Of a stretch of DNA of 64,000 nucleotides, positions 1-64,000 are shown one piece after another. Origin of the DNA: Pseudanabaena sp. FACHB-2040. GTDB taxonomy: Bacteria; Cyanobacteriota; Cyanobacteriia; Phormidesmidales; Phormidesmidaceae. Within the stretch, counting starts at the first letter, position 1; every line of letters starts with the position of its first letter. Position numbers and translations under genes: made by a program. The notes under the pieces were generated by a model. That model was given only the letters and a program-made list of their open reading frames with translations. It was not told where the DNA came from and did no database searches. The stretch covers positions 62,001-126,000 of the forward strand of contig NZ_JACJQO010000015.1 in NCBI RefSeq assembly GCF_014696715.1, written 5' to 3'.

Positions 1-178
1 TTGCTGGGCAGCCTGTTGTAGACGGCCTGTTAAAAAATATCACTGAGAGAAAGCAAGCCGAGATACTCCTTTAGCAGATTAATACTGTGCTGGAGGTGTG
101 CGTGGGAAGCGCACCATCGGGAGCAGAGGGGGCTAGTGCGATCGCACTTCAAAGCACACTTGTCTTGATCTTCTTCAG

Positions 179-928
179 CTAAGGCTCGCCCTCCTCCGTA
201 CAGCAGTCCAACAAAGGTTTTTCTGCCAGATCTTCTAGCCCCACACTGGCGTGGCCCAACAGCACCGCCCAACCAGCATCCAAGATAGGGTCTGGTGCTG
301 TTAAACGCAGTTCGGCTAGCCCAGTCAGGGCATCGTACCAAAAGCCCTGTTCTGCCAGCAGAGCAACGCGCTCTTGAGCAGCGGCTTCCCTCAGCTGAGT
401 TTGCAGTTCCTCCGAGAGGGCACGCCGTACAACCAGCCCTCTAACCCGAAACCGCGAACGATTCTCTGAGTCGCAAATAAAGTCAAACTGCCAGTTATAA
501 AGCCTATCGACTTCTAAAGGAGGGGCCGTTTCCGGCAGCCGAAAGCGTGCCACCCCATCGCGACCAGACACCGCAAAGGTCGTGCGATAAAGTTCCTCCT
601 GGGTAGGCTCATCCCGCAAGATTAACCGCACTGAGCTAGCTTGATAAGGCAGGTACAGCCAAAAAGTCGGGTGCGATTCTAAGGTTTCACCCCAGTTAGT
701 CGAGGGACTGATGGAGGTAAATGGAGTTGCGGCCCTTCTGCACAACGGTCTACTGCCTAGATCGCTGGTTTCACCAGGGGCACCCCGATTAGGCGGCTCG
801 TATTGAACCCATTCCCCCGCCTTAGGCTCCGGCGGAATGGACTGCTCACAGCCGCAGAGAGCCAACCCCAGCAGCAGCGTCAGTCTTTTAAGCAAATTGG
901 TTCGTAATCCTCGCGTTTTTTGAAACAT
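179..928 (-). CDS. DUF928 family lipoprotein
   Basis: A 249-aa secreted protein of the cyanobacterial DUF928 family, whose function is not established. The N-terminus is positively charged, then a hydrophobic stretch (LTLLLGLALCGC) ends in a lipobox-like cysteine at about residue 26-28, so it is probably lipid-anchored. The body shows typical DUF928 features: proline-rich start, 'WFWLYLPY'-like strand (here FWLYLPY), a 'LPLEVD-Y-W-F--IC' type core (LEVDRLYNWQFDFIC) and a C-terminal helical 'GFWYDAL' segment. It is the last gene of a four-gene minus-strand cluster with the CHAT/CHASE2, DUF1822 and sigma-like genes, 38 bp after the CHASE2 gene. DUF928 and CHASE2/CHAT genes often neighbour each other in cyanobacteria, which suggests a shared envelope signalling role (inference). 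Confidence 0.85.
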   Translation of the reverse strand: MFQKTRGLRTNLLKRLTLLLGLALCGCEQSIPPEPKAGEWVQYEPPNRGAPGETSDLGSRPLCRRAATPFTSISPSTNWGETLESHPTFWLYLPYQASSVRLILRDEPTQEELYRTTFAVSGRDGVARFRLPETAPPLEVDRLYNWQFDFICDSENRSRFRVRGLVVRRALSEELQTQLREAAAQERVALLAEQGFWYDALTGLAELRLTAPDPILDAGWAVLLGHASVGLEDLAEKPLLDCCTEEGEP

Positions 929-966
929 GCCCTGTCCTCCTCCAATAGACTGCTTGCAGTTCTGAA

Positions 967-3288
967 TCAGGCGGGCCTGTTTTTTTGCACCCTATACAGC
1001 AGCAACCCGCTGCTGCTGCCAACTAGCGCCAAGGCCGCAGGCACCAACGGTACCCAGAGCCCTTGAATCAATAGCCCTAGACAAGCACCATAAAGCAGCA
1101 CAATGCTAACTCCCAAGCCTAGGCTCCACAGCTTAAATCGAGACAGCTTCCACCCAATTCCCCCCCCGATCAAAGCCCAACCCACCAGCCACAGTCCCTC
1201 AGCCCAGCCAGGTAAAGCGGTTAGTACAGGCCGCTCATCCATAGCGGCTGCAATCAGATGATGAGCCATCTCAGCCTGTAGGAAAACACCTGAGGTTTTT
1301 TGTAGGGGCCACTGTCTTGCCCCAAATGGGGTTAAGAAATAGTCAGTGGGGTTAGAGATTGGAGCCGTCACGCCCAGCAGAACGACCTGGTCTGCCAGGT
1401 TTTCTAGGACGACCTCATCTCGCAACAGCGCTGATAGAGAGAGGCTGCGCGGCGCAGAACGAGTCCGGCTGTAGTTGAGCAAAACTTGAAAGCCCCAGTG
1501 ATCGGCCTGATGATACGGTCCTGTATTGCTTTCCAGCGGAGCAAACGTAGCCTTACCCAGCTGTAGACGGTGATCTGCCAGATTTTCAGGGTGAATGTCT
1601 GCCTGTTCTAAATAATGAAAAGCGACTAGGGTACTGAGGGCAAAACGAGTCGCACAGGGGCTATTGGAGCTAGGCTGCATAAAAAGCAGATGCCGTCGAA
1701 TTACTCCATCTGGATCAACGACCACGTTGCTAAAGCCCAACCGTTCATCTGGGACATTAGGTGGTGAGGGAATTCCAGGCTTATTCGGGTTGTCTGGAGT
1801 GCCCACGCTGCAGAGGGCAATTAAGTTGTCGGTTTCGCCCAAAAGCTGACCGAGCTGCGGGCTTGCAGGGTCTAACTGAGCCCGAAAGATATCTAGCCCA
1901 ATTACACGAGGCTGATATTTTTGGAGTTTTTGAATGGCCTGGGCCAGCACAGCATCCGGCAGGGGGTAGCCATACTCATTGAGGTCTGCTTCCGTCGCTT
2001 CCACAACCAGCACCCGCTCTGGCAAAATTTCGGTCGGACGCTGACCCATAAGCCAATCCAGTGCCTTTAGCTCCAGCGGCTGCAGCACGCCCAGCCAGCG
2101 GCTAGCGCCAACCAGCACCGCAGCAGCCAGGCTGGTCAGCATGACTACGGGCAGTGTCAGCGGCACACTTTCTTGAGGTTTGGTAGGAGATTGGGCTGGT
2201 TTGGGCTGCTGCAGATGCTGCCAGTCTGGGGGAGCATCGGGCATCGCCTGAAAAATGGCGGGCAGCCAGCTAGCGCAGGGAAATTCTCCCTCTAGGCCCT
2301 GCAGCCGCTCCCGCGCCTGCCGCTCTGCCAGATAAAGGGAACTGCCCGCAGCATAGGCCTGCAAGAAGTGGCGTAGGAACACCTGGGCAATGCGATCGGG
2401 CACAGGCTCGCGCATTACAATCATGTAAGGCAGGCCCAGTTCCTTCAGTGTGTAGGCCAGTCCCAGTCCTTCGCAGGAATTGAAAATGGCGAGCTGCAGC
2501 CCTTGAGTAATCGCCTGCTTCAGGCCGTACTTGAGTTCTTCGAGGCTGAGGCTCTCCTCGGGATTGAGGTGAATCCGTCCAGTTGTTTCAACAGTTTCGC
2601 TGTGGCCTGCGAAGAAGAGAATGTCCCAAGGGGCTTCCCAAAGCTGGTCGTTGATTTGCTGCCGCTGAGGCTCCACCAAAAAGGTCACTGCCGCCTGAGG
2701 CAAAGACTCTAGCAGCTGCCGGTCGATGGCTACATCAATGCCTGCGCTGTGGCCCAAGATCGCAAGAATTTTGACTACAGGGGCATGGCGAGTCGGAGCT
2801 GGGTTCTCTCTGCGCTCAAAGGCGGGGAGGCTGAGCGCTACTTCTGCTTTAGGATAGCGGTCAACAATATCCCACAAATGCCAGGGCATTTGGTGAAGCT
2901 GGGCGCTAGCAGTGCGAATCAGTACTCGGACAGTATCTTCCCGCTGAAGCTCTTCCCGCAATTTCTGGTCGATGCTGCGAAAAGGGTCGGATGCCATCCA
3001 GTGCTTGAGACGCTGCCGCAAAGTTTTAGCGCTCTGCTGGCAGGTTTCTAGCGAGTGGATTGAGCCCAGGTAGACAATTTCTTTGGGCTTGATGCGAGTT
3101 GGGCCTTTGAGGCTGTGGTAGCTCTGCTGCCAGGATTCTAGCGCCTTCAGCAGCTCAGGGTTGGAGGGCAGCGCGCCCAACACTTCGATGGCAGGCCGCT
3201 CTCCTTCAGGTCCAATTTCTAGGGTTGCCTGAAATCCGGCCTGCTCCAAGTCTCCTTCTAGCTTGAGGGTAACTAGCTTGCCTGTCAT
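967..3288 (-). CDS. CHAT-protease / CHASE2 membrane signalling protein
   Basis: A 773-aa fusion. Residues ~120-360 form a CHAT (caspase-like) domain: a PWHLWD strand, a histidine in FAGHSE (~228) and a cysteine in NSCEG (~271) give the expected His/Cys dyad. Residues ~380-400 are a membrane segment (LPVVMLTSLAAAVLVGA). Residues ~405-690 are an extracytoplasmic CHASE2 sensor domain (LPERVLVVEATEADL, RVIGLDIFRAQ, VVLLGVTAP). Three further membrane segments end the protein. This order puts the protease in the cytoplasm and the sensor outside, so ligand binding could control proteolysis (inference). The substrate is unknown; the DUF1822 and sigma-like proteins encoded just upstream are candidates. 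The preceding DUF1822 stop is 4 bp away, so the genes are co-transcribed. Confidence 0.88.
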   Translation of the reverse strand: MTGKLVTLKLEGDLEQAGFQATLEIGPEGERPAIEVLGALPSNPELLKALESWQQSYHSLKGPTRIKPKEIVYLGSIHSLETCQQSAKTLRQRLKHWMASDPFRSIDQKLREELQREDTVRVLIRTASAQLHQMPWHLWDIVDRYPKAEVALSLPAFERRENPAPTRHAPVVKILAILGHSAGIDVAIDRQLLESLPQAAVTFLVEPQRQQINDQLWEAPWDILFFAGHSETVETTGRIHLNPEESLSLEELKYGLKQAITQGLQLAIFNSCEGLGLAYTLKELGLPYMIVMREPVPDRIAQVFLRHFLQAYAAGSSLYLAERQARERLQGLEGEFPCASWLPAIFQAMPDAPPDWQHLQQPKPAQSPTKPQESVPLTLPVVMLTSLAAAVLVGASRWLGVLQPLELKALDWLMGQRPTEILPERVLVVEATEADLNEYGYPLPDAVLAQAIQKLQKYQPRVIGLDIFRAQLDPASPQLGQLLGETDNLIALCSVGTPDNPNKPGIPSPPNVPDERLGFSNVVVDPDGVIRRHLLFMQPSSNSPCATRFALSTLVAFHYLEQADIHPENLADHRLQLGKATFAPLESNTGPYHQADHWGFQVLLNYSRTRSAPRSLSLSALLRDEVVLENLADQVVLLGVTAPISNPTDYFLTPFGARQWPLQKTSGVFLQAEMAHHLIAAAMDERPVLTALPGWAEGLWLVGWALIGGGIGWKLSRFKLWSLGLGVSIVLLYGACLGLLIQGLWVPLVPAALALVGSSSGLLLYRVQKNRPA

Positions 3289-3292
3289 GGCT

Positions 3293-4279
3293 TTAGATTA
3301 CGAAAGCCTCAATCATGCTGGTATTGCCAAGGGTCAGTTTGAGGCTGAACTGCTCGCCAATGGTACCCGTGAATCGGAGCCGGATGGCTTCTGTGCTACG
3401 GGCCTCTGCCTGCATCACCTCGGTGTCTAGATCGTCTAGCACAAGCAGATGCAGATGGGGGGGAAGATAGCGCTGGTCGCCTGTAGGGCTAACCTGGACC
3501 CAGATTTCCATTTCAGATTCGGGGAGGGGGCTGAGGCCGATAGTGAGCTGAATGGGCGAGCCCTCTGCCTCGGGTAGCTGAATTTGCTTACGCCGCTGTA
3601 CCACAGGCGGAGTGTCTGCTTCTAGAGGCCGCTCACCTCTAAAACCAAAAGCAGGCTGTTGGGGAGTCAGGGCTTGCTCTACCGTTTGCCAGCCTGCCGC
3701 TGCTAGATTTTGCAGCCACTGACTGAGTTGAGATGCGATGGGCGGAGACTGGCTCTCAGGAACCGTCGCAGCCCCCGTCTCACTACTCCCAACCGGCGCT
3801 ACAGCAGCACACTTTTCTAGGTGTTCAGCCAGGGTCTCTAGGGGCTGTAGCTGCTCCAGCGGCACCCGCTCAGTGCTGACACTGGCAAGAAACCCCAGCA
3901 GGGTTGCCTGCCTGAGATCTTGATCGAGCTGCACCGCAACATAGCCAATGCGATCTTGATGGGTCTCGGGAGGGACATTTAAGGTGGTGGCTTCTGGCAG
4001 CACAGGGCGGCACTCCAAGCAGCCTCGGTGATTGACGAGCAAGTCTGCCGTATCTAACAAGGTCTGCTGAATCGGGTTCCAGCTTTTACTGTGGGCTAGA
4101 TCCGTGTCGATGGCTAAGCAGTCTAGATAAAAATTCACGGCATAGACTGCCAAGGTATTGAGATAGACCTGTTTAGCTTTGGCCGGATTGGCGTGCTGCT
4201 GACGAAAGCGCTCTGCTTGGGTGTGGGCTGTTAAAGCCAGCGGAACTGAGAAAGTGGTGGCGTCATCGGGGTAACTCAT
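3293..4279 (-). CDS. DUF1822 family protein
   Basis: A 328-aa protein of the cyanobacterial DUF1822 family, function unknown. The start was set at the methionine of MSYPDDATTFSVPL, because a longer reading would overlap the upstream sigma-like gene and DUF1822 proteins normally begin just before this motif. The N-terminal part carries the family pattern (AERFRQQ, A-Q-YLNTLAVYAVNFYL-CL, W--IQQTLLDTADL) followed by a P/Q-rich middle and a beta-rich C-terminal half with a DLDTEVMQAEAR-type segment. No signal peptide or membrane helix is seen. It sits 29 bp after the sigma-like gene and 4 bp before the CHAT/CHASE2 gene, in the usual order for this cluster. Confidence 0.85.
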   Translation of the reverse strand: MSYPDDATTFSVPLALTAHTQAERFRQQHANPAKAKQVYLNTLAVYAVNFYLDCLAIDTDLAHSKSWNPIQQTLLDTADLLVNHRGCLECRPVLPEATTLNVPPETHQDRIGYVAVQLDQDLRQATLLGFLASVSTERVPLEQLQPLETLAEHLEKCAAVAPVGSSETGAATVPESQSPPIASQLSQWLQNLAAAGWQTVEQALTPQQPAFGFRGERPLEADTPPVVQRRKQIQLPEAEGSPIQLTIGLSPLPESEMEIWVQVSPTGDQRYLPPHLHLLVLDDLDTEVMQAEARSTEAIRLRFTGTIGEQFSLKLTLGNTSMIEAFVI

Positions 4280-4308
4280 AGATGGTGCTTCCAAAACGTA
4301 AATGGCGG

Positions 4309-5211
4309 TTATAGCAGTTCCTGAAATTTGGCAGAGAATTTGTCGCAGCATCGCTGGAAGAAGCTGCTGAGGGTCGGAATTTTAATCCCCAAATCTGCTG
4401 AGATCTCTTCCCAGCTTTTCCCCATCAGCCGCGCCAGGGCAATAGTTTGGAAGCTGGCATCGGGGCGGTTTCTAACATGGGTTGCTTGAAAGTCTCCGTC
4501 GGGGTCGGCTCTGATATAGTCGTGCACGTTATCGGCTAGAGAGGGGGCTGTTTCGGGTTGGGGCAGGGTTTCGAGGTCGTTTAGATTGGGTAGGGCTGTG
4601 GTGTTGCGATCGCTAAATTCCCGCCGGCACTCAATCAAGGTGCGATCTAGCCGAAAGTTGACCCAGTTCATAAATTTCTGGGCTTGGCCCCGTGCTGGGT
4701 CGTAGCTGTCGATGTGTCGGCATAGGTAGGCTAGGGTCTTGTTGACGGCCTCTTCGTGGAGCAAGTCGTAGAACTGGGGAGAGAACTTGCCCCGGTGGGG
4801 ACGGGCCAATCGGCCTGAGAGCCGGATGGCTTCTACTAGCTGCATTAGGGCATGGCGGCGCAGGGCGCTTTGGGGGGGATGGTTTTGGGCTTCGAGGGCA
4901 ATCTGTTTGAGCTGGTTGTCGTCGAGGATTTTGCGAGCCGCTTGGTGCTGTAGGGCGGTAGCCCACTCTCGAGCTGGCAACGCTTGGGAGTAAGTTTTGA
5001 GGGCAGGGGGCAGATCCTGCAGTAGCTGCTGTCGGAGGCGCTCGCAGAGCTCTTGGTAAATCTCTGTAAGGGGCTGTCCCGCAGGCGGACGGCCAATTTT
5101 TCGAGATCGCAACAGAATTTCTGCAATAGCTGCAATGACTTGCGATCGCTCTGCCGCTGCTACATCAGCCTGTTGAGCCTGCTGAATCAGCTGCTCTAGT
5201 TGCGCTTCCAT
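4309..5211 (-). CDS. Sigma-70-like regulatory protein of the CHASE2 cluster
   Basis: A 300-aa predicted cytoplasmic DNA-binding protein. Residues ~155-195 (YLCRHIDSYDPARG, KFMNWVNFRLDRTLIE) resemble sigma-70 region 2. The last ~45 residues (IALARLMGKSWEEISADLGI) look like the region 4 helix-turn-helix. The N-terminal half is helical and glutamine-rich without a recognised domain. It leads a four-gene minus-strand cluster, so it may be an alternative or degenerate sigma factor controlled by the DUF1822 and CHAT/CHASE2 proteins downstream (inference). It differs from housekeeping sigma factors in its spacing and poor match to the promoter-melting segment, so RNA polymerase binding is not assured. 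Confidence 0.7.
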   Translation of the reverse strand: MEAQLEQLIQQAQQADVAAAERSQVIAAIAEILLRSRKIGRPPAGQPLTEIYQELCERLRQQLLQDLPPALKTYSQALPAREWATALQHQAARKILDDNQLKQIALEAQNHPPQSALRRHALMQLVEAIRLSGRLARPHRGKFSPQFYDLLHEEAVNKTLAYLCRHIDSYDPARGQAQKFMNWVNFRLDRTLIECRREFSDRNTTALPNLNDLETLPQPETAPSLADNVHDYIRADPDGDFQATHVRNRPDASFQTIALARLMGKSWEEISADLGIKIPTLSSFFQRCCDKFSAKFQELL

Positions 5212-5609
5212 AGGGCAAATCTCTCACGAGTTGGCGACCTTTGGCCGAGGCACTCTTTATCCTCCTAACTGTAATGGAGGCCTTCCGATTGTGGCTGGAA
5301 ATCGTCAACTCCATAGCCGGGATTACTGTTCTTAATGGTCGAGAGAGGGCAAGGTATAAAACTGTACATAGTTCTGAGCTGAATGTGACTATTGTTCACT
5401 CAGTCTGTTCGGCTCGATTTTATGCAAAGCGCCAGAGCTTTCTTAAAAAGGGTGATTTGAGGGGCCAGTTTTTTCAATTTGCATAAAACCCATGATGTCC
5501 ACTGGTCATCTGAAGCAGATTGCAGCCCTAGTAAATAGGCCCATGCGATCGCATCTCACTACCCTCTCTCTGAATATGCGATCGCATGGGCTCTGTAGCC
5601 AGCCGAGTT
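5212..5609. other. Intergenic region between sigma-like gene and aldo/keto reductase
   Basis: About 400 bp without a convincing gene. It holds the upstream region of the minus-strand sigma-like gene on the left and the 3' end of the aldo/keto reductase on the right. An 81-codon plus-strand reading frame has no family resemblance and is not accepted. The only clear structure is the HIP1-containing inverted repeat at 5539-5591. Confidence 0.5.
5539..5591. repeat. 16-bp perfect inverted repeat built on two HIP1 sites
   Basis: GCCCATGCGATCGCAT at 5539-5554 is mirrored by its exact reverse complement at 5576-5591 with a 21-bp loop. Each arm contains the HIP1 octamer. It lies just after the stop of the minus-strand aldo/keto reductase and could form a terminator-like hairpin, but no T-run follows on that strand. 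Confidence 0.75.
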
Positions 5610-6743
5610 TTAGTGGCTAGATTCACCAGTAGATTCTTCAGAGGTCACGCCAGCCCCAGCCCCCTCAATCAAAAGCGGCTGATGGTAGCTAGCGGGCTTA
5701 TCGCCCACCGTAGCACCGCCGGTAATCATGCCCTGTAGCGTCTTTTCAAAGAAAGTGTAGGGAAAGCGCGCCTCCGGCTGGCTAACAGCATCTAAGCGCT
5801 GGCGCAGCTCTAGCGGCATGTCAAAATCAAGCGCCCCAAGGTTATCCTGCAGCTGGTGCAGCTTAGTAGCACCAATAATCACCGAAGCCACCCCCGGACG
5901 ATGGGCCACCCAGTTGAGCGCCACCTGTGCCATCGAGCGATCCAGCTCCTTGGCCACCTGCTCCAGCTCAGTAACGACAGCCCAGTTCTTCTCAGTAAAC
6001 TTATTAAATGCCGGGTTGTTGGTGCCCGCCAGCGTCGCTAGTCGGCCCGACCCCTCAGGCCCGTTTTGCGAAGGCTGGTACTTCCCCGAGAGCAGGCCGC
6101 TGGCCAGCGGCGACCACACCATAATGCCGGTACCCAGCGCTTTTGCCAGAGATAGGTACTCAAACTCGATGTTGCGCTCCACCAGGGAATATTCCAGCTG
6201 AATGGTGCTAATTGGCTCCAGGTGACGCTCCTGGGCCAAGGTCTGAGCCTGAGCCAAGTACCAGGCTGGCACATCTGAGAGCGCCACGTGCCGCACTTTG
6301 CCAGAGCGCACGAGATCATCCAAAGTGCGCACAACTTCCTCTGCAGGCGTTACCTGATCCCAGGTGTGCAGCATGTAAACATCGATATAGTCGGTACCTA
6401 GGCGCTGTAGGGAGCCCTCCACCGCCCGTAGAATATTCTTGCGTCCGTTGCCGCCCGCATTGGGATTGCCCGGTTGGGCGTTGTAGCTAAATTTCGTGGT
6501 AATCACGACAGCATCGCGGGTGCCGCTCTCTTTGACAAACTGGCCCAGCATACGTTCACTGTTGCCATTAGTGTAGAGATCGGCCGTGTCGATAAAGTTG
6601 CCGCCTGCAGCTAGGTAGGTATCAAAAATCTGCCGCGCGTTAGCTTCATCGGCACCCCAGCCCCAATCGTCGCCAAAGGTCATCGTGCCCAGCGATAGCC
6701 GGCTCACTTTGAGACCCGTTTTTCCTAAAGTGTAGTAATCCAT
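5610..6743 (-). CDS. Aldo/keto reductase
   Basis: A 377-aa NADPH-dependent aldo/keto reductase of the YajO/Tas-like group. The start MDYYTLGKTGLK was chosen because a GAAAGG ribosome binding site lies about 11 bp upstream and the family starts here. The catalytic tetrad is visible: Asp in FIDTADLY (~53), Tyr in the same motif (~58), Lys in ITTKFSY (~86) and His in YMLHTWD (~125). The C-terminal cofactor region contains VIIGATKLHQLQDNLGA. The substrate cannot be read from sequence. It is monocistronic, ending about 120 bp before nothing recognisable on its own strand. A C-terminal tail of ~45 residues beyond the barrel is less conserved in the family. Confidence 0.92.
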   Translation of the reverse strand: MDYYTLGKTGLKVSRLSLGTMTFGDDWGWGADEANARQIFDTYLAAGGNFIDTADLYTNGNSERMLGQFVKESGTRDAVVITTKFSYNAQPGNPNAGGNGRKNILRAVEGSLQRLGTDYIDVYMLHTWDQVTPAEEVVRTLDDLVRSGKVRHVALSDVPAWYLAQAQTLAQERHLEPISTIQLEYSLVERNIEFEYLSLAKALGTGIMVWSPLASGLLSGKYQPSQNGPEGSGRLATLAGTNNPAFNKFTEKNWAVVTELEQVAKELDRSMAQVALNWVAHRPGVASVIIGATKLHQLQDNLGALDFDMPLELRQRLDAVSQPEARFPYTFFEKTLQGMITGGATVGDKPASYHQPLLIEGAGAGVTSEESTGESSH

Positions 6744-6859
6744 AGCGTTGTGCCTTTCAGCGCCCGACAAGAACTACTATCGGGGAAATCTGCAAATGAG
6801 TCTTGGATTTACTTGCTAAATCTTGGTACAACATTGCTCACGGTCTGTTGAGAGTTGCG

Positions 6860-8206
6860 TCAACGAGTGGGTAGTTGAATGGTGAAACAGCTGCCCTTGC
6901 CCAACTCGCTTTTAACATGGATATTGCCGCCATGAGCGCGAGCAATAGCCTGTGCGATCGCAAGTCCTAAGCCAGAGCCACCTGTGTGGCGAGAGCGGTC
7001 AGGGTGAACCCGGTAAAACCGGTCGAAAATCTGGGCCTGATCTGCCGGGGAGATGCCAATGCCCGTGTCTTCTATGGCAATCCAGGCTTGGCGATCACGA
7101 CCAGAGAGGTGAATGGTAACTTTTCCGCCTTGTGAAGTGTACTCCAAAGCATTAACCACTACATTCAAAACGGTGCGGTAGAGCTGTTCTTCATTGCCAC
7201 GGACACAAAGGGCAGGCTGCTTGTCATAGACGGCTGTGAGCTGAATGTCTTTGGTCACAGCTAAGGCTGAAAGTTCTTCCTCAATATCAGCGACTAGATC
7301 TTGCAGACAGCAGCAGGTTTCTTGAGCTTTAGCGCTAGGCTGATCTAGCCGCGAGAGGATCAGCAAATCATTCACTAGAGTTCCCAAGCGCTGGCTTTGG
7401 CGGGTAATCACCTGCAAGATATCGCGAGCTTCTGCATCAGAAATATAGGGAGCCCGACTGACCGATTCAGCAGAAGCTCGCACAGCGGCCAGCGGGGTGC
7501 GCAGCTCATGGGCCGCATCCGCCGTGAACTGCTGGATCTGGAGGTAGGCTCCGTAGGCAGGCCGAATCGCTACGCCTGCAACCCACCAGCTCGCCCCCCA
7601 AACCAGCCCAAAGGCCACAGGCAGGCCGCCCAGCAGCGCCAGCTTAACCCAAGCGAGATGTCTATCTAGCAGATGGAGAGAACTGCCTACCTCAAGGTAC
7701 CCCCAGGGGTTACCGGCATTGTTTTTTAGCAGCAGAGACATTTGACGGTAGCTCCGGCCATCTGATGCCTGCAGGGTATAGAGCCCCGCCTCTGGAGGCT
7801 GAATGCTTTGCTCCGGAAGCTGACCTGCGATCGCAAGCACCTCCCCCGATAAATTCAGAAAGCGCAGGTAGTAGCCCTCTTGGTGCATTAGGCTCAAGAC
7901 GTGGCGATCAGGGATAGGCTGAGGGCAGTCTGCCGTGGCTGAACACAGGCTGGGCAACAGCTGCCAGACGACCGGGGTAAGCTGCCCTGGCTGCTCCAAG
8001 GATGGCTCTAGGCTGTCGTGGAGGGTGCTGGCGACGGTTTCTAGGCGATGGTCGATCTCCCGCCGATGATCTTGGGCCAGAGCGACGTAAAATCCAATCG
8101 CACTAGCGGCCAAAATCACCCCCATCGTGCTGACGTAGAGCGCAGTGAGCCGCCAACGGGTCACTCTAAAGGCTCGGTTATGCAGGACAGGTTTTAAATT
8201 ACGCAT
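6860..8206 (-). CDS. nrsS: Sensor histidine kinase, NrsS/RppB-like
   Basis: A membrane sensor kinase of ~448 aa. Two membrane segments (~18-40 and ~180-205) bracket a periplasmic domain of ~140 residues. Next come the H-box AAHELRTPLAAVRAS, then the N-box (LNVVVNALEYT), G1 (IEDTGIGI) and G2 (GGSGLGLAIA) of the ATPase domain. The chosen start overlaps the response-regulator stop as ATGCGTAA; a start 33 bp upstream is also possible. The N-terminal motif TRWRLTALYVSTMG matches the RppB/NrsS family, which in Synechocystis responds to nickel or redox state. It is co-transcribed after its regulator and divergent from an RND metal pump, the same arrangement as nrsRS and nrsBACD, so nickel or another metal is the likely signal. 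Confidence 0.88.
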   Translation of the reverse strand: MRNLKPVLHNRAFRVTRWRLTALYVSTMGVILAASAIGFYVALAQDHRREIDHRLETVASTLHDSLEPSLEQPGQLTPVVWQLLPSLCSATADCPQPIPDRHVLSLMHQEGYYLRFLNLSGEVLAIAGQLPEQSIQPPEAGLYTLQASDGRSYRQMSLLLKNNAGNPWGYLEVGSSLHLLDRHLAWVKLALLGGLPVAFGLVWGASWWVAGVAIRPAYGAYLQIQQFTADAAHELRTPLAAVRASAESVSRAPYISDAEARDILQVITRQSQRLGTLVNDLLILSRLDQPSAKAQETCCCLQDLVADIEEELSALAVTKDIQLTAVYDKQPALCVRGNEEQLYRTVLNVVVNALEYTSQGGKVTIHLSGRDRQAWIAIEDTGIGISPADQAQIFDRFYRVHPDRSRHTGGSGLGLAIAQAIARAHGGNIHVKSELGKGSCFTIQLPTR

Positions 8207-8885
8207 TGAATCGGTAGCCCATCCCATAGACTGTTTCAATCAGGGCTTCACAGCCATAGTCGGCCAATTTTTTCCGCAGCAACCGAATTTGAGCTGCCAC
8301 AACATTGCTCATCGGATCTGCCTCAATCGACCAGACCCGGTTCATCAGCTGCTCGCGGGGCAAAATCTGGTTGGGATGCTGCATGAAACATTCTAAGAGC
8401 TGAAATTCCTTCGCTGTCAGAGATACAGGCTGAAGCGAAGCAGTATCGACCACCGTGACGGTGGAGGTGCCGTAGTCCAAAACTAAGCGGCCCACCCGCA
8501 GTCGGGTGGGTTGAAAGGCGGGGGAGCGCCGCTGTAAAGCCCGCAGTCTAGCTAACAGTTCCTCCATGCCAAAGGGTTTGATCAAATAGTCATCTGCACC
8601 GGCATCTAGACCGGCGACTCGATCTTCTAGCCGGTCTTTGGCCGTTAACAGCAGAACTGGCAAAGGGTTGGATTGCGATCGCAGCCGCTGACACAGCTCT
8701 AGGCCCGAAAGCTCAGGCAGCAACCAGTCAAAAATCCCCAGAGTGTAGGGAAAATCAGAATTTTCCAGGATCTGCAGGGCCGACCCACCGTCCTGCACCC
8801 AGTCAACCACATACTTTTCCCGCAGCAGCGCTCGGCGAATAGCTTCTCCCAGGTCTATCTCATCTTCCACCAGCAGTATCCGCAT
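8199..8885 (-). CDS. nrsR: OmpR-family response regulator, NrsR/RppA-like
   Basis: A 228-aa regulator. The receiver domain (MRILLVEDEIDLGEAIRRAL) carries acidic residues in VEDE, the phosphoacceptor Asp in FDWLLPELSG (~53) and Lys in DDYLIKPFG (~104). The winged-helix output domain ends in VYGMGYRFNA, as in OmpR/PhoB regulators. The start at MRILLVEDE is the usual one; 22 extra in-frame codons upstream have no family support. It probably activates the divergent efflux genes that begin 150 bp away and represses or activates itself. A pair of 11-bp-spaced TGAAAT half-sites in the shared promoter is a candidate binding site. Confidence 0.9.
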   Translation of the reverse strand: MRILLVEDEIDLGEAIRRALLREKYVVDWVQDGGSALQILENSDFPYTLGIFDWLLPELSGLELCQRLRSQSNPLPVLLLTAKDRLEDRVAGLDAGADDYLIKPFGMEELLARLRALQRRSPAFQPTRLRVGRLVLDYGTSTVTVVDTASLQPVSLTAKEFQLLECFMQHPNQILPREQLMNRVWSIEADPMSNVVAAQIRLLRKKLADYGCEALIETVYGMGYRFNA

Positions 8886-8907
8886 GGCTGACGTTGAGTG
8901 TCTCCTG

Positions 8908-8924
8908 TGAAATCTCGTTGAAAT
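8908..8924. promoter_or_regulatory. Candidate NrsR-type direct-repeat operator
   Basis: TGAAAT occurs at 8908-8913 and again at 8919-8924, 11 bp apart, one helical turn. OmpR-family regulators typically bind such tandem half-sites. It lies in the 150-bp region between the divergent regulator gene and efflux operon. Assignment is by position and spacing only. Confidence 0.4.
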
Positions 8925-9035
8925 TTTAGGGCGAGAAGAGAGAAACCACAAATTTCATCCTGGTTTGATAATTGGCTGATATTGTCCTGGGCAAAGCCTT
9001 CTGTTCGCGCTTCTCCCGCTGACTTACTTGCCCCT

Positions 9036-10622
9036 ATGCGTTTTCGCTACTTTCCTCACTCTGTGCCGGCTGCCCTGATGGGCCTGCTGCTGCTGACTGT
9101 GCCCATTGCGGTTGTCGCCCATACGGGGCACGATCACGGCTCAGAATTTAACTCAGGATCAAGTCAACCTGCTAGCGGCGTCCAGGTCGATCCGGCCACC
9201 GCTGACCGCCTAGGTATTCAGGTCGTTCCTGTGCAAAAGCAGGTTTTGAGCAGGGGCATTCAGACGACCGGGGAACTGGTGACTCAGCCCGATCAAAAGG
9301 GGATGGTAAATGCCCCGATCAACGGCACGGTCGTCGAGCTGTTGGTGCAGCCGGGGGATGTTGTCAAAAAGGGGCAGCCGCTGGCAAAAGTCAGTGCGCC
9401 CGATTTAATTGAGCTGCGGGTAGCGTCTCAGGAGGAGCGGGTAGGGGCCGAGGCCGACCTGCGGCAGGCCCAGACGAATCTCACCCTAGCCCAGCGAAAC
9501 TATGAGCGGCAGGTTGCGATCGCAGAGACTGAAATTGAAGCGGCCCGCCAGCACTTGGCCCTAGCAAAAGACCGCCATGAGCAAAACCAGCAGCTGGCAG
9601 GCGCAGGCGCGATTGCCCGGCAGCAACTCCTCGAATCAGAATCAAACTTTGCTGAAGCTCGCAGTCAGCTGACGCGAGCTGAGAGCCGCCAGCCGGTGCT
9701 AGAAGCCCAGGCGGAAGTAGAGCGGGCACAGGCAACTTTAGAGGCAGCCCAGTCCCATCTTCGACTCAGCACCACCACCTACGAAACTCGCCTACAGCAG
9801 TTAAACAGCCCCGCCACCGAAAGGGGCATTGTCACCGTCGTTGCGCCGATCTCAGGCAAGGTGGCAGAGCGCCCAATCACCCTGGGTGAGACGGTGGAAG
9901 AAGCAGTAACGCCGATCATGAGTATCGTCAACGGCGATCGGCTGCGGGTGACGGCCAACGTCTATGAAAAAGATCTAGGCCAAGTCGCCGAGGGTCAGAC
10001 CGTCAGGGCAACTGTGGCCAGCCTGCCCAATCAGTTCTTCCCCGGACGCGTGGTGACGGTGGGTGCGGTGGTCAATGGGGCCACGCGGGTCATCCCCGTC
10101 ACCGCCGAACTAGAAGATGCCAGTGACTTACTCAAGCCAGGCATGTTTGCCGAGCTTGAGATTTTGACGGAGCGTACCCCAAACGCAGTACTGGCAATTC
10201 CGGCTAGCGCTCTGGTGGAGGCAGACGGGCGCTCCCTGGTCTTTGTGCAAAATGGCCAAGCGTTTGAGCCGGTAGAGGTCACCCTGGGCAGTAAGGCAGG
10301 AGAGCAAGTTGAGGTTCAGGCTGGCCTCTTTGAGGGTGATCAGGTGGTGGTGCAGGGGGCTTTGCAGCTCTATGCTCAGTCACTGCGGGGCGGAGAAGAG
10401 ACTGCCACCGCTGAACCCGTCGTGACTCAGGCTGGTTTTCAGATGCCGGTCTGGGGTTGGGGGCTGGGGGGAGTTGCGATCGCAGCCACTACCGCAGCTG
10501 CCTTTTTCCTGGGTCGCCGCTCTCGTCCAGCAACGGTAGCGGCTGAGCCGCTGACCCCAGAGACCTCCTTTACGCTGACCCCAGATCGAGATCCGGCTGA
10601 GGCCAAGGTTGGGCCGCGTTAA
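9036..10622 (+). CDS. RND efflux periplasmic adaptor (CzcB/NrsB-like)
   Basis: A 528-aa membrane-fusion protein. The start MRFRYFPHSVPAAL precedes a clear signal segment (ALMGLLLLTVPIAVVA); 18 in-frame upstream codons are unlikely to be used. A histidine-rich HTGHDHG follows the cleavage site and could bind metal. Next come a lipoyl-like half (GTVVELLVQPGDVVKKGQPL), a long alpha-helical hairpin (~140-250, QTNLTLAQRNYERQ onwards), the second lipoyl half (VAPISGKVAERP) and beta-barrel domains. Unusually, residues ~485-505 (VAIAATTAAAFFLG) form a C-terminal membrane segment followed by a basic stretch, so the adaptor may be anchored at its C-terminus. It pairs with the RND pump 44 bp downstream and is divergent from the NrsSR-like genes. 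Confidence 0.9.
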   Translation: MRFRYFPHSVPAALMGLLLLTVPIAVVAHTGHDHGSEFNSGSSQPASGVQVDPATADRLGIQVVPVQKQVLSRGIQTTGELVTQPDQKGMVNAPINGTVVELLVQPGDVVKKGQPLAKVSAPDLIELRVASQEERVGAEADLRQAQTNLTLAQRNYERQVAIAETEIEAARQHLALAKDRHEQNQQLAGAGAIARQQLLESESNFAEARSQLTRAESRQPVLEAQAEVERAQATLEAAQSHLRLSTTTYETRLQQLNSPATERGIVTVVAPISGKVAERPITLGETVEEAVTPIMSIVNGDRLRVTANVYEKDLGQVAEGQTVRATVASLPNQFFPGRVVTVGAVVNGATRVIPVTAELEDASDLLKPGMFAELEILTERTPNAVLAIPASALVEADGRSLVFVQNGQAFEPVEVTLGSKAGEQVEVQAGLFEGDQVVVQGALQLYAQSLRGGEETATAEPVVTQAGFQMPVWGWGLGGVAIAATTAAAFFLGRRSRPATVAAEPLTPETSFTLTPDRDPAEAKVGPR

Positions 10623-10666
10623 TCACCGCTTCCCTGTGTCCTCTCCCCCATCCCTATCTGCCCTCT

Positions 10667-13600
10667 ATGCTGAACGCGATTCTCAAGTGGTCCATTGCTC
10701 AACGCTGGATTGTGGTGATTGGAGCCATCCTGATTACCCTCTACGGCCTCCGCACCCTGAGCCAGATGTCTTTAGATGTGTTCCCCAGCTTTGCCCCACC
10801 CCAGGTCGAGATCCAGGCCGAAGCCCCTGGCCTTGCGCCTGAAGAGGTGGAGTCTCTGGTAACGCTGCCGATTGAGAGCGCAGTCAACGGCACGCCCGGC
10901 GTAACAGCGGTGCGCTCAAGCTCAGTGGCAGGCGCTTCAGCTGTGCGGGTAGTCTTTGGCTGGGACACCGATGTTTACCAGGCGCGGCAGCTAATTACAG
11001 AGCGATTGCAGCAGGCCCAGTCTCGCTTACCAGAGGGGGTAGAAGCGCCCCAGCTTGCTCCCCTCAATTCGCCCCTGGGCATCATCCTAGAATACGCGTT
11101 CACAGCAGACTCTACCTCGCTAATGGACGTGCGGCAGCTGGTCGATCGCCAGGTGACCAACCGGCTGCTGGCCGTGCCCGGCATCACCCAGATCACGGTC
11201 TTTGGTGGCGAGGAGCGGCAGTATCAGGTACTGGTAGATCCGGCCAAGCTGAGCGCCTTTGGAGTTACTTTAGCGGAGGTCAGCGAAGCCGCTGCTGCCG
11301 CCAACCAAAACGGGGCTGGGGGCTACCTGATTGATGCCGACCAGGAACTCCTGATTCGGGGGATTGGCCGCATCGAGTCAATTGAGGATTTGCAGCAGTC
11401 AGTGGTGAAGGCGCGGGACGGGACGCCGGTGCTGTTGCGGGATGTAGCCGAGGTCGCCATCGGGCCAGCCCTAAAGCGAGGAGATGGCAGCCTTAACGGC
11501 CAACTGGCGCTGGTCATGCTGATCAACAAGCAGCCAATCGCAGATACCCTGACGGTGACCCGGCAGGTAGAAGCGGCCCTAGCGGAAGTCGGCTCTAGCC
11601 TGCCGCCTGATGTCACCATTCATCGCACCTTTCGCCAGGCGGACTTCATCGAGTCTTCTATCCGCAACGTGCGGGATTCGCTGCGGGACGGCATCATCAT
11701 TGTCTCGGTGATTTTGCTGCTGTTTCTGATGAACTGGCGGACAGCGGTCATCACCCTTAGCGCCATTCCCATGTCGCTGCTGATTTGCTTGATTTTGCTC
11801 AACTGGTTCGGCCTGAGCGTCAATACGATGACCCTGGGCGGTCTGGCTGTGGCGATTGGCTCGGTCGTAGACGACTCCATTGTCGATATGGAGAACTGCT
11901 ACCGGGGACTGCGGCAAAACCACCAGCAGGGCAGCCCTAAGCACCCGTTTCAGGTGGTTTACGACACCTCTGTGGAGGTGCGCACTAGCGTGCTCTTTTC
12001 CACCGTAATTATTGCAGTGATTTTTGCGCCTATTTTTGCGCTTAGTGGAGTAGAAGGGCGAATTTTTGCGCCGATGGGCATTGCCTACCTGGTGGCGATT
12101 TTTGCCTCTACTCTGGTCGCCCTGACGCTATCGCCTGCACTCTGCGCGTTTCTGCTGGCCTACGCACCCTTGCCGACAGAAGAAACTTGGGTCTCTCGCT
12201 GGGGCCAACGGCTCTATCAACCGGGCCTGCGCCTGGCCCTAAGGCGACCTCGGCTGATCCTGCTAGTGGCGCTAGGAATGCTGGTGGCTTCCCTGGCTGT
12301 CCTGCCAGCGCTGGGGCGAGTCTTTCTGCCTGAGTTCCAGGAGCGATCGCTAGTGGCCTCCATGAGTTTGTTTCCAGGGGGATCACTAGCGGCTACAAAC
12401 CGGGCTGGCTTAGCGGTACAGGATGCGCTCAAAGAAGACCCTCGCTTTACCACAATTCAGATGCGCTCCGGGCGAGCTCCCGGCGATCCCCACGTCGTCG
12501 GATCTAACTTTGCCGAGCTTGACGTTGAGCTCAGTGACGAGGGCATGAGAGACCGGGAAGCGACCCTAGATGCCCTGCGCGCAGAGTTTGCCAAGCTACC
12601 TGGTGTTCCAGCTAGCATCGGCGGCTTTATCTCCCACCGCATGGATGAGGTGCTCTCAGGGGTGCGAAGTGCGATCGCAGTCAAAATCTTTGGCCCCGAC
12701 CTGGCTGAACTGCGTCGTCTAGGCACCGAAGTCACTACTGTGATGGGCACAATTGAAGGGGTAGTAGATCTACAGCTTGCCCCTCAGCTGCCCGTTCGCC
12801 AGGTGCAGATTCGCTTTGACCGTGCTGCTGCCGCTCGCTATGGGCTCAGCATGGCCGCCCTAGCCGATACGGTAGAAACGGCTCTCAATGGCCGGGTGGT
12901 GTCTCAAGTGCTAGAGGAGCAGCAGCTCTTTGATCTGGTGGTGTGGTTTGATGCCAGCGCCCGAGGCGATCTCGATACCCTGCGTAACGTGCTCATTGAC
13001 ACCCCTGCCGGGCAACAGATTCCCCTGGCCCAGCTAGCCCAGATAGACTATGGCACCGGACCCAACGCCATCAGCCGGGAAAATGTCTCGCGCCTGATCG
13101 TTGTCTCCTCCAACGTAGCCGGACGCGATCTGGGCTCTGTGATTGCTGATATTCAGGATCAAGTTCGTCAGCAGGTGCAGTTTCCACCAGGCTATTTCAT
13201 TCAGTACGGCGGCCAGTTTGAGTCAGAGCAGCGGGCCACTCAGAACCTGCTAGTGTTTGGAGCCCTGGCCCTGGTCGTGATCTCTGTCTTGATGTATTTC
13301 ACCGTTCGCTCTTTCCCGGCCACCGTTATGATCATGTTCAACCTGCCTCTAGCGGTGGTGGGCGGCATTTTCTCGGTTGCGATCGGCGGTGGGGTGCTGT
13401 CCGTCGCTTCCCTAGTCGGCTTCATCACCCTGTTCGGTGTGGCTGTCCGCAACGGTCTGTTACTGGTAGACAACTACAACACCAAGCTGGCAACCGGTAT
13501 GCCCCTCCCCCAGGTTCTCTTTGCCGGATCGATGGAGCGGCTCAACGCCATCTTGATGACGGCCTTTACCTCCGCCCTGGGAATGCTGCCCCTGGTAATC

Positions 13601-13813
13601 GGCACCGGCCCCGGTCGAGAAATTCTGCAGCCGCTGGCAGTGGTTGTGCTGGGGGGGCTCTTTACCTCTACTGCTCTAACCCTAATTGTGTTGCCAGCCC
13701 TCTATGCTCTGTTTGGCCGTCATCTAGTGCCTTCACAGACAGCCGTTGACATCAGCTCTGATTCTGAAGTTGGGGCCACGGCCAATGGTCACCGACCCGT
13801 CAGTTCTATTTAA
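10667..13813 (+). CDS. RND heavy-metal efflux permease (CzcA/NrsA-like)
   Basis: A 1048-aa inner-membrane proton/metal antiporter of the RND heavy-metal (HME) family. The N-terminus MLNAILKWSIAQRWIVV is followed by the first membrane segment, the periplasmic porter domains (SLDVFPSF, RSSSVAGASAVRVVF), TM2-TM6, a second periplasmic loop and TM8-TM12, the normal RND duplication. The TM4 motif AIGSVVDDSIVDMENCYRGL carries the acidic proton-relay residues and Glu-Asn of the metal-pump branch. Length is normal. With the adaptor it would export a divalent metal such as Ni, Co or Zn across the envelope, with an outer-membrane channel encoded elsewhere. The exact metal is inferred from the neighbouring NrsSR-like pair, not from sequence. 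Confidence 0.92.
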   Translation: MLNAILKWSIAQRWIVVIGAILITLYGLRTLSQMSLDVFPSFAPPQVEIQAEAPGLAPEEVESLVTLPIESAVNGTPGVTAVRSSSVAGASAVRVVFGWDTDVYQARQLITERLQQAQSRLPEGVEAPQLAPLNSPLGIILEYAFTADSTSLMDVRQLVDRQVTNRLLAVPGITQITVFGGEERQYQVLVDPAKLSAFGVTLAEVSEAAAAANQNGAGGYLIDADQELLIRGIGRIESIEDLQQSVVKARDGTPVLLRDVAEVAIGPALKRGDGSLNGQLALVMLINKQPIADTLTVTRQVEAALAEVGSSLPPDVTIHRTFRQADFIESSIRNVRDSLRDGIIIVSVILLLFLMNWRTAVITLSAIPMSLLICLILLNWFGLSVNTMTLGGLAVAIGSVVDDSIVDMENCYRGLRQNHQQGSPKHPFQVVYDTSVEVRTSVLFSTVIIAVIFAPIFALSGVEGRIFAPMGIAYLVAIFASTLVALTLSPALCAFLLAYAPLPTEETWVSRWGQRLYQPGLRLALRRPRLILLVALGMLVASLAVLPALGRVFLPEFQERSLVASMSLFPGGSLAATNRAGLAVQDALKEDPRFTTIQMRSGRAPGDPHVVGSNFAELDVELSDEGMRDREATLDALRAEFAKLPGVPASIGGFISHRMDEVLSGVRSAIAVKIFGPDLAELRRLGTEVTTVMGTIEGVVDLQLAPQLPVRQVQIRFDRAAAARYGLSMAALADTVETALNGRVVSQVLEEQQLFDLVVWFDASARGDLDTLRNVLIDTPAGQQIPLAQLAQIDYGTGPNAISRENVSRLIVVSSNVAGRDLGSVIADIQDQVRQQVQFPPGYFIQYGGQFESEQRATQNLLVFGALALVVISVLMYFTVRSFPATVMIMFNLPLAVVGGIFSVAIGGGVLSVASLVGFITLFGVAVRNGLLLVDNYNTKLATGMPLPQVLFAGSMERLNAILMTAFTSALGMLPLVIGTGPGREILQPLAVVVLGGLFTSTALTLIVLPALYALFGRHLVPSQTAVDISSDSEVGATANGHRPVSSI

Positions 13814-13836
13814 TGCTTACTTAAAAGAGGTGTCCC

Positions 13837-14325
13837 ATGCGTTCTCTGATTTTGCAATTGGTTCTTCTGACTGGCACCCTGGCGCTGGCCGCCTGCGGTG
13901 GTGCTGAAACTCCAACTGTTACGGCTCCCGTCACTGACAGCGTAGAAGCGCCAGCCAGCAGCACAGAAGCACCAGCCAGTTCTCAACCCTCCCCCGACGA
14001 CCACACTGCGGCTACTAAAGGAGGGCAGGTAGTTGAGACGGGTGAATACCATATGGAGCTGGTTCCCGTCACTGAAGCAGACGGCATTCACCTTGATCTG
14101 TACCTGCAAACTGGAGATACCCACGAAGCCGTGACTGACGCTACGGTAGTTGCCCAAGTGCAGCTTCCTGATGGCACCCAGCAGGAAGTACCTATGGATT
14201 ACGATGCCCCAGGAGAACACTTCTTCGCCTTTCTACCTACGCAAGCAGCCGGAGAATACAAGGTTGTAGTCCAAACGGACGTCCAAGGGGAGAAAGTTAA
14301 TGGACGTTTTAATTTTTCCAAGTAG
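13837..14325 (+). CDS. Metal-efflux-associated lipoprotein (YtkA/FixH-like)
   Basis: A 162-aa exported protein. The signal peptide ends in a lipobox (LALAACGG, Cys ~20), then a low-complexity Ala/Ser/Pro/Thr linker rich in EAPASS (~30-55), and a compact beta domain of ~95 residues (GGQVVETGEYHMELVPV, PMDYDAPGEHFFAFLP). The domain resembles the YtkA-like fold found beside copper and other metal-handling genes. His and Asp residues (EYHMELV, TGDTHEAV, GEHFFAF) could bind metal. It starts 23 bp after the RND pump, so it is the third gene of the operon and probably a periplasmic metal-binding helper (inference). Confidence 0.75.
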   Translation: MRSLILQLVLLTGTLALAACGGAETPTVTAPVTDSVEAPASSTEAPASSQPSPDDHTAATKGGQVVETGEYHMELVPVTEADGIHLDLYLQTGDTHEAVTDATVVAQVQLPDGTQQEVPMDYDAPGEHFFAFLPTQAAGEYKVVVQTDVQGEKVNGRFNFSK

Positions 14326-14447
14326 ACGTTCTGGTTCCATCCTGTGCAAAGCTTTTCAAGCATCACAAATTAAAGAACCATTGCCCAACCGATAAAGTTG
14401 GGGATATGTTGCTGTGATGGGAAATCTACAGCCATTTTGGAGGTCGA

Positions 14448-15668
14448 ATGACCAGCAAGGACCGAAGTTTTCTGCCGGATGCAGGTCTTGAGTATGCGCT
14501 CGAACTGCTTCGCAATGTGCCTGCAGCCGCTGCGGGCTTGCCCCAAGATCTGCCGCAGCAGGGCATCGGCGAGATCGCTTCGCTTGATCTGCTCTCAGGT
14601 CACGTGCTCGGAGAGGCCACTCAACTCGGCTCAAGCGTCGCCCTGGCGCACATGGACCCGCCCACACCCTGGATCACTTGGGCCATGTCTCTATGGAATG
14701 CCAGCCTGAATCAGAACCTCCTGCACGAGTCGAGTTCTCCCTTTGCGACGCAGGCGGAAACAACTGTGATCCGCTGGCTCGCACCGTACTTTGGCATGGG
14801 TGGCGGGCACTTCTGTGCTGGGTCCACGATTGCGAACCTTACAGGTATTTGGGCCGCCCGAGATGCCGCTGGTATCCGGAAGGTGGTTGCCTCTGAAGTA
14901 GCGCACCTGAGCGTCGCCAAAGCCTGCAGACTACTCGGACTTGAGCTGATTGAGGTGCCCGTTGATGGGCGGGGACGGCTGGACGTAAACGCTGTGCCAG
15001 ACCTCAACGACGCGTGCCTGGTTCTCACCGCAGGCACGACAGCCACGGGCAGCATCGATCCGCTTGAGCTGGCAGGCACTGCGCGTTGGACCCATGTCGA
15101 TGCCGCGTGGGCAGGCCCCCTGCGACTGAGCGGGCGATACGCCCACCTGCTAGACGGGATAGAACGAGCGGACTCGGTCGCAGTTTCTGCGCACAAGTGG
15201 TTCTTCCAGCCTAAGGACTCGGCCATTGTCATGTTTCGGGAGCTGGAGGCGGCCAATGCAGCCATCGGTTTTGGCAGCGGCTATCTGGCAAAGCCCAACA
15301 TTGGGGTGCAGAGCTCGCGCTCGGCCGCTGCGATTCCCCTGCTGGCTACCTTGTTAGCCTGGGGCCAAGAAGGGGTTGTGAGCCGCTTAGATCACCTGAT
15401 GGAGGTTGCACAGCGGCTTGCGATCGCAATCACTGCCAGCCCTCATCTGGAGCTGTGGGGTGAGCCCGAAACGGCAGTGACGGTGTTTCGGCCGACCGGT
15501 TGCTCAATCGAGGAGTTCTTAGCACGCACGCCAACTGGAATGCTGTCGTCTGCCGTCGTAGGGGAGCAGCTATGGGTCAGGTCTGTCGCAGCAAACCCAA
15601 TGGTAGATATCGATGCTGCGATCGCAGATATCCTCACAGCGGCCGAACTAGGACAACGTATCGAGTAA
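14448..15668 (+). CDS. Group II PLP-dependent decarboxylase-like protein
   Basis: A 406-aa fold-type I PLP enzyme related to glutamate/aromatic-amino-acid decarboxylases. The cofactor motifs are visible: HVDAAWAGP (Asp binds the pyridine nitrogen, ~213) and SAHKWFFQPKDSA (Lys forms the Schiff base, ~246). AHMDPPTP and the substrate-pocket GGGHFCAGSTIANL segment fit the decarboxylase group. A GGAGG-type site lies 6 bp before the ATG. It is shorter than the usual 450-500 aa, mainly in the C-terminal domain, so it may be a compact paralogue or have another activity. The amino acid substrate is not readable. It stands alone between the efflux operon and a LuxR-type gene. Confidence 0.82.
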   Translation: MTSKDRSFLPDAGLEYALELLRNVPAAAAGLPQDLPQQGIGEIASLDLLSGHVLGEATQLGSSVALAHMDPPTPWITWAMSLWNASLNQNLLHESSSPFATQAETTVIRWLAPYFGMGGGHFCAGSTIANLTGIWAARDAAGIRKVVASEVAHLSVAKACRLLGLELIEVPVDGRGRLDVNAVPDLNDACLVLTAGTTATGSIDPLELAGTARWTHVDAAWAGPLRLSGRYAHLLDGIERADSVAVSAHKWFFQPKDSAIVMFRELEAANAAIGFGSGYLAKPNIGVQSSRSAAAIPLLATLLAWGQEGVVSRLDHLMEVAQRLAIAITASPHLELWGEPETAVTVFRPTGCSIEEFLARTPTGMLSSAVVGEQLWVRSVAANPMVDIDAAIADILTAAELGQRIE

Positions 15669-15779
15669 TGGCTTGGAGCAGGCTCGCTTTGCGTGTAGTT
15701 AAGCCCTATAGATTACCGATGTATTCGAATGTTACCTAACGGCTTCAAGCTTCATAAGATACCTATTTCTTAGTATTCA

Positions 15780-16454
15780 TTAGTCCGCTCTAAACGTCCG
15801 TTTTACGTGAATACTTTTCATATGTCGCTTCACGGTATTGATAGTGATAAATAACGCCTTTCCAATCTGACGGTATGAAAAACCTTGTAGGTATAGCTCC
15901 CATACCTCAGCCTCTCTCGGTGTTAATCGATACCGAAATGCGTCAAATAAAGCCCTTTGATGAGCCACCTCTGTAAGATCCTCAAGCGTAACAACGATGT
16001 GTGATGCCTGCTGAGCATCCAAGGCGATCCATTCCGCCTGGATCTGCATTCGCGTTTTGTCGCTACGGAAAATATCATCCTGTAATTGAACGGGCTGCCC
16101 TGGAAACAGCTGGCGGCTCTCAATGAGGTAATCAGCTAGCTTCTCAATCTCTCTTGGGAGCTGGTCATTAGGCTGCCTTCCCTGCTTACCTGAGGCAATA
16201 TCAGGAGCACCCTGCAGGGTTTTGCAAAGCAGTCTAGCTTTGGGGCTGCTCTGCAAAAGACGCCCCTGCGAGTCTAATAGCATCAGGCCTTGAGATGGAA
16301 AAATACGGCCTAAAACCGTTTCAAAAACAATGGCTAAATAATCAGCCGTAATGGCATCGGACGGGAGTACCTCAGGCTCTACCGGAGAGGCTAGAGACGG
16401 TAGTACAACTAAGTTTGGAGGCTGTTGTTTAACTGAAGTTGTGGCATGTGACAC
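15780..16454 (-). CDS. LuxR-type regulator with PAS-like N-terminus
   Basis: A 224-aa transcription regulator. The last ~60 residues form a LuxR/FixJ helix-turn-helix (YRLTPREAEVWELYLQG, SYRQIGKALFITINTVKRHM). The N-terminal ~110 residues look PAS-like (LMLLDSQGRLLQSSPKAR), and a second sensor-like beta segment follows (ASHIVVTLEDLTEV). No receiver Asp is present, so it is not a classical response regulator and would sense a small molecule or redox state directly (inference). It is divergent from the 344-aa unknown gene across 272 bp, which is a plausible target promoter. Confidence 0.8.
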   Translation of the reverse strand: MSHATTSVKQQPPNLVVLPSLASPVEPEVLPSDAITADYLAIVFETVLGRIFPSQGLMLLDSQGRLLQSSPKARLLCKTLQGAPDIASGKQGRQPNDQLPREIEKLADYLIESRQLFPGQPVQLQDDIFRSDKTRMQIQAEWIALDAQQASHIVVTLEDLTEVAHQRALFDAFRYRLTPREAEVWELYLQGFSYRQIGKALFITINTVKRHMKSIHVKRTFRAD

Positions 16455-16726
16455 CTGATTATCCTCATAGAGATGATGGAGAATCCCTGACAGGAATAAC
16501 TTGCAAAGCCTGGTTTCTAGAAGAAGCTGGAATGCTACCTCTGGCCGCGAATCATCCTGTTTCCAACAGTGTCATTGATGCTTGAACCTGCCTAGGAGAG
16601 GCGAGAAGACCCTTCAATACTGTTGAGGTAGAGGTTTAGTCATCCGTAAAATCCGGAATCAGCCTGAAATAGAGTGAAGTTTTCGTGAAATAGTAAGCTC
16701 AGCAATACAATCTGCCACTTCAGGGA

Positions 16727-17761
16727 ATGAACAACGCACCTAAAGCTAGTGATGTGAATGTATGGTTTCCCCAGGTGCATCAAGACCGTTACGCCCAATA
16801 CATTGTGGGCCAGTCAGGGTTGACCCGCAGACAAGCGATCTGCTTTGTTAGACTTTGGGGCTATGCTTATCTGCAGCAGAGAGAAGCCCCTGCGCCGGTC
16901 ACAACTCTGAGCAGTTACGTAGGAACTTTTGACTGCTCCCATAGCCAAGCAGCGGACCTGTTTTACAGCGATCGGTCGCGGGGAAGTGAGCGTTCTGCAG
17001 GCATGATGATCGACCAGCTCGTTGCCAAGCATTTAGTTAGACGCGCACCCTTTGATGGCGGTCCTACACGGCTAAGTTTGCAGATCCCAGATAGTTTCCT
17101 TCCTAAGGAGACAAATTCACATAGTGCTCAACTTTACGTAGATGCCTTTGATGTACGCAATGACGCCTCCCTTGTAGCAGCTTTCCTAGAGGAAAGCTAT
17201 AGCTGGGTCAGTCAGCGATCTGAGATGACATCATTCAAAATCACAAAAGTTTTGCGCCAGTGGGCTGCTCAGTATCCTAGCGGCTTGCGGGTGTTAAGAA
17301 AGGCCTCAGACGATGAACCTGTGGGCTTTGCAACCTTTTTCCCAACACACCCTAACTCTGAAGAGAAGTTTCATCAGCCCCCCAGTGTAAGCCTGCATTT
17401 GAGCACGCTGGATAATGATGACCCAATTCGGGTCGCGCTTCCTGGGAATGAGGAGTGCTACGCCGTGTTTGTCCGCAGTTGGCAGATCCATTCACAATAC
17501 TGGAACTATTCAACGGCCTGCCAGTTTCTACAAGACTCCCAAGCAACCTTGGCGCAGATGCAAGAGGTCTACCCCAATTTGTGTGACATATACACCATCA
17601 CGATTCATCCTCGGCTTGAAGCCCTGGCCCTGGCCTTAGGATTCAAGGCAATGAAAGCTGACCCCAGTTCCTCACTTCGCTGGTATTACACTCCGTTGGC
17701 CCGATTCCTCAAACTAGACGTTGATGAGGCTTTAGCCGAGTTTGACTTCAACCTTGCATAG
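16727..17761 (+). CDS. Unknown protein with winged-helix-like and GNAT-like halves
   Basis: A 344-aa protein I do not recognise. The first half (LTRRQAICFVRLWGYAYLQ, MMIDQLVAKHLVRR) has the helix pattern of a winged-helix domain. The second half (GLRVLRKASDDEPVGFATFF, IYTITIHPRLEALALALGFK) is like an acetyltransferase: the closing 'A--LGF' pattern is typical of GNAT proteins, although no acetyl-CoA loop Q/RxxGxG/A is evident. No signal peptide. The start MNNAPKASDVNVWF follows a CAGGGA motif at ~5 bp. It is divergent from the LuxR-type gene and may be controlled by it. The two-domain reading is an inference from local patterns. Confidence 0.6.
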   Translation: MNNAPKASDVNVWFPQVHQDRYAQYIVGQSGLTRRQAICFVRLWGYAYLQQREAPAPVTTLSSYVGTFDCSHSQAADLFYSDRSRGSERSAGMMIDQLVAKHLVRRAPFDGGPTRLSLQIPDSFLPKETNSHSAQLYVDAFDVRNDASLVAAFLEESYSWVSQRSEMTSFKITKVLRQWAAQYPSGLRVLRKASDDEPVGFATFFPTHPNSEEKFHQPPSVSLHLSTLDNDDPIRVALPGNEECYAVFVRSWQIHSQYWNYSTACQFLQDSQATLAQMQEVYPNLCDIYTITIHPRLEALALALGFKAMKADPSSSLRWYYTPLARFLKLDVDEALAEFDFNLA

Positions 17762-17871
17762 GTCCAAACACTACAGCTGTCGGGTGAGTACAACCCTTCT
17801 CTAGCTGTTCCTACTTTTGATGCCAACAAATCCAGTCTAGTTAGACAGTTATAGGAGGGGCATTACCCTAA

Positions 17872-18273
17872 TGCTTAAAGAGTCTAATCGGTATTCAGTA
17901 CGCCCCCTCTATATACACCAACCGCTCGACCTGGCAATATGATCTGGCCGATCGCCTCAATGGTAACCTGCAAGAGGCCAACGCAAGTGCCCTCAATGGC
18001 GTCACCATTGCGCTAGGGTATGCCGCTCAAGGCGACTCGAACCGAGCCAGCGAGGTACTGACCAAAGCGTTAGAAGCAGTGGCAACAATTGGCCCCGATT
18101 TCGGCCGCCGCGATACGCTATGGCAAATGCTTACTGTAGCCCTACAAGCCGAGGATCCGCAGATTAGCTTACAGATTGCTGCGACTTTCCAGCATCCTGA
18201 AGAAAGAGCCACTGCCCTCCGTCAAGTCAATCAGAAATACCCGCTAAATGCCGCCCTGATACAGCCGAATTAG
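17872..18273 (+). pseudogene. 3' remnant of a helical-repeat protein gene
   Basis: An open frame of ~133 codons follows an in-frame TAA at 17869 but has no ATG, GTG or TTG start before an internal ATG at 18079. The translation is coherent throughout (WQYDLADRLNGN, ALGYAAQGDSNRASEVLTKA, GRRDTLWQMLTVALQ, HPEERATALRQV) and looks like the C-terminal helical repeats of a larger TPR- or HEAT-like protein. The homogeneous coding character upstream of the only ATG indicates a truncated gene rather than a complete 64-aa one. What the intact protein was is unknown. Confidence 0.6.
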
Positions 18274-18405
18274 GAGCTTCGCGCATCAGTACGATCGCTC
18301 CTTTATAGAATGCATTACTGCCGAATAGGCGCACCATTATTGCCTATTTAACAAAACTTCAGAAATGTATAAAAACATGTATAAAGTGGGAGGCTTGGCA
18401 GGACA

Positions 18406-18509
18406 TTTGATGAACGCAAAAAATTAACCCGTAGCTACCTCCTAAGCAAGAGTAGGTAGAGGGATTCAGCATAAAATGCTGAATCCCTCTATAATAAAGA
18501 GGTAGTCGC
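18406..18509 (+). promoter_or_regulatory. Leader of repeat unit 1 with 16-bp hairpin
   Basis: The leader shares a long block with that of unit 2, 471 bp downstream, beginning TTTGATGAACGCAAAAAATT. A perfect 16-bp stem with an AAA loop spans 18457-18491, ending 18 nt before the ATG of the small gene; the ribosome binding site AGAGG lies directly after the stem. Three base pairs of the stem differ from the copy in unit 2, and all three are compensated on the opposite arm. TATAAA-like elements upstream (18370-18385) may be promoter parts. Confidence 0.7.
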
Positions 18510-18752
18510 ATGTCTTCTGAATTAGAAGAATTGCTAATCCAGCGAAGCCAAACCTTAGTTCATATTCAGGAACTGCTTGGTCACATTTGCGGATTGATAA
18601 ACCTAATTACCTTGGAAGCTCAGAAAGTTCAGGAGACGGCTCAGAACCGACCCTCTACTTCGGTGGAACCTAGGATCTCGTACACTGGGGTCGAAGATAG
18701 CGCCATTTTCCCAAGCTGCTTGATCAACCCCAATACTGATTTAGACTGTTAA
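18510..18752 (+). CDS. Small paralogous protein, copy 1
   Basis: An 80-aa protein of unknown function. The first ~45 residues are helical and amphipathic (MSSELEELLIQRSQTLVH, LLGHICGLINLI), then a polar linker and a VEDSAI motif near the end. It shares its N-terminus almost exactly with the protein encoded 471 bp downstream, and conservation is higher at the N-terminus than in the linker. Its leader holds a strong hairpin just before the ribosome binding site, so translation or transcription is probably regulated. No signal peptide or membrane helix. It could be a small regulator or dimerising adaptor, but nothing shows this directly. Confidence 0.6.
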   Translation: MSSELEELLIQRSQTLVHIQELLGHICGLINLITLEAQKVQETAQNRPSTSVEPRISYTGVEDSAIFPSCLINPNTDLDC

Positions 18753-18876
18753 CTTCATAAAGCCTACTAGCCCAGCAATACCAACCTAGCCCTTCCTCAG
18801 TGCCTCGCAAACACCCTCACCTCTCATCTCAGCTCCAACTTTAGAGGTATGTGGAGGTGAAAGGCTTAGCGAAACG

Positions 18877-18980
18877 TTTGATGAACGCAAAAAATTAACC
18901 CGTAGTCATCCCCTAAGCAAGAGCAGATAGAAGACTTCAGCATAGGATGCTGAAGTCTTCTATCGTAGAGAGACATTTGC
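18877..18980 (+). promoter_or_regulatory. Leader of repeat unit 2 with 18-bp hairpin
   Basis: This is the second copy of the unit 1 leader, offset by 471 bp. A perfect 18-bp stem with a 3-nt AGG loop spans 18926-18964 and ends 16 nt before the ATG at 18981, with AGAGAG as the ribosome binding site. Compared with unit 1, three stem positions changed together with their partners, while the leader block near the left end is unchanged. Confidence 0.7.
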
Positions 18981-19217
18981 ATGTCTTCTGAACTAAAAGA
19001 ATTGCTAATCCAGCGAAGCCAAACCTTAGTTCATACTAAGGAACTGCTTGGTCGTATCCACGGCTTAATTGACCTAATTGTCTCAGAGGTTCAAAAAGAT
19101 CAGGAGGCAACTCAAGGCCTGCAGTCTGTCCCAGCAGAATCCACCAGCTCGTTTCTTATTTGGGTCGAGGATAGCGCCATTCCCCAAACTGGCCCAATAA
19201 ACCCGACACTGCTTTAG
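18981..19217 (+). CDS. Small paralogous protein, copy 2
   Basis: A 78-aa paralogue of the protein at 18510 (MSSELKELLIQRSQTLVH, LLGRIHGLIDLIVSEVQK, C-terminal VEDSAI). The two proteins differ mainly in the linker. Both open frames are intact and start-to-start spacing is exactly 471 bp, so this is a tandem duplication that has diverged while keeping the frame, which supports real translation. The function is unknown. Confidence 0.6.
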   Translation: MSSELKELLIQRSQTLVHTKELLGRIHGLIDLIVSEVQKDQEATQGLQSVPAESTSSFLIWVEDSAIPQTGPINPTLL

Positions 19218-19284
19218 ACCCTTAGCTACTACAAAGCTTGCCAGCTTCGGCAGCATTGCTTTGTCCCTTTCTCCGTGCTTACAG

Positions 19285-19319
19285 GCAAAACAAAACCCCA
19301 CCAGCAGAGCCAGCGGGGT
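19285..19319 (-). terminator. Terminator of the GlsB-like gene
   Basis: On the minus strand ACCCC at 19319-19315 pairs with GGGGT at 19299-19295 around an inner stem that needs G-T wobbles. It is followed by TTTTGTTTTG. It lies ~100 bp after the stop of the gene at 19417-19686. Confidence 0.5.
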
Positions 19320-19416
19320 CAACTTCTTCAGGTATATCTATCTCTAGCTGCAGTGCCCAATGATAGGTACAGTTTTACTTGTACTGCCAGTCATGAGCGG
19401 CTGTTTTAGCTCACCT

Positions 19417-19686
19417 TTAGTAGGCTCTGCGGGCAAAAGCATAGTAGAGCCAAAGAGCAAGAACAGCACCCAGAACTGCAACTACGACGCCGCCGAGACT
19501 CAATCCGGCCGAGGTCAGGGCTAACGTTCCTGTTGTCAGCAGAGCGTACAAGCTACCGCCAATAAAAGCACCCACAATACCCAGGATCAGGGTTCCGACA
19601 ATGCCGCCGCTCTGGTGGCCGGGGTAGATCGCCTTTGCGATCGCACCTGCAATCAAACCTAATACGATCCAAGCCAGAATGTTCAT
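19417..19686 (-). CDS. GlsB/YeaQ/YmgE-family stress membrane protein
   Basis: An 89-aa inner-membrane protein of the transglycosylase-associated (YeaQ/GlsB) family. Three hydrophobic glycine-rich segments are seen (WIVLGLIAGAIAKAI, IVGTLILGIVGAFIGG, VVVAVLGAVLALWLYYAF), and the first ends with the family signature P-G-H-Q-SGG. A GGAGG site is 5-6 bp upstream of the ATG. Family members are induced by general or acid stress; the molecular role is unknown. It is transcribed alone, with its own terminator-like hairpin downstream. Confidence 0.9.
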   Translation of the reverse strand: MNILAWIVLGLIAGAIAKAIYPGHQSGGIVGTLILGIVGAFIGGSLYALLTTGTLALTSAGLSLGGVVVAVLGAVLALWLYYAFARRAY

Positions 19687-19998
19687 TGGTTTCCTCCAGT
19701 GTAAAACGCTCTAGAAGTCAACAGGCAATCTCAATCGATTACATCAATATGATTGGATATGACTAGAAGCGTTTGTTGTTTATATGGCTGTTTATCGGTC
19801 AATTAAAAAGCAGTTGTATGCCGCTTTCTTATGTTTATTAGCTTATTAGCGGCAAGGAGAAATTTTGACTATCCAAAGACGGAAAGCGAGCTGAGCACAA
19901 AGTATGATAGCTAGCCGCCCCTAAGACTGAGACAGCTTAACTGCAGCCCCCAACTAAAGAAAGACGATAGAGCGCATCTCTGCACCTGGCTGTCTCCT
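19687..19998. other. Intergenic region upstream of the GlsB-like gene
   Basis: About 310 bp with no gene. It should contain the minus-strand promoter of the GlsB-like gene and the 3' flank of the YchJ gene. It is AT-rich near 19740-19830. I see no confident promoter or repeat. Confidence 0.4.
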
Positions 19999-20475
19999 TT
20001 ACCCCCGTCCATGACAGAGCTTAAACTTCTTGCCACTGCCGCACCAGCAAGGCGCACTACGCTGAGGAGCTAGAGGCGGCAACAGGTCGCCCTCCAGATA
20101 GAGCCAGCGACCTTTATGTTTGACAAAGCGAGACTTCTCGTGGAGCTGAGCCACAGTTGTCGTGCCGTAAAGGGCGACAAATTCAACAGTCCCAGTTTCA
20201 TCTGAGGGCTGTCCTGCATTGGCCTCCAAAATAGAGAGCCCTCGCCAAGTCGTGTTTTGGCAATTTTGGCGCAGCTTGTCGAGATCGCCAAGCCGACGCT
20301 TGCTAGGGTGATGAGTCGCCAAGAGATAGTCTGCATTGCTATTGACATAGGCTGTGTAGCGAGAGCGCATGAGTGCCTCAGCCGTCGGAGGCTGGGCCGT
20401 GCCCTGCAGATAGGGTTCGCAGCAGGCTGCGTAGCTTTTGAGACTGCCACAGGGGCAGGGAGAGCTTTCTATCAT
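19999..20475 (-). CDS. YchJ-family SEC-C motif protein
   Basis: A 158-aa protein of the YchJ (UPF0225) family. A SEC-C zinc motif is present at each end: CPCGSLKSYAACC at ~7-19 and CWCGSGKKFKLCHGRG at the C-terminus. The middle has the family's MRSRYTAYV and TWRGLSIL patterns, with the fold of an NTF2-like domain. The biochemical function is unknown, though SEC-C motifs bind zinc and ribosome- or SecB-type partners. Its ATG overlaps the stop of the exonuclease gene by 4 bp (ATGA), so it is translationally coupled to it. Confidence 0.92.
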   Translation of the reverse strand: MIESSPCPCGSLKSYAACCEPYLQGTAQPPTAEALMRSRYTAYVNSNADYLLATHHPSKRRLGDLDKLRQNCQNTTWRGLSILEANAGQPSDETGTVEFVALYGTTTVAQLHEKSRFVKHKGRWLYLEGDLLPPLAPQRSAPCWCGSGKKFKLCHGRG

Positions 20476-21011
20476 CTGCAGGCTCTCCCGCTTGCAGCTT
20501 TTGACTGGTTAGCTGAAATCACAATGCGGGCGCAGGCCTCAGCATCTGATAAGGCATCGTGGTGTTTCAGCGGAATGCCCAAATACTCACAAACGTTGGG
20601 AAGCTTCGTTGGTCGAATATTCCAGGTATCCCTTGCCAGTTTGACGGTGCAGATAAAGGCTGAGCTAGGCGGGGTGAGGTTATGAGCATTGCAGCAGGCA
20701 GAGAGCACACCGCGATCAAAAGAGGCGTTGTGCGCCGCCAGAAAATCGACCCCTTCAAACATAGGTTCAAGGGTGGGCCATAGCTCTGCAAAGCTGGGCT
20801 CTCCTGCCACGTCACGCCAGGCAATACCGTGGATATAGGTAAACTCAATGTGCTGCCGAGGCGGACGGATCAGATAGTGAACTTTATCGACCACTTTGCC
20901 CTCCTCAACTCGAACCAGCCCAATAGAGCAGGCACTGTCTCTACAGCGATCTGCCGTTTCAAAGTCTATCGCGACAAAATTGTCCATAGGGCTGGGGCTA
21001 AGGGCGCTCAT
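20472..21011 (-). CDS. DnaQ-like 3'-5' exonuclease
   Basis: A 179-aa DEDDh exonuclease. ExoI is VAIDFETAD (Asp and Glu), ExoII is AAHNASFDRGVL, and ExoIII is HHDALSDAEACA, with the catalytic histidine in the HDALSDA motif. It lacks a helicase or polymerase domain and so acts as a stand-alone single-strand DNA or RNA trimming enzyme. The start may instead be the methionine of MDNFVAIDFETAD (20987); neither start has a strong ribosome binding site. It is coupled to the following YchJ gene. Confidence 0.9.
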   Translation of the reverse strand: MSALSPSPMDNFVAIDFETADRCRDSACSIGLVRVEEGKVVDKVHYLIRPPRQHIEFTYIHGIAWRDVAGEPSFAELWPTLEPMFEGVDFLAAHNASFDRGVLSACCNAHNLTPPSSAFICTVKLARDTWNIRPTKLPNVCEYLGIPLKHHDALSDAEACARIVISANQSKAASGRACR

Positions 21012-21125
21012 GCTGCCGTTGAGATAGGTGTGATAACTTCTTAGCTTAAACCAAGCTTCGCTTCCCTCCTAGAGCCTGTCTTTCAAGCTCCAAAAGTTTT
21101 GTCAGTTCATTTAGAGGGAAAGGGG

Positions 21126-21527
21126 TTAGGTCACTTTTGCGGGAGAGCTGTCGGAAAATCTCTGGACGTAGACTGCCACACCATAAAGCAGCCCAAGCAA
21201 TCCGCAGCCAAAAATGAGGCTCTGAGAGAGGGGGGAGTGAAACGTATACAGGGGGTGGTTTTCCAGCGCTTTGTGAAGCCCTGCATGAATCACCCAAAAA
21301 GCGGCAAAAACAGCTCTTGATCCGGCGCGAATGCTGAGGTTGTCGTTAAAAGTCAGCCAAAATAAAACGGCCAGTAAGGGCACATGAATGGCTACAAAGG
21401 CAGTCGAGGCCGTTGGTTCGGGCAGACTGCGTAAAATATAGAGCAGCCGCCACTCAGACTGTGTTACGGCATCGAGTTCGTGGGTGGCTAAGGTAGCAAA
21501 CCCGAGGTTAAAAATGAGGTCTTTCAC
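21126..21527 (-). CDS. DUF6713-like small membrane protein
   Basis: A 133-aa protein with about four hydrophobic segments (FVAIHVPLLAVLFWLTF, AVFAAFWVIHAGLHKAL, LIFGCGLLGLLYGVAVYV). The THELDAVTQSEWRLL motif near the N-terminus and conserved HVP and HAGLH histidines resemble DUF6713 proteins. Its ATG overlaps the stop of the phosphatase gene by 4 bp, and it is the last gene of the arsenic cluster. The conserved histidines and glutamates at the membrane hint at metal or cofactor binding (inference). Confidence 0.65.
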   Translation of the reverse strand: MKDLIFNLGFATLATHELDAVTQSEWRLLYILRSLPEPTASTAFVAIHVPLLAVLFWLTFNDNLSIRAGSRAVFAAFWVIHAGLHKALENHPLYTFHSPLSQSLIFGCGLLGLLYGVAVYVQRFSDSSPAKVT

Positions 21528-21967
21528 GGCTGTAGCTCCCGTAAAAACGCAACTTGTGCTTCTCTTAACTTTACCGCTGGGTTCGCTTGAAGGATCTGAT
21601 TTAGGGCATTTTCAGCGGTCGCCCCAGTAGCGATGAGGTAGGCTGCTAGCAACGTGCCGGTGCGCCGTCTACCGCTGGTGCAGTGGACCGCAACAGCGTG
21701 AGAACGGGCATTTTCAGCGTCTACAAATTGCCTGAATTGCTCGGCCTGCTCTTGTGTTGGCGCAGTGCCGCCTGTGGTCGGTAGCCATAGGTAAGGCATA
21801 TTTGAGGCGGCATACAGATCCAGGTTGGCCGCATCGTCCATAACTGATACTATCGCACCAATCCCGGCAGTCTTCAGGGCTGAGATCTCCTCTGCGGTCG
21901 GCCTGCGAACCCCAGCCAGTTTACCGGGAATGACCCACCACAGGTTTTCGGTAATCGGTTGTTCCAC
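21524..21967 (-). CDS. Dual-specificity phosphatase-like protein
   Basis: A 147-aa protein tyrosine phosphatase of the dual-specificity type. The P-loop signature HCTSGRRRTG (HCx5RT, Cys ~94) is intact, and an Asp in VMDDAANLD is a candidate general acid. It resembles the short bacterial DSP proteins that share a fold with arsenate reductases but use phosphoprotein or phosphoinositide substrates. It follows arsH by 12 bp and overlaps the next gene by ATGA, so it belongs to the arsenic operon. An arsenate-reductase role is conceivable because of the neighbours but the motif is not that of ArsC (inference). Confidence 0.78.
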   Translation of the reverse strand: MEQPITENLWWVIPGKLAGVRRPTAEEISALKTAGIGAIVSVMDDAANLDLYAASNMPYLWLPTTGGTAPTQEQAEQFRQFVDAENARSHAVAVHCTSGRRRTGTLLAAYLIATGATAENALNQILQANPAVKLREAQVAFLRELQP

Positions 21968-21979
21968 GCTAAGGGCTCC

Positions 21980-22624
21980 CTAGCTTAGGGCCTGTTGAGC
22001 GGTTTCTGCCACCGCTTTGGCGGCTCTTTCCTTACGTTCGCTGTAGCGGTCGGTCAACTCTTCTACCTGCTCCCGCAGCAGCAGGGTAAAGCGGTAAAGC
22101 TCCTCCATGACATCCACCACGCGATCGCGGTAGGGCGAGTCTTTCATAGTGCCGTCTTCGTTAAACTCCTGATAGGCTTTGGCCACAGAAGACTGGTTGG
22201 GAATGGTAAACATCCGCATCCAGCGGCCCAAAATTCGCATGGTGTTGACAGCGTTGAAGGACTGAGAACCGCCTGAAACTTGCATAACGGCCAACGTTCT
22301 GCCCTGGGTCGGGCGCATCGCTCCCATCGTTAGAGGAATCCAGTCGATCTGGGTTTTCATCAGGCCAGAGATGTTGCCGTGCAGCTCGGGGCTAGACCAC
22401 ACCTGCCCTTCCGACCAGAGAGACAGTTCGCGCAGCTCCTGCACTTTGGGGTGGGTATCGGGTTCAGCACCATGCAGCGGCAGCCCTCGCGGGTCAAAGA
22501 ATTTCACTTCGGCTCCAAAACCCTCGATAATGCGTGCGGCTTCCTCTGCCAGCAGGCGGCTGTAGGAGCGCTCACGCAAAGAGCCATAGAGAAACAGAAT
22601 TCGGGGGGGATGATCAAAGCTCAT
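21980..22624 (-). CDS. arsH: Arsenical resistance flavoprotein ArsH
   Basis: A 214-aa NADPH-dependent FMN reductase. The N-terminal [22 protein letters not shown] is the phosphate-binding segment of the flavodoxin-like fold. [20 protein letters not shown] and [14 protein letters not shown] match ArsH. Length is normal. ArsH oxidises trivalent methyl- and aryl-arsenicals to less toxic pentavalent forms in the cytoplasm. It lies 17 bp downstream of arsI in the same minus-strand operon. Confidence 0.93.
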
Positions 22625-22641
22625 AGTAGATTCAAGGTAAA

Positions 22642-23082
22642 TTAACTGCAGCAGGTTGATTTGACCTGCGCCGCCGCAGGCGTCACATTTTTTTCGGGGG
22701 CCGTGTCAGCGACTTTGACCACAAAGATTTCCCAGCGGTTGCCGTCGGGGTCGCTCACCCAAACCTTGTCCTGCAGAGCATAGCAGCAGTCGGTGTCGCG
22801 TTCCTCTAAAGTGGCTAGTCCAGCCGACTGAAGACGTGCGATCGCAACCCCGACCGCTGCCGAACTGTCCACTTGAATGCCCAAGTGAGACAGCGCCCCA
22901 TGAGCCGCCAGAGCATCGCTGACGTTAAGCGTCAGATTCAGCCCCGGATTTTCCACATCAAACTTGGCATAGTCAGCCTTGTGCTTAACCGGAGCTACCC
23001 CAAACAGCGCCTGATAAAACTCAATAGACCGATTCAGATCAGTTACCCGCAACGCCACATGCGTCTTAAAGCTGGCCATCAT
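22642..23082 (-). CDS. arsI: ArsI/CadI-family C-As lyase
   Basis: A 146-aa vicinal-oxygen-chelate enzyme. Metal-ligand candidates are His in HVALRV, His in HLGIQV and Glu in EIFVV. The vicinal cysteines of the TDCCYA motif (~98-99) bind trivalent organoarsenicals in this family, and a second CC pair is present in the C-terminal STCCS. ArsI is an Fe(II) dioxygenase that breaks the carbon-arsenic bond. A methionine one codon further in (MASF) is an equal start. It is first in the operon arsI-arsH-phosphatase-membrane protein, with arsR located 240 bp upstream across a repeat element. Confidence 0.92.
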
Positions 23083-23171
23083 AGACTCCTCAAGTATTTC
23101 TAGAAAAACCGAAACAAATGGCTAAAAAACGAACCGATATTTTGCTCCCCGCACCCCCACTCCCCAGTCAA

Positions 23172-23281
23172 GTAGGTTAGGTTAAGCCCAGCGAAACTCA
23201 ACATTGGAAGAGGCTTTCAGGTTTTGCCACAGCTCAACCCAATCGGTTGGGCTGTGGGTCGCTGCGCTGACGCCAACCTAC
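23172..23281. repeat. Palindromic interspersed repeat between arsR and arsI
   Basis: An imperfect inverted repeat: GTAGGTT at 23172-23178 and AACCTAC at 23275-23281. The arms continue with related but diverged sequence around AGCGAAACTCAAC and GGTCGCTGCGC. Inside is a 13-bp hairpin with one G-T pair (23227-23239 with 23245-23257). The pattern GTAGGTTGGGTTGAGCGTAG is a well-known cyanobacterial repeat family, so this is probably a decayed member. Confidence 0.65.
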
Positions 23282-23322
23282 TAGGCTTTCCCTGCGTCTC
23301 CGCGTCCTTTACCCAGTGGCCA

Positions 23323-23685
23323 TCAGCAGTCCAAACATCCCTCCTCCATCTCAACCACCTGATTGCGAGTGCAGCACTCCTCAAACAGAAAGTCGATCAG
23401 GTACTTCAAGGTTTCCGAGCGAACGCTGTACCAAATCCACTGCCGATCCTTCTCTGCCATCACCACATTGACCTGGCGCAACTTGTCCAGGTGGTGAGAC
23501 AGCGTCGCCCCGGCAATGCCCAGCTCTTTTTGAATCTCGCCCACAGGTAAACCCTTGGGGTAGGCCGACAGCAGCAGTCGCACAATCTTCAGCCGCGACG
23601 GTTGTCCCAACGCTGCAAAGGTAGCGGCAATGCTGTCTAGAGCGGGGTCGTCAAGGGTGGGGTGAGCAGTATCTAGCTTTTTCAT
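23323..23685 (-). CDS. arsR: ArsR/SmtB-family repressor
   Basis: A 120-aa winged-helix metalloregulator. The recognition helix region is LGIAGATLSHHLDKLR, and ADQPSRLKIVRLL (here GQPSRLKIVRLL) is the usual N-terminal core. The C-terminus is cysteine-rich (EECCTRNQ, EGCLDC), a place where several ArsR variants bind As(III). It would repress its own promoter and possibly the arsI operon 240 bp downstream on the same strand. Arsenite or organoarsenite binding would relieve this (inference from neighbours). Confidence 0.9.
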   Translation of the reverse strand: MKKLDTAHPTLDDPALDSIAATFAALGQPSRLKIVRLLLSAYPKGLPVGEIQKELGIAGATLSHHLDKLRQVNVVMAEKDRQWIWYSVRSETLKYLIDFLFEECCTRNQVVEMEEGCLDC

Positions 23686-23875
23686 GTTTCTATAATTATC
23701 GAAATAAGTTTGCCCGTCAAGCCTTCAGCGATAGGTCAAAGCTTTGACAAAGGTGCGATCGCATTTGCAGAAAGCGGCAAGGGGAATGGTCGTTTGCTGC
23801 CTGGTACGGCAGAGGCCGCGGGGCGACACTGGATACATCACACAAGCAAACCCCCTTCGTAAAGGACTTTTCTCC

Positions 23876-24349
23876 ATGCTTCATCATGTTTCTATCGCTG
23901 TTGAAAACACCGCTCGCGTAGCTGGCATTTTGGCAGAGGTAATGGGCGGTCAGGCGTTCGATTTTCCCGTTCACCCCAATTCCTACATTGTGTTGAATGG
24001 CGACCAGTACGGTACAGCCATTGAGGTACTGCCGGCAAACACAGCTTGGGTCGCCGGAGAAGTAGAGGCCGAAGTCGCCTCAATGCCCACAGCCCCCTTT
24101 ACACCGACCCACGTAGCCATGTCGGTGCCGATCAGCCTTGAGGCAATCAAAGCCATTGGTGTGCGGGAAGGTTGGCTGGTGCGGCTGTGCGATCGCGGCC
24201 CCTTCCACGTAGTCGAGCTGTGGCTCGAAAATCGCGTCATGGTCGAGCTGCTGCCAGAAGAGATCGCGGCTCAGTACCTCGGATTTATGACGCTTGCGAA
24301 TCTCACGGCCTTCGTCGAGCAGGCCAAAGCAGCAGTTGGGGCTTCATAA
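23876..24349 (+). CDS. VOC-superfamily (glyoxalase-like) protein
   Basis: A 157-aa protein with two beta-alpha-beta-beta-beta units of the vicinal-oxygen-chelate fold (MLHHVSIAVENTARVAGILA and the second repeat from PTHVAMSVP). The start MLHHVS was chosen because AAAGGA lies ~9 bp upstream; an open frame continues further upstream but has no family support. Candidate metal ligands are His3/His4 and His in PTHVAMS, with Glu in VMVELLPEE. The substrate is unknown. It is divergent from arsR and ends in a strong terminator. The arsenic link is only by position. Confidence 0.75.
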   Translation: MLHHVSIAVENTARVAGILAEVMGGQAFDFPVHPNSYIVLNGDQYGTAIEVLPANTAWVAGEVEAEVASMPTAPFTPTHVAMSVPISLEAIKAIGVREGWLVRLCDRGPFHVVELWLENRVMVELLPEEIAAQYLGFMTLANLTAFVEQAKAAVGAS

Positions 24350-24393
24350 AAAGCTTCATAGGGAGTTAAGGCTACAAGGCCAATAAGTTACTG

Positions 24394-24420
24394 CCCCCGG
24401 TGGAGCACCGGGGGTTTTTT
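24394..24420 (+). terminator. Intrinsic terminator of the VOC gene
   Basis: CCCCCGGTG at 24394-24402 pairs perfectly with CACCGGGGG at 24406-24414 around a GAG loop, followed by six T. It lies 45 bp after the stop of the VOC protein gene. Confidence 0.95.
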
Positions 24421-24462
24421 GAATTTCAGGAGAGTTGCTCAAGAGGGTTCTGTAAACTGATT

Positions 24463-24510
24463 ATGACAATGAAACATGTCATTGACAATTTAATTTGGCA
24501 CGATTAGCAT
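24463..24510 (+). promoter_or_regulatory. Candidate promoter with inverted repeat before the MerR-like gene
   Basis: ATGACA at 24463-24468 and TGTCAT at 24477-24482 form an inverted repeat with an 8-bp spacer. TTGACA at 24482-24487 and TAGCAT at 24505-24510 fit a sigma-70 promoter with a 17-bp spacer. The ATG at 24517 would then be at or near the transcription start, so the mRNA would be leaderless or nearly so. Recognised by eye only. Confidence 0.45.
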
Positions 24511-24516
24511 AGGTCC

Positions 24517-25164
24517 ATGAGCATATTGCAGCAGTTAGCCCAAGGGGAGCGCCGGTGGCCCCTAGAGGAGTTTGTTGACGTGGCCAACCAACTCCTGCCC
24601 CAGTACCTGCCCCAGCAGGAACCGGATAGCCGGATGCAAGATGCCGTCAATCCTCGGCTGGTGCGCCACTACGCCACCCAAGGATTGCTCGACAAGCCCT
24701 ATAAGCAAGGCCGGGAGGCGCGCTATGCCTATCGCCATCTACTGCAGCTGCTGCTGCTCAAGAAACTGCTGGCCGCAGGCTACAGTGTCGGCTCTTTAAC
24801 AAACCTGACCCTTAATAAGCCCGATGGTGAGCTAGAAGCCTTGCTCTTAGGCGGGGCTAAGCTCACGGTCGAAACCGCTAATCCAGCGCTGGCCTTTCTA
24901 TCTCAGGTGCGTCAACGTTCGACTTCAGCCCTACCTGCGGCTCCGGCCAGCTCAGATCGAGCTAGCGCGGCGGCCCCAACCCCTGCTGGGAGGGCTGTAT
25001 TCACAGAAGCATCGCCATCCCCTACCCAATGGGCGCGGATTGATCTACTGCCTGGGCTAGAACTGCACGTCCGCCAAGACTTTGCCGTTCCCACCAGCCC
25101 CCAAGAACGAGATGCGCTGCTGCAGCTCATTGCTCAACGACTAACCGACCTTCATTTTTCCTAG
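24517..25164 (+). CDS. MerR-like transcription regulator
   Basis: A 215-aa protein. Residues ~25-95 match a MerR-type winged helix (NPRLVRHYATQGLLDKP, ARYAYRHLLQLLLLKKLLAAGYS), set ~20 residues deeper than usual behind an N-terminal extension. After it come an Ala/Ser/Pro-rich linker (~125-165) and a C-terminal segment (IDLLPGLELHVRQDF) that I do not recognise. The neighbour, 11 bp downstream, encodes a VWA protein, so the pair is an operon. No metal-binding cysteines are present. The C-terminal segment may sense the VWA partner or a ligand (inference). Confidence 0.75.
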   Translation: MSILQQLAQGERRWPLEEFVDVANQLLPQYLPQQEPDSRMQDAVNPRLVRHYATQGLLDKPYKQGREARYAYRHLLQLLLLKKLLAAGYSVGSLTNLTLNKPDGELEALLLGGAKLTVETANPALAFLSQVRQRSTSALPAAPASSDRASAAAPTPAGRAVFTEASPSPTQWARIDLLPGLELHVRQDFAVPTSPQERDALLQLIAQRLTDLHFS

Positions 25165-25175
25165 AGACCCTCTCC

Positions 25176-26471
25176 ATGAGCCAATCCCATCCATCCCCGC
25201 TGAGCCAGCCTCAGATCGAACTGCTGCCTATGCATGCGGCCCTAGCTGCTAGCCGTTCGACCACTCTAGATCTGCTGATCAAAGTCGTGCCCCCCACCGT
25301 GACGCTGACGCCGGAGCGGCCGCCGCTCAACCTCAATATTGCGCTCGATCGCTCTGGCTCAATGTCTGGCTCTAAGCTCGACTACGCCAAACAGGCTGCC
25401 TGCTATGCGATTGAGAATCTGCTGCCGTGCGATCGCATTAGCATCACCCTGTTCGACACCCATGTTAAAACCCTAATTCCCAGCACCCTAGCCACCGACA
25501 AAGCCAAAATCCTGGAAGCCCTTCGCAGCGTCACCGCCGGTAGCTCGACCGCTCTCCACGCAGGCTGGGTCGAAGGCGGCACCCAGGTAGGCCAGTACCT
25601 CCATGCCGAGCACCTAAACCGAGTCATCCTGCTCTCCGATGGCCTCGCCAACGTCGGTGAAACCCAGCCCGACGCCATTTCCTCTGATGTTTCTGGCCTA
25701 GCCAAACGAGGGGTCAGCACCTCTGCTCTAGGCGTCGGCAATGACTACGACGAAGATCTGCTAGAAGCCATGGCCCGCAGCGGCGACGGCAATTTTTACC
25801 ACATCGAGTCCCCCGATCGCCTGCCAGCCATCTTTGAAAATGAGCTGATGGGCCTCTCTGCCACCCTCGGACGCCAGGTCAACCTGGGCCTCACCCCGCA
25901 AAACGGAGTCGTCATCAAAGACATGCTTAACGACCTAGACACCACCGAGGCAGGGGCCTACAAACTGCCAAACCTAGTCGTAGGAGTGCCCATTAACCTG
26001 GTGGTACGGCTGCAAATTCCGGCCATGAGCCAGATATCTGAGCTTTGCCAGATCTGTCTGAGCTGGGATGACCCGAACCAGAGCGAACGCCAATCCCTCC
26101 AGGTGATTCTGCAAATGCCGGTCGTCAAGGCCGAGCAGATGAGCGACTTTCCAGCCCATCCTGAGGTGCAGGAGCAGGTAGCGCTGCTAATGGCTGCCCG
26201 CGCCCGTAAAGAAGCCATTGATCGGGCTGATGCCGGAGATCTAGTCGGGGCCAGCCGCTCCCTCCGCCATGCTCAGAGCATGATTGCCGCCATGCCACAG
26301 TCTCTAGAGATGTGTTCGGAAATGGACGCCCTCAAGGATCTTGATGTTGATTTTCTCGGTGGGCACACTGCCAAGGCCCGTAAAAAGGCCCTCTCGCAAA
26401 GGTTCGACCGGCAACGCAGCCGCCCTGCCCAACCAACCCCGCCAACCCAACCAACAGACCCCACCGCTTAA
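25176..26471 (+). CDS. VWA-domain protein
   Basis: A 431-aa protein with a von Willebrand factor A domain at ~45-220. The metal-ion-dependent adhesion site DRSGSMSGSKLD (DxSxS) is intact, with TAGSSTALHAG and LLSDGLANVG giving the other MIDAS residues. A beta-sandwich segment and a helical C-terminal region (EQVALLMAARARKEAIDRA) follow, then a Pro/Thr-rich tail. No signal peptide is seen, so it is cytoplasmic. Such proteins (YfbK-like/CoxE-like) often sit with a regulator or phosphatase. The 11-bp gap to the MerR-like gene suggests they are co-expressed. The partner and function are unknown. Confidence 0.85.
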   Translation: MSQSHPSPLSQPQIELLPMHAALAASRSTTLDLLIKVVPPTVTLTPERPPLNLNIALDRSGSMSGSKLDYAKQAACYAIENLLPCDRISITLFDTHVKTLIPSTLATDKAKILEALRSVTAGSSTALHAGWVEGGTQVGQYLHAEHLNRVILLSDGLANVGETQPDAISSDVSGLAKRGVSTSALGVGNDYDEDLLEAMARSGDGNFYHIESPDRLPAIFENELMGLSATLGRQVNLGLTPQNGVVIKDMLNDLDTTEAGAYKLPNLVVGVPINLVVRLQIPAMSQISELCQICLSWDDPNQSERQSLQVILQMPVVKAEQMSDFPAHPEVQEQVALLMAARARKEAIDRADAGDLVGASRSLRHAQSMIAAMPQSLEMCSEMDALKDLDVDFLGGHTAKARKKALSQRFDRQRSRPAQPTPPTQPTDPTA

Positions 26472-26495
26472 AAACACAAACACCTTATAGAACAG

Positions 26496-26530
26496 AAAAA
26501 TAGACCCCAGGCGATCTGCTTGGGGTCTAT
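26496..26530 (-). terminator. Terminator between convergent VWA and DUF4394 genes
   Basis: ATAGACCCCA at 26500-26509 pairs with TGGGGTCTAT at 26521-26530 over an 11-bp loop. On the minus strand the stem is followed by TTTTTC, so it terminates the DUF4394 gene; it may also stop the plus-strand VWA gene. Confidence 0.8.
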
Positions 26531-26544
26531 CTCGCTGTGCGGGT

Positions 26545-27711
26545 CTACGCTACAGGACGTCCCTCAGCAAAGCCAAAGTCAACATAGTGCCGAGCCGCTG
26601 CAAACAGATCGGTGCCAAAGGCAGCCTGCAGGTCAGCATACGCATTGAGATAAGAAGCCGGGTTAAACAAATCGGTTGCCCGACCTTCCCCAGACCCAAA
26701 GCGAACATAGTGCTCAGTCGCCACCTGAGTATCAAAGCCAAAGGCCTGAATCAGGTCACCGTAAGAGGCCAAATATCTAACCTCGTCAAAGCGATCGGTA
26801 GAGCGGCCTTCGCTCTTGCCAAACTGCTCGAAATGCTGAGCAGCCGCATTCAAGTCGAAACCAAAGGCAGCGATCAAGTCGTCGTAAGACGCCAAATATT
26901 GAGCTGGATTAAGGCCAGTAACAAAGTCTACGTCTAGCCGCCCGTTAAAGCTGTTACTGACGGGAGCCGGAGCTGCCTTTCCTGTAACAGTTAATCCCTT
27001 GATATTCAAGCCCGGATCAATGCCAATCGCCCCTAAGTTAGTCGCAATGCCGTTGCCTAAATCGACGGTATACAGTGTGCCGTTAGTGGCTGCAAAGGCT
27101 CGGTTGTCGCCTGGGAAAGAAGAACGAATATCAAAGCCACCTCGCAAACCAAAATCAACACCTAAACTGCCGATGGAAACCAGGGTGCCGTCGTTGGGAG
27201 GGCTTTGCAGCAGCAGGCCATTGAGCGCAGAGTCAATGTTAAATAGCTGTGTGGTTGTAGTGCCTGCAAAGGAATTGGTATAGGCGGCGGCTGTCACGTT
27301 AGGATCAACGCCAGCATTGGCATCATTGCCACCAAAAGCTAGTGTGCCATCAACAAGCACTGCCCCGGTGTCTACATTGATGCGGAAGTTTTGGTTATTG
27401 CTGCCGACTACCCGCAGGCGATCCGGCACAGGGTTAAAGTCGAACCCTGAGATTGAGTCTCCTAAGAAGGGGGTGGACAGGGTGCTGACAAAGGTAGCCG
27501 CAACGCTGCCAGCCCTGACATTGTTAGGGTCAAAGGCATAGAGGTTGTTGGCGGTTGTGAGGCCATAAATTAAACCATTGGCTGGGCGAACATCAATGCC
27601 GATTAGAGTGCCCTCTAAGCCGGTCACAGTCGTTGCTACGGTCTGCCCAGGATTGTTGGGGTTAAAAGATAGCAGGGTATTGTTGTCAGTGAGTGCAATA
27701 AGAGTTCCCAT
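26545..27711 (-). CDS. DUF4394 protein with C-terminal repeats
   Basis: A 388-aa protein. Residues 1-240 form the DUF4394 beta-propeller-like domain (MGTLIALTDNNTLLSFN, SISGFDFNPVPDRLRVVG, GSLGVDFGLRGGFDI). The last ~145 residues hold three ~46-residue repeats (NPAQYLASYDDLIAAFG, EVRYLASYGDLIQAFG, NPASYLNAYADLQAAFG) common in secreted cyanobacterial proteins. The start MGTL has AAGGA at ~7 bp; extra in-frame codons upstream were rejected. There is no classical signal peptide, and export may use a repeat-linked or type I route (inference). It is monocistronic and convergent with the VWA gene. Confidence 0.85.
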   Translation of the reverse strand: MGTLIALTDNNTLLSFNPNNPGQTVATTVTGLEGTLIGIDVRPANGLIYGLTTANNLYAFDPNNVRAGSVAATFVSTLSTPFLGDSISGFDFNPVPDRLRVVGSNNQNFRINVDTGAVLVDGTLAFGGNDANAGVDPNVTAAAYTNSFAGTTTTQLFNIDSALNGLLLQSPPNDGTLVSIGSLGVDFGLRGGFDIRSSFPGDNRAFAATNGTLYTVDLGNGIATNLGAIGIDPGLNIKGLTVTGKAAPAPVSNSFNGRLDVDFVTGLNPAQYLASYDDLIAAFGFDLNAAAQHFEQFGKSEGRSTDRFDEVRYLASYGDLIQAFGFDTQVATEHYVRFGSGEGRATDLFNPASYLNAYADLQAAFGTDLFAAARHYVDFGFAEGRPVA

Positions 27712-28372
27712 TGTTATCCTTGGTTTAATTTCAGTAAAAGGGCAAGTGCTCAAACCTGATCGCCAAATTAACTGACACACTTTTCGTCGGCAGATGCTAG
27801 AACCACCTCTGTGGCTTTGAGTCGCGTTTTGAAGCAGCCAGCACAAGCCGTCAGCAGCCCAATAAAATGGGTTTACTGTGTTCAGTTAGTGCTTTGCAGG
27901 CGCGACTTAAGTTGTCAACGATTAAGGTTTTGCCTGTTCATAGTTTGGAGACAGATATGAGATGTGCTCAATCTCTAGCGAGCCTGATTTGCTCAGCGGT
28001 AGACTGCAGCACCAGGTCATGGACGGCAGACATACTCAGTACGAACTCCACAGTTAATTGGATGCAGGTAAACTCAAAAAATATTTTTAGGCCCTATCCA
28101 GTAGGCACAGCTGCTACTCATCCCCCCATCTACCCATCCACTCTCCCATCCTCCATCCACTCCCACCCCTATCTGCAGCACTTTTTTCTGGAATTGGCAT
28201 TACGCAGTTGAAGTATCCTCAATGATTGCTCGCCTGCAGCAGGTCGTCGACTCTAATCTTTGGCCAGAGAAATCAATATGCCTTGTGACTGAATCTGTTC
28301 TGTCCTACGGCACTTTCCACCCGAAAGGAAGATGCCAGAGAATTACAGAAAATATCGGGGGAACTCAACCGG
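27712..28372. other. Long intergenic region with low-complexity tract
   Basis: About 660 bp. The left part contains the DUF4394 promoter. Nothing coding was recognised before ~28270. At 28126-28169 a low-complexity tract of CATCCA/CCCATC units (pyrimidine-rich) occurs, of the same type as the insertion in the kinase at 43.7 kb. The stretch 28290-28372 may be the 5' part of a helical frame that continues into the small gene at 28373. Confidence 0.5.
28126..28169. repeat. Short tandem CCCATCCA-type repeat
   Basis: A tract of ~44 bp composed of CCATCTACCCATCCACTCTC and related units. Repeats of this kind are common as mobile short tandem repeats in cyanobacterial intergenic DNA. The complementary units GGTGGATGGGTGGG occur inside the hybrid kinase at 43676-43789. 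Confidence 0.6.
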
Positions 28373-28564
28373 ATGAAACTGCTCCTGGAGGCTACGCTGC
28401 TGTTTGGGGAGAATACTAACTACACCACTTCCAATTTTCAGAAGCTGATGGAACTGCGCCAAGTTGCCCGTGGAGACGAGGCTAGGCGTATAGGAGAATT
28501 GGTTGAGAAGTTCATTTCACAATCCCCTCCAGATGTAATGAAGCAGATCATGTCGATGATTTAG
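28373..28564 (+). CDS. Small helical protein or gene fragment
   Basis: A 63-aa open frame (MKLLLEATLLFGENTNYT, MELRQVARGDEARRIGEL, PPDVMKQIMSMI). The same frame stays open ~80 nt upstream with coherent helical sequence (RKEDARELQKISGELNR) but no ATG, GTG or TTG start, so this could be the 3' end of a longer, truncated gene. No ribosome binding site is evident at the ATG. I recognise no family. Confidence 0.35.
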   Translation: MKLLLEATLLFGENTNYTTSNFQKLMELRQVARGDEARRIGELVEKFISQSPPDVMKQIMSMI

Positions 28565-28681
28565 CGTTAGTGCAGCTTGGCCCTTATCTAAGCCTACTCA
28601 AAGCACCGATATTTTACAGCCCTCACCCTAGCTCTGCTCCAAGGCGAAAAAACAAGAACTTTGATAGCAGAGCACCCATCT

Positions 28682-30868
28682 TCAGCTTTGATTAGGCTGT
28701 CGGATAGGAATTTGAATGATGAACTCGGTTCCCTCACCGGGTGTAGAGAAGCATTCCAGCTTACCCCCGTGGTTTTCTGTAACGATCTGATAGCTGATCG
28801 ACATTCCCATGCCGGTGCCTTTGCCCACCGGCTTGGTCGTGAAGAAGGGATTGAATATCTGTTGCTGAATGCTGGCAGGGATGCCAGAACCGTTGTCTGC
28901 GATCGCAACCTGAATCCAGTCTGTATCTACCCTGGAAGTGCGAACCGTAATCTGTTTAGGCTTCACCGCCTGACCCGAGAGATCCTGGCAACCGTTCTCT
29001 TCTACGGCATCAATCGCGTTCGTGAGAACATTCATAAATACCTGATTGAGCTGCCCAACATAGCACTCGACCTGAGGTAACTCGTCATAGTCTTTAACCA
29101 CCGTAATGGCCGGCTGGTCAGGCTTAGCCTTGAGACGGTGCTGCAAAATCAATAAAGTACTGTCAAGGCCCTCATGGATATTGACCGGCTTAATCTCTGC
29201 CTCGTCCATGCGTGAGAAGTTGCGCAGAGAGAGAACGATCTGGCGAATTCGATCGGTTCCCAGTTTCATGGAGGCAATCATCTTGGGCAGGTCTTCCCGC
29301 ATGAACTCTAAATCAATGTCGTCTGCTTCTGCCTCAATTTCAGGCCCAGCATCAGGATAGTGATCCTGATAAAGCTGCACAAATTCCAATAGATCCTGGG
29401 TGTATTGCTCCACATGAGCCAAGTTGCCATGAATGAAGTTGACCGGATTGTTGATTTCGTGGGCAACTCCAGCAACTAGCTGCCCCAGACTAGACATTTT
29501 CTCGCCTTGAATCACTTTTGCCTGAGTGCGCTGCAGCTCACTGAGGGCGTTTTTCAGCTCAGTTGTCCGTTCTTCTACCCGATTTTCCAGGTCCTCATTG
29601 CTTTTTTCTAGCGCTACAAAAGAGTCGCGCAGTTGCTCTGCCATGTGGTTAAAAGAGCCCGCCAGCGTATTGATTTCCTGAATGCCGCTCTCATCTACCG
29701 TTTGATTGAGGTTGCCAGCAGCCATCGCTTTGCTAGCCCGATTTAGCCGCAAAACAGGATGGACAATCCAGCGAGAGGTCAGCAGCCCCATGGCCGATGC
29801 TATCCCCAAGGCTGCTAAACACAGCAGAATCGTGGTCCGGGTATTTTCGTGGATTTGGGCCATGAATACCTTGTCAGGAATGCCCATGACCACCACCCAA
29901 TCCAATCCATACTCGTCCTTCCAAGGAGTCACATGAACGTGGTAGGGTTCTCCCTGAAACTTAACGTGCCATTCCTGAACTGTGGTGGTGTCCTGAAGAT
30001 TTTCCTGCTGGATGTATTGGGCAATTTCTCGAATAATTGGGTCAGGGCTATCATATGCCTTTAGCCGCTCAGCCTGATTCTTGACGAGCGTGAAGGGCTG
30101 CTGTTCGCTAGAATTGGCAACTAACGTACCATCACGCTCCAGAATAAAGATTTTCCCAGAGCGGCTAACTTCTAAATCCTGCAAAAAATCGCTGAGCTTT
30201 AACAGGGAAATATCAATGCTAACCATCCCCAATAGACGATTCTGGGCGTCATAGATGGGACGACCTGCTGACGTCGCAATGTAGACATGGTTAGGGTAGT
30301 TAATGGTGAAAATGGGCGACCAGATCGGCTTGTCCGCTTTTATAGGTTCTGTGTACCAGGCCTGTTCAAAGTTGTTCCACTCTAAAACTTCTAGAACTTG
30401 AGTGCGGTTACCTTGTTGGTCTAGGGCATAGCTATACCAATTGTTGGGAGCAGTTGGCCCCCAATCATCTACCGTGGTCGTTTGGCCGTCGTAGCGGGCC
30501 GCCCCTACCCCTTCACCTGTGGTCAGCCCAATTCCGATATAGCTGACGTCATGCGCCTGCATCTGATGCCAAAAATACTTTCCGGTGGTTTCTCGATCGC
30601 GCACGTCCAGTAGCCCCATCTGGATGGCGTCTGCATTAATCTGACCGATAGTGTGAGGAATAGATAGGTAAGAGTCAAGGTGTTGACTGACCGCGCTGCT
30701 GGTTCGATCCATCAGTTGCTCAGCCAGGTCGTTGACTGCTTTTTGCCCATTCCGGTAGGATAGATATCCCACTAGACCGACCGCCCCAAAAATCTGCAGC
30801 ACAAAGGGAACTATGAGAACAAACTGCAGCGGCAGTGCTTGCAAGAGTTTAAAGCGGCGTATTTTCAT
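28682..30868 (-). CDS. Cache-HAMP sensor histidine kinase
   Basis: A 728-aa membrane kinase. TM1 is near residues 12-35. An extracytoplasmic double-Cache domain follows (VSYIGIGLTTGEGVGAARYDG, SPIFTINYPNHVYIATSAGRP), then TM2 (~325-345), HAMP (WIVHPVLRLNRASKAM), a coiled coil (~405-445), the H-box GVAHEINNPVNFIHG, and a HATPase with LTNAIDAVEENG, DNGSGIP and GKGTGMGMSIS. The start at MKIRRFKLLQ gives a short cytoplasmic tail; six codons upstream are unlikely. Cache domains bind small ligands such as amino acids or carboxylates. No response regulator is adjacent, so it is an orphan kinase. Confidence 0.92.
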   Translation of the reverse strand: MKIRRFKLLQALPLQFVLIVPFVLQIFGAVGLVGYLSYRNGQKAVNDLAEQLMDRTSSAVSQHLDSYLSIPHTIGQINADAIQMGLLDVRDRETTGKYFWHQMQAHDVSYIGIGLTTGEGVGAARYDGQTTTVDDWGPTAPNNWYSYALDQQGNRTQVLEVLEWNNFEQAWYTEPIKADKPIWSPIFTINYPNHVYIATSAGRPIYDAQNRLLGMVSIDISLLKLSDFLQDLEVSRSGKIFILERDGTLVANSSEQQPFTLVKNQAERLKAYDSPDPIIREIAQYIQQENLQDTTTVQEWHVKFQGEPYHVHVTPWKDEYGLDWVVVMGIPDKVFMAQIHENTRTTILLCLAALGIASAMGLLTSRWIVHPVLRLNRASKAMAAGNLNQTVDESGIQEINTLAGSFNHMAEQLRDSFVALEKSNEDLENRVEERTTELKNALSELQRTQAKVIQGEKMSSLGQLVAGVAHEINNPVNFIHGNLAHVEQYTQDLLEFVQLYQDHYPDAGPEIEAEADDIDLEFMREDLPKMIASMKLGTDRIRQIVLSLRNFSRMDEAEIKPVNIHEGLDSTLLILQHRLKAKPDQPAITVVKDYDELPQVECYVGQLNQVFMNVLTNAIDAVEENGCQDLSGQAVKPKQITVRTSRVDTDWIQVAIADNGSGIPASIQQQIFNPFFTTKPVGKGTGMGMSISYQIVTENHGGKLECFSTPGEGTEFIIQIPIRQPNQS

Positions 30869-31100
30869 CACTAGGGCTACGCACAATCAGAATTAGGCAC
30901 CTGCTTAGAGTTCCCGGCTAATCGCTACAGCTAGCAGCCGCGAAACATTAACCCATTCTGGCTGGCTCTGGCGACTGTTTCAAGCAACGGGCGGTAACTT
31001 CATAGCAATGCTCAGAAAACTCAAGCTAGGGCCAATCGGGTAAGACCTTAGCTTGGGTAGGCTTGCTGACAATGGCTACAGCTCTAGGGCAACGGCTAGA

Positions 31101-32723
31101 TCAATTGCCTTCAGCAGTAAGCCGAATGAGCAGCCCTTCATCTCCTGAAACGGTCACAGTTCCTGACAAGACCTGCCCTTCATGGGCTAGATTGCTGCTG
31201 ACGATAACCTGGCCCTGTAGATCTAAGTCAGGGTGGGAAAATTCGGCCGGTTCGCTCCCCAGATTGAGGATGATCAGAAATTGCTGGTCTGCGGCATGGC
31301 GCACGTAGGCTAGGAGTGTGCCCTGGCTCTGCACCCAGCGGTAAGCTCCTAGCTGCAAAGCGGGTGCCTGCTGGCGTAGGGCAATTAGCCTGCGGTAGAG
31401 CGCGAGGATGGAGTTGGGGTCTTGCTGCTGTGCTGCCACATTTTGAACCGCATAGTCATCAGCTAGCGGCAGCCAGGGCGCTCCAGCGGTAAAGCCTGCA
31501 TTGTGCTCTGCGTTCCACTGCATGGGGGTGCGTTCTGGGTCTCGTCCTAGCCCCAGCCCAGGGACGTTGCGCTCAAAAGGGTCCTGCACCTGATCGGGGG
31601 GAATAGGAACATCGTGCAGGCCAATCTCATCGCCGTAGTAGAGAGTAGGCGTGCCGCGCAGGGTCAACAGCAGCATGGCAGCTATACGGGCCTGCTCTTT
31701 ACCGATTCGACTGGCAATACGAGCTTTGTCGTGATTGCCAAGCACCCAGTTGGGCCAGCCGGAGGGCGGTAGCGCGGCTTCGTAGCGCTGGATTAGGGTT
31801 GCGATCGCAACCGCATCCCAAGCGGTAAAAATCAGGTGAAAGTTAAAGGGCAGATGGCAGCCGCCTCCGTTCACCCCGTAGTAAGCCACTAGCCGCTCAA
31901 TCGGCAGATACAGTTCCCCAATCAGGACTCGCTCTGAGTAGACATCTAGAGTTTGGCGCATCCGCTCTACCGCCGCCAAGGTCTCCGGTAGATCGGTTGT
32001 GTGGAGTGGCAGCAGCGCCTTGTAAGGGCCTTGCTCCAGTTCGTAGTCGGGGTTAATGGGGTTGTCGCGCAGCTGATCATCCTTAAAAATCTGCCGCAAA
32101 GCATCGACCCGAAAGCCATCAACCCCGCGCTCTAGCCAAAACCGCATCACCCCTAGCATGGCAGCTTCGACTTCGGGGTTGCGCCAGTTAACGTCGGGCT
32201 GCTGAGGCAGGTAAGCGTGGTAATAGTACTGGCCTGTCTTTTCGTCTAAGGTCCAGGCCGGGCCACCGAAGTTGCTGACCCAGTTATTAGGCGGGCCGCC
32301 ATCGGCAGCAGGATCGGCCCAAATATACCAGCTGCGCTTGGGGTTATCTCGTGAGGAGCGGGACTCTAAAAACCAAGGATGCTGCTCAGAGGTATGGTTG
32401 GGAACGAAGTCTAAAATGACCTTAATGTTGCAGGCATGGGCTTGGCTCAGGAGCTGGTCAAAATCCGCCAAGGTGCCGAAGATCGGGTGAATTGCTGTGT
32501 GGTCGGAGATGTCGTAGCCAAAGTCAGCCATAGGTGACGGATAGATGGGCGAGATCCAGATCGCGTCTACCCCAAGCCACTGCAGGTAATCCAGGTTTTT
32601 GACGATGCCCGTCAAATCGCCAATGCCGTCGCCGTCGCTGTCCATAAAGGAGCGCGGGTAGATCTGATAGATGATCCCCTTTTGCCACCAGGAGGCGTTG
32701 ACGGCTAAGTTTTGTTTGAGCAT
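31101..32723 (-). CDS. GH13 alpha-glucosidase / oligo-1,6-glucosidase-like
   Basis: A 540-aa glycoside hydrolase family 13 enzyme. The (beta/alpha)8 motifs are seen: DFVPNHTS (region I), GFRVDAL (nucleophile Asp), LIGELY (acid/base Glu) and VLGNHD (transition-state stabiliser). WWQKGIIYQIYPRSFMD is the family start. Length fits trehalose-degrading or oligo-1,6-glucosidases (TreC/AglA-like). It would hydrolyse alpha-linked glucosides in the cytoplasm. The start MLKQNLAVN was chosen; 41 upstream in-frame codons lack support. It is not clustered with other sugar genes here. Confidence 0.9.
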   Translation of the reverse strand: MLKQNLAVNASWWQKGIIYQIYPRSFMDSDGDGIGDLTGIVKNLDYLQWLGVDAIWISPIYPSPMADFGYDISDHTAIHPIFGTLADFDQLLSQAHACNIKVILDFVPNHTSEQHPWFLESRSSRDNPKRSWYIWADPAADGGPPNNWVSNFGGPAWTLDEKTGQYYYHAYLPQQPDVNWRNPEVEAAMLGVMRFWLERGVDGFRVDALRQIFKDDQLRDNPINPDYELEQGPYKALLPLHTTDLPETLAAVERMRQTLDVYSERVLIGELYLPIERLVAYYGVNGGGCHLPFNFHLIFTAWDAVAIATLIQRYEAALPPSGWPNWVLGNHDKARIASRIGKEQARIAAMLLLTLRGTPTLYYGDEIGLHDVPIPPDQVQDPFERNVPGLGLGRDPERTPMQWNAEHNAGFTAGAPWLPLADDYAVQNVAAQQQDPNSILALYRRLIALRQQAPALQLGAYRWVQSQGTLLAYVRHAADQQFLIILNLGSEPAEFSHPDLDLQGQVIVSSNLAHEGQVLSGTVTVSGDEGLLIRLTAEGN

Positions 32724-32904
32724 GAGTGCGCGGCAGTTTTCTCTCCCCGTCCTAACACAGCCACTCGGATCTTGCCCAGGCAGCAAAAGGAGTGCTTTTG
32801 CCTGGGCAGGCTGGCATAAAGATGAGGCTGCCGGTCTGTTATGCAAAACGAGGAGCGGCAGCGCTCAAGGCCATTAACTGGCAAGTAGGGAGAGTGGTTT
32901 GGGA

Positions 32905-33144
32905 CTAGAGGTTGTTGTCTCCGCTGTCTTCATCGTCGAGGTAATCTTCAGCCTCGTACATTTGCAGCACCACCGATTCTTTACCGATTCTAAAAAGGGT
33001 ATCTTCGCTGAACTCCAATCCTAGAGCGGTCGCCTTGGCCCTTGCAGCGGCCATGCCCTCAACGATTGCTTCAGCATTCTGCCTAACATCAAAGAGACGC
33101 TTTTGATTTAAGGCTTCTAGGGGCGAGTTAGGGATTTGGGGCAT
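32905..33144 (-). CDS. Small conserved-type protein of unknown function
   Basis: A 79-aa soluble protein (MPQIPNSPLEALNQKR, AEAIVEGMAAARAKATALG, YEAEDYLDDEDSG). It is helical with an acidic C-terminus. No family is recognised. It sits between the glucosidase and the MarR gene on the same strand, 149 bp from the next gene. Codon character and lack of a shadowing gene favour a real gene. Confidence 0.5.
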   Translation of the reverse strand: MPQIPNSPLEALNQKRLFDVRQNAEAIVEGMAAARAKATALGLEFSEDTLFRIGKESVVLQMYEAEDYLDDEDSGDNNL

Positions 33145-33293
33145 TTGATAACAAATGTGGATATCTCAATTTTAGCTTGAGAGAGCCGGTTAGAGACGTT
33201 AGGGCCAGAAGCTAAAGCTTTCTGGAGATTGTGCGCGGCCTTTAGGGCTGGTCTTTGACCAAGAAGGATCTGGTGGAAGAATTGTGCCAGACC

Positions 33294-33749
33294 TTAAAAC
33301 ACCTGACGCAGGCGGCTCAGCAAAACCCTAAGCAGTTCTAATTCAGAGGGTTCCAACTGCTCAAAGTGCTGCTTCAAATCCTGAATATGGGCTGGAAACA
33401 CTTCTTCAAAAAGGGCTTCGCCTGCCGCAGTGAGTCGAACGATTACGCTACGACGATCGCCTAGAGGCACCTCCCGCAAGACAAGCCCTTTCTTTTCCAG
33501 ACGATCGACAACCCCCGTCAACGTTCCTTTGGTAATTAAGGTTCTCTCGCCAATCTCCCCCATGCTCATGCCGAGCGTGTTGCCCAAAGTCGCAATCACA
33601 TCAAACTGGGCAGGCGTTAGGTCATATTGTCGGACACCCGCCTCGGAGTAGGCCGAAAAAGCTTGGTAAGTACGCACGAGCTCAAGCATGGTGCCTAGGA
33701 AAGGCTCTTGAGCCGCAGCCTTGGCAGAATACGTAGGGGAATCGGTCAT
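33294..33749 (-). CDS. MarR-family regulator
   Basis: A 151-aa winged-helix regulator. The MarR core is clear: YDLTPAQFDVIATLGNT, MGEIGERTLITKGTLTGVVD (recognition helix), RLEKKGLV and the wing VPLGDRRSV. An N-terminal helix provides dimerisation. No cysteine redox switch of the OhrR type is obvious in the N-terminus. The target is not indicated by position; it is preceded on the left by the small 79-aa gene and followed upstream by a gap. Confidence 0.9.
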   Translation of the reverse strand: MTDSPTYSAKAAAQEPFLGTMLELVRTYQAFSAYSEAGVRQYDLTPAQFDVIATLGNTLGMSMGEIGERTLITKGTLTGVVDRLEKKGLVLREVPLGDRRSVIVRLTAAGEALFEEVFPAHIQDLKQHFEQLEPSELELLRVLLSRLRQVF

Positions 33750-33940
33750 AGGCTAGGGAAGTTTGCGTTTTATATTATCCTAGCTAGAACTAATCGATTC
33801 CCCTGCAGCGATTTTTAGATCAGTAAGCTATAGGTGGGGTGAACGGGTAGATGGGTGGTGAATGCAAGCGAAAATGATTGTAGAGGCAGAAAATTGCTCT
33901 CTCTGGCTTGTTTCGGCTTTCTCGTGTCTAAAACGTTCCA

Positions 33941-33968
33941 AAAAAAGAAACCCGCGAAAGCGGGTTTC
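33941..33968 (-). terminator. Terminator after the NhaS3-like gene
   Basis: GAAACCCGC at 33947-33955 and GCGGGTTTC at 33960-33968 form a perfect 9-bp stem with a GAAA tetraloop. On the minus strand the stem is followed by six T (33946-33941). It lies about 30 bp after the antiporter stop and ends the bicA operon. Confidence 0.95.
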
Positions 33969-34000
33969 AGGGAAAAGCATTTTGATGGAGTCTGTGTTTT

Positions 34001-35461
34001 CTACGGCAGCGTTTGGGTCTCTCCTGCTAAGACAGGTCCATTTATCACAGGCTCTGCATCTTCGGGGGGCTCTGCCGGCTCACCAAAGGCCAACCGCAGG
34101 AAGGGTGGAGCCACAAACGTCGTCAGAATTACCATGATGATAATGGCGGCCTCTAGGGGTTTGCTGAGGACACCGCTAGCGGAGCCAATGCCAGCAAAGA
34201 CTAGGCCCACCTCGCCGCGAGGAACCATGCCCACGCCAATTGCCAGGCGGTTGATGCCGGGTTGACCAAACGCTGCCCAACCTGTGACGACCTTACCCAA
34301 AATAGCTACCACAATTAGAAAGGCAGCAATCAGCAGCCCAGCCCGATTGTCGGCCACAGCCGGATTCAGCACACTCAAATCAGCTCGTGCGCCCACGGTG
34401 ACAAAGAAAATTGGCACCAGTAAATCGGCGATGGGCTTGACCTGTTCATCTAGCTCTTTGCGGCGATCAGTTTCATCGAGCACTAGCCCTGCTGCAAACG
34501 CGCCCAAAATCGCTTCTAGGTGAATAGCATTGCCTAGAAAAGCCATGAAGAAGGCGAAGATAAACGCCGGAACCACGATATTGCCGCGGGTCTGCAGTTT
34601 GTCGACAATAGCAACAAAGCTCTGGTTAAAGAAATTGCCTAGCAGGATTGCGCCAATCAGGAATACCGTAGCGCTAACGATCAGATAGATGACGTTGCTG
34701 ACGTCGATTTCGCCCGTTTTGGCTAAGCTAGCCACTACCGCCAACACGATAATGCCTAGTACGTCGTCGAGTACAGCAGCGCCAACAATGATCTGGCCTT
34801 CCTTTGATTTCAGTTGCCCCAGTTCTGACAAGACCTTGGAGGTGATGCCAATACTGGTGGCGGTCAACGCTGCCCCGGCAAAAATAGCGGGAATCGCCGC
34901 CACATGGAACAGGGTCATCAAGCCAACGGTACCGGCGATGAAAGGCACAACCACCCCGACACAGGCGACCACCGCTGCCTGATAGCCCACTTCTCTGAGC
35001 TGCCGCAGGTCAGATTCCAGACCAATTTCAAACAGCAGGATGATTACCCCAAGTTCGGCCAAAACAGAGATGACCTCGCTTTGAGATTCGAACACCTGGT
35101 TGGCCGCTTCCGGGCTGAGGCCGGTAATGAAGTTGACCACGGTCATGATCACTGAGTCGGCGGCTTCTGCACCGCTCTCAGGAAACATCAGCAGGTGCAG
35201 GGCCGAAACGCCGACCACCACGCCAGCCACCAACTCACCCAAAACGGGCGGGAAGTCTAGCCTTTTGGAAAGCTCGCCGCCAAGCTTGCTAGCCAGGTAG
35301 ATCACGACCAGGCTGAGGAGGACTCCAGTGAGCACGATGGGAGCATTTTCAGGGTCCAGCGTGGCTAGCAGAGGGTTGGAGAACTGAGAAGCCAAGGCGG
35401 AAAGGGGAGGAGCGATGGTCGAAGACTGACCAATCAAGGCCAATGCAGGTATCAAAAACAT
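34001..35461 (-). CDS. nhaS3: Na+/H+ antiporter, NhaS3-like (CPA2)
   Basis: A 486-aa inner-membrane antiporter. About 12 hydrophobic segments cover the length. CPA2 hallmarks include a GELVAGVVVG segment, an acidic-pair region AAVLDDVLGIIVLAV and FAAGLVLDETDRRKELDEQ. It exports Na+ in exchange for H+. It lies 78 bp downstream of bicA on the same strand, and this pairing is known in marine and freshwater cyanobacteria, where the antiporter recycles Na+ taken up with bicarbonate. The N-terminus has an extra ~40 residues including a signal-like segment, so the first start is not certain. Confidence 0.88.
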   Translation of the reverse strand: MFLIPALALIGQSSTIAPPLSALASQFSNPLLATLDPENAPIVLTGVLLSLVVIYLASKLGGELSKRLDFPPVLGELVAGVVVGVSALHLLMFPESGAEAADSVIMTVVNFITGLSPEAANQVFESQSEVISVLAELGVIILLFEIGLESDLRQLREVGYQAAVVACVGVVVPFIAGTVGLMTLFHVAAIPAIFAGAALTATSIGITSKVLSELGQLKSKEGQIIVGAAVLDDVLGIIVLAVVASLAKTGEIDVSNVIYLIVSATVFLIGAILLGNFFNQSFVAIVDKLQTRGNIVVPAFIFAFFMAFLGNAIHLEAILGAFAAGLVLDETDRRKELDEQVKPIADLLVPIFFVTVGARADLSVLNPAVADNRAGLLIAAFLIVVAILGKVVTGWAAFGQPGINRLAIGVGMVPRGEVGLVFAGIGSASGVLSKPLEAAIIIMVILTTFVAPPFLRLAFGEPAEPPEDAEPVINGPVLAGETQTLP

Positions 35462-35539
35462 AACTACTGTTCAGAATCAGGGTTGTTTTACAAAAGCTGT
35501 AGAACCGGCAATTCAAGCTGAATTGAGCTGCCCAGTTAA

Positions 35540-37258
35540 TTACATAGAAGGATTCAAGCCAGGATTGGAGACAATCACGCTTGGGCCTCCGACAGTGAGG
35601 CCAGAGACATTTGAATCAGAGACAGTGGCGACTGCCTGTCGTAGGGCCTCTGTGCGATCGCTAAAGATATTTGCTTCGGGAACGATGGCGAAAATGCCTA
35701 GCTTCTCCAGCCGTTTCTGAATTTTCTGGCTGGCACCCACAACATAGACGTTCAGGCCCTTGTCGTAGGCATCTCGCATGGCATTCTCGATGGCTAGTGA
35801 AGCCGTTACACCCAGCATCGGCACATCTGTTAGGTCCATGACCAGCGCATCTGCCTCTTTCATGGCGTTGTGTTCCCGTGCGATCGCTTTCGACAGACCA
35901 AAAATCATGGGGCCGCTTAAGTAAAACAGCAGCACCCGACCATTCCCCTGGTCTAACAGCTGCTTGTCTTCGTCGCTCAAACGCACATCATCATCAGTGT
36001 CTGTGATCAGCTTGACCTCTTTAGCCTGCAAATTGCTCAGCCGCTCGATGGTCAAGATGTTTGCGATAAACACACCCACACCCACTGCCACAATCAGATC
36101 TACAAACACCGTCAGCAGCAACACCCCATACATAATCAGGGAGCCTCTGAGGGAAACTTTGTGGGAGCGCTTCAAGAAGCTCCAATCGAGGATGTCGATA
36201 CCCACCTTGAGGGCAATGCCTGCCAGTACCGCCATGGGAATTGGCTGAGTCAGTCGCGCCGCGCCCAATACCACCACCAGCAAAATCAGAGCGCGAGTCA
36301 ACCCCGAGAGAGCCGAAGTCGCCCCGGTTTGAATGTTGACTACAGTTCCCATCGTCGCCCCTGCACCAGGCAGACCGCCGCAAATCCCCGAAACCAGGTT
36401 GCCAATACCCTGACCAATCAATTCCTTATTAGACTTGTGCTCAGTCCGGGTGAGGCTATCGGCAATTACAGCGGTCAGCAGGGTATCGATACAGCCCAGC
36501 ATCCCCAGCATGACAGCGTCTACAAACATGACGGTCATCTGACCTGCTGTAAAGGTCGGGACTTGCAGCGTCGGCAGCCCCACCGGAATTGCCCCAATGC
36601 GCCGAATGTCTACATCCTGAAAAACGACCAGGGAGAAGACCGTACCCGCGACCAGCGCCACCAATTGCGGCGGTACAACCCGCTTAACCTGCTTGGGCAT
36701 CAGGAAAATAATGGCCAGCGTCAGCACGCCCAAAATCAGCTCTGGTGGGTTGATGTTGGATAAAAGCTGAGGCAAGCTTGTCACCGTGCCCATAACGCCG
36801 CCCTTGGGCGCAGCCTGGCCTAAAAACGGCGCAATTTGCAGGATAATTAGGATCACGCCAATTCCCGACATAAAGCCGGAGATGACGCTGTAGGGCATCA
36901 GCGTGACGTATTTCCCTAACTTGAAGAGGCCAAAAATAATCTGAAAGACGCCTGCCAGCATGACCACGGTGAAGGCCATCTCCAGACCATTTTCAGGATT
37001 ACTGGCAGTCAGTCCCGCAATGACGGCAGTCATGACGACGGTCATTGGCCCGGTCGGCTCAGAAATCAGAGTAGGAGTGCCGCCGAACAGAGCTGCAAAG
37101 AAGCCGACACAAACAGCACCGTACAGACCCGCGATGGGACCTGCACCAGAAGCCACACCGAAGGCAAGGGCAAGGGGTAGAGACACAATAGCGGCTGTGA
37201 CTCCGCCAAAAACATCTCCCCGCAAGTTGTTAAAGCGGATCCGGTTAGTAATAGACAT
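35540..37258 (-). CDS. bicA: BicA-type Na+-dependent bicarbonate transporter (SulP)
   Basis: A 572-aa SulP-family transporter. The transmembrane part (~1-420) shows the SulP signature LISEPTGPMTVVMTA, the N-terminal GDVFGGVTAAIVSLPLALAFG, and GGLPGAGATMGTVVNIQTG. A cytoplasmic STAS domain is at ~440-545 (LFYLSGPMIFGLSKAI, LVMDLTDVPMLGV). It matches cyanobacterial BicA in length and order. BicA imports bicarbonate with Na+ at high flux and supplies carboxysomes. It is followed by the NhaS3-like gene, and it is divergent from the Mrp antiporter operon. Regulation by low carbon or NdhR/CcmR is expected but not shown. Confidence 0.93.
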   Translation of the reverse strand: MSITNRIRFNNLRGDVFGGVTAAIVSLPLALAFGVASGAGPIAGLYGAVCVGFFAALFGGTPTLISEPTGPMTVVMTAVIAGLTASNPENGLEMAFTVVMLAGVFQIIFGLFKLGKYVTLMPYSVISGFMSGIGVILIILQIAPFLGQAAPKGGVMGTVTSLPQLLSNINPPELILGVLTLAIIFLMPKQVKRVVPPQLVALVAGTVFSLVVFQDVDIRRIGAIPVGLPTLQVPTFTAGQMTVMFVDAVMLGMLGCIDTLLTAVIADSLTRTEHKSNKELIGQGIGNLVSGICGGLPGAGATMGTVVNIQTGATSALSGLTRALILLVVVLGAARLTQPIPMAVLAGIALKVGIDILDWSFLKRSHKVSLRGSLIMYGVLLLTVFVDLIVAVGVGVFIANILTIERLSNLQAKEVKLITDTDDDVRLSDEDKQLLDQGNGRVLLFYLSGPMIFGLSKAIAREHNAMKEADALVMDLTDVPMLGVTASLAIENAMRDAYDKGLNVYVVGASQKIQKRLEKLGIFAIVPEANIFSDRTEALRQAVATVSDSNVSGLTVGGPSVIVSNPGLNPSM

Positions 37259-37640
37259 CCAGGGGCAATGAGGTATGGGTTACGAGTCCTGCTTAGGACC
37301 TTACAGAGGCAGTTTGGAGAACCAACCTGTGCCTTAAATATTGTTGTATCATAGATTTTATTCTTGTTTAAGATTTTTTACTATTGAAAAAAATCTATAC
37401 TAAAGACTTGAATCTGTTTATTGCATTGAAAGGCTGCTTGAGAAGTTCTTTCCGGTACGCTGGCTGAAGGAGCTGTCTTGGCCTCTCTTTCTAAGGGAGA
37501 ACCCTCCTACCCCTTAGAAGGAAGTTCAGCTAGGCTGCGGCCCTTCTCAAACAGCCTCGAAAAAGTTTTGCCCCTGGCTGAACCAGCGGCATTGGTCCCC
37601 CAGTTCATGTGTGTATTGCTCTCTTTCAACAGGTGTCCCC
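37259..37640. promoter_or_regulatory. Divergent bicA / mrp promoter region
   Basis: A 380-bp region between the bicA start and the mrp operon. It is strongly AT-rich at 37330-37410. An inverted repeat AGATTTTTT (37372-37380) / AAAAAATCT (37389-37397) lies in this part. LysR-type regulators such as NdhR bind T-N11-A palindromes, so it is a candidate (not verified). TATACT at 37397-37402 may be a plus-strand -10 and ATCATA at 37349-37354 a minus-strand -10 (TATGAT). TTCTAAGGG (37489-37497) and CCCTTAGAA (37511-37519) could form a hairpin in the mrp leader. Confidence 0.5.
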
Positions 37641-37976
37641 GTGCTAGAAGCCTGCGTATTTGGAACCGTACTACTTGGATTTTTCGGCATCATTCTGAAA
37701 AAGAACCTGATGATGAAAATCATCTCGATGGATGTCATGAGCACGGGGGTGATTGCCTGTTACGTGCTCGTAGCATCTAGAAATGGCCTGTTTACCCCGA
37801 TTCTTTCAGATGCCCATGAAGGTGCTTACGCCGATCCGGTGCCTCAGGCCGTTATCTTGACCGCGATTGTGATTGGCTTTTCAATTCAGGCGCTGATGCT
37901 GGTCGGCGTCATGAAGTTGGCCAGCGATAATCCAACCCTGGAAAGCAGTGAGATCGAGGAGAGCAGCACGCCATGA
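37641..37976 (+). CDS. mrpC: Mrp antiporter subunit MrpC
   Basis: A 111-aa membrane protein homologous to NuoK. Three hydrophobic segments are visible: EACVFGTVLLGFFGIIL, VMSTGVIACYVLVA and AVILTAIVIGFSIQALMLVG. A GTG start at VLEACVFG was chosen because the family starts with MLEA, with an AGG motif 9 bp upstream; a GTG 30 bp upstream is less likely. It is the first gene of the operon and overlaps mrpD by 4 bp. No mrpA gene precedes it. Confidence 0.85.
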   Translation: MLEACVFGTVLLGFFGIILKKNLMMKIISMDVMSTGVIACYVLVASRNGLFTPILSDAHEGAYADPVPQAVILTAIVIGFSIQALMLVGVMKLASDNPTLESSEIEESSTP

Positions 37977-39418
37977 GTACCCTAACGATTACCTGGGTCG
38001 CTCTCCCCTTTTTTGTGGGGTTTGTGATCTACCTGATTCCTAGACTGGATCGCTATCTGGCTCTGGGTATGGCCTTAGCCTCAGTAGCCTACGCGCTGCG
38101 GTGCTTTGCCTCACCGTCACCGCTGACCCTGCAGTTGCTGGATAACTTCGGCGTCACCTTAGTGGTCGATCCGTTGGGCAGCTTCTTTATCTTGACCAAC
38201 GGGTTGGTCACAGCAGCAGCGCTGCTCTACTGCTGGCACAGCGGCAAGTCACCTTTTTTCTACGCTCAGATGATCATTCTGCACGGCAGTGTGAATGCCG
38301 CATTCGTCTGTGCAGATTTCATTAGCCTCTATGTGGCGCTGGAAGTTCTCAGCATTGCCGCGTTTCTTCTAATTGCCTATCCCCGCACCAATCGAGCCAT
38401 TTGGGTTGCCCTGCGCTATCTCTTTGTCAGCAACACCGCCATGCTGTTTTACCTGATTGGCGCGGTGCTGGTCTATCAAGCCAATCATTCATTTAGCTTT
38501 AGCGGTTTGCGCGGAGCACCTCCGGAGGCACTGGCTCTCATCTTTTTAGGGCTTTTAGTCAAAGGGGGGGTGTTTGTTTCGGGATTATGGCTGCCGTTGA
38601 CTCACTCTGAATCGGAGACACCGGTATCGGCAATGCTGTCGGGTGCTGTGGTCAAAGCGGGGGTGCTGCCGATGGTGCGCTGCGCCGTGGTGCTGGAGGA
38701 GATAGATCCCATCGTCCGGTTCTTTGGCGTTGGCACCGCGCTGCTAGGCGTGTCCTATGCCGTCTTCGAAAAAGACACCAAGCGCATGTTGGCGTTTCAC
38801 ACGGTTTCGCAGTTGGGCTTTATTCTGGCAGCCCCCGAAGTGGGTGGCTTTTACGCGCTGACTCACGGCTTAGTTAAATCGGCACTGTTTCTGATTGCTG
38901 GGGTTCTCCCTAGCCGCAACCTTAAGGAGTTGCAGCACCAGCCAATCAACACTGCAGTCTGGGTTGCCTTGGTCATAGCCAGCTTCTCGATTTCGGGTTT
39001 TCCTCTGTTATCTGGCTTTGGGGCAAAGGTGCTGACTATGAAAAATTTGGCACCTTGGCAACCGATCGCAATGAACATCGCAGCCTTGGGAACGGCAATC
39101 TCTTTTGCCAAATTCATATTCCTGCCCCAATCTTGGGAGACAAAAGCAAATGTGAAACCCGGCTTTTGGCCAGCAGTGGGTTTGTTAATTATTGGCCTCT
39201 TTGTCGCCAATGTTGTGTATTACGAAGCGTACACCGTTGCCAATATTGTAAAACCCCTTGCAATCATCGGCCTTGGCTGGTTAGCCTACTTCCTGTTTTT
39301 TCGCCAGTCAACCCTCAAATTGCCGCGACTTTTTGAGCAATTTGATCATCTTATCGGCGTTATGAGTCTGATGTTAATTCTGCTGTTTTGGATGGGATTT
39401 TCATGGTTGAGTATTTAA
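37973..39418 (+). CDS. mrpD: Mrp antiporter subunit MrpD
   Basis: A 481-aa integral membrane protein of the NuoL/M/N-like antiporter family. The conserved lysine and glutamate ion-path helices are seen (FISLYVALEVLSIAAFLLIA, LLVKGGVFVSGLWLPLTH, FGVGTALLGVSYAVFEKD, LAFHTVSQLGFILAAPEVGG). It provides the proton/Na+ path. It overlaps mrpC by ATGA and mrpE by 16 bp. Only one copy of D is present, whereas some cyanobacteria have two. Confidence 0.9.
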   Translation: MSTLTITWVALPFFVGFVIYLIPRLDRYLALGMALASVAYALRCFASPSPLTLQLLDNFGVTLVVDPLGSFFILTNGLVTAAALLYCWHSGKSPFFYAQMIILHGSVNAAFVCADFISLYVALEVLSIAAFLLIAYPRTNRAIWVALRYLFVSNTAMLFYLIGAVLVYQANHSFSFSGLRGAPPEALALIFLGLLVKGGVFVSGLWLPLTHSESETPVSAMLSGAVVKAGVLPMVRCAVVLEEIDPIVRFFGVGTALLGVSYAVFEKDTKRMLAFHTVSQLGFILAAPEVGGFYALTHGLVKSALFLIAGVLPSRNLKELQHQPINTAVWVALVIASFSISGFPLLSGFGAKVLTMKNLAPWQPIAMNIAALGTAISFAKFIFLPQSWETKANVKPGFWPAVGLLIIGLFVANVVYYEAYTVANIVKPLAIIGLGWLAYFLFFRQSTLKLPRLFEQFDHLIGVMSLMLILLFWMGFSWLSI

Positions 39419-39792
39419 ATCTGATACTGCGGCTAGCTATCTGGTTTCTGCTCACGGCCAACCTGAGCGTAGTCAACATCTTGATCGGCGTTAGCATCGC
39501 TTTCCTGTTGCCCCACAGACATCAGGCTTTGGGCACTCTAAAGGAGTGGCTGCGGGTACTGGGCCACATCGTGATGGCAATTCCGCTAGCCTATTATGAG
39601 GCCTTTGAAATGATTCTTCGGCCTCATCAACAGGAAGATGTCACCCTAGAGCGAGTGAGATCCCGACGAACCTCTGGGCTGATCTTTCTCGATATCTTTT
39701 TGATTACCTTCACGCCCAAAACAATTGTTTTGAAATACCACGAAGCAGGTTGGTACGAAGTACACCGAGTAAGCCAGAGGAGGCAGCGATGA
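39403..39792 (+). CDS. mrpE: Mrp antiporter subunit MrpE
   Basis: A 129-aa membrane protein. The start at MVEYLNLILRL overlaps mrpD by 16 bp; two hydrophobic segments come first (LAIWFLLTANLSVVNILIGV). The conserved MrpE region with IVMAIPLAYYEAFEMILRP and the ITFTPKTIVLKYHE beta segment follow. MrpE is thought to aid complex assembly. The stop overlaps mrpF by ATGA. Confidence 0.85.
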   Translation: MVEYLNLILRLAIWFLLTANLSVVNILIGVSIAFLLPHRHQALGTLKEWLRVLGHIVMAIPLAYYEAFEMILRPHQQEDVTLERVRSRRTSGLIFLDIFLITFTPKTIVLKYHEAGWYEVHRVSQRRQR

Positions 39793-40049
39793 ACCTGATT
39801 TTGATTACCCTGCTGCTAGCCCTGCTAATCCCTATCTATGAGGCCTGGCAAGACGATGACATTTGGCAAAAAATGCTGGCCTTCGCCAGTATCGCCACTA
39901 AGACATCCATCCTAGTTCTGTTCATATCGGTTCTAAGGGATGACTGGATGATTGGGGTGGTCGGCGTCATCATCTTGAGCGTAGGCAATGCCGGATTAAT
40001 GTTGCTAGCCCATGTCCTCAGACGCATGAATTATATCGGGAACGAGTAA
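39789..40049 (+). CDS. mrpF: Mrp antiporter subunit MrpF
   Basis: An 86-aa membrane protein with three helices (LITLLLALLIPIYEAW, IATKTSILVLFISVL, VVGVIILSVGNAGLMLLAHV). Length and position match MrpF. Its first methionine lies in the ATGA overlap with mrpE. Confidence 0.82.
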   Translation: MNLILITLLLALLIPIYEAWQDDDIWQKMLAFASIATKTSILVLFISVLRDDWMIGVVGVIILSVGNAGLMLLAHVLRRMNYIGNE

Positions 40050-40052
40050 ACC

Positions 40053-40331
40053 ATGATTAACCTGCTTAGCTATACCTGTATTGGCGTTGGCCTGTTCTTT
40101 TGGTTTTGGGGCACTTGGCCTCTAGTCGGCCATCGCTCAGTCTTATTCAAGCTGCACAGCCTTTCGGTGGCAGACACTCTGGGCTCAATCGCCATTATCG
40201 TGGGGCTGCTGCTGAAGATACCTCGGGAGTGGCCTCTGCTCGTCCTCGCTATCCTCTCTCTGGCGATCTGGAACACGATGTTGGGCTATGTGCTGGCCTA
40301 CTGCTCTAGCGGCGGAGGTAGCCATGACTGA
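40053..40331 (+). CDS. mrpG: Mrp antiporter subunit MrpG
   Basis: A 92-aa membrane protein. The motif LHSLSVADTLGSIAIIVG is characteristic of MrpG/PhaG, with a hydrophobic N-terminal helix and a C-terminal helix (LLVLAILSLAIWNTMLGYVL). It starts 3 bp after mrpF and overlaps the next gene by 8 bp. Confidence 0.87.
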   Translation: MINLLSYTCIGVGLFFWFWGTWPLVGHRSVLFKLHSLSVADTLGSIAIIVGLLLKIPREWPLLVLAILSLAIWNTMLGYVLAYCSSGGGSHD

Positions 40332-40941
40332 GAACTATGTTTACGTCATTGTGGCGCTGCTGCCGCTGACCGCATCTATGTTGGTTTTTCAGGTTAATCC
40401 GTACCATGCGTTGGTGATTCGCGGCATTTTGGGGGCAGTGTCGGCCCTGGTCTACGCTATGTTGGGGGCTGCGGATGTGGCCTTGACCGAGGCTTTGGTA
40501 GGCACTCTACTCTCAGTTACGCTTTACGCGGTGGCTGTGCGCTCATCGCTGGTGATGCGTCTGGGCGTGCTCCAAGACAAATCAGCTGAGGCAAAGGCCG
40601 ATCTTCGCTTTAAAGAATTGACAGACGATCTGCGAGTCATTTTAAGTAAGCGCCATCTGCGGCTTGAACTCGTTCCCTACCCAGACCCGCAGGCTTTGCA
40701 CCAGGCGCTGATCACGAAAGAGGTTCATGCTAGCTGTATGCAGCGACCAGAGCACGATCAGCACAGCCCTGCGGCGGGAGCGGCTACAAAACAGCCTTAT
40801 CAGATCATCCTGCGGGTCAAGCGTCTCTACAACATTCTGCAAAGCGAACTTTTGTCACCAGCAACCAGCCTGACCTATGCCGCTGCAGAAGCGAGTACGA
40901 CCGATTTAGGAACTCAAGATTTAGGGAGGGTGCCCTCATGA
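40324..40941 (+). CDS. DUF4040 / MrpA C-terminal-like subunit
   Basis: A 205-aa membrane protein. The first ~85 residues hold three hydrophobic helices and the DUF4040 core (NPYHALVIRGILGAVSALVYA, AADVALTEALVGTLLSVTLY), equivalent to the MbhD-like C-terminal part of MrpA and to hydrogenase subunits. The remaining ~120 residues are soluble and unfamiliar. In cyanobacterial operons of the CDEFGAB type this gene is called the MrpA-like subunit. The long NuoL-like part of MrpA is absent from the operon. It overlaps mrpB by ATGA. Confidence 0.8.
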   Translation: MTENYVYVIVALLPLTASMLVFQVNPYHALVIRGILGAVSALVYAMLGAADVALTEALVGTLLSVTLYAVAVRSSLVMRLGVLQDKSAEAKADLRFKELTDDLRVILSKRHLRLELVPYPDPQALHQALITKEVHASCMQRPEHDQHSPAAGAATKQPYQIILRVKRLYNILQSELLSPATSLTYAAAEASTTDLGTQDLGRVPS

Positions 40942-41597
40942 AGTGGCTCTATGTGGCAGCCGGAGTCGTGCTCTTCATCAAAATGCTCGTCATGCCCAAT
41001 CCGGCACCTGATCTGCCATTCTCGATTGTTGAGGTTGTCGTTCAAGATAGCGGGGTATCTAACGCGGTTTCGGGCATTATCTTTCGCAATCGCCTCTACG
41101 ACACCATTTTTGAGGTGGTGGTGTTTACCATCGCCATTATGGGGGCTCACTTTCTGCTGGCTAACGAAAAGCCCTCTAGTGTGGTTTATCAAGTCACCGA
41201 TGAGCCTTCTACTATCTTGGCGCGGGTGGGCGCGACCATCGCTGCCCTGGTGGCGATTGAGCTGGCGATTCGAGGCCACTTGACGCCAGGCGGGGGGTTT
41301 GCGGCAGGCGTTGCGGGGGGAACGGCTATCGGCCTGGTTGCTCTGACTTCACCCCCAGAGCAGCTGCAGGTGATCTACAAGCGCTGGCAAATCGCGACTT
41401 GGGAGAAGATTGCCGTCCTCGTTTTCATTATCTTGGCTGTGCTTACACTGATTGGCGTAGAGCTACCGCCCGGAGAGCTGGGTTCACTGTTCAGTGGTGG
41501 GGTGATTCCTTTGCTCAATATCCTTGTCGCCGTAAAGGTTGCCCTGGGGTCGTGGGCGGTCATATTGGTGTTTATTCGGTATCGAGGATTGTTGTGA
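40938..41597 (+). CDS. mrpB: Mrp antiporter subunit MrpB
   Basis: A 219-aa protein. The first ~80 residues carry membrane helices (WLYVAAGVVLFIKMLVM, VVVFTIAIMGAHFLLA) and the rest form the MnhB domain with RGHLTPGGGFAAGVAGGTAI and GSLFSGGVIPLLNILVAVKV. It completes the Mrp operon. The conserved RGHxTPGGGF motif is typical. It is the last gene before a hairpin. Confidence 0.87.
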   Translation: MKWLYVAAGVVLFIKMLVMPNPAPDLPFSIVEVVVQDSGVSNAVSGIIFRNRLYDTIFEVVVFTIAIMGAHFLLANEKPSSVVYQVTDEPSTILARVGATIAALVAIELAIRGHLTPGGGFAAGVAGGTAIGLVALTSPPEQLQVIYKRWQIATWEKIAVLVFIILAVLTLIGVELPPGELGSLFSGGVIPLLNILVAVKVALGSWAVILVFIRYRGLL

Positions 41598-41665
41598 GCA
41601 GGGGGACTCAACTGAGTGACAGCATAATTTGATGGGCACGCTTTGCTTTCCCCTCCTACAAAACT

Positions 41666-41685
41666 GGGCGCAGGAGCCTGCGCCC
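41666..41685 (+). terminator. Hairpin after the mrp operon
   Basis: GGGCGCAGG and CCTGCGCCC form a near-perfect GC-rich stem with a very short loop, 70 bp after mrpB. The T-run is weak (TTACC), so termination efficiency is uncertain. Confidence 0.5.
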
Positions 41686-41707
41686 TTACCAGAGATTGTG
41701 TGTAACT

Positions 41708-41746
41708 AGACCCTAGGGAATTGGGATTATCCAGGCCCTAGGGTCT
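41708..41746. terminator. 11-bp inverted repeat, possible bidirectional terminator
   Basis: AGACCCTAGGG at 41708-41718 is mirrored exactly at 41736-41746 with a 17-bp loop. No T-run follows on either strand, so a terminator role is tentative. Confidence 0.4.
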
Positions 41747-41764
41747 TGGTATTAGAGGTTTGTC

Positions 41765-41929
41765 TTAGGCTTGCGGTCTGGTTGATGGGTAGCGCTGGAG
41801 GTAGCGCACATCGCCGGGGTCAGGCCGCACTAGTAGACCCCCTTCCAGGATGTCAACAACATGGCTCCACTCAAACTGCTCGGCGTAGCCTAGGTGGTGC
41901 AGGCTGGCAATAGCACCCCGCGTATCTGC
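41765..41929 (-). pseudogene. 3' remnant of a small cyanobacterial gene
   Basis: A 54-codon open frame (ADTRGAIASLHHLGYAEQFE, WSHVVDILEGGLLVRPDPGD, VRYLQRYPSTRPQA) ends in TAA and begins right after an in-frame TAG, with no start codon. The translation is coherent and reads like the C-terminal end of a hypothetical protein ('DTRGAIASLH-LGYAE--EW') seen in other cyanobacteria. The 5' part is missing, so it is a decayed or truncated gene. Confidence 0.6.
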
Positions 41930-42091
41930 CTATTCCCTAAGACAGAGTCTCCTCGCCTAAAAAAAGCTTATGCTGTTCTGATTGTGCAGAACTAGTACGG
42001 ACGTCTTCAGCAGGTAGGCTAGCCTTTTTGGTGAGAGCAAGTTGAGGAAAAATTGTCACATCAGCTTTTTTCTCACTAGGAGCAAAACCTT

Positions 42092-45000
42092 GTGAGCCCA
42101 GAGCAACGTAACGCTTCTGCTAGACCAAACTCTCCCACATCCTCTCCATTGGATCGCCCTGCCGTAGCCAGCAATGGGCCTGAACCGATATCACCACCTC
42201 AGGGTCAGCAATCGCTGATTCTCAAGCGGGACTTCTTTGGTCAGGGCAGTGAGATGGCAAGCCTGATTAGTGCCTTTGACTGGTCAGCTACGCCACTCGG
42301 CCCGATTGAAGCTTGGCCGCAGAGCCTGAAATCGCTGGTCAAAACGCTGTTGGCCTCACGCTACCCGATGGTGCTGATTTGGGGCGCGAACCTAACTCAG
42401 TTTTACAACGACGCCTACTCTCAGCTAATCGGCGACAAGCATCCGGCAGCGCTCGGGATTGATATCCGGGTGACGCTGGCTGAGGCTTGGCATACGCTAA
42501 GCCCGATGATTGAAAAGGTGATGCAGACAGGTGTAGCTAACTGGACTCCGGCGCTGCTCCTGGTGCTTGAGCGCTCTGGCTATCGTGAGGAGTCGTACTT
42601 TAGCGTTTCCCATTCTCCGGCAGAGGATGACGACGGGCAGATTGTCGGTATGTTTGGGGTGTGTAGCGAGGTCACTCAGCAGATTTTAGGGGAGCGGCGG
42701 CTACGGCTGCTGCGCGATTTGTCTTCTAAGGCGGGTGAGATTCGCAGCGTTGCGGCGACCTGCCAGGATGTGGTGGGTGCGATCGCAGCCCATCCCCTCG
42801 ATGTTCCCTTTGCGCTGCTCTACCTGTGTGAACCTGGCGGCAAAACCTTAAGCCTACAAGGCAGCACAGGAATTGAAGCCAGCGCCAGTGTCTGCCCTCC
42901 CGCCGTTGACTGGGCGACGGCAGCGGATCAGATCTGGCCCTTGGCTGCCGCTATGCAGGGCGAGACGGTTTTGGTCGAAGCCGTTGATGGCCGAGTGACG
43001 GTGCCGGGCGGCCCCTGGCAAGAGCCGGTTCAGAGCGCCCTAGCCATGCCGCTGATGGTGTCGGATCAGAATATGCCGCAGGGCGTCTTAGTGGCAGGCA
43101 TTAGCCCTAATAGGGCTTTGGATGAAGGATATCGCTCGTTTTATGAGCTTTTGGCCGGTCAAGTATCCGCTGCACTGCGAAACGCCTCGGCCTATGAGGA
43201 GGAGCGCCAGCGGGCCGAGGCTCTAGCCAAGCTAGACCGAGCTAAGACAACCTTCTTCAGCAACGTATCCCACGAGTTTCGCACCCCCCTCACCCTGATG
43301 CTAGGGCCTCTAGAGGCGACGTTGAACAGTTTAGAGGAGCGTCTGCAGCCAGACGAACGCGAGCAGCTATTAATGGTGCAGCGAAACGGCCTACGGCTGC
43401 TCAAACTGGTCAACAACCTGCTAGATTTCTCGCGAATTGAAGCCGATCGCGTTCAGGCAGATTTTCAGCCGACCGATTTATCCCAGCTGACCGCTGAGCT
43501 GGCAAGTATTTTTCGATCAGCCATTGAGACGGCTGGCCTGCATCTGGTAATTGACTGCACTCCCCTGCCAGAGCCGGTGTATGTAGACCAGAGCATGTGG
43601 GAGAAGATCGTCCTCAACCTTCTTTCCAATGCGTTTAAGTTCACTTTCGAGGGCGAGATTCAGGTCAGTCTGAGAGTGGGTGAGTGGGAGAGTGAGTGGG
43701 TGGATGGGTGGGAGAGTGGCAGAGTGAATGAGTGGGAGAGGAGCAACACAAACAATCACCCATCCACCCATCTACCTCGCCACCCCGCTGCTGTATTAGA
43801 GATCCGCGATACCGGCATCGGCATTGCAGCGGAGGAGTTGCCCTATCTATTTGATCGTTTTCATCAGGTTGAAGGAGCGCGGGGGCGCACCCATGAGGGG
43901 TCGGGCATTGGTCTATCCCTTGTGCAAGAACTCGTCAAGCTACATGGGGGCCGAGTTGAGGTCGCTAGTGAGGTGAGACAGGGCACAACCTTTACAGTGG
44001 TGCTGCCTATGGGACTGGCTCACCTACCTGCCGATGCAGTGCGGGCCACTGGCAGCCCCTCTGTGAGTTCTCAGTCTGTTAACGCAGCGCCCTACGTGGA
44101 AGAGGCGCTGCGATGGTTGCCCGAGGCAGACAGTGCCGGAACCAGTAAGGCTGCACCCTCTCCTTTTCGCATTCTGTTGGCTGACGATAATGCCGACATG
44201 CGCGACTATGTGAAGCGGCTGTTGGGCCAGCACTATCGGGTAGAAACGGTTGCTAACGGCAGAGATGCCCTAGCCACTGCGCGAACCGAACCCCCAGACT
44301 TAATCCTGAGTGATGTGATGATGCCAGAGCTAGACGGCCTGGCGTTGCTACATGAGCTCAGAAGCGATGCTCGCACGCGGGAAATTCCAGTTATTCTGCT
44401 GTCTGCTCGGGCGGGTGAAGAATCTAGAATTGAGGGACTGCAAACCGGCGCAGATGACTATCTGATCAAGCCCTTCTCTGCGCGCGAGCTGCTGGCTCGG
44501 GTAGAGGCCAACTTAGAGGCGGCGCAGCTGCGGCGAGCTCCTATGGACCAGCGAGAGCAGCTGCTACAGGCCGATCGCAAACGTTTAGAAGAGACTTTGG
44601 CAGAACGAGAAGCAGAACTACGGCTAATCACCAATGCCGTCCCGGTGCTGATTTCCTATGTTGATGCAGACCAGCGCTACCGCTTTAATAACCGGGGCTA
44701 TGAAGAGTGGTTTGGCTACCCAGCCGACGAACTGTACGGCAAGCACCTGCGGGAGGTCTTGGGTGAGGCTGCCTACAGCGCTACTCGGCCCTATATAGAA
44801 CAAGCTTTGTCGGGTCAACAGGTAACTTTTGAACATCAAGTCACGCTCAAGAACAGGGGAGTTCGCTATATCAGTGCCACCTATGTTCCTCGTTACGGTA
44901 AGGAGGGGCGCATTGAAGGCTTTGTGGCGCTGATTACAGATATTAGCGATCGCAAGCAGCACGAGCAGGAACGGGAACAGCTCCTAGCCCGCGAGCGCAC

Positions 45001-46144
45001 TGCCCGAGCCGAGGCCGAAGCCGCTAACCGGCTTAAAGACGAATTTTTGGCTATTGTCTCCCATGAGCTTCGCACCCCGCTCAACTCAATTTTGGGTTGG
45101 TCTCATTTGCTGCTAAACCGCAAGCTAGATGAGGCCTCTACTGTAAAAGGCTTAAAGACCATTTGGCGCAATGGCAATCTGCAAAACAAGCTCATCGACG
45201 ATATTCTCGATGTTGCTCGTATCGTTCAAGGCAAGCTGCAGCTAGAGCTGCAGCCGGTAGGCTTGGTCACGCTCATCGATGCTGCGATTGAAGAAATTCG
45301 CCCAACCGCAGAAGCAAAAGACCTTTACATTGAATCATTCCTTGATCCATCAGTTGGGCAGGTGCTAGGCGATATTACCCGGCTACAGCAAATTGTCTGG
45401 AATTTGCTGTCTAATGCAGTTAAGTTTACGCCCAATGGGGGACATGTCTCGGTTTACCTCCGACAAATTGAGGCCCAGGCTCAGATCACTGTCACAGATA
45501 CAGGTCAGGGGATTTCGGCGGACCTTCTGCCCTACATCTTTGAGCGCTTCCGGCAAGGAGACAGCAGTAGAACTAGGGCGCAAACGGGGCTAGGGCTAGG
45601 ACTTGCGATCGTCAAGAGCCTGGTCGAGATGCACCAGGGTGAAGTTCAGGTAATGAGCGCTGGGGAGGGTAAAGGAGCTACTTTCACGGTGCTGCTGCCG
45701 ACCCAACAGGCGCGGCAGGTCTTCTCAGCCACTAGCTCTACCAACGAGAACGCTCTCCCCAATCTCACCGATTGGCGAATTCTCGTCATTGACGATGATG
45801 AAAATACGCGAGAGCTGACAGCTTTCATCCTAGAGCAGCTTCAGGCCCAGGTTACGGCAGCCGTATCTGCCAGCACAGGCTTTGCTGAAATCCTCAATCA
45901 GCGACCCGATGTCATTATTTGTGATATCGGTATGCCTGACGAAGACGGTCATGCACTCATCCGTCGAGTTAGGGCTTGGGAAGCTGAGCAGGGGCTGACG
46001 CCGATTCCAGCGCTAGCCTTAACGGCTTTTACCCGCGACGAGGATAAGCAAGCGGCCTTGACGGCAGGCTTTCAGCAGTATTTAGCCAAACCTGTTGATC
46101 CAGATCAGCTAGTTGCAACCGTCGCCAGTCTGCTCAAGCCATAA
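42092..46144 (+). CDS. Hybrid sensor kinase with two kinase cores and two receivers
   Basis: A 1350-aa cytoplasmic hybrid kinase beginning with GTG (AGGAG ~9 bp upstream). Domains in order: PAS-like (~50-190), GAF (~210-370), HisKA (VSHEFRTPLTLMLG, His ~394), ATPase (DTGIGIAAEELPYLFDRFH) with an in-frame insertion at ~528-565, receiver 1 (RILLADDNADMRDY, phosphoacceptor ~739), PAS (~845-965), HisKA (VSHELRTPLNSILGW, His ~990), ATPase (DTGQGISADLLPYIF) and receiver 2 (RILVIDDDENTRELT, phosphoacceptor ~1278). No membrane segments. Two complete kinase cores suggest an internal relay. It is not next to a response regulator, so the output is unknown. The ATPase insertion lies between the N-box and G1. 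Confidence 0.9.
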   Translation: MSPEQRNASARPNSPTSSPLDRPAVASNGPEPISPPQGQQSLILKRDFFGQGSEMASLISAFDWSATPLGPIEAWPQSLKSLVKTLLASRYPMVLIWGANLTQFYNDAYSQLIGDKHPAALGIDIRVTLAEAWHTLSPMIEKVMQTGVANWTPALLLVLERSGYREESYFSVSHSPAEDDDGQIVGMFGVCSEVTQQILGERRLRLLRDLSSKAGEIRSVAATCQDVVGAIAAHPLDVPFALLYLCEPGGKTLSLQGSTGIEASASVCPPAVDWATAADQIWPLAAAMQGETVLVEAVDGRVTVPGGPWQEPVQSALAMPLMVSDQNMPQGVLVAGISPNRALDEGYRSFYELLAGQVSAALRNASAYEEERQRAEALAKLDRAKTTFFSNVSHEFRTPLTLMLGPLEATLNSLEERLQPDEREQLLMVQRNGLRLLKLVNNLLDFSRIEADRVQADFQPTDLSQLTAELASIFRSAIETAGLHLVIDCTPLPEPVYVDQSMWEKIVLNLLSNAFKFTFEGEIQVSLRVGEWESEWVDGWESGRVNEWERSNTNNHPSTHLPRHPAAVLEIRDTGIGIAAEELPYLFDRFHQVEGARGRTHEGSGIGLSLVQELVKLHGGRVEVASEVRQGTTFTVVLPMGLAHLPADAVRATGSPSVSSQSVNAAPYVEEALRWLPEADSAGTSKAAPSPFRILLADDNADMRDYVKRLLGQHYRVETVANGRDALATARTEPPDLILSDVMMPELDGLALLHELRSDARTREIPVILLSARAGEESRIEGLQTGADDYLIKPFSARELLARVEANLEAAQLRRAPMDQREQLLQADRKRLEETLAEREAELRLITNAVPVLISYVDADQRYRFNNRGYEEWFGYPADELYGKHLREVLGEAAYSATRPYIEQALSGQQVTFEHQVTLKNRGVRYISATYVPRYGKEGRIEGFVALITDISDRKQHEQEREQLLARERTARAEAEAANRLKDEFLAIVSHELRTPLNSILGWSHLLLNRKLDEASTVKGLKTIWRNGNLQNKLIDDILDVARIVQGKLQLELQPVGLVTLIDAAIEEIRPTAEAKDLYIESFLDPSVGQVLGDITRLQQIVWNLLSNAVKFTPNGGHVSVYLRQIEAQAQITVTDTGQGISADLLPYIFERFRQGDSSRTRAQTGLGLGLAIVKSLVEMHQGEVQVMSAGEGKGATFTVLLPTQQARQVFSATSSTNENALPNLTDWRILVIDDDENTRELTAFILEQLQAQVTAAVSASTGFAEILNQRPDVIICDIGMPDEDGHALIRRVRAWEAEQGLTPIPALALTAFTRDEDKQAALTAGFQQYLAKPVDPDQLVATVASLLKP
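43676..43789 (+). repeat. In-frame low-complexity inverted insertion in the kinase
   Basis: A stretch of GTGGGTGGATGGGTGGGAGA-type repeats on the left is followed by CACCCATCCACCCATC on the right. TGGGTGGATGGGTG (43697-43710) and CACCCATCCACCCA (43757-43770) are perfect inverted arms. It is in frame and encodes a Trp/Glu/Ser-rich segment (VGEWESEWVDGWES) and NNHPSTHLPRHP, between the N-box and the G1 motif of the first ATPase domain. It is the same repeat class as at 28126-28169. Confidence 0.7.
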
Positions 46145-46425
46145 TTAACACGATGGGTATTTGGCTCTCAAGCTATTCTTTTGGACCTGCTAGATAGGGT
46201 AGGAAAACTACCTCTTGAGATTCGGGTCTTCCACCCCACGGGCGATAGTTACTTTGTTAAACTAGTAACTAGTGGATGGGAGTTGAGCCTGAGTAATCAC
46301 TCAGCTAACATCCACCAGGAAGCTCCCTCAAAAGTTCCATTATTTTCTCCACACTTCGTTCTCAATTTGTTAGCACTGGAAATGTAAAAGCTGAAAGAAT
46401 CAGCTACTGTGCAGTTTTTAAGCAT

Positions 46426-46470
46426 AAAAAAGCCTCCGTCCTTAAGAACATTAAGACGGGGGCTTTTTGC
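46426..46470. terminator. Bidirectional terminator between kinase and esterase
   Basis: A stem of ~18 bp (AAAAAGCCTCCGTCCTTAA with TTAAGACGGGGGCTTTTT; one G-T pair and a one-base bulge) has A-rich and T-rich ends on both sides. It lies between the plus-strand kinase and the minus-strand esterase genes and can act in either direction. Confidence 0.9.
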
Positions 46471-46552
46471 TGAGGTTTATCCTTTCCTGCAGATTAGTGT
46501 CTGGATCATCTGGATCAATCCGAGTGGGCACGCCATCAAGGCTATCTAGGCT

Positions 46553-47350
46553 CTAGGTGGTCAACCAGGTCATGGCTTCACGGGAAAGGTCAGCCGGAAC
46601 TATATGGCCTCCCTCGAACTCTCGATAGCGCGTGTCATAGCCTGCTTGCTGTAGTTGAGGGACAATTTTGCGGCTACACCTATCAATCGGCAGCACAGGG
46701 TCTCCTGTACCGTGGGAGATGAAGATGCGAGGCTCGCCTTGCTGGGTGGCAGGAACCATAAAGCCAGGGGAAAAAGCGATCACATGGGTAAACAAATCGC
46801 CGTTGGTAATGCCGACAGAGAGCGCGTAGGAAGCGCCATCGGAGAAACCTGCGATCGCAACTCGGCCTGCATCAACCGCATAGCGCCTAAACGTTTGTTC
46901 CAACGCCCGATCAATAGCGGCAATATCAGGCCCATAGCTGCGAATAATTACGTCCCAAGTGCGACCGCGAGACTCCACGGCTAGCAACAGCAGTCCGTAG
47001 TCATCGGCCAATCCTGCCAAAATTCTCAAGGCTCTCTCAGCATCACCGCCCGCCCCGTGCAGCATCAACACCAGCGGAGCCGGACTACCAGGCTGATAGT
47101 TTTTAGGCACATAGATCAGCCCATCCCGTTCGCTCTCTAGCCCTAGGGAATGTAGCCCGCTAGCTAAGCCTGCTTCAGTAGGCGGGCTCGGGCGAGAGAA
47201 GAGCTGCCCTGTTTGATTGCGTGTGCTTTTCACGGGGTGTGTACTTCCTGAAACGAGATCGGTCATACAGGCTGCTAGCGCAGCACAAACGCTCAATGCT
47301 CCCCCTTTGAGGAGCCACCGTCGCCTTATTTTTAAGTGACTATGCATCAC
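46553..47350 (-). CDS. Exported alpha/beta-hydrolase (esterase/depolymerase-like)
   Basis: A 265-aa hydrolase. The N-terminus RRRWLLKGGALSVCAALAAC combines a twin-arginine-like stretch with a lipobox cysteine, so it is exported and perhaps lipid-anchored. The nucleophile is Ser in GFSDGASY, with HGAGGD as the oxyanion segment, then Asp in TGDPVLP and His in EGGHIVP. The fold and motifs resemble feruloyl-esterase/PHB-depolymerase-like proteins and dienelactone hydrolases. Substrate unknown. It is convergent with the kinase gene and separated from it by a terminator. The start may be the second methionine. Confidence 0.85.
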   Translation of the reverse strand: MMHSHLKIRRRWLLKGGALSVCAALAACMTDLVSGSTHPVKSTRNQTGQLFSRPSPPTEAGLASGLHSLGLESERDGLIYVPKNYQPGSPAPLVLMLHGAGGDAERALRILAGLADDYGLLLLAVESRGRTWDVIIRSYGPDIAAIDRALEQTFRRYAVDAGRVAIAGFSDGASYALSVGITNGDLFTHVIAFSPGFMVPATQQGEPRIFISHGTGDPVLPIDRCSRKIVPQLQQAGYDTRYREFEGGHIVPADLSREAMTWLTT

Positions 47351-47813
47351 TCCTCCTGGAAAGCCAGAAGATGGGGTCTAAGGAGTAAAAACAGTCTAGA
47401 AAATGCGAATACCTGCTGCCTCTTTCTATGAGTTTTTTGAGAGTGCGAAATCCTCTATCCAGTGGAGTATTTGCATTGTTAGAGGCTGCTTGTTTGGTAT
47501 TTTTTGCAACACTTTTAGTCATATTTTTGTTGCCTTTTATCATCTTCCTTAAGGCAACAAAAATATTTCGGCTCAATGTACAGTATTGCTGTCCCAAAAG
47601 AATGTCTTACTTCGTGCATTCAGGCGGACACTACGCTATCTAGCTTCTTGTTACAATCTAATCCTTTAAGTAAAGCTAGCTCTGTTCCTGCGATAGAGAG
47701 CTAGGCAAACAGTAGCCGCTATTCTAGGTTTTTCACGTAGGTGAAGGGGCAGGTCTGTAGAACGAGCGTCGGTAGAGCGAACACCCAACGAATATCTGAA
47801 GGACGGACATCCC
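47351..47813. other. Intergenic region with a 16-bp inverted repeat
   Basis: About 460 bp between divergent esterase and reductase genes. It contains the perfect inverted repeat at 47521-47566. Two overlapping short open frames (minus ~47340-47597, plus 47428-47643) show no family match and lie on this repeat, so they are not accepted. The AAGGA ribosome site of the reductase is at ~47800. Confidence 0.5.
47521..47566. repeat. Perfect 16-bp inverted repeat
   Basis: ATATTTTTGTTGCCTT at 47521-47536 is mirrored exactly by AAGGCAACAAAAATAT at 47551-47566 over a 14-bp loop. The T-run is at the outer left arm and the A-run at the outer right arm, opposite to a normal terminator. It could be an operator or a stable transcript hairpin. 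Confidence 0.8.
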
Positions 47814-49166
47814 TTGAACTTAGACTATGATCTTGTTGTGATTGGAGCAGGTTCTGGCGGGCTAGCAGCAGCAGTACGAGCGGCTGGCTACGGGGCCCGC
47901 GTTGCGATCGCAGAACGCGCCAAGCCGGGCGGAGCCTGTGTTAACTATGGATGTATCCCAGAGAAGTTTTTAGATTACGCGGCTGGGTTTAATCGGCTGG
48001 AGCAAGTTGCGTTTAGCTACGGCTGGCAGGAGTGCCCCCGAAATTTTGACTGGCTAAAGTTTAACAAAGCAAAAGAGCAGCACATCCACCACCTTAATGA
48101 GGTGCACTTAGGGCATATTCAAGAGGCAGGTGTTGAATTTCTGCAGGGTCATGCCAGCTTTTTAGATGCTCATACGGTCATGGTAGAAGGCTACCCGGTA
48201 ACAGCAGAAAAAATTCTCATTTCAGCGGGTGCAAAGCCCACAAAACCCAACATTCCGGGAGCAGAGCACGCGATTACCTGGCATGAACTTTACCAACTCT
48301 CAAGCCAGCCTCGATCTATTGCGGTTATAGGCGCTGATCCGATTGGGGTGAAAATTGCTGGCAGCTTAAATGCGCTGGGAACTCAGGTGACTCACATCGT
48401 TTCCGAAGAACGAATTCTGTCGACTTTTGATGCGGAGATAAGTCAGGAGATTCAAAATCGACTAATCCACCGAGGTGTGCAGTTCTTCAACAAAACCCAC
48501 GTTGCCGCCATCAAAGAAGAACGCGATGGCTTTTCCCTCACCTTTGCCGGACAAGCAGAATCTTTAATAGTTGAAACAGTGCTAATGGATGCGCCGCGCA
48601 CGCCTAATCTAGAAAATTTAAACCTAGATAAGGCCAATATTCAACTGTCCCCATCTGGTGCTATCAGCATTAACGAATTTAGCCAAACCTCGCAGGAGAG
48701 CGTTTTTGCCGTCGGAGACTGCACAGAGCGCATTCCCCTAACTCCAAGTGCGATCGCACAAGGAAGAGCCTTTGCAGACACGGAGTTTGGGGGGCAAAAA
48801 CGCAGCGTTAGTTTAGTCTGGGTTCCCATTTCTATTTCCTCCCATCCAGAAGCCGCCACAGTTGGCGCTTCTGAGGCAGAAGCTCACGCCAAGTTTGGAG
48901 AGGCCGCCGTTTGCTATCGCACCCGGTTTCGCCCGTTGCTCTACTCCTTTTCCCAGATTGAAGAAAAGACGTTTATTAAAGCCATCGTCAATCGCCAGGA
49001 TCAAGATCGCCTGCTGGGCGTTCACATGGTGGGAGATGGGGCAGTCGATATTATTCAAAGTCTTGCAGTTGCACTCAAGCTGGGAGCAACAAAGCAGGAC
49101 TTAAATGCCGCCATTGGCATTCATCCCTCAAGTGCAGAAGAGCTCTTTTCCATAGAGGCTTTTTAA
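47814..49166 (+). CDS. Glutathione reductase-like disulfide oxidoreductase, divergent
   Basis: A 450-aa FAD-dependent disulfide oxidoreductase of the glutathione-reductase group. TTG start with AAGGA ~11 bp upstream. FAD motif VVIGAGSGGLAAA, redox pair ACVNYGCIPEK (Cys42/Cys47), FAD motif VFAVGDCTE and C-terminal active-site His in IGIHPSSAEEL. The second nucleotide motif is VIGADPIGVKIAG instead of the usual VIGGGYIAVE, and the basic NADPH-contact residues after it are replaced (HIVSEERILSTFD). The CxxxxC tail has IPEK instead of VPKK. Thus NADPH use is doubtful. It may be a divergent paralogue with another substrate. It is monocistronic. Confidence 0.85.
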   Translation: MNLDYDLVVIGAGSGGLAAAVRAAGYGARVAIAERAKPGGACVNYGCIPEKFLDYAAGFNRLEQVAFSYGWQECPRNFDWLKFNKAKEQHIHHLNEVHLGHIQEAGVEFLQGHASFLDAHTVMVEGYPVTAEKILISAGAKPTKPNIPGAEHAITWHELYQLSSQPRSIAVIGADPIGVKIAGSLNALGTQVTHIVSEERILSTFDAEISQEIQNRLIHRGVQFFNKTHVAAIKEERDGFSLTFAGQAESLIVETVLMDAPRTPNLENLNLDKANIQLSPSGAISINEFSQTSQESVFAVGDCTERIPLTPSAIAQGRAFADTEFGGQKRSVSLVWVPISISSHPEAATVGASEAEAHAKFGEAAVCYRTRFRPLLYSFSQIEEKTFIKAIVNRQDQDRLLGVHMVGDGAVDIIQSLAVALKLGATKQDLNAAIGIHPSSAEELFSIEAF

Positions 49167-49258
49167 AGGAGGTTTGGAAAAGCTTTTTCAAAAGATCCGT
49201 ATACTGAAATTGCGTAAAGCAAAGTGGACGCTGTGTAGCTCTCTGTATCGAGTTATTA

Positions 49259-50611
49259 ATGATACCTGTGTCCACTGAGCCTGCCTTGCCGTTTCCCCAT
49301 GACCGGGTTCTGTACGAGCGCATCAGTCGTCTGATTGCTACAGCCGTGATTCAGATGCAGCAGACGGCACCCGAGTATCTTCAGGCGAAGTTTAGAGCGG
49401 TTGACCTGGCAGAGAAACAGGGACGGCTGGTTGCCAAGCTAACGGGTCTGCTAAGCCCCCACACCGACTTTGAGAGTTTGAAACGGCTTCTAGAAGGAGC
49501 CTTGCAGCAGCTTCTGATACCGCAATTTTTTGAAACCGTAATTTATCAAAACCTGCTCCGACAAATCGACGCTCTGATGGCGGCTCCGGGAGGACGCACC
49601 GCTGCATTCCCTCAGCCTGACTTTGCTCTGCAGACTCCACGGGCTGAGCGAGGAGATGCGATCGCAGTTCTCCTCCTAGATGCAGAAAATATTACGCTGC
49701 CTGAACCGGCAGAGAGCTGGATTGCCGAGCGCTGCCAATACCAGATCCAAACCAAAATTGCCTTTGGCAACTGGCGCAAGCTCGGCAACCAAGACCAGAA
49801 CCTCCACCAGCGGGGTTACCAGATGATCCACGTGCCCCAAGGCAAAAATGGGGCTGACCTAAAGATGACCGCTCTAGGTGCGTCCATGCTCGTTCTCGAT
49901 CCTAAGGTCAAAGAAGTGATCGTTTGCTCCTCCGATCAAGACCTCAACCATTTAAGGCAAATGTTGGCTGCTCAGGGCCTCAAGGTTTACCAGGTGCGCC
50001 GCCAAAATAATACGCTGACCTTGGTAAACGGCAATCCTCATGCTCCACAGGTCTTTTCGCTTACGCCGCCAATTGAAGCTCCTAGCTTATCAGTAGGGCT
50101 GCAATTTCTCAGGGCACATCTTGCCAATAGTCCAGAGTTTTCTAGCCCTTTTAATCAACTGGGTTGCGCCTTTTACCAGCACTTCAAAGTTTCGCTGCGT
50201 CAGTTCATCAGCCATCACGGCTATACCCAGACGCCCAAGGCTTTTCTCGAGAGCCAGCCTGATTTCGTACTTTTAGCCAGTGAAGCTGACCGATCGCTTT
50301 GTATCCCCCTAAAAGCTCAGCTCGTTGCCGCCCAGCCTCAAGCTACTCCATCTAAAGAGGCCAAAGACTTCACTCCTAGAACGCTAGAGATCGTCAGCAG
50401 AGGTATTTTGAAGCGGCTAATTCAGGAGCAGTCAACCGACAAAATTCGTCTTGAGGTGATTGCTGTCCAATTTCAAAAACAGCATGGGCAATCCATCAAA
50501 AGCATCTTGAAACAACACCAGTTGGCCACAAGTCTGCCCAAATTCTTCCAGTCCTTGAAAGGCATCACCGTAGAGCAGGATGGAAAGTACTGGCTGGTGT
50601 CTTTGCAGTAA
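49259..50611 (+). CDS. NYN-domain protein with LOTUS-like C-terminus
   Basis: A 450-aa predicted RNA-processing protein. The middle part (~135-245) is a NYN/PIN-like nuclease domain: LLLDAENITLPEPAES (Asp-Asn at strand 1), NGADLKMTALGASML and VIVCSSDQDLNHLRQML (SDxD at strand 4) supply the acidic site. The last ~85 residues (TLEIVSRGILKRLIQEQ, SLPKFFQSLKGITVEQDGKY) resemble an OST-HTH/LOTUS domain, which binds RNA. The N-terminal ~110 residues are helical. Together this suggests an RNase guided by an RNA-binding domain. It is on the plus strand, 92 bp after the reductase gene. Confidence 0.8.
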   Translation: MIPVSTEPALPFPHDRVLYERISRLIATAVIQMQQTAPEYLQAKFRAVDLAEKQGRLVAKLTGLLSPHTDFESLKRLLEGALQQLLIPQFFETVIYQNLLRQIDALMAAPGGRTAAFPQPDFALQTPRAERGDAIAVLLLDAENITLPEPAESWIAERCQYQIQTKIAFGNWRKLGNQDQNLHQRGYQMIHVPQGKNGADLKMTALGASMLVLDPKVKEVIVCSSDQDLNHLRQMLAAQGLKVYQVRRQNNTLTLVNGNPHAPQVFSLTPPIEAPSLSVGLQFLRAHLANSPEFSSPFNQLGCAFYQHFKVSLRQFISHHGYTQTPKAFLESQPDFVLLASEADRSLCIPLKAQLVAAQPQATPSKEAKDFTPRTLEIVSRGILKRLIQEQSTDKIRLEVIAVQFQKQHGQSIKSILKQHQLATSLPKFFQSLKGITVEQDGKYWLVSLQ

Positions 50612-50752
50612 TGAGTTCAACTGCTGTGCTAGTGAGTCTTTTCGTCTCTTTGTTTAGTCAGCTCCAATGCTCTAGCCATTCCAGCGATCGCGGCTGAAAT
50701 CCGAGTAGCCCCTTGGATTTAGCATTAAAGACAACAAATTGCCCCAGAAATT

Positions 50753-51322
50753 TCAATCCTGCAGCAAATGGCTGACCAGGAGCTTGAGAAAGAAGAACGG
50801 CAAAAACCATTCCAGTCCGGGCGTGGGGGTAAAGAGATAGCGATCGCCCAACAGCGCCAATCCATAAAGCCCTAAAGCGACCGGGCGCTGAAGATAGAGG
50901 GGCGATCGCAAAATCAAGATCGCCGCCCCCAACAGATAGCCAGACGTACTCAGCCCAAAAACCCAATCCCCTCCTCGAAACAGCACCGCCACCAGCCACA
51001 CATGGATGACATGAAGGGACACAAAGGCCAAATGTTGTTGCCATCCCTGCCCAGGACGGTGATACCACCGCTTAGCAGCAGACGTGGCGTTGGTGAGAAC
51101 ACCTCCCACCAAATCGAGCGCTAACAGCGCGATGAGTCCTATCTGCACCGGAGTCCATTGAATGGGGAGGGTCAGCGCATAGGCCGGAGCCACAATCATC
51201 GCTATTAGAGGCGGCACAAATTGCAGCAGCAGTTCGGCTTTTGTCGCGCCCGGTCCAATGAAGCGATCTAGGAGACCGCCCAATCCGTTGCGGGGCGAGA
51301 TATCCCTCCAGTCCGAACCCAT
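50753..51322 (-). CDS. Six-helix membrane protein of unknown function
   Basis: A 189-aa protein with about six membrane segments (LLLQFVPPLIAMIVAPAYAL, IGLIALLALDLVGGVLTN, LAFVSLHVIHVWLVAVLF, LLGAAILILRSPLYLQ, ALGLYGLALLGD, FFFLKLLVSHLL). The conserved-looking DLVGGVLTNAT and HVIHVW motifs are of unknown meaning. I do not recognise the family. Its promoter overlaps a perfect palindromic operator at 51333-51370, so it is strongly regulated by a local repressor. A ~46-codon TetR remnant lies just beyond the operator. Confidence 0.7.
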   Translation of the reverse strand: MGSDWRDISPRNGLGGLLDRFIGPGATKAELLLQFVPPLIAMIVAPAYALTLPIQWTPVQIGLIALLALDLVGGVLTNATSAAKRWYHRPGQGWQQHLAFVSLHVIHVWLVAVLFRGGDWVFGLSTSGYLLGAAILILRSPLYLQRPVALGLYGLALLGDRYLFTPTPGLEWFLPFFFLKLLVSHLLQD

Positions 51323-51332
51323 ACGGCTACCT

Positions 51333-51370
51333 CACAACAGTTGTTATGTACAAAAATAACAACTGTTGTG
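51333..51370 (-). promoter_or_regulatory. Perfect 15-bp operator palindrome over the promoter
   Basis: CACAACAGTTGTTAT (51333-51347) and ATAACAACTGTTGTG (51356-51370) are exact inverted arms with an 8-bp spacer. On the minus strand TTGACA (51382-51377) and TTATTT or TATTTT (near 51359-51353) form a promoter whose spacer holds one arm; the other arm covers the start. Each arm contains its own short palindrome, as for TetR dimer sites. It controls the membrane-protein gene at 50753-51322. Confidence 0.75.
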
Positions 51371-51424
51371 ATAATGTGTCAACGGGGTTGCCCCTGTTTT
51401 AGTTCTCTTGATAGTCAGCCTTAA

Positions 51425-51565
51425 AGGTCATGTGCCAACGCCATCGCTGATGGTGTGAGCCTAGACTTCCTGATTCAAGCCAAACTCCTCAGCCCAGACC
51501 AACAGCAGCAGGTTTTTCGGCGTTACATTGACGGGTTGCTGTCTACGCATAGCCGTTGTCCATGA
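51425..51565 (+). pseudogene. 3' remnant of a TetR-family regulator gene
   Basis: A 46-codon open frame ends in TGA and starts after an in-frame TAA at 51422, with no start codon before the conserved part. The translation (ANAIADGVSLDFLIQAKLLS, PDQQQQVFRRYIDGLL) matches the final helices of TetR regulators ('A-ADGL-L--L' then 'YIDGLL'). Only ~55 bp separate it from the operator, too short for the missing DNA-binding domain, so the gene has lost its 5' part by deletion. Confidence 0.55.
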
Positions 51566-51599
51566 AAAGTTTGTAGCCACTTCAGCAAGTAATGTGCCA

Positions 51600-52223
51600 A
51601 TGCAAAGCAATCTGACATTTAGCAGCATGGTTGCATTGTTCAGCGCCCTGATTGTTCTGGCAGCTATTCCCAGTGTAAGTGTATTGGCTGTCTCTACTCG
51701 GGCAGCGACATCGGGCTTTATTCATGGTGTTTTCACGGCTATGGGAATCGTGCTCGGCGACATCATTTTCATCCTTATAGCTATTTGGGGCTTATCGTTT
51801 CTAGCTGAGACAATGGGTAGCCTGTTTGCTCTCATAAAATACCTGGGTGGAGCTTATCTAATTGGTTTAGGGATAGCGTTGTGCAGGTCAAAATCAAGCT
51901 CTGTTGAGTCGGAGGAAGCTGTAGACTCTTCTTTGCTGTCTAGCTTTTTGACTGGACTGGCAATTACAATGGGCGATCAAAAGGCGACCCTATTCTATCT
52001 TGGGTTTTTCCCGGCGTTTCTTGATATTTCTGAAGTATCTTATTTTGATACTGCCATTATTATTGCAATTGCAGCAGTAGCCGTAGGGGGTGTAAAACTG
52101 GGCTATGCATTCATGGCAGATAGAGCCAGATTACTGATTAGTTCTAGAATCAGGAAAGGCATGAATCTTGTTGCTGGCTGTGTGATGATTGCTGTTGGGG
52201 TATTGTTAATAACAAAAGCTTAA
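51600..52223 (+). CDS. LysE-family exporter
   Basis: A 207-aa inner-membrane exporter of the LysE/RhtB superfamily. The start MQSNLTFSSM is used; upstream codons run into the TetR remnant. Six hydrophobic segments are present. Family marks are AAIPSVSVLAVSTRAATSG, GIVLGDIIFILIAIWG and LIKYLGGAYLIGLGI, plus FLTGLAITMGDQKATLFYLG. LysE proteins export amino acids or small cationic compounds. The substrate is not readable. It follows the regulator remnant by 34 bp, and the two may once have been co-regulated. Confidence 0.85.
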   Translation: MQSNLTFSSMVALFSALIVLAAIPSVSVLAVSTRAATSGFIHGVFTAMGIVLGDIIFILIAIWGLSFLAETMGSLFALIKYLGGAYLIGLGIALCRSKSSSVESEEAVDSSLLSSFLTGLAITMGDQKATLFYLGFFPAFLDISEVSYFDTAIIIAIAAVAVGGVKLGYAFMADRARLLISSRIRKGMNLVAGCVMIAVGVLLITKA

Positions 52224-52550
52224 TTTTGTGGTTCTAGCCCACTAGTTTTCTGTACTAGAACTACGACGTTGGTTTACAGAAAGGTTGAAGGCTTACAGAC
52301 AGGCCCGGTGCGATCGCATCTTCAGCAATTCCAAAGCGACTAGTCTGCATGGAACGGGGATTTCTACCAGACGGGGCTGTAAGCCACACCGGACTAGCCC
52401 AGCAGACAGCAATCAACCTATAGACCTAGCAAGTCTTTACAAAAGTTCAACAAACAATACATAGGCTCTGCTCAAAATCTATCTTAGAGCATAATTTTTG
52501 AGCGGCTTTTTCTCCTACAAGAGAGTGGGGTTTAGTAGATGTAGGTGTGA
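52224..52550. other. Region upstream of the NRPS genes
   Basis: About 330 bp. GTTCTAG (52231-52237) and CTAGAAC (52255-52261) form a small hairpin after the LysE gene. CATAAT at 52490-52495 is a possible -10 for the NRPS operon, but I see no good -35. An AGGTG motif is 5 bp before the ATG at 52551. No gene is seen. Confidence 0.45.
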
Positions 52551-55500
52551 ATGACTTTAGACAAACTGAATCAGGAGCAAATTGAGGAAGATGTTTTCAT
52601 CTTTCCAGCTTCGTTTGCTCAGCAGCGTTTGTGGTTTATCGAGCAGCTGCTTCCTGGGGAGACTCTATACGTCATTCCGCTTGTATTTCGGCTCACGGGC
52701 TCACTGGAGCGATCGCAACTTGAGCAAAGCATTCAAGCAATTGTCCACCGCCACGAAAGCCTTCGAACTACGTTTGAGGTGGTAGACGGGCAGCTGGTGC
52801 AAGCGATCGCGCCAGATCTACAGGTGCCGCTCAGATTTATTGATCTACGGGAAACACCTGCTAGCAGCCGAGAAAAGACTGCACTGGGCCAGATTTGGCA
52901 AGAGATTCAGCAGCCGTTTCACTTGAGTCAGGGGCCGCTGTTTCGAGTGCAGCTGTGGCAGTTACAGGACAATGAACATCTGCTGTTAATGGCCCTGCAC
53001 CACATTATTTTCGATGAGTGGTCCAGCGGCGTTTTAATCCGCGAGCTGGGTGAGCTGTATACGGCATTGGTGGAAGACCAGCCGATTGCCCTACCGGAGT
53101 TGGCCGTTCAATATGCCGATTTTGCCCACTGGCAGCGGCAGTGGCTGCAGGGGGATGTGCTAAACACTCAACTTCGTTACTGGAAGCAGCAGCTCAAAGA
53201 TGTTCCTATGCTCAATTTGCCCGGGGCTGCCCCTCGGTTGGGAGAGCTGCAGGGGCATCGGGGAGCTAGCCAGCTACTGGAGTTGCCGCAGTCGTTACTT
53301 GATGCGCTAGAAGCGTTAAGCCAGCAGGCGGGCGTGACGCTGTTCATGACCTTGTTAGCAGCGTTTCAAACCTTACTGCATCGCTATACGGGACAGAGCG
53401 ACATTGCTATTGGTTCTCCCATTGCCAACCGTCACCGCAGCGAACTGGAGGGCTTGATTGGATTCCTGGTCAACAGCCTAGTGTTGCGAACCAGTTTGGC
53501 AGGAGATCCCACCTTTCGCGAACTGCTAGACCGAGTGCGCGACGTCACGCTAACGGCCTATGCTAATCAAGACTTGCCCTTTGAAAAGCTGGTAGAGGAG
53601 CTGCAGCCAGTTCGTAACCTGGGTCAAAATCCGCTATTTCAGGTGGTCTTTGCGCTGCAAAATACGCCCATAGAGCAGCTAGTATTGCCGGGATTGGTCC
53701 TCAGCCCGATGGATCTAGAGACTAAAACTGCCCGCTTTGACCTGGAACTATATGTTTGGAAATCCACCGATAACTTTAGAAATCTATGGGGTAAAGGCTG
53801 GCAGCAATCTGATGGATTGCGTGGGATAGTCGTTTACAACACTGATTTGTTTGATGCAGCCACTATTGCATCTCTGCGACATCATTTTCAAACTTTGCTA
53901 GAGGCTATTGTTGCTAATCCAGAAGCGCCCCTCTCTGCCCTGCCCTTATTGACTTCAGGTGAGCAAAAAGAGCTGCTGCGGCATTGGCATAGCACCCAAT
54001 CTAGCTATCCTGAAGACTGTATTCATCACCTTTTTGAAGCGCAGGTTAGGCAAAGACCAGATGCGATCGCACTCAAATTTGGCGATCAGCAGTTCACCTA
54101 TGAGGCGCTAAATCAGGGCAGCAATCAGCTAGCGCGGTATCTGCAAAGGCTAGGAATTGGCGCTGAAGCGCGGGTCGGCATTTGCCTGGAGCGAGGCATT
54201 GAAGCGATCGCAGCGATGCTAGCGATTCTTAAAGCGGGGGGAGCTTATGTGCCGCTCGATCCCAGCTATCCCCCCGAACGGCTGCACTTCATGCTGCAGG
54301 ATGCCGAGATTGCAGTGGTCTTAACCCAGACGGGCTGGGCAGATTCGCTCCAGAACGAGGGCACGACCGTCATTTGTCTGGATCAGGAATGGGATGCGAT
54401 CGCACAAGAACCAGACACGGATCTAGCGACTCCTGGCACAGCCGATCAGCTAGCCTACGTCATCTATACTTCTGGTTCCACCGGCACACCTAAAGGCGTC
54501 AGAGTGCCACACCGAGCAGTGAATCGCTTGGTCTGTGAGACTGACTATGTGCAGATAGAGGCTTGCGATCGCATTGCCCAAGTCGCCAACTTGGCCTTTG
54601 ATGCTGCCACCTTTGAGGTGTGGGGCGCTTTGCTTAAGGGTGCCCAGCTGATTGGCATTGAGCGAGAAACCACGCTTTCGCCCGCTGATTTTGTAGCCGA
54701 ACTGCAGCAGCAGCAGATTAGCATTCTGTTTCTAACCACGGCGTTATTCAACCAAACGGCCAGTCAAATTCCGGCTGCTTTTCGTTCGCTCAAATATCTC
54801 TTGTTCGGAGGCGAAGCAGTCAATGTCGATCGCGTGAGAACTGTACTGCAGCAGGGCAAACCCCAGCATCTACTCCACGTCTATGGCCCCACCGAAAACA
54901 CGACCTTTTCCACCTGGTATGAGGTGCAGACCGTTCCAGAAAACGCGGCAACGATTCCCATTGGTCAGGCCATTGCTAATACCCAGGTGTATTTGCTGGA
55001 TGCCAAGCTCAACCCAGTTCCAGCAGGCGTTATCGGCGAAATTTATTTAGGCGGAGCTGGCCTGGCCCAGGGGTATTTGAACCGCCCGGAGCTGACTGCA
55101 GAGCGGTTTATCGACAGTCCCTTTCAGGAAAATGGGACGTGGAGCGAAGAAGAATCTTTTCCTCCCCTACTCTACAAAACTGGCGATCGCGCCCTTTACC
55201 GCCCCAACGGCAACCTTGAATTTTTAGGACGCGCAGACCACCAAATCAAGATCCGGGGATTTCGAGTAGAGCTAGGCGAAATTGAGGCAGTTTTAACCCA
55301 GCATCCGACGGTGCAAACAGCAGTGGTAGTGGTGCGTGAGGTAGACAGCGATTCGCAGGAGCCGTCTGCTGCAATGGACCGCCAGCTAATTGCCTATGTG
55401 GTACCTAAAGCAGCGGCAATGCCAACAGAGCGGGAGTTGCGATCGTTTCTTAAGCAGACCTTACCGGCCTACATGCTGCCAGCTGCCTTTGTCGTGCTGG

Positions 55501-55897
55501 ATGCGCTCCCCCTAACTGCAAACGGCAAGGTCAATCAGAAAGCGCTGCCGCCTCCCGATCTGGTCGCTCTCCAGGGAAGCAGCTCCACCGTTGCTCCTAC
55601 CACTTCTCTAGAGCAGTCCCTGGTCGAGCTTTGGTCTCAACTTTTGGGACGAAAACAGGTGGGCATTTACGACAACTTTTTTGAGCTGGGCGGGCATTCC
55701 CTGCTGGCGACCCAACTAGTCTCGCGCATTCGAGATCGGCTGCAGGTGGAGCTGCCGCTCCGCAGCGTGTTTGAAACTCCCACGATCGCAGAACTGGCAC
55801 CCGAGATTGAAGCGCTGAAACGGGCAACGCAAGCAGGTGGCCGCTCAACAAATCCGTGGCAAGCAGCGGGTTCGCAACGACGTGAGGAAGTAGAACT

Positions 55898-55901
<4 letters not shown>
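52551..55901 (+). CDS. NRPS, module 1 (C-A-T)
   Basis: A 1116-aa nonribosomal peptide synthetase. Condensation domain at ~15-465: PASFAQQRLWFIEQ and HHIIFDEWSSG, where the usual HHxxxDG glycine is glutamate. Adenylation domain at ~487-1010: TSGSTGTPKGV, FDAATFEVWGAL, YGPTENT, GRADHQIKIRGFRVELGEIE and the lysine in TANGKVNQKAL. Carrier domain at ~1025-1090: DNFFELGGHSLLATQ, Ser ~1050. By eye the specificity positions read D-A-F-F-L-G-V-T-F(-K), in the class of Val/Ile codes. There is no loading module, so the C domain may act as a starter domain for an acyl group or receive a partner in trans. It overlaps module 2 by ATGA. Confidence 0.9.
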
Positions 55902-61881
<5,980 letters not shown>

Positions 61882-61885
<4 letters not shown>

Positions 61886-62826
61886 GGCATCAGATACCGC
61901 AAGCATTGTTCGTACTGGTCTGGATAATCTCGGGCTACTCTTTGCTCTAGGCGTCGTGCGATCGCAACATCGTGCTTGGCATTGCCGATTAAATGGGTGT
62001 AGCCCAATAGGTTTGGCTGCTCCGAGGCAAAGGCAGCTTCTGGCGAGTCAAACAAGCACTGTATGTTGACTTTTTCAAAGCTAGAGCCAGTCGCCTGCTG
62101 ATGGTATGCCAGACAAGCTGCCAGAAAATACTGCTCCACTAGCAAACAGTCTCCCAGCTTGTTGTCCATTCGGGCAAAGGCTGCCTGATTGTGAGGGTGA
62201 GTTGCCATCTGGAGCGCGAGATCGGCATAGTGGCGAATAAAGTCCACCCGATTGCCGCCAAAAATGCCGCAGCAGTATGCCTGACTGTAGCGCTGGGCAA
62301 CAGCCCAGTGCCACTCATCTGGAAGCCATCCACCTGTAGCTTGAACAAGCTGATCAAAAGCTTCGGGGCGGTACCACCAGCAGGTAGCATCAACGTGGCC
62401 AAACACAAAATACTCTGGGTTCTGGGCAAAGACGGGGGCGACATCGAGAGCCTGGGGCAACGCCTTCCACAAAAACACATCGCTATCTACGTGAATAAAG
62501 GGATGGCTCTGGCTGCGGTAGGCCCACAGCTTGCCCAAAATCCACCAGGCTGGGTCTTGGTCATACAGAGCATTCAGCGCGGTTGAAACCGTATCAAACT
62601 GAAGGCCGAGACCATCCACTAGCATTTTGGCTCCCTCATCATCGGTCACCAAAGTTGTTTCTGGATAATGCTTGCGGGCCGTTTCGAGAGAGAGAATCCA
62701 GGCCAGCAAGTGGTGTTTCTCGCTCAACCAAATGGTTTGCCGATGCGCCTGAAAGGGCTTTGTCCAAAAAGACCAAACTGAGCGGGTAATGGATTGCCCC
62801 TGAGCTGGGCTACTCAACGAGGTCAC
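61882..62826 (-). CDS. DUF6734-like, glycosyltransferase-type protein
   Basis: A 314-aa protein. It has the look of a GT-A sugar transferase: HVDSDVFLW supplies a DxD-like motif, with TLVTDDEGAKMLVDGLG and WYRPEAFDQLVQATGG around it. DUF6734 proteins share this arrangement and are found beside peptide and lipid biosynthesis genes. The stop codon overlaps the stop of the NRPS gene by 4 bp on the opposite strand, so the two genes converge. It is co-transcribed with the HhH/TIG gene, ATGA overlap at 62823-62826. A tailoring role on the NRPS product is possible but not shown. Confidence 0.65.
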
Positions 62827-64000
62827 AGGAGCTGACCTCCAATCGCCCCGCCCGGGCCGTAGTAGCTGCTGGCTAATACGGTAAAAGAGTCTTGGCTAAT
62901 GGCTTTGCCACCTGCAGTCTGCACCGAAATTTTTACTGGCCCAGGCGGGAGAGAGGGCACTCTAACGGCAAGCTGCGTTCCAGTAGAGAGACTAAGCACC
63001 GTAGCAGTTGTATTGCCAAATTGAACGATGACCGTTCCGGTGTTAAAGCCGCTGCCTGATAGCGTAATGCGGTCGCCTGCTCTGCCAGAGGTGGGCGAAA
63101 ATTGGCTAGCCGGTGGGCCAAAGGCAGGGGCTGCAGGGGGCAGCGGATCAACCACAAACTCGCGAATAAATTGATTGTTCGTGGGGGCTTGATCTAGCAG
63201 CGTGTTGTCTGGATCAACGGTAAAGCTAACCCGGTAAGCTCCCGGCTGATCTAGCCTCGCCGTAAAGCTAGTGGACGGATCTGCCGACCGCTGCTGTGCA
63301 AGCAGAGGCGCATGGAAGTAAGTTCCTTCGGCCACTAAGATGTCCGTTTCTCTGATCGGCAGATCCTCGCCAGGATCGACGGGCCGGAGGCTGGTTTGGG
63401 CGCTGGTATCGGGCAGGCGCTGAACGGCTCTAAAGACCTCCCATTTCACAGGGAATTTGCCGGTTCCGAGCGTGCCCTGATTGATCAGAGCAGCTTGAAA
63501 CGTAACCTCGTCCTGCACCCGGATTGAAGCAGACGGTTTGAGGGTAATATTCAACACGCAAAGCTCAACAACATCGGCCCGCCAAGGTCGGGTGTTGGTT
63601 TTTTGATCCTTCACCTTGACAGAGACAAGCCCGCTGCCCACGGCTCCTCTGGGCATCTCCACCGTGAGGCGAGTGCTGGTCCGTTCTCGAATGGTAGCTA
63701 GCCTGTCTTGAAAGTAAACTTCCACCTTGTCACTAGCCAGCCCCAGGTAGCCCCCGTCGATCATCACGATGCTGCCAGGAGAGCCACTTTCAGGCTGCAC
63801 CTGAGCAATGAAGGGCAGCTGCCGCCACAGGCGCAGCCGGGATTCATCTAGCCCCGTTTTGACAGACACTTCTGTGAGCGTAGCTGGGGTTTGTGTAGTG
63901 ACCTGCAAATCGTTGACCGTATGAATGCCTACGGTCTTTAGCTTTTGAATTTCTCCGGCCTGGATGTCGGGCAGGGTTTCTAACCGCTGGTCGGTGCCCG
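62823..64000 (-). CDS. HhH/TIG/CARDB-like protein, 5' end outside the window
   Basis: A coding sequence that continues beyond position 64000. The frame is open to the edge, so an internal TTG at 63908 is not the true start. In the visible 392 codons, the upstream part (IQKLKTVGIHTVNDLQ, VSVKTGLDESRLRLWRQLPF) resembles a helix-hairpin-helix DUF4332 domain. Next come an IPT/TIG domain (GSPGSIVMIDGGYLGL), a CARDB-like beta segment (VQDEVTFQAALINQGTLG) and a second TIG (SPTSGRAGDRITLSGSGFN). The C-terminus is Gly-rich (YYGPGGAIGGQLL). Such TIG/CARDB modules are usually extracellular or structural. It precedes the DUF6734 gene in an operon facing the NRPS. Confidence 0.75.
   Translation of the reverse strand, partial: GTDQRLETLPDIQAGEIQKLKTVGIHTVNDLQVTTQTPATLTEVSVKTGLDESRLRLWRQLPFIAQVQPESGSPGSIVMIDGGYLGLASDKVEVYFQDRLATIRERTSTRLTVEMPRGAVGSGLVSVKVKDQKTNTRPWRADVVELCVLNITLKPSASIRVQDEVTFQAALINQGTLGTGKFPVKWEVFRAVQRLPDTSAQTSLRPVDPGEDLPIRETDILVAEGTYFHAPLLAQQRSADPSTSFTARLDQPGAYRVSFTVDPDNTLLDQAPTNNQFIREFVVDPLPPAAPAFGPPASQFSPTSGRAGDRITLSGSGFNTGTVIVQFGNTTATVLSLSTGTQLAVRVPSLPPGPVKISVQTAGGKAISQDSFTVLASSYYGPGGAIGGQLL

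Follow-up and report, generated by a model that had tools for sequence, protein, structure and literature searches.

A tandemly duplicated small-protein gene of cyanobacteria with long leader hairpins, candidates for cis-acting 5'UTR stem-loops

Introduction

Does a long and perfect hairpin that stands just ahead of a start codon owe its perfection to selection on RNA structure, or can mutation alone account for it? The question is raised by a locus in the 64-kb stretch of cyanobacterial DNA analysed here (the window), in which both copies of a tandemly duplicated small gene carry such a hairpin in the leader and the two stems differ by compensated base changes. Template switching is known to generate perfect stems, and multi-base compensated changes within them, in one event (Monttinen and Loytynoja 2022, PMC8794818). 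We examined the tandem units, their homologues and the frequency of comparable hairpins.

Results

Direct-repeat comparison delimited two units on the forward strand, u1 at 18386-18643, comprising leader, hairpin and ORF start, and u2 at 18857-19114, which are 471 bp apart and share 80% identity across 258 nt. Each has a leader box, TTTGATGAACGCAAAAAATTAACCCGTAG, identical at 29 of 29 positions between copy 1 (18406-18434) and copy 2 (18877-18905), and a perfect hairpin with a 3-nt loop, of 16 bp in u1 (18457-18491, arms 18457-18472 and 18476-18491) and of 18 bp in u2 (18926-18964, arms 18926-18943 and 18947-18964). The hairpins end 18 and 16 nt, respectively, before the ATG of two intact and paralogous frames, ORF 1 of 80 aa (18510-18752), with a conserved N-terminal helix and a variable tail, and ORF 2 of 78 aa (18981-19217). 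The first-pass annotation had described exactly this arrangement of two units at 471-bp spacing, shared leader block, perfect hairpins 16-18 nt before the start codon and undamaged frames of about 80 aa, and our analysis confirmed it throughout.

The small-protein genes are real and belong to a small, undescribed cyanobacterial family. The dN/dS values of 0.13-0.49 over codons 1-42 indicate purifying selection, and the frames are therefore most likely translated and selected, in agreement with the earlier proposal that the proteins are made; the N-terminus, previously noted as almost identical in the pair, is the conserved part of the proteins. No match above the curated cut-off was found in Pfam or NCBIfam and no significant match in PHROGs or PADLOC, in keeping with the earlier remark that no described family fits. 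A third copy in the same genome encodes 59 aa on contig C27, away from the tandem pair, and the same-genus MAG Co-bin13 has one copy at a contig edge; a search of 65 genomes of the family and order yielded no further convincing member. In a class-wide sample of 390 genomes, distant members were found in three genomes (G088, G102 and G115) of one genus from a different cyanobacterial order. These were first detected with the original profile at E-values of 5e-5 to 6e-3, and the later values, as low as 2e-34, were obtained after some of these members had been built into the profile. The family-wide pattern is L/F-E-E-L-L-x-x-R-x-x-T-L-x-x-I, followed by I26 and L29. AlphaFold predicted one helix (residues 2-45) with a disordered tail, with block means of pLDDT between 93 and 99 over residues 1-40, a model that suggests an amphipathic protein of the coiled-coil type; comparison with solved structures returned generic coiled coils only, at E-values of 0.1 or more.

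Weaker profile matches with a C-terminal CxCC tail, in G115 (contigs C5 and C21) and in G054, were excluded from the family: they share its heptad pattern, but they have no hairpin and may not be homologous. Small ORFs with similar heptads that end in a CGCC or CRCC motif (L055 and L105 in G115, L057 in G054) are possibly a separate uncharacterised family, and both of those in G115 lie directly 3' of a response regulator gene. A weak further paralogue in G115 (L104) has no hairpin, and matches in G034 and G066 were rejected as low-complexity repetitive frames.

Family members sit in differing gene neighbourhoods, and searches of phages, plasmids and viral contigs gave no relevant relatives. 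In the window the units have glsB (19417-19686) as a neighbour; at the glsB locus of Co-bin13 (L110 1-1500) a histidine kinase / response regulator gene stands next to it and the small genes are absent, so that synteny of the family does not hold across the genus. The 75-aa ORF preceding the Co-bin13 copy had no relative in the six other genomes searched and offered no clue.

Within the leader, the 29-nt box is better conserved than the hairpin and is the most conserved element. Co-bin13 carries a version of it, TTGATGGACGCAAAAAGTTAA, at the same place (19 of 21 positions matching), and outside these copies the box does not recur within three mismatches in the two genomes searched. It holds ATG AAC GCA AAA AAT TAA, a possible 5-codon uORF (MNAKN*) present in all three boxes, those of u1, u2 and Co-bin13. 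The two differences in Co-bin13 are non-synonymous in the uORF (N to D and N to S), and a ribosome-binding site ahead of it is visible in u1 only. A reading of the box as a promoter was rejected, as no conserved -10 element lies at the proper distance.

The stems of u1 and u2 differ at positions 5, 7 and 8 of their shared 16 bp, a cluster within 4 bp, and each difference is mirrored exactly on the opposite arm, as had been reported from the first inspection; given three changes per arm, exact compensation has a chance probability of 6.6e-5, a value that comes from a single comparison of two tandem copies. RNA folding gave the hairpins z-scores of -4.3 to -6.7. A T-run is missing after both stems, and the hairpins are therefore not intrinsic terminators. 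They account for two of the only three perfect inverted repeats in the window with arms of at least 11 bp and loops of 3-10 nt. The third, at 51332-51371 (16-bp arms, 8-nt loop), lies upstream of a minus-strand ORF (50753-51322), at 9 nt from the start codon, and, each arm of the repeat being palindromic (ACAACaGTTGT), resembles a double operator.

Rfam gave no gathering-level match in the 64-kb window, and between 18200 and 19300 nothing was found at E-values up to 10 for the glutamine riboswitch or Downstream-peptide RNA; at the G088 locus, as in the window, no match was accepted, and weak ROSE and microRNA matches fell far below the gathering score. A search for dispersed REP- or MITE-like copies in the genome found that only u1 and u2 match each other beyond 20 nt.

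The C27 and Co-bin13 copies, the nearest homologues of the tandem pair, both lack the 16-18 bp hairpin. In Co-bin13, a short palindrome, CCCTCTTAAGAGAGGG, lies closer to the box and a bulged stem of 7-8 bp occupies the aligned position; in the alignment of the four sequences the u1 stem pairs in only 67% of cells. Among the distant members, G088 has a perfect 21-bp hairpin, unrelated in sequence to those of u1 and u2, which ends 24 nt before the ATG, its orthologue in G102 has an imperfect stem of 12 bp plus 5 bp with a widely different arm sequence, and the G115 orthologue has no hairpin. Perfect stems of at least 16 bp thus occur in 3/8 family members (u1, u2 and G088), from two lineages, and the five others, the two nearest homologues among them, have no perfect long hairpin. 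The first-pass annotation had concluded that the structure is being kept, and had named homologous copies lacking the hairpin as the finding that would speak against it; C27 and Co-bin13 are such copies. Of the features that it expected of homologues under this view, a conserved N-terminus was found, and the stem gave a mixed picture: compensated between u1 and u2, absent from C27 and Co-bin13, and replaced by different hairpins in G088 and G102.

Comparable hairpins are rare ahead of genes. Perfect stems of at least 16 bp occurred in 0/533 upstream 100-nt regions of long ORFs from G000 and G088, and those of at least 14 bp in 0.4-0.8% of these regions. In the 800 kb of sequence from which the background was drawn, no other perfect hairpin with arms of at least 13 bp was located in the 30 nt that precede the start of an ORF of at least 100 aa; most such hairpins lay in other places, frequently 3' of genes, and some came from a repeated AGAAGCCCGGTTTCT-like family. 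By our own estimate, which takes three lineages at 0.4-0.8% each and rests on a small sample, the recurrence among the distant members alone has a chance of about 0.02. Given this rarity upstream of ORFs, the recurrence is unlikely to be pure chance, although the sample is small.

Two further palindromes were encountered in these surveys. The AGAAGCCCGGTTTCT-type repeat, seen at L060 16971-17003 and 17652-17686 and at L068 635-663, is apparently a dispersed hairpin family of its genome. A perfect terminator hairpin (TGATCAGCGGATAGGC...GCCTATCCGCTGATCA, followed by a T-run) encloses the stop codon of a distant homologue at the 3' end of the small gene, near 1471 on the minus strand of L043 (equivalent to L090 461-497); it is also found in the corresponding part of L046, and the two genomes differ in it by one compensated base-pair change.

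Discussion

We tentatively regard the locus as the tandem duplication of a gene that encodes a small single-helix protein and has a cis-acting stem-loop in its 5' UTR, the best of the readings considered. It is favoured by the placement of the stems 16-18 nt (u1 and u2) and 24 nt (G088) before the ATG, by the excess of perfect stems over the controls, by the retention of a stem in G102 despite a diverged arm, and by the compensation in the tandem pair together with purifying selection on the ORFs; it is weakened by the five members that lack a perfect long hairpin and by the low pairing in the alignment. A function for the hairpin is plausible on these grounds of sequence. We infer a transcribed leader, a hairpin that works at the RNA level and an effect of the hairpin on expression. 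The stem-loop would then lie in the mRNA leader just upstream of the ribosome landing area and would most likely act in cis as a double-stranded element for the processing or protection of the message, setting its stability and start-site access and leaving the ribosome-binding site free. Stopping 16-24 nt short of the start codon, the stems reach the edge of the usual ribosome footprint or lie slightly beyond it, and should therefore not block initiation; with 16-21 perfect pairs, they may serve as RNase III substrates or 5' stabilisers. Stem-loops in 5' UTRs control mRNA stability and processing, examples being ompA-type stabilisers and the RNase III-cut leaders of rnc and pnp. The units resemble these in having a long, stable leader stem outside the ribosome-binding site and no terminator tail, but differ in that the gene is unrelated, leader transcription, cleavage and stabilisation are putative here, and the stem is missing from most homologues.

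The claim that selection keeps the structure is weaker than first held, and covariation between two copies is weak proof of it because template switching can make and perfect stems without selection (PMC8794818). The hairpins could be roleless quasi-palindromes ahead of a real gene, made and kept perfect during replication, a doubtful yet serious possibility and the main rival. The mechanism is documented, and template-switch hairpins described in that work share with ours the perfect stems and multi-base compensated changes, although it is their mutational origin that was described, not a function. The clustering of the three changes in u1 and u2, the sporadic distribution (perfect hairpins in u1, u2 and G088, an imperfect one in G102 and none in C27, Co-bin13 or G115) and the G088 5' arm, which complements its 3' arm exactly where that of G102 has diverged, as if from one copying event, all fit such an origin. 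What it leaves unexplained is why two far-apart lineages of a single small family have the hairpins immediately ahead of the start codon, when hairpins of this kind are rare and mostly elsewhere. Under the cis-acting reading, too, template-switch mutation probably helps to maintain the perfection of the stem.

Other roles appear less probable. The perfect symmetry and the location between leader and start codon would suit an operator in the DNA at which a regulator binds, perhaps the small protein itself, which is predicted to be helical and could be dimeric; this is improbable, for the arm sequences are wholly different between lineages, no DNA-binding domain is recognisable in the protein, and usual operators are far shorter than arms of 16-21 bp with loops of 3-6 nt. 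That the leader is a riboswitch or a peptide-sensing attenuator, with the mini-uORF, the hairpin and then the gene, would suit a box that is the best conserved part of the leader and holds the 5-codon ORF in all three copies, but the amino acid changes in Co-bin13, the ribosome-binding site seen only in u1, the missing U-run after the stem and the negative Rfam search make it more improbable still. The cyanobacterial glutamine riboswitch (glnA / Downstream-peptide RNA; PMC6316151, PMC7760959), reported upstream of small proteins such as IF17, likewise places a structured leader ahead of a small protein in cyanobacteria. It is a multi-stem aptamer, whereas the units here have a single long hairpin and no Rfam match. 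Carriage of the hairpin by a mobile element (REP or MITE) might account for the differing neighbourhoods and for the Co-bin13 glsB locus without units, but is largely refuted by the in-genome search, in which hairpin and leader match nothing else beyond 20 nt, and has no phage, plasmid or viral-contig relatives behind it; the REP or MITE match that had been named as a possible refutation of the linked unit was thus not found, and we give this origin very little credence.

Returning to the cis-acting stem-loop, a more far-reaching version, which we consider unlikely, is that the leader hairpin is free in sequence and fixed in position, rewritten by template switching with its control of the message through double-stranded RNA retained; if true, it would be a regulatory element inherited by structure only. 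The locus adds an undescribed family to the small proteins of cyanobacteria. With two copies 471 bp apart whose stems are compensated, and with orthologues whose hairpin is perfect, imperfect or missing, it also offers a compact natural setting in which selection on RNA structure might be told apart from the mutational perfecting of palindromes.
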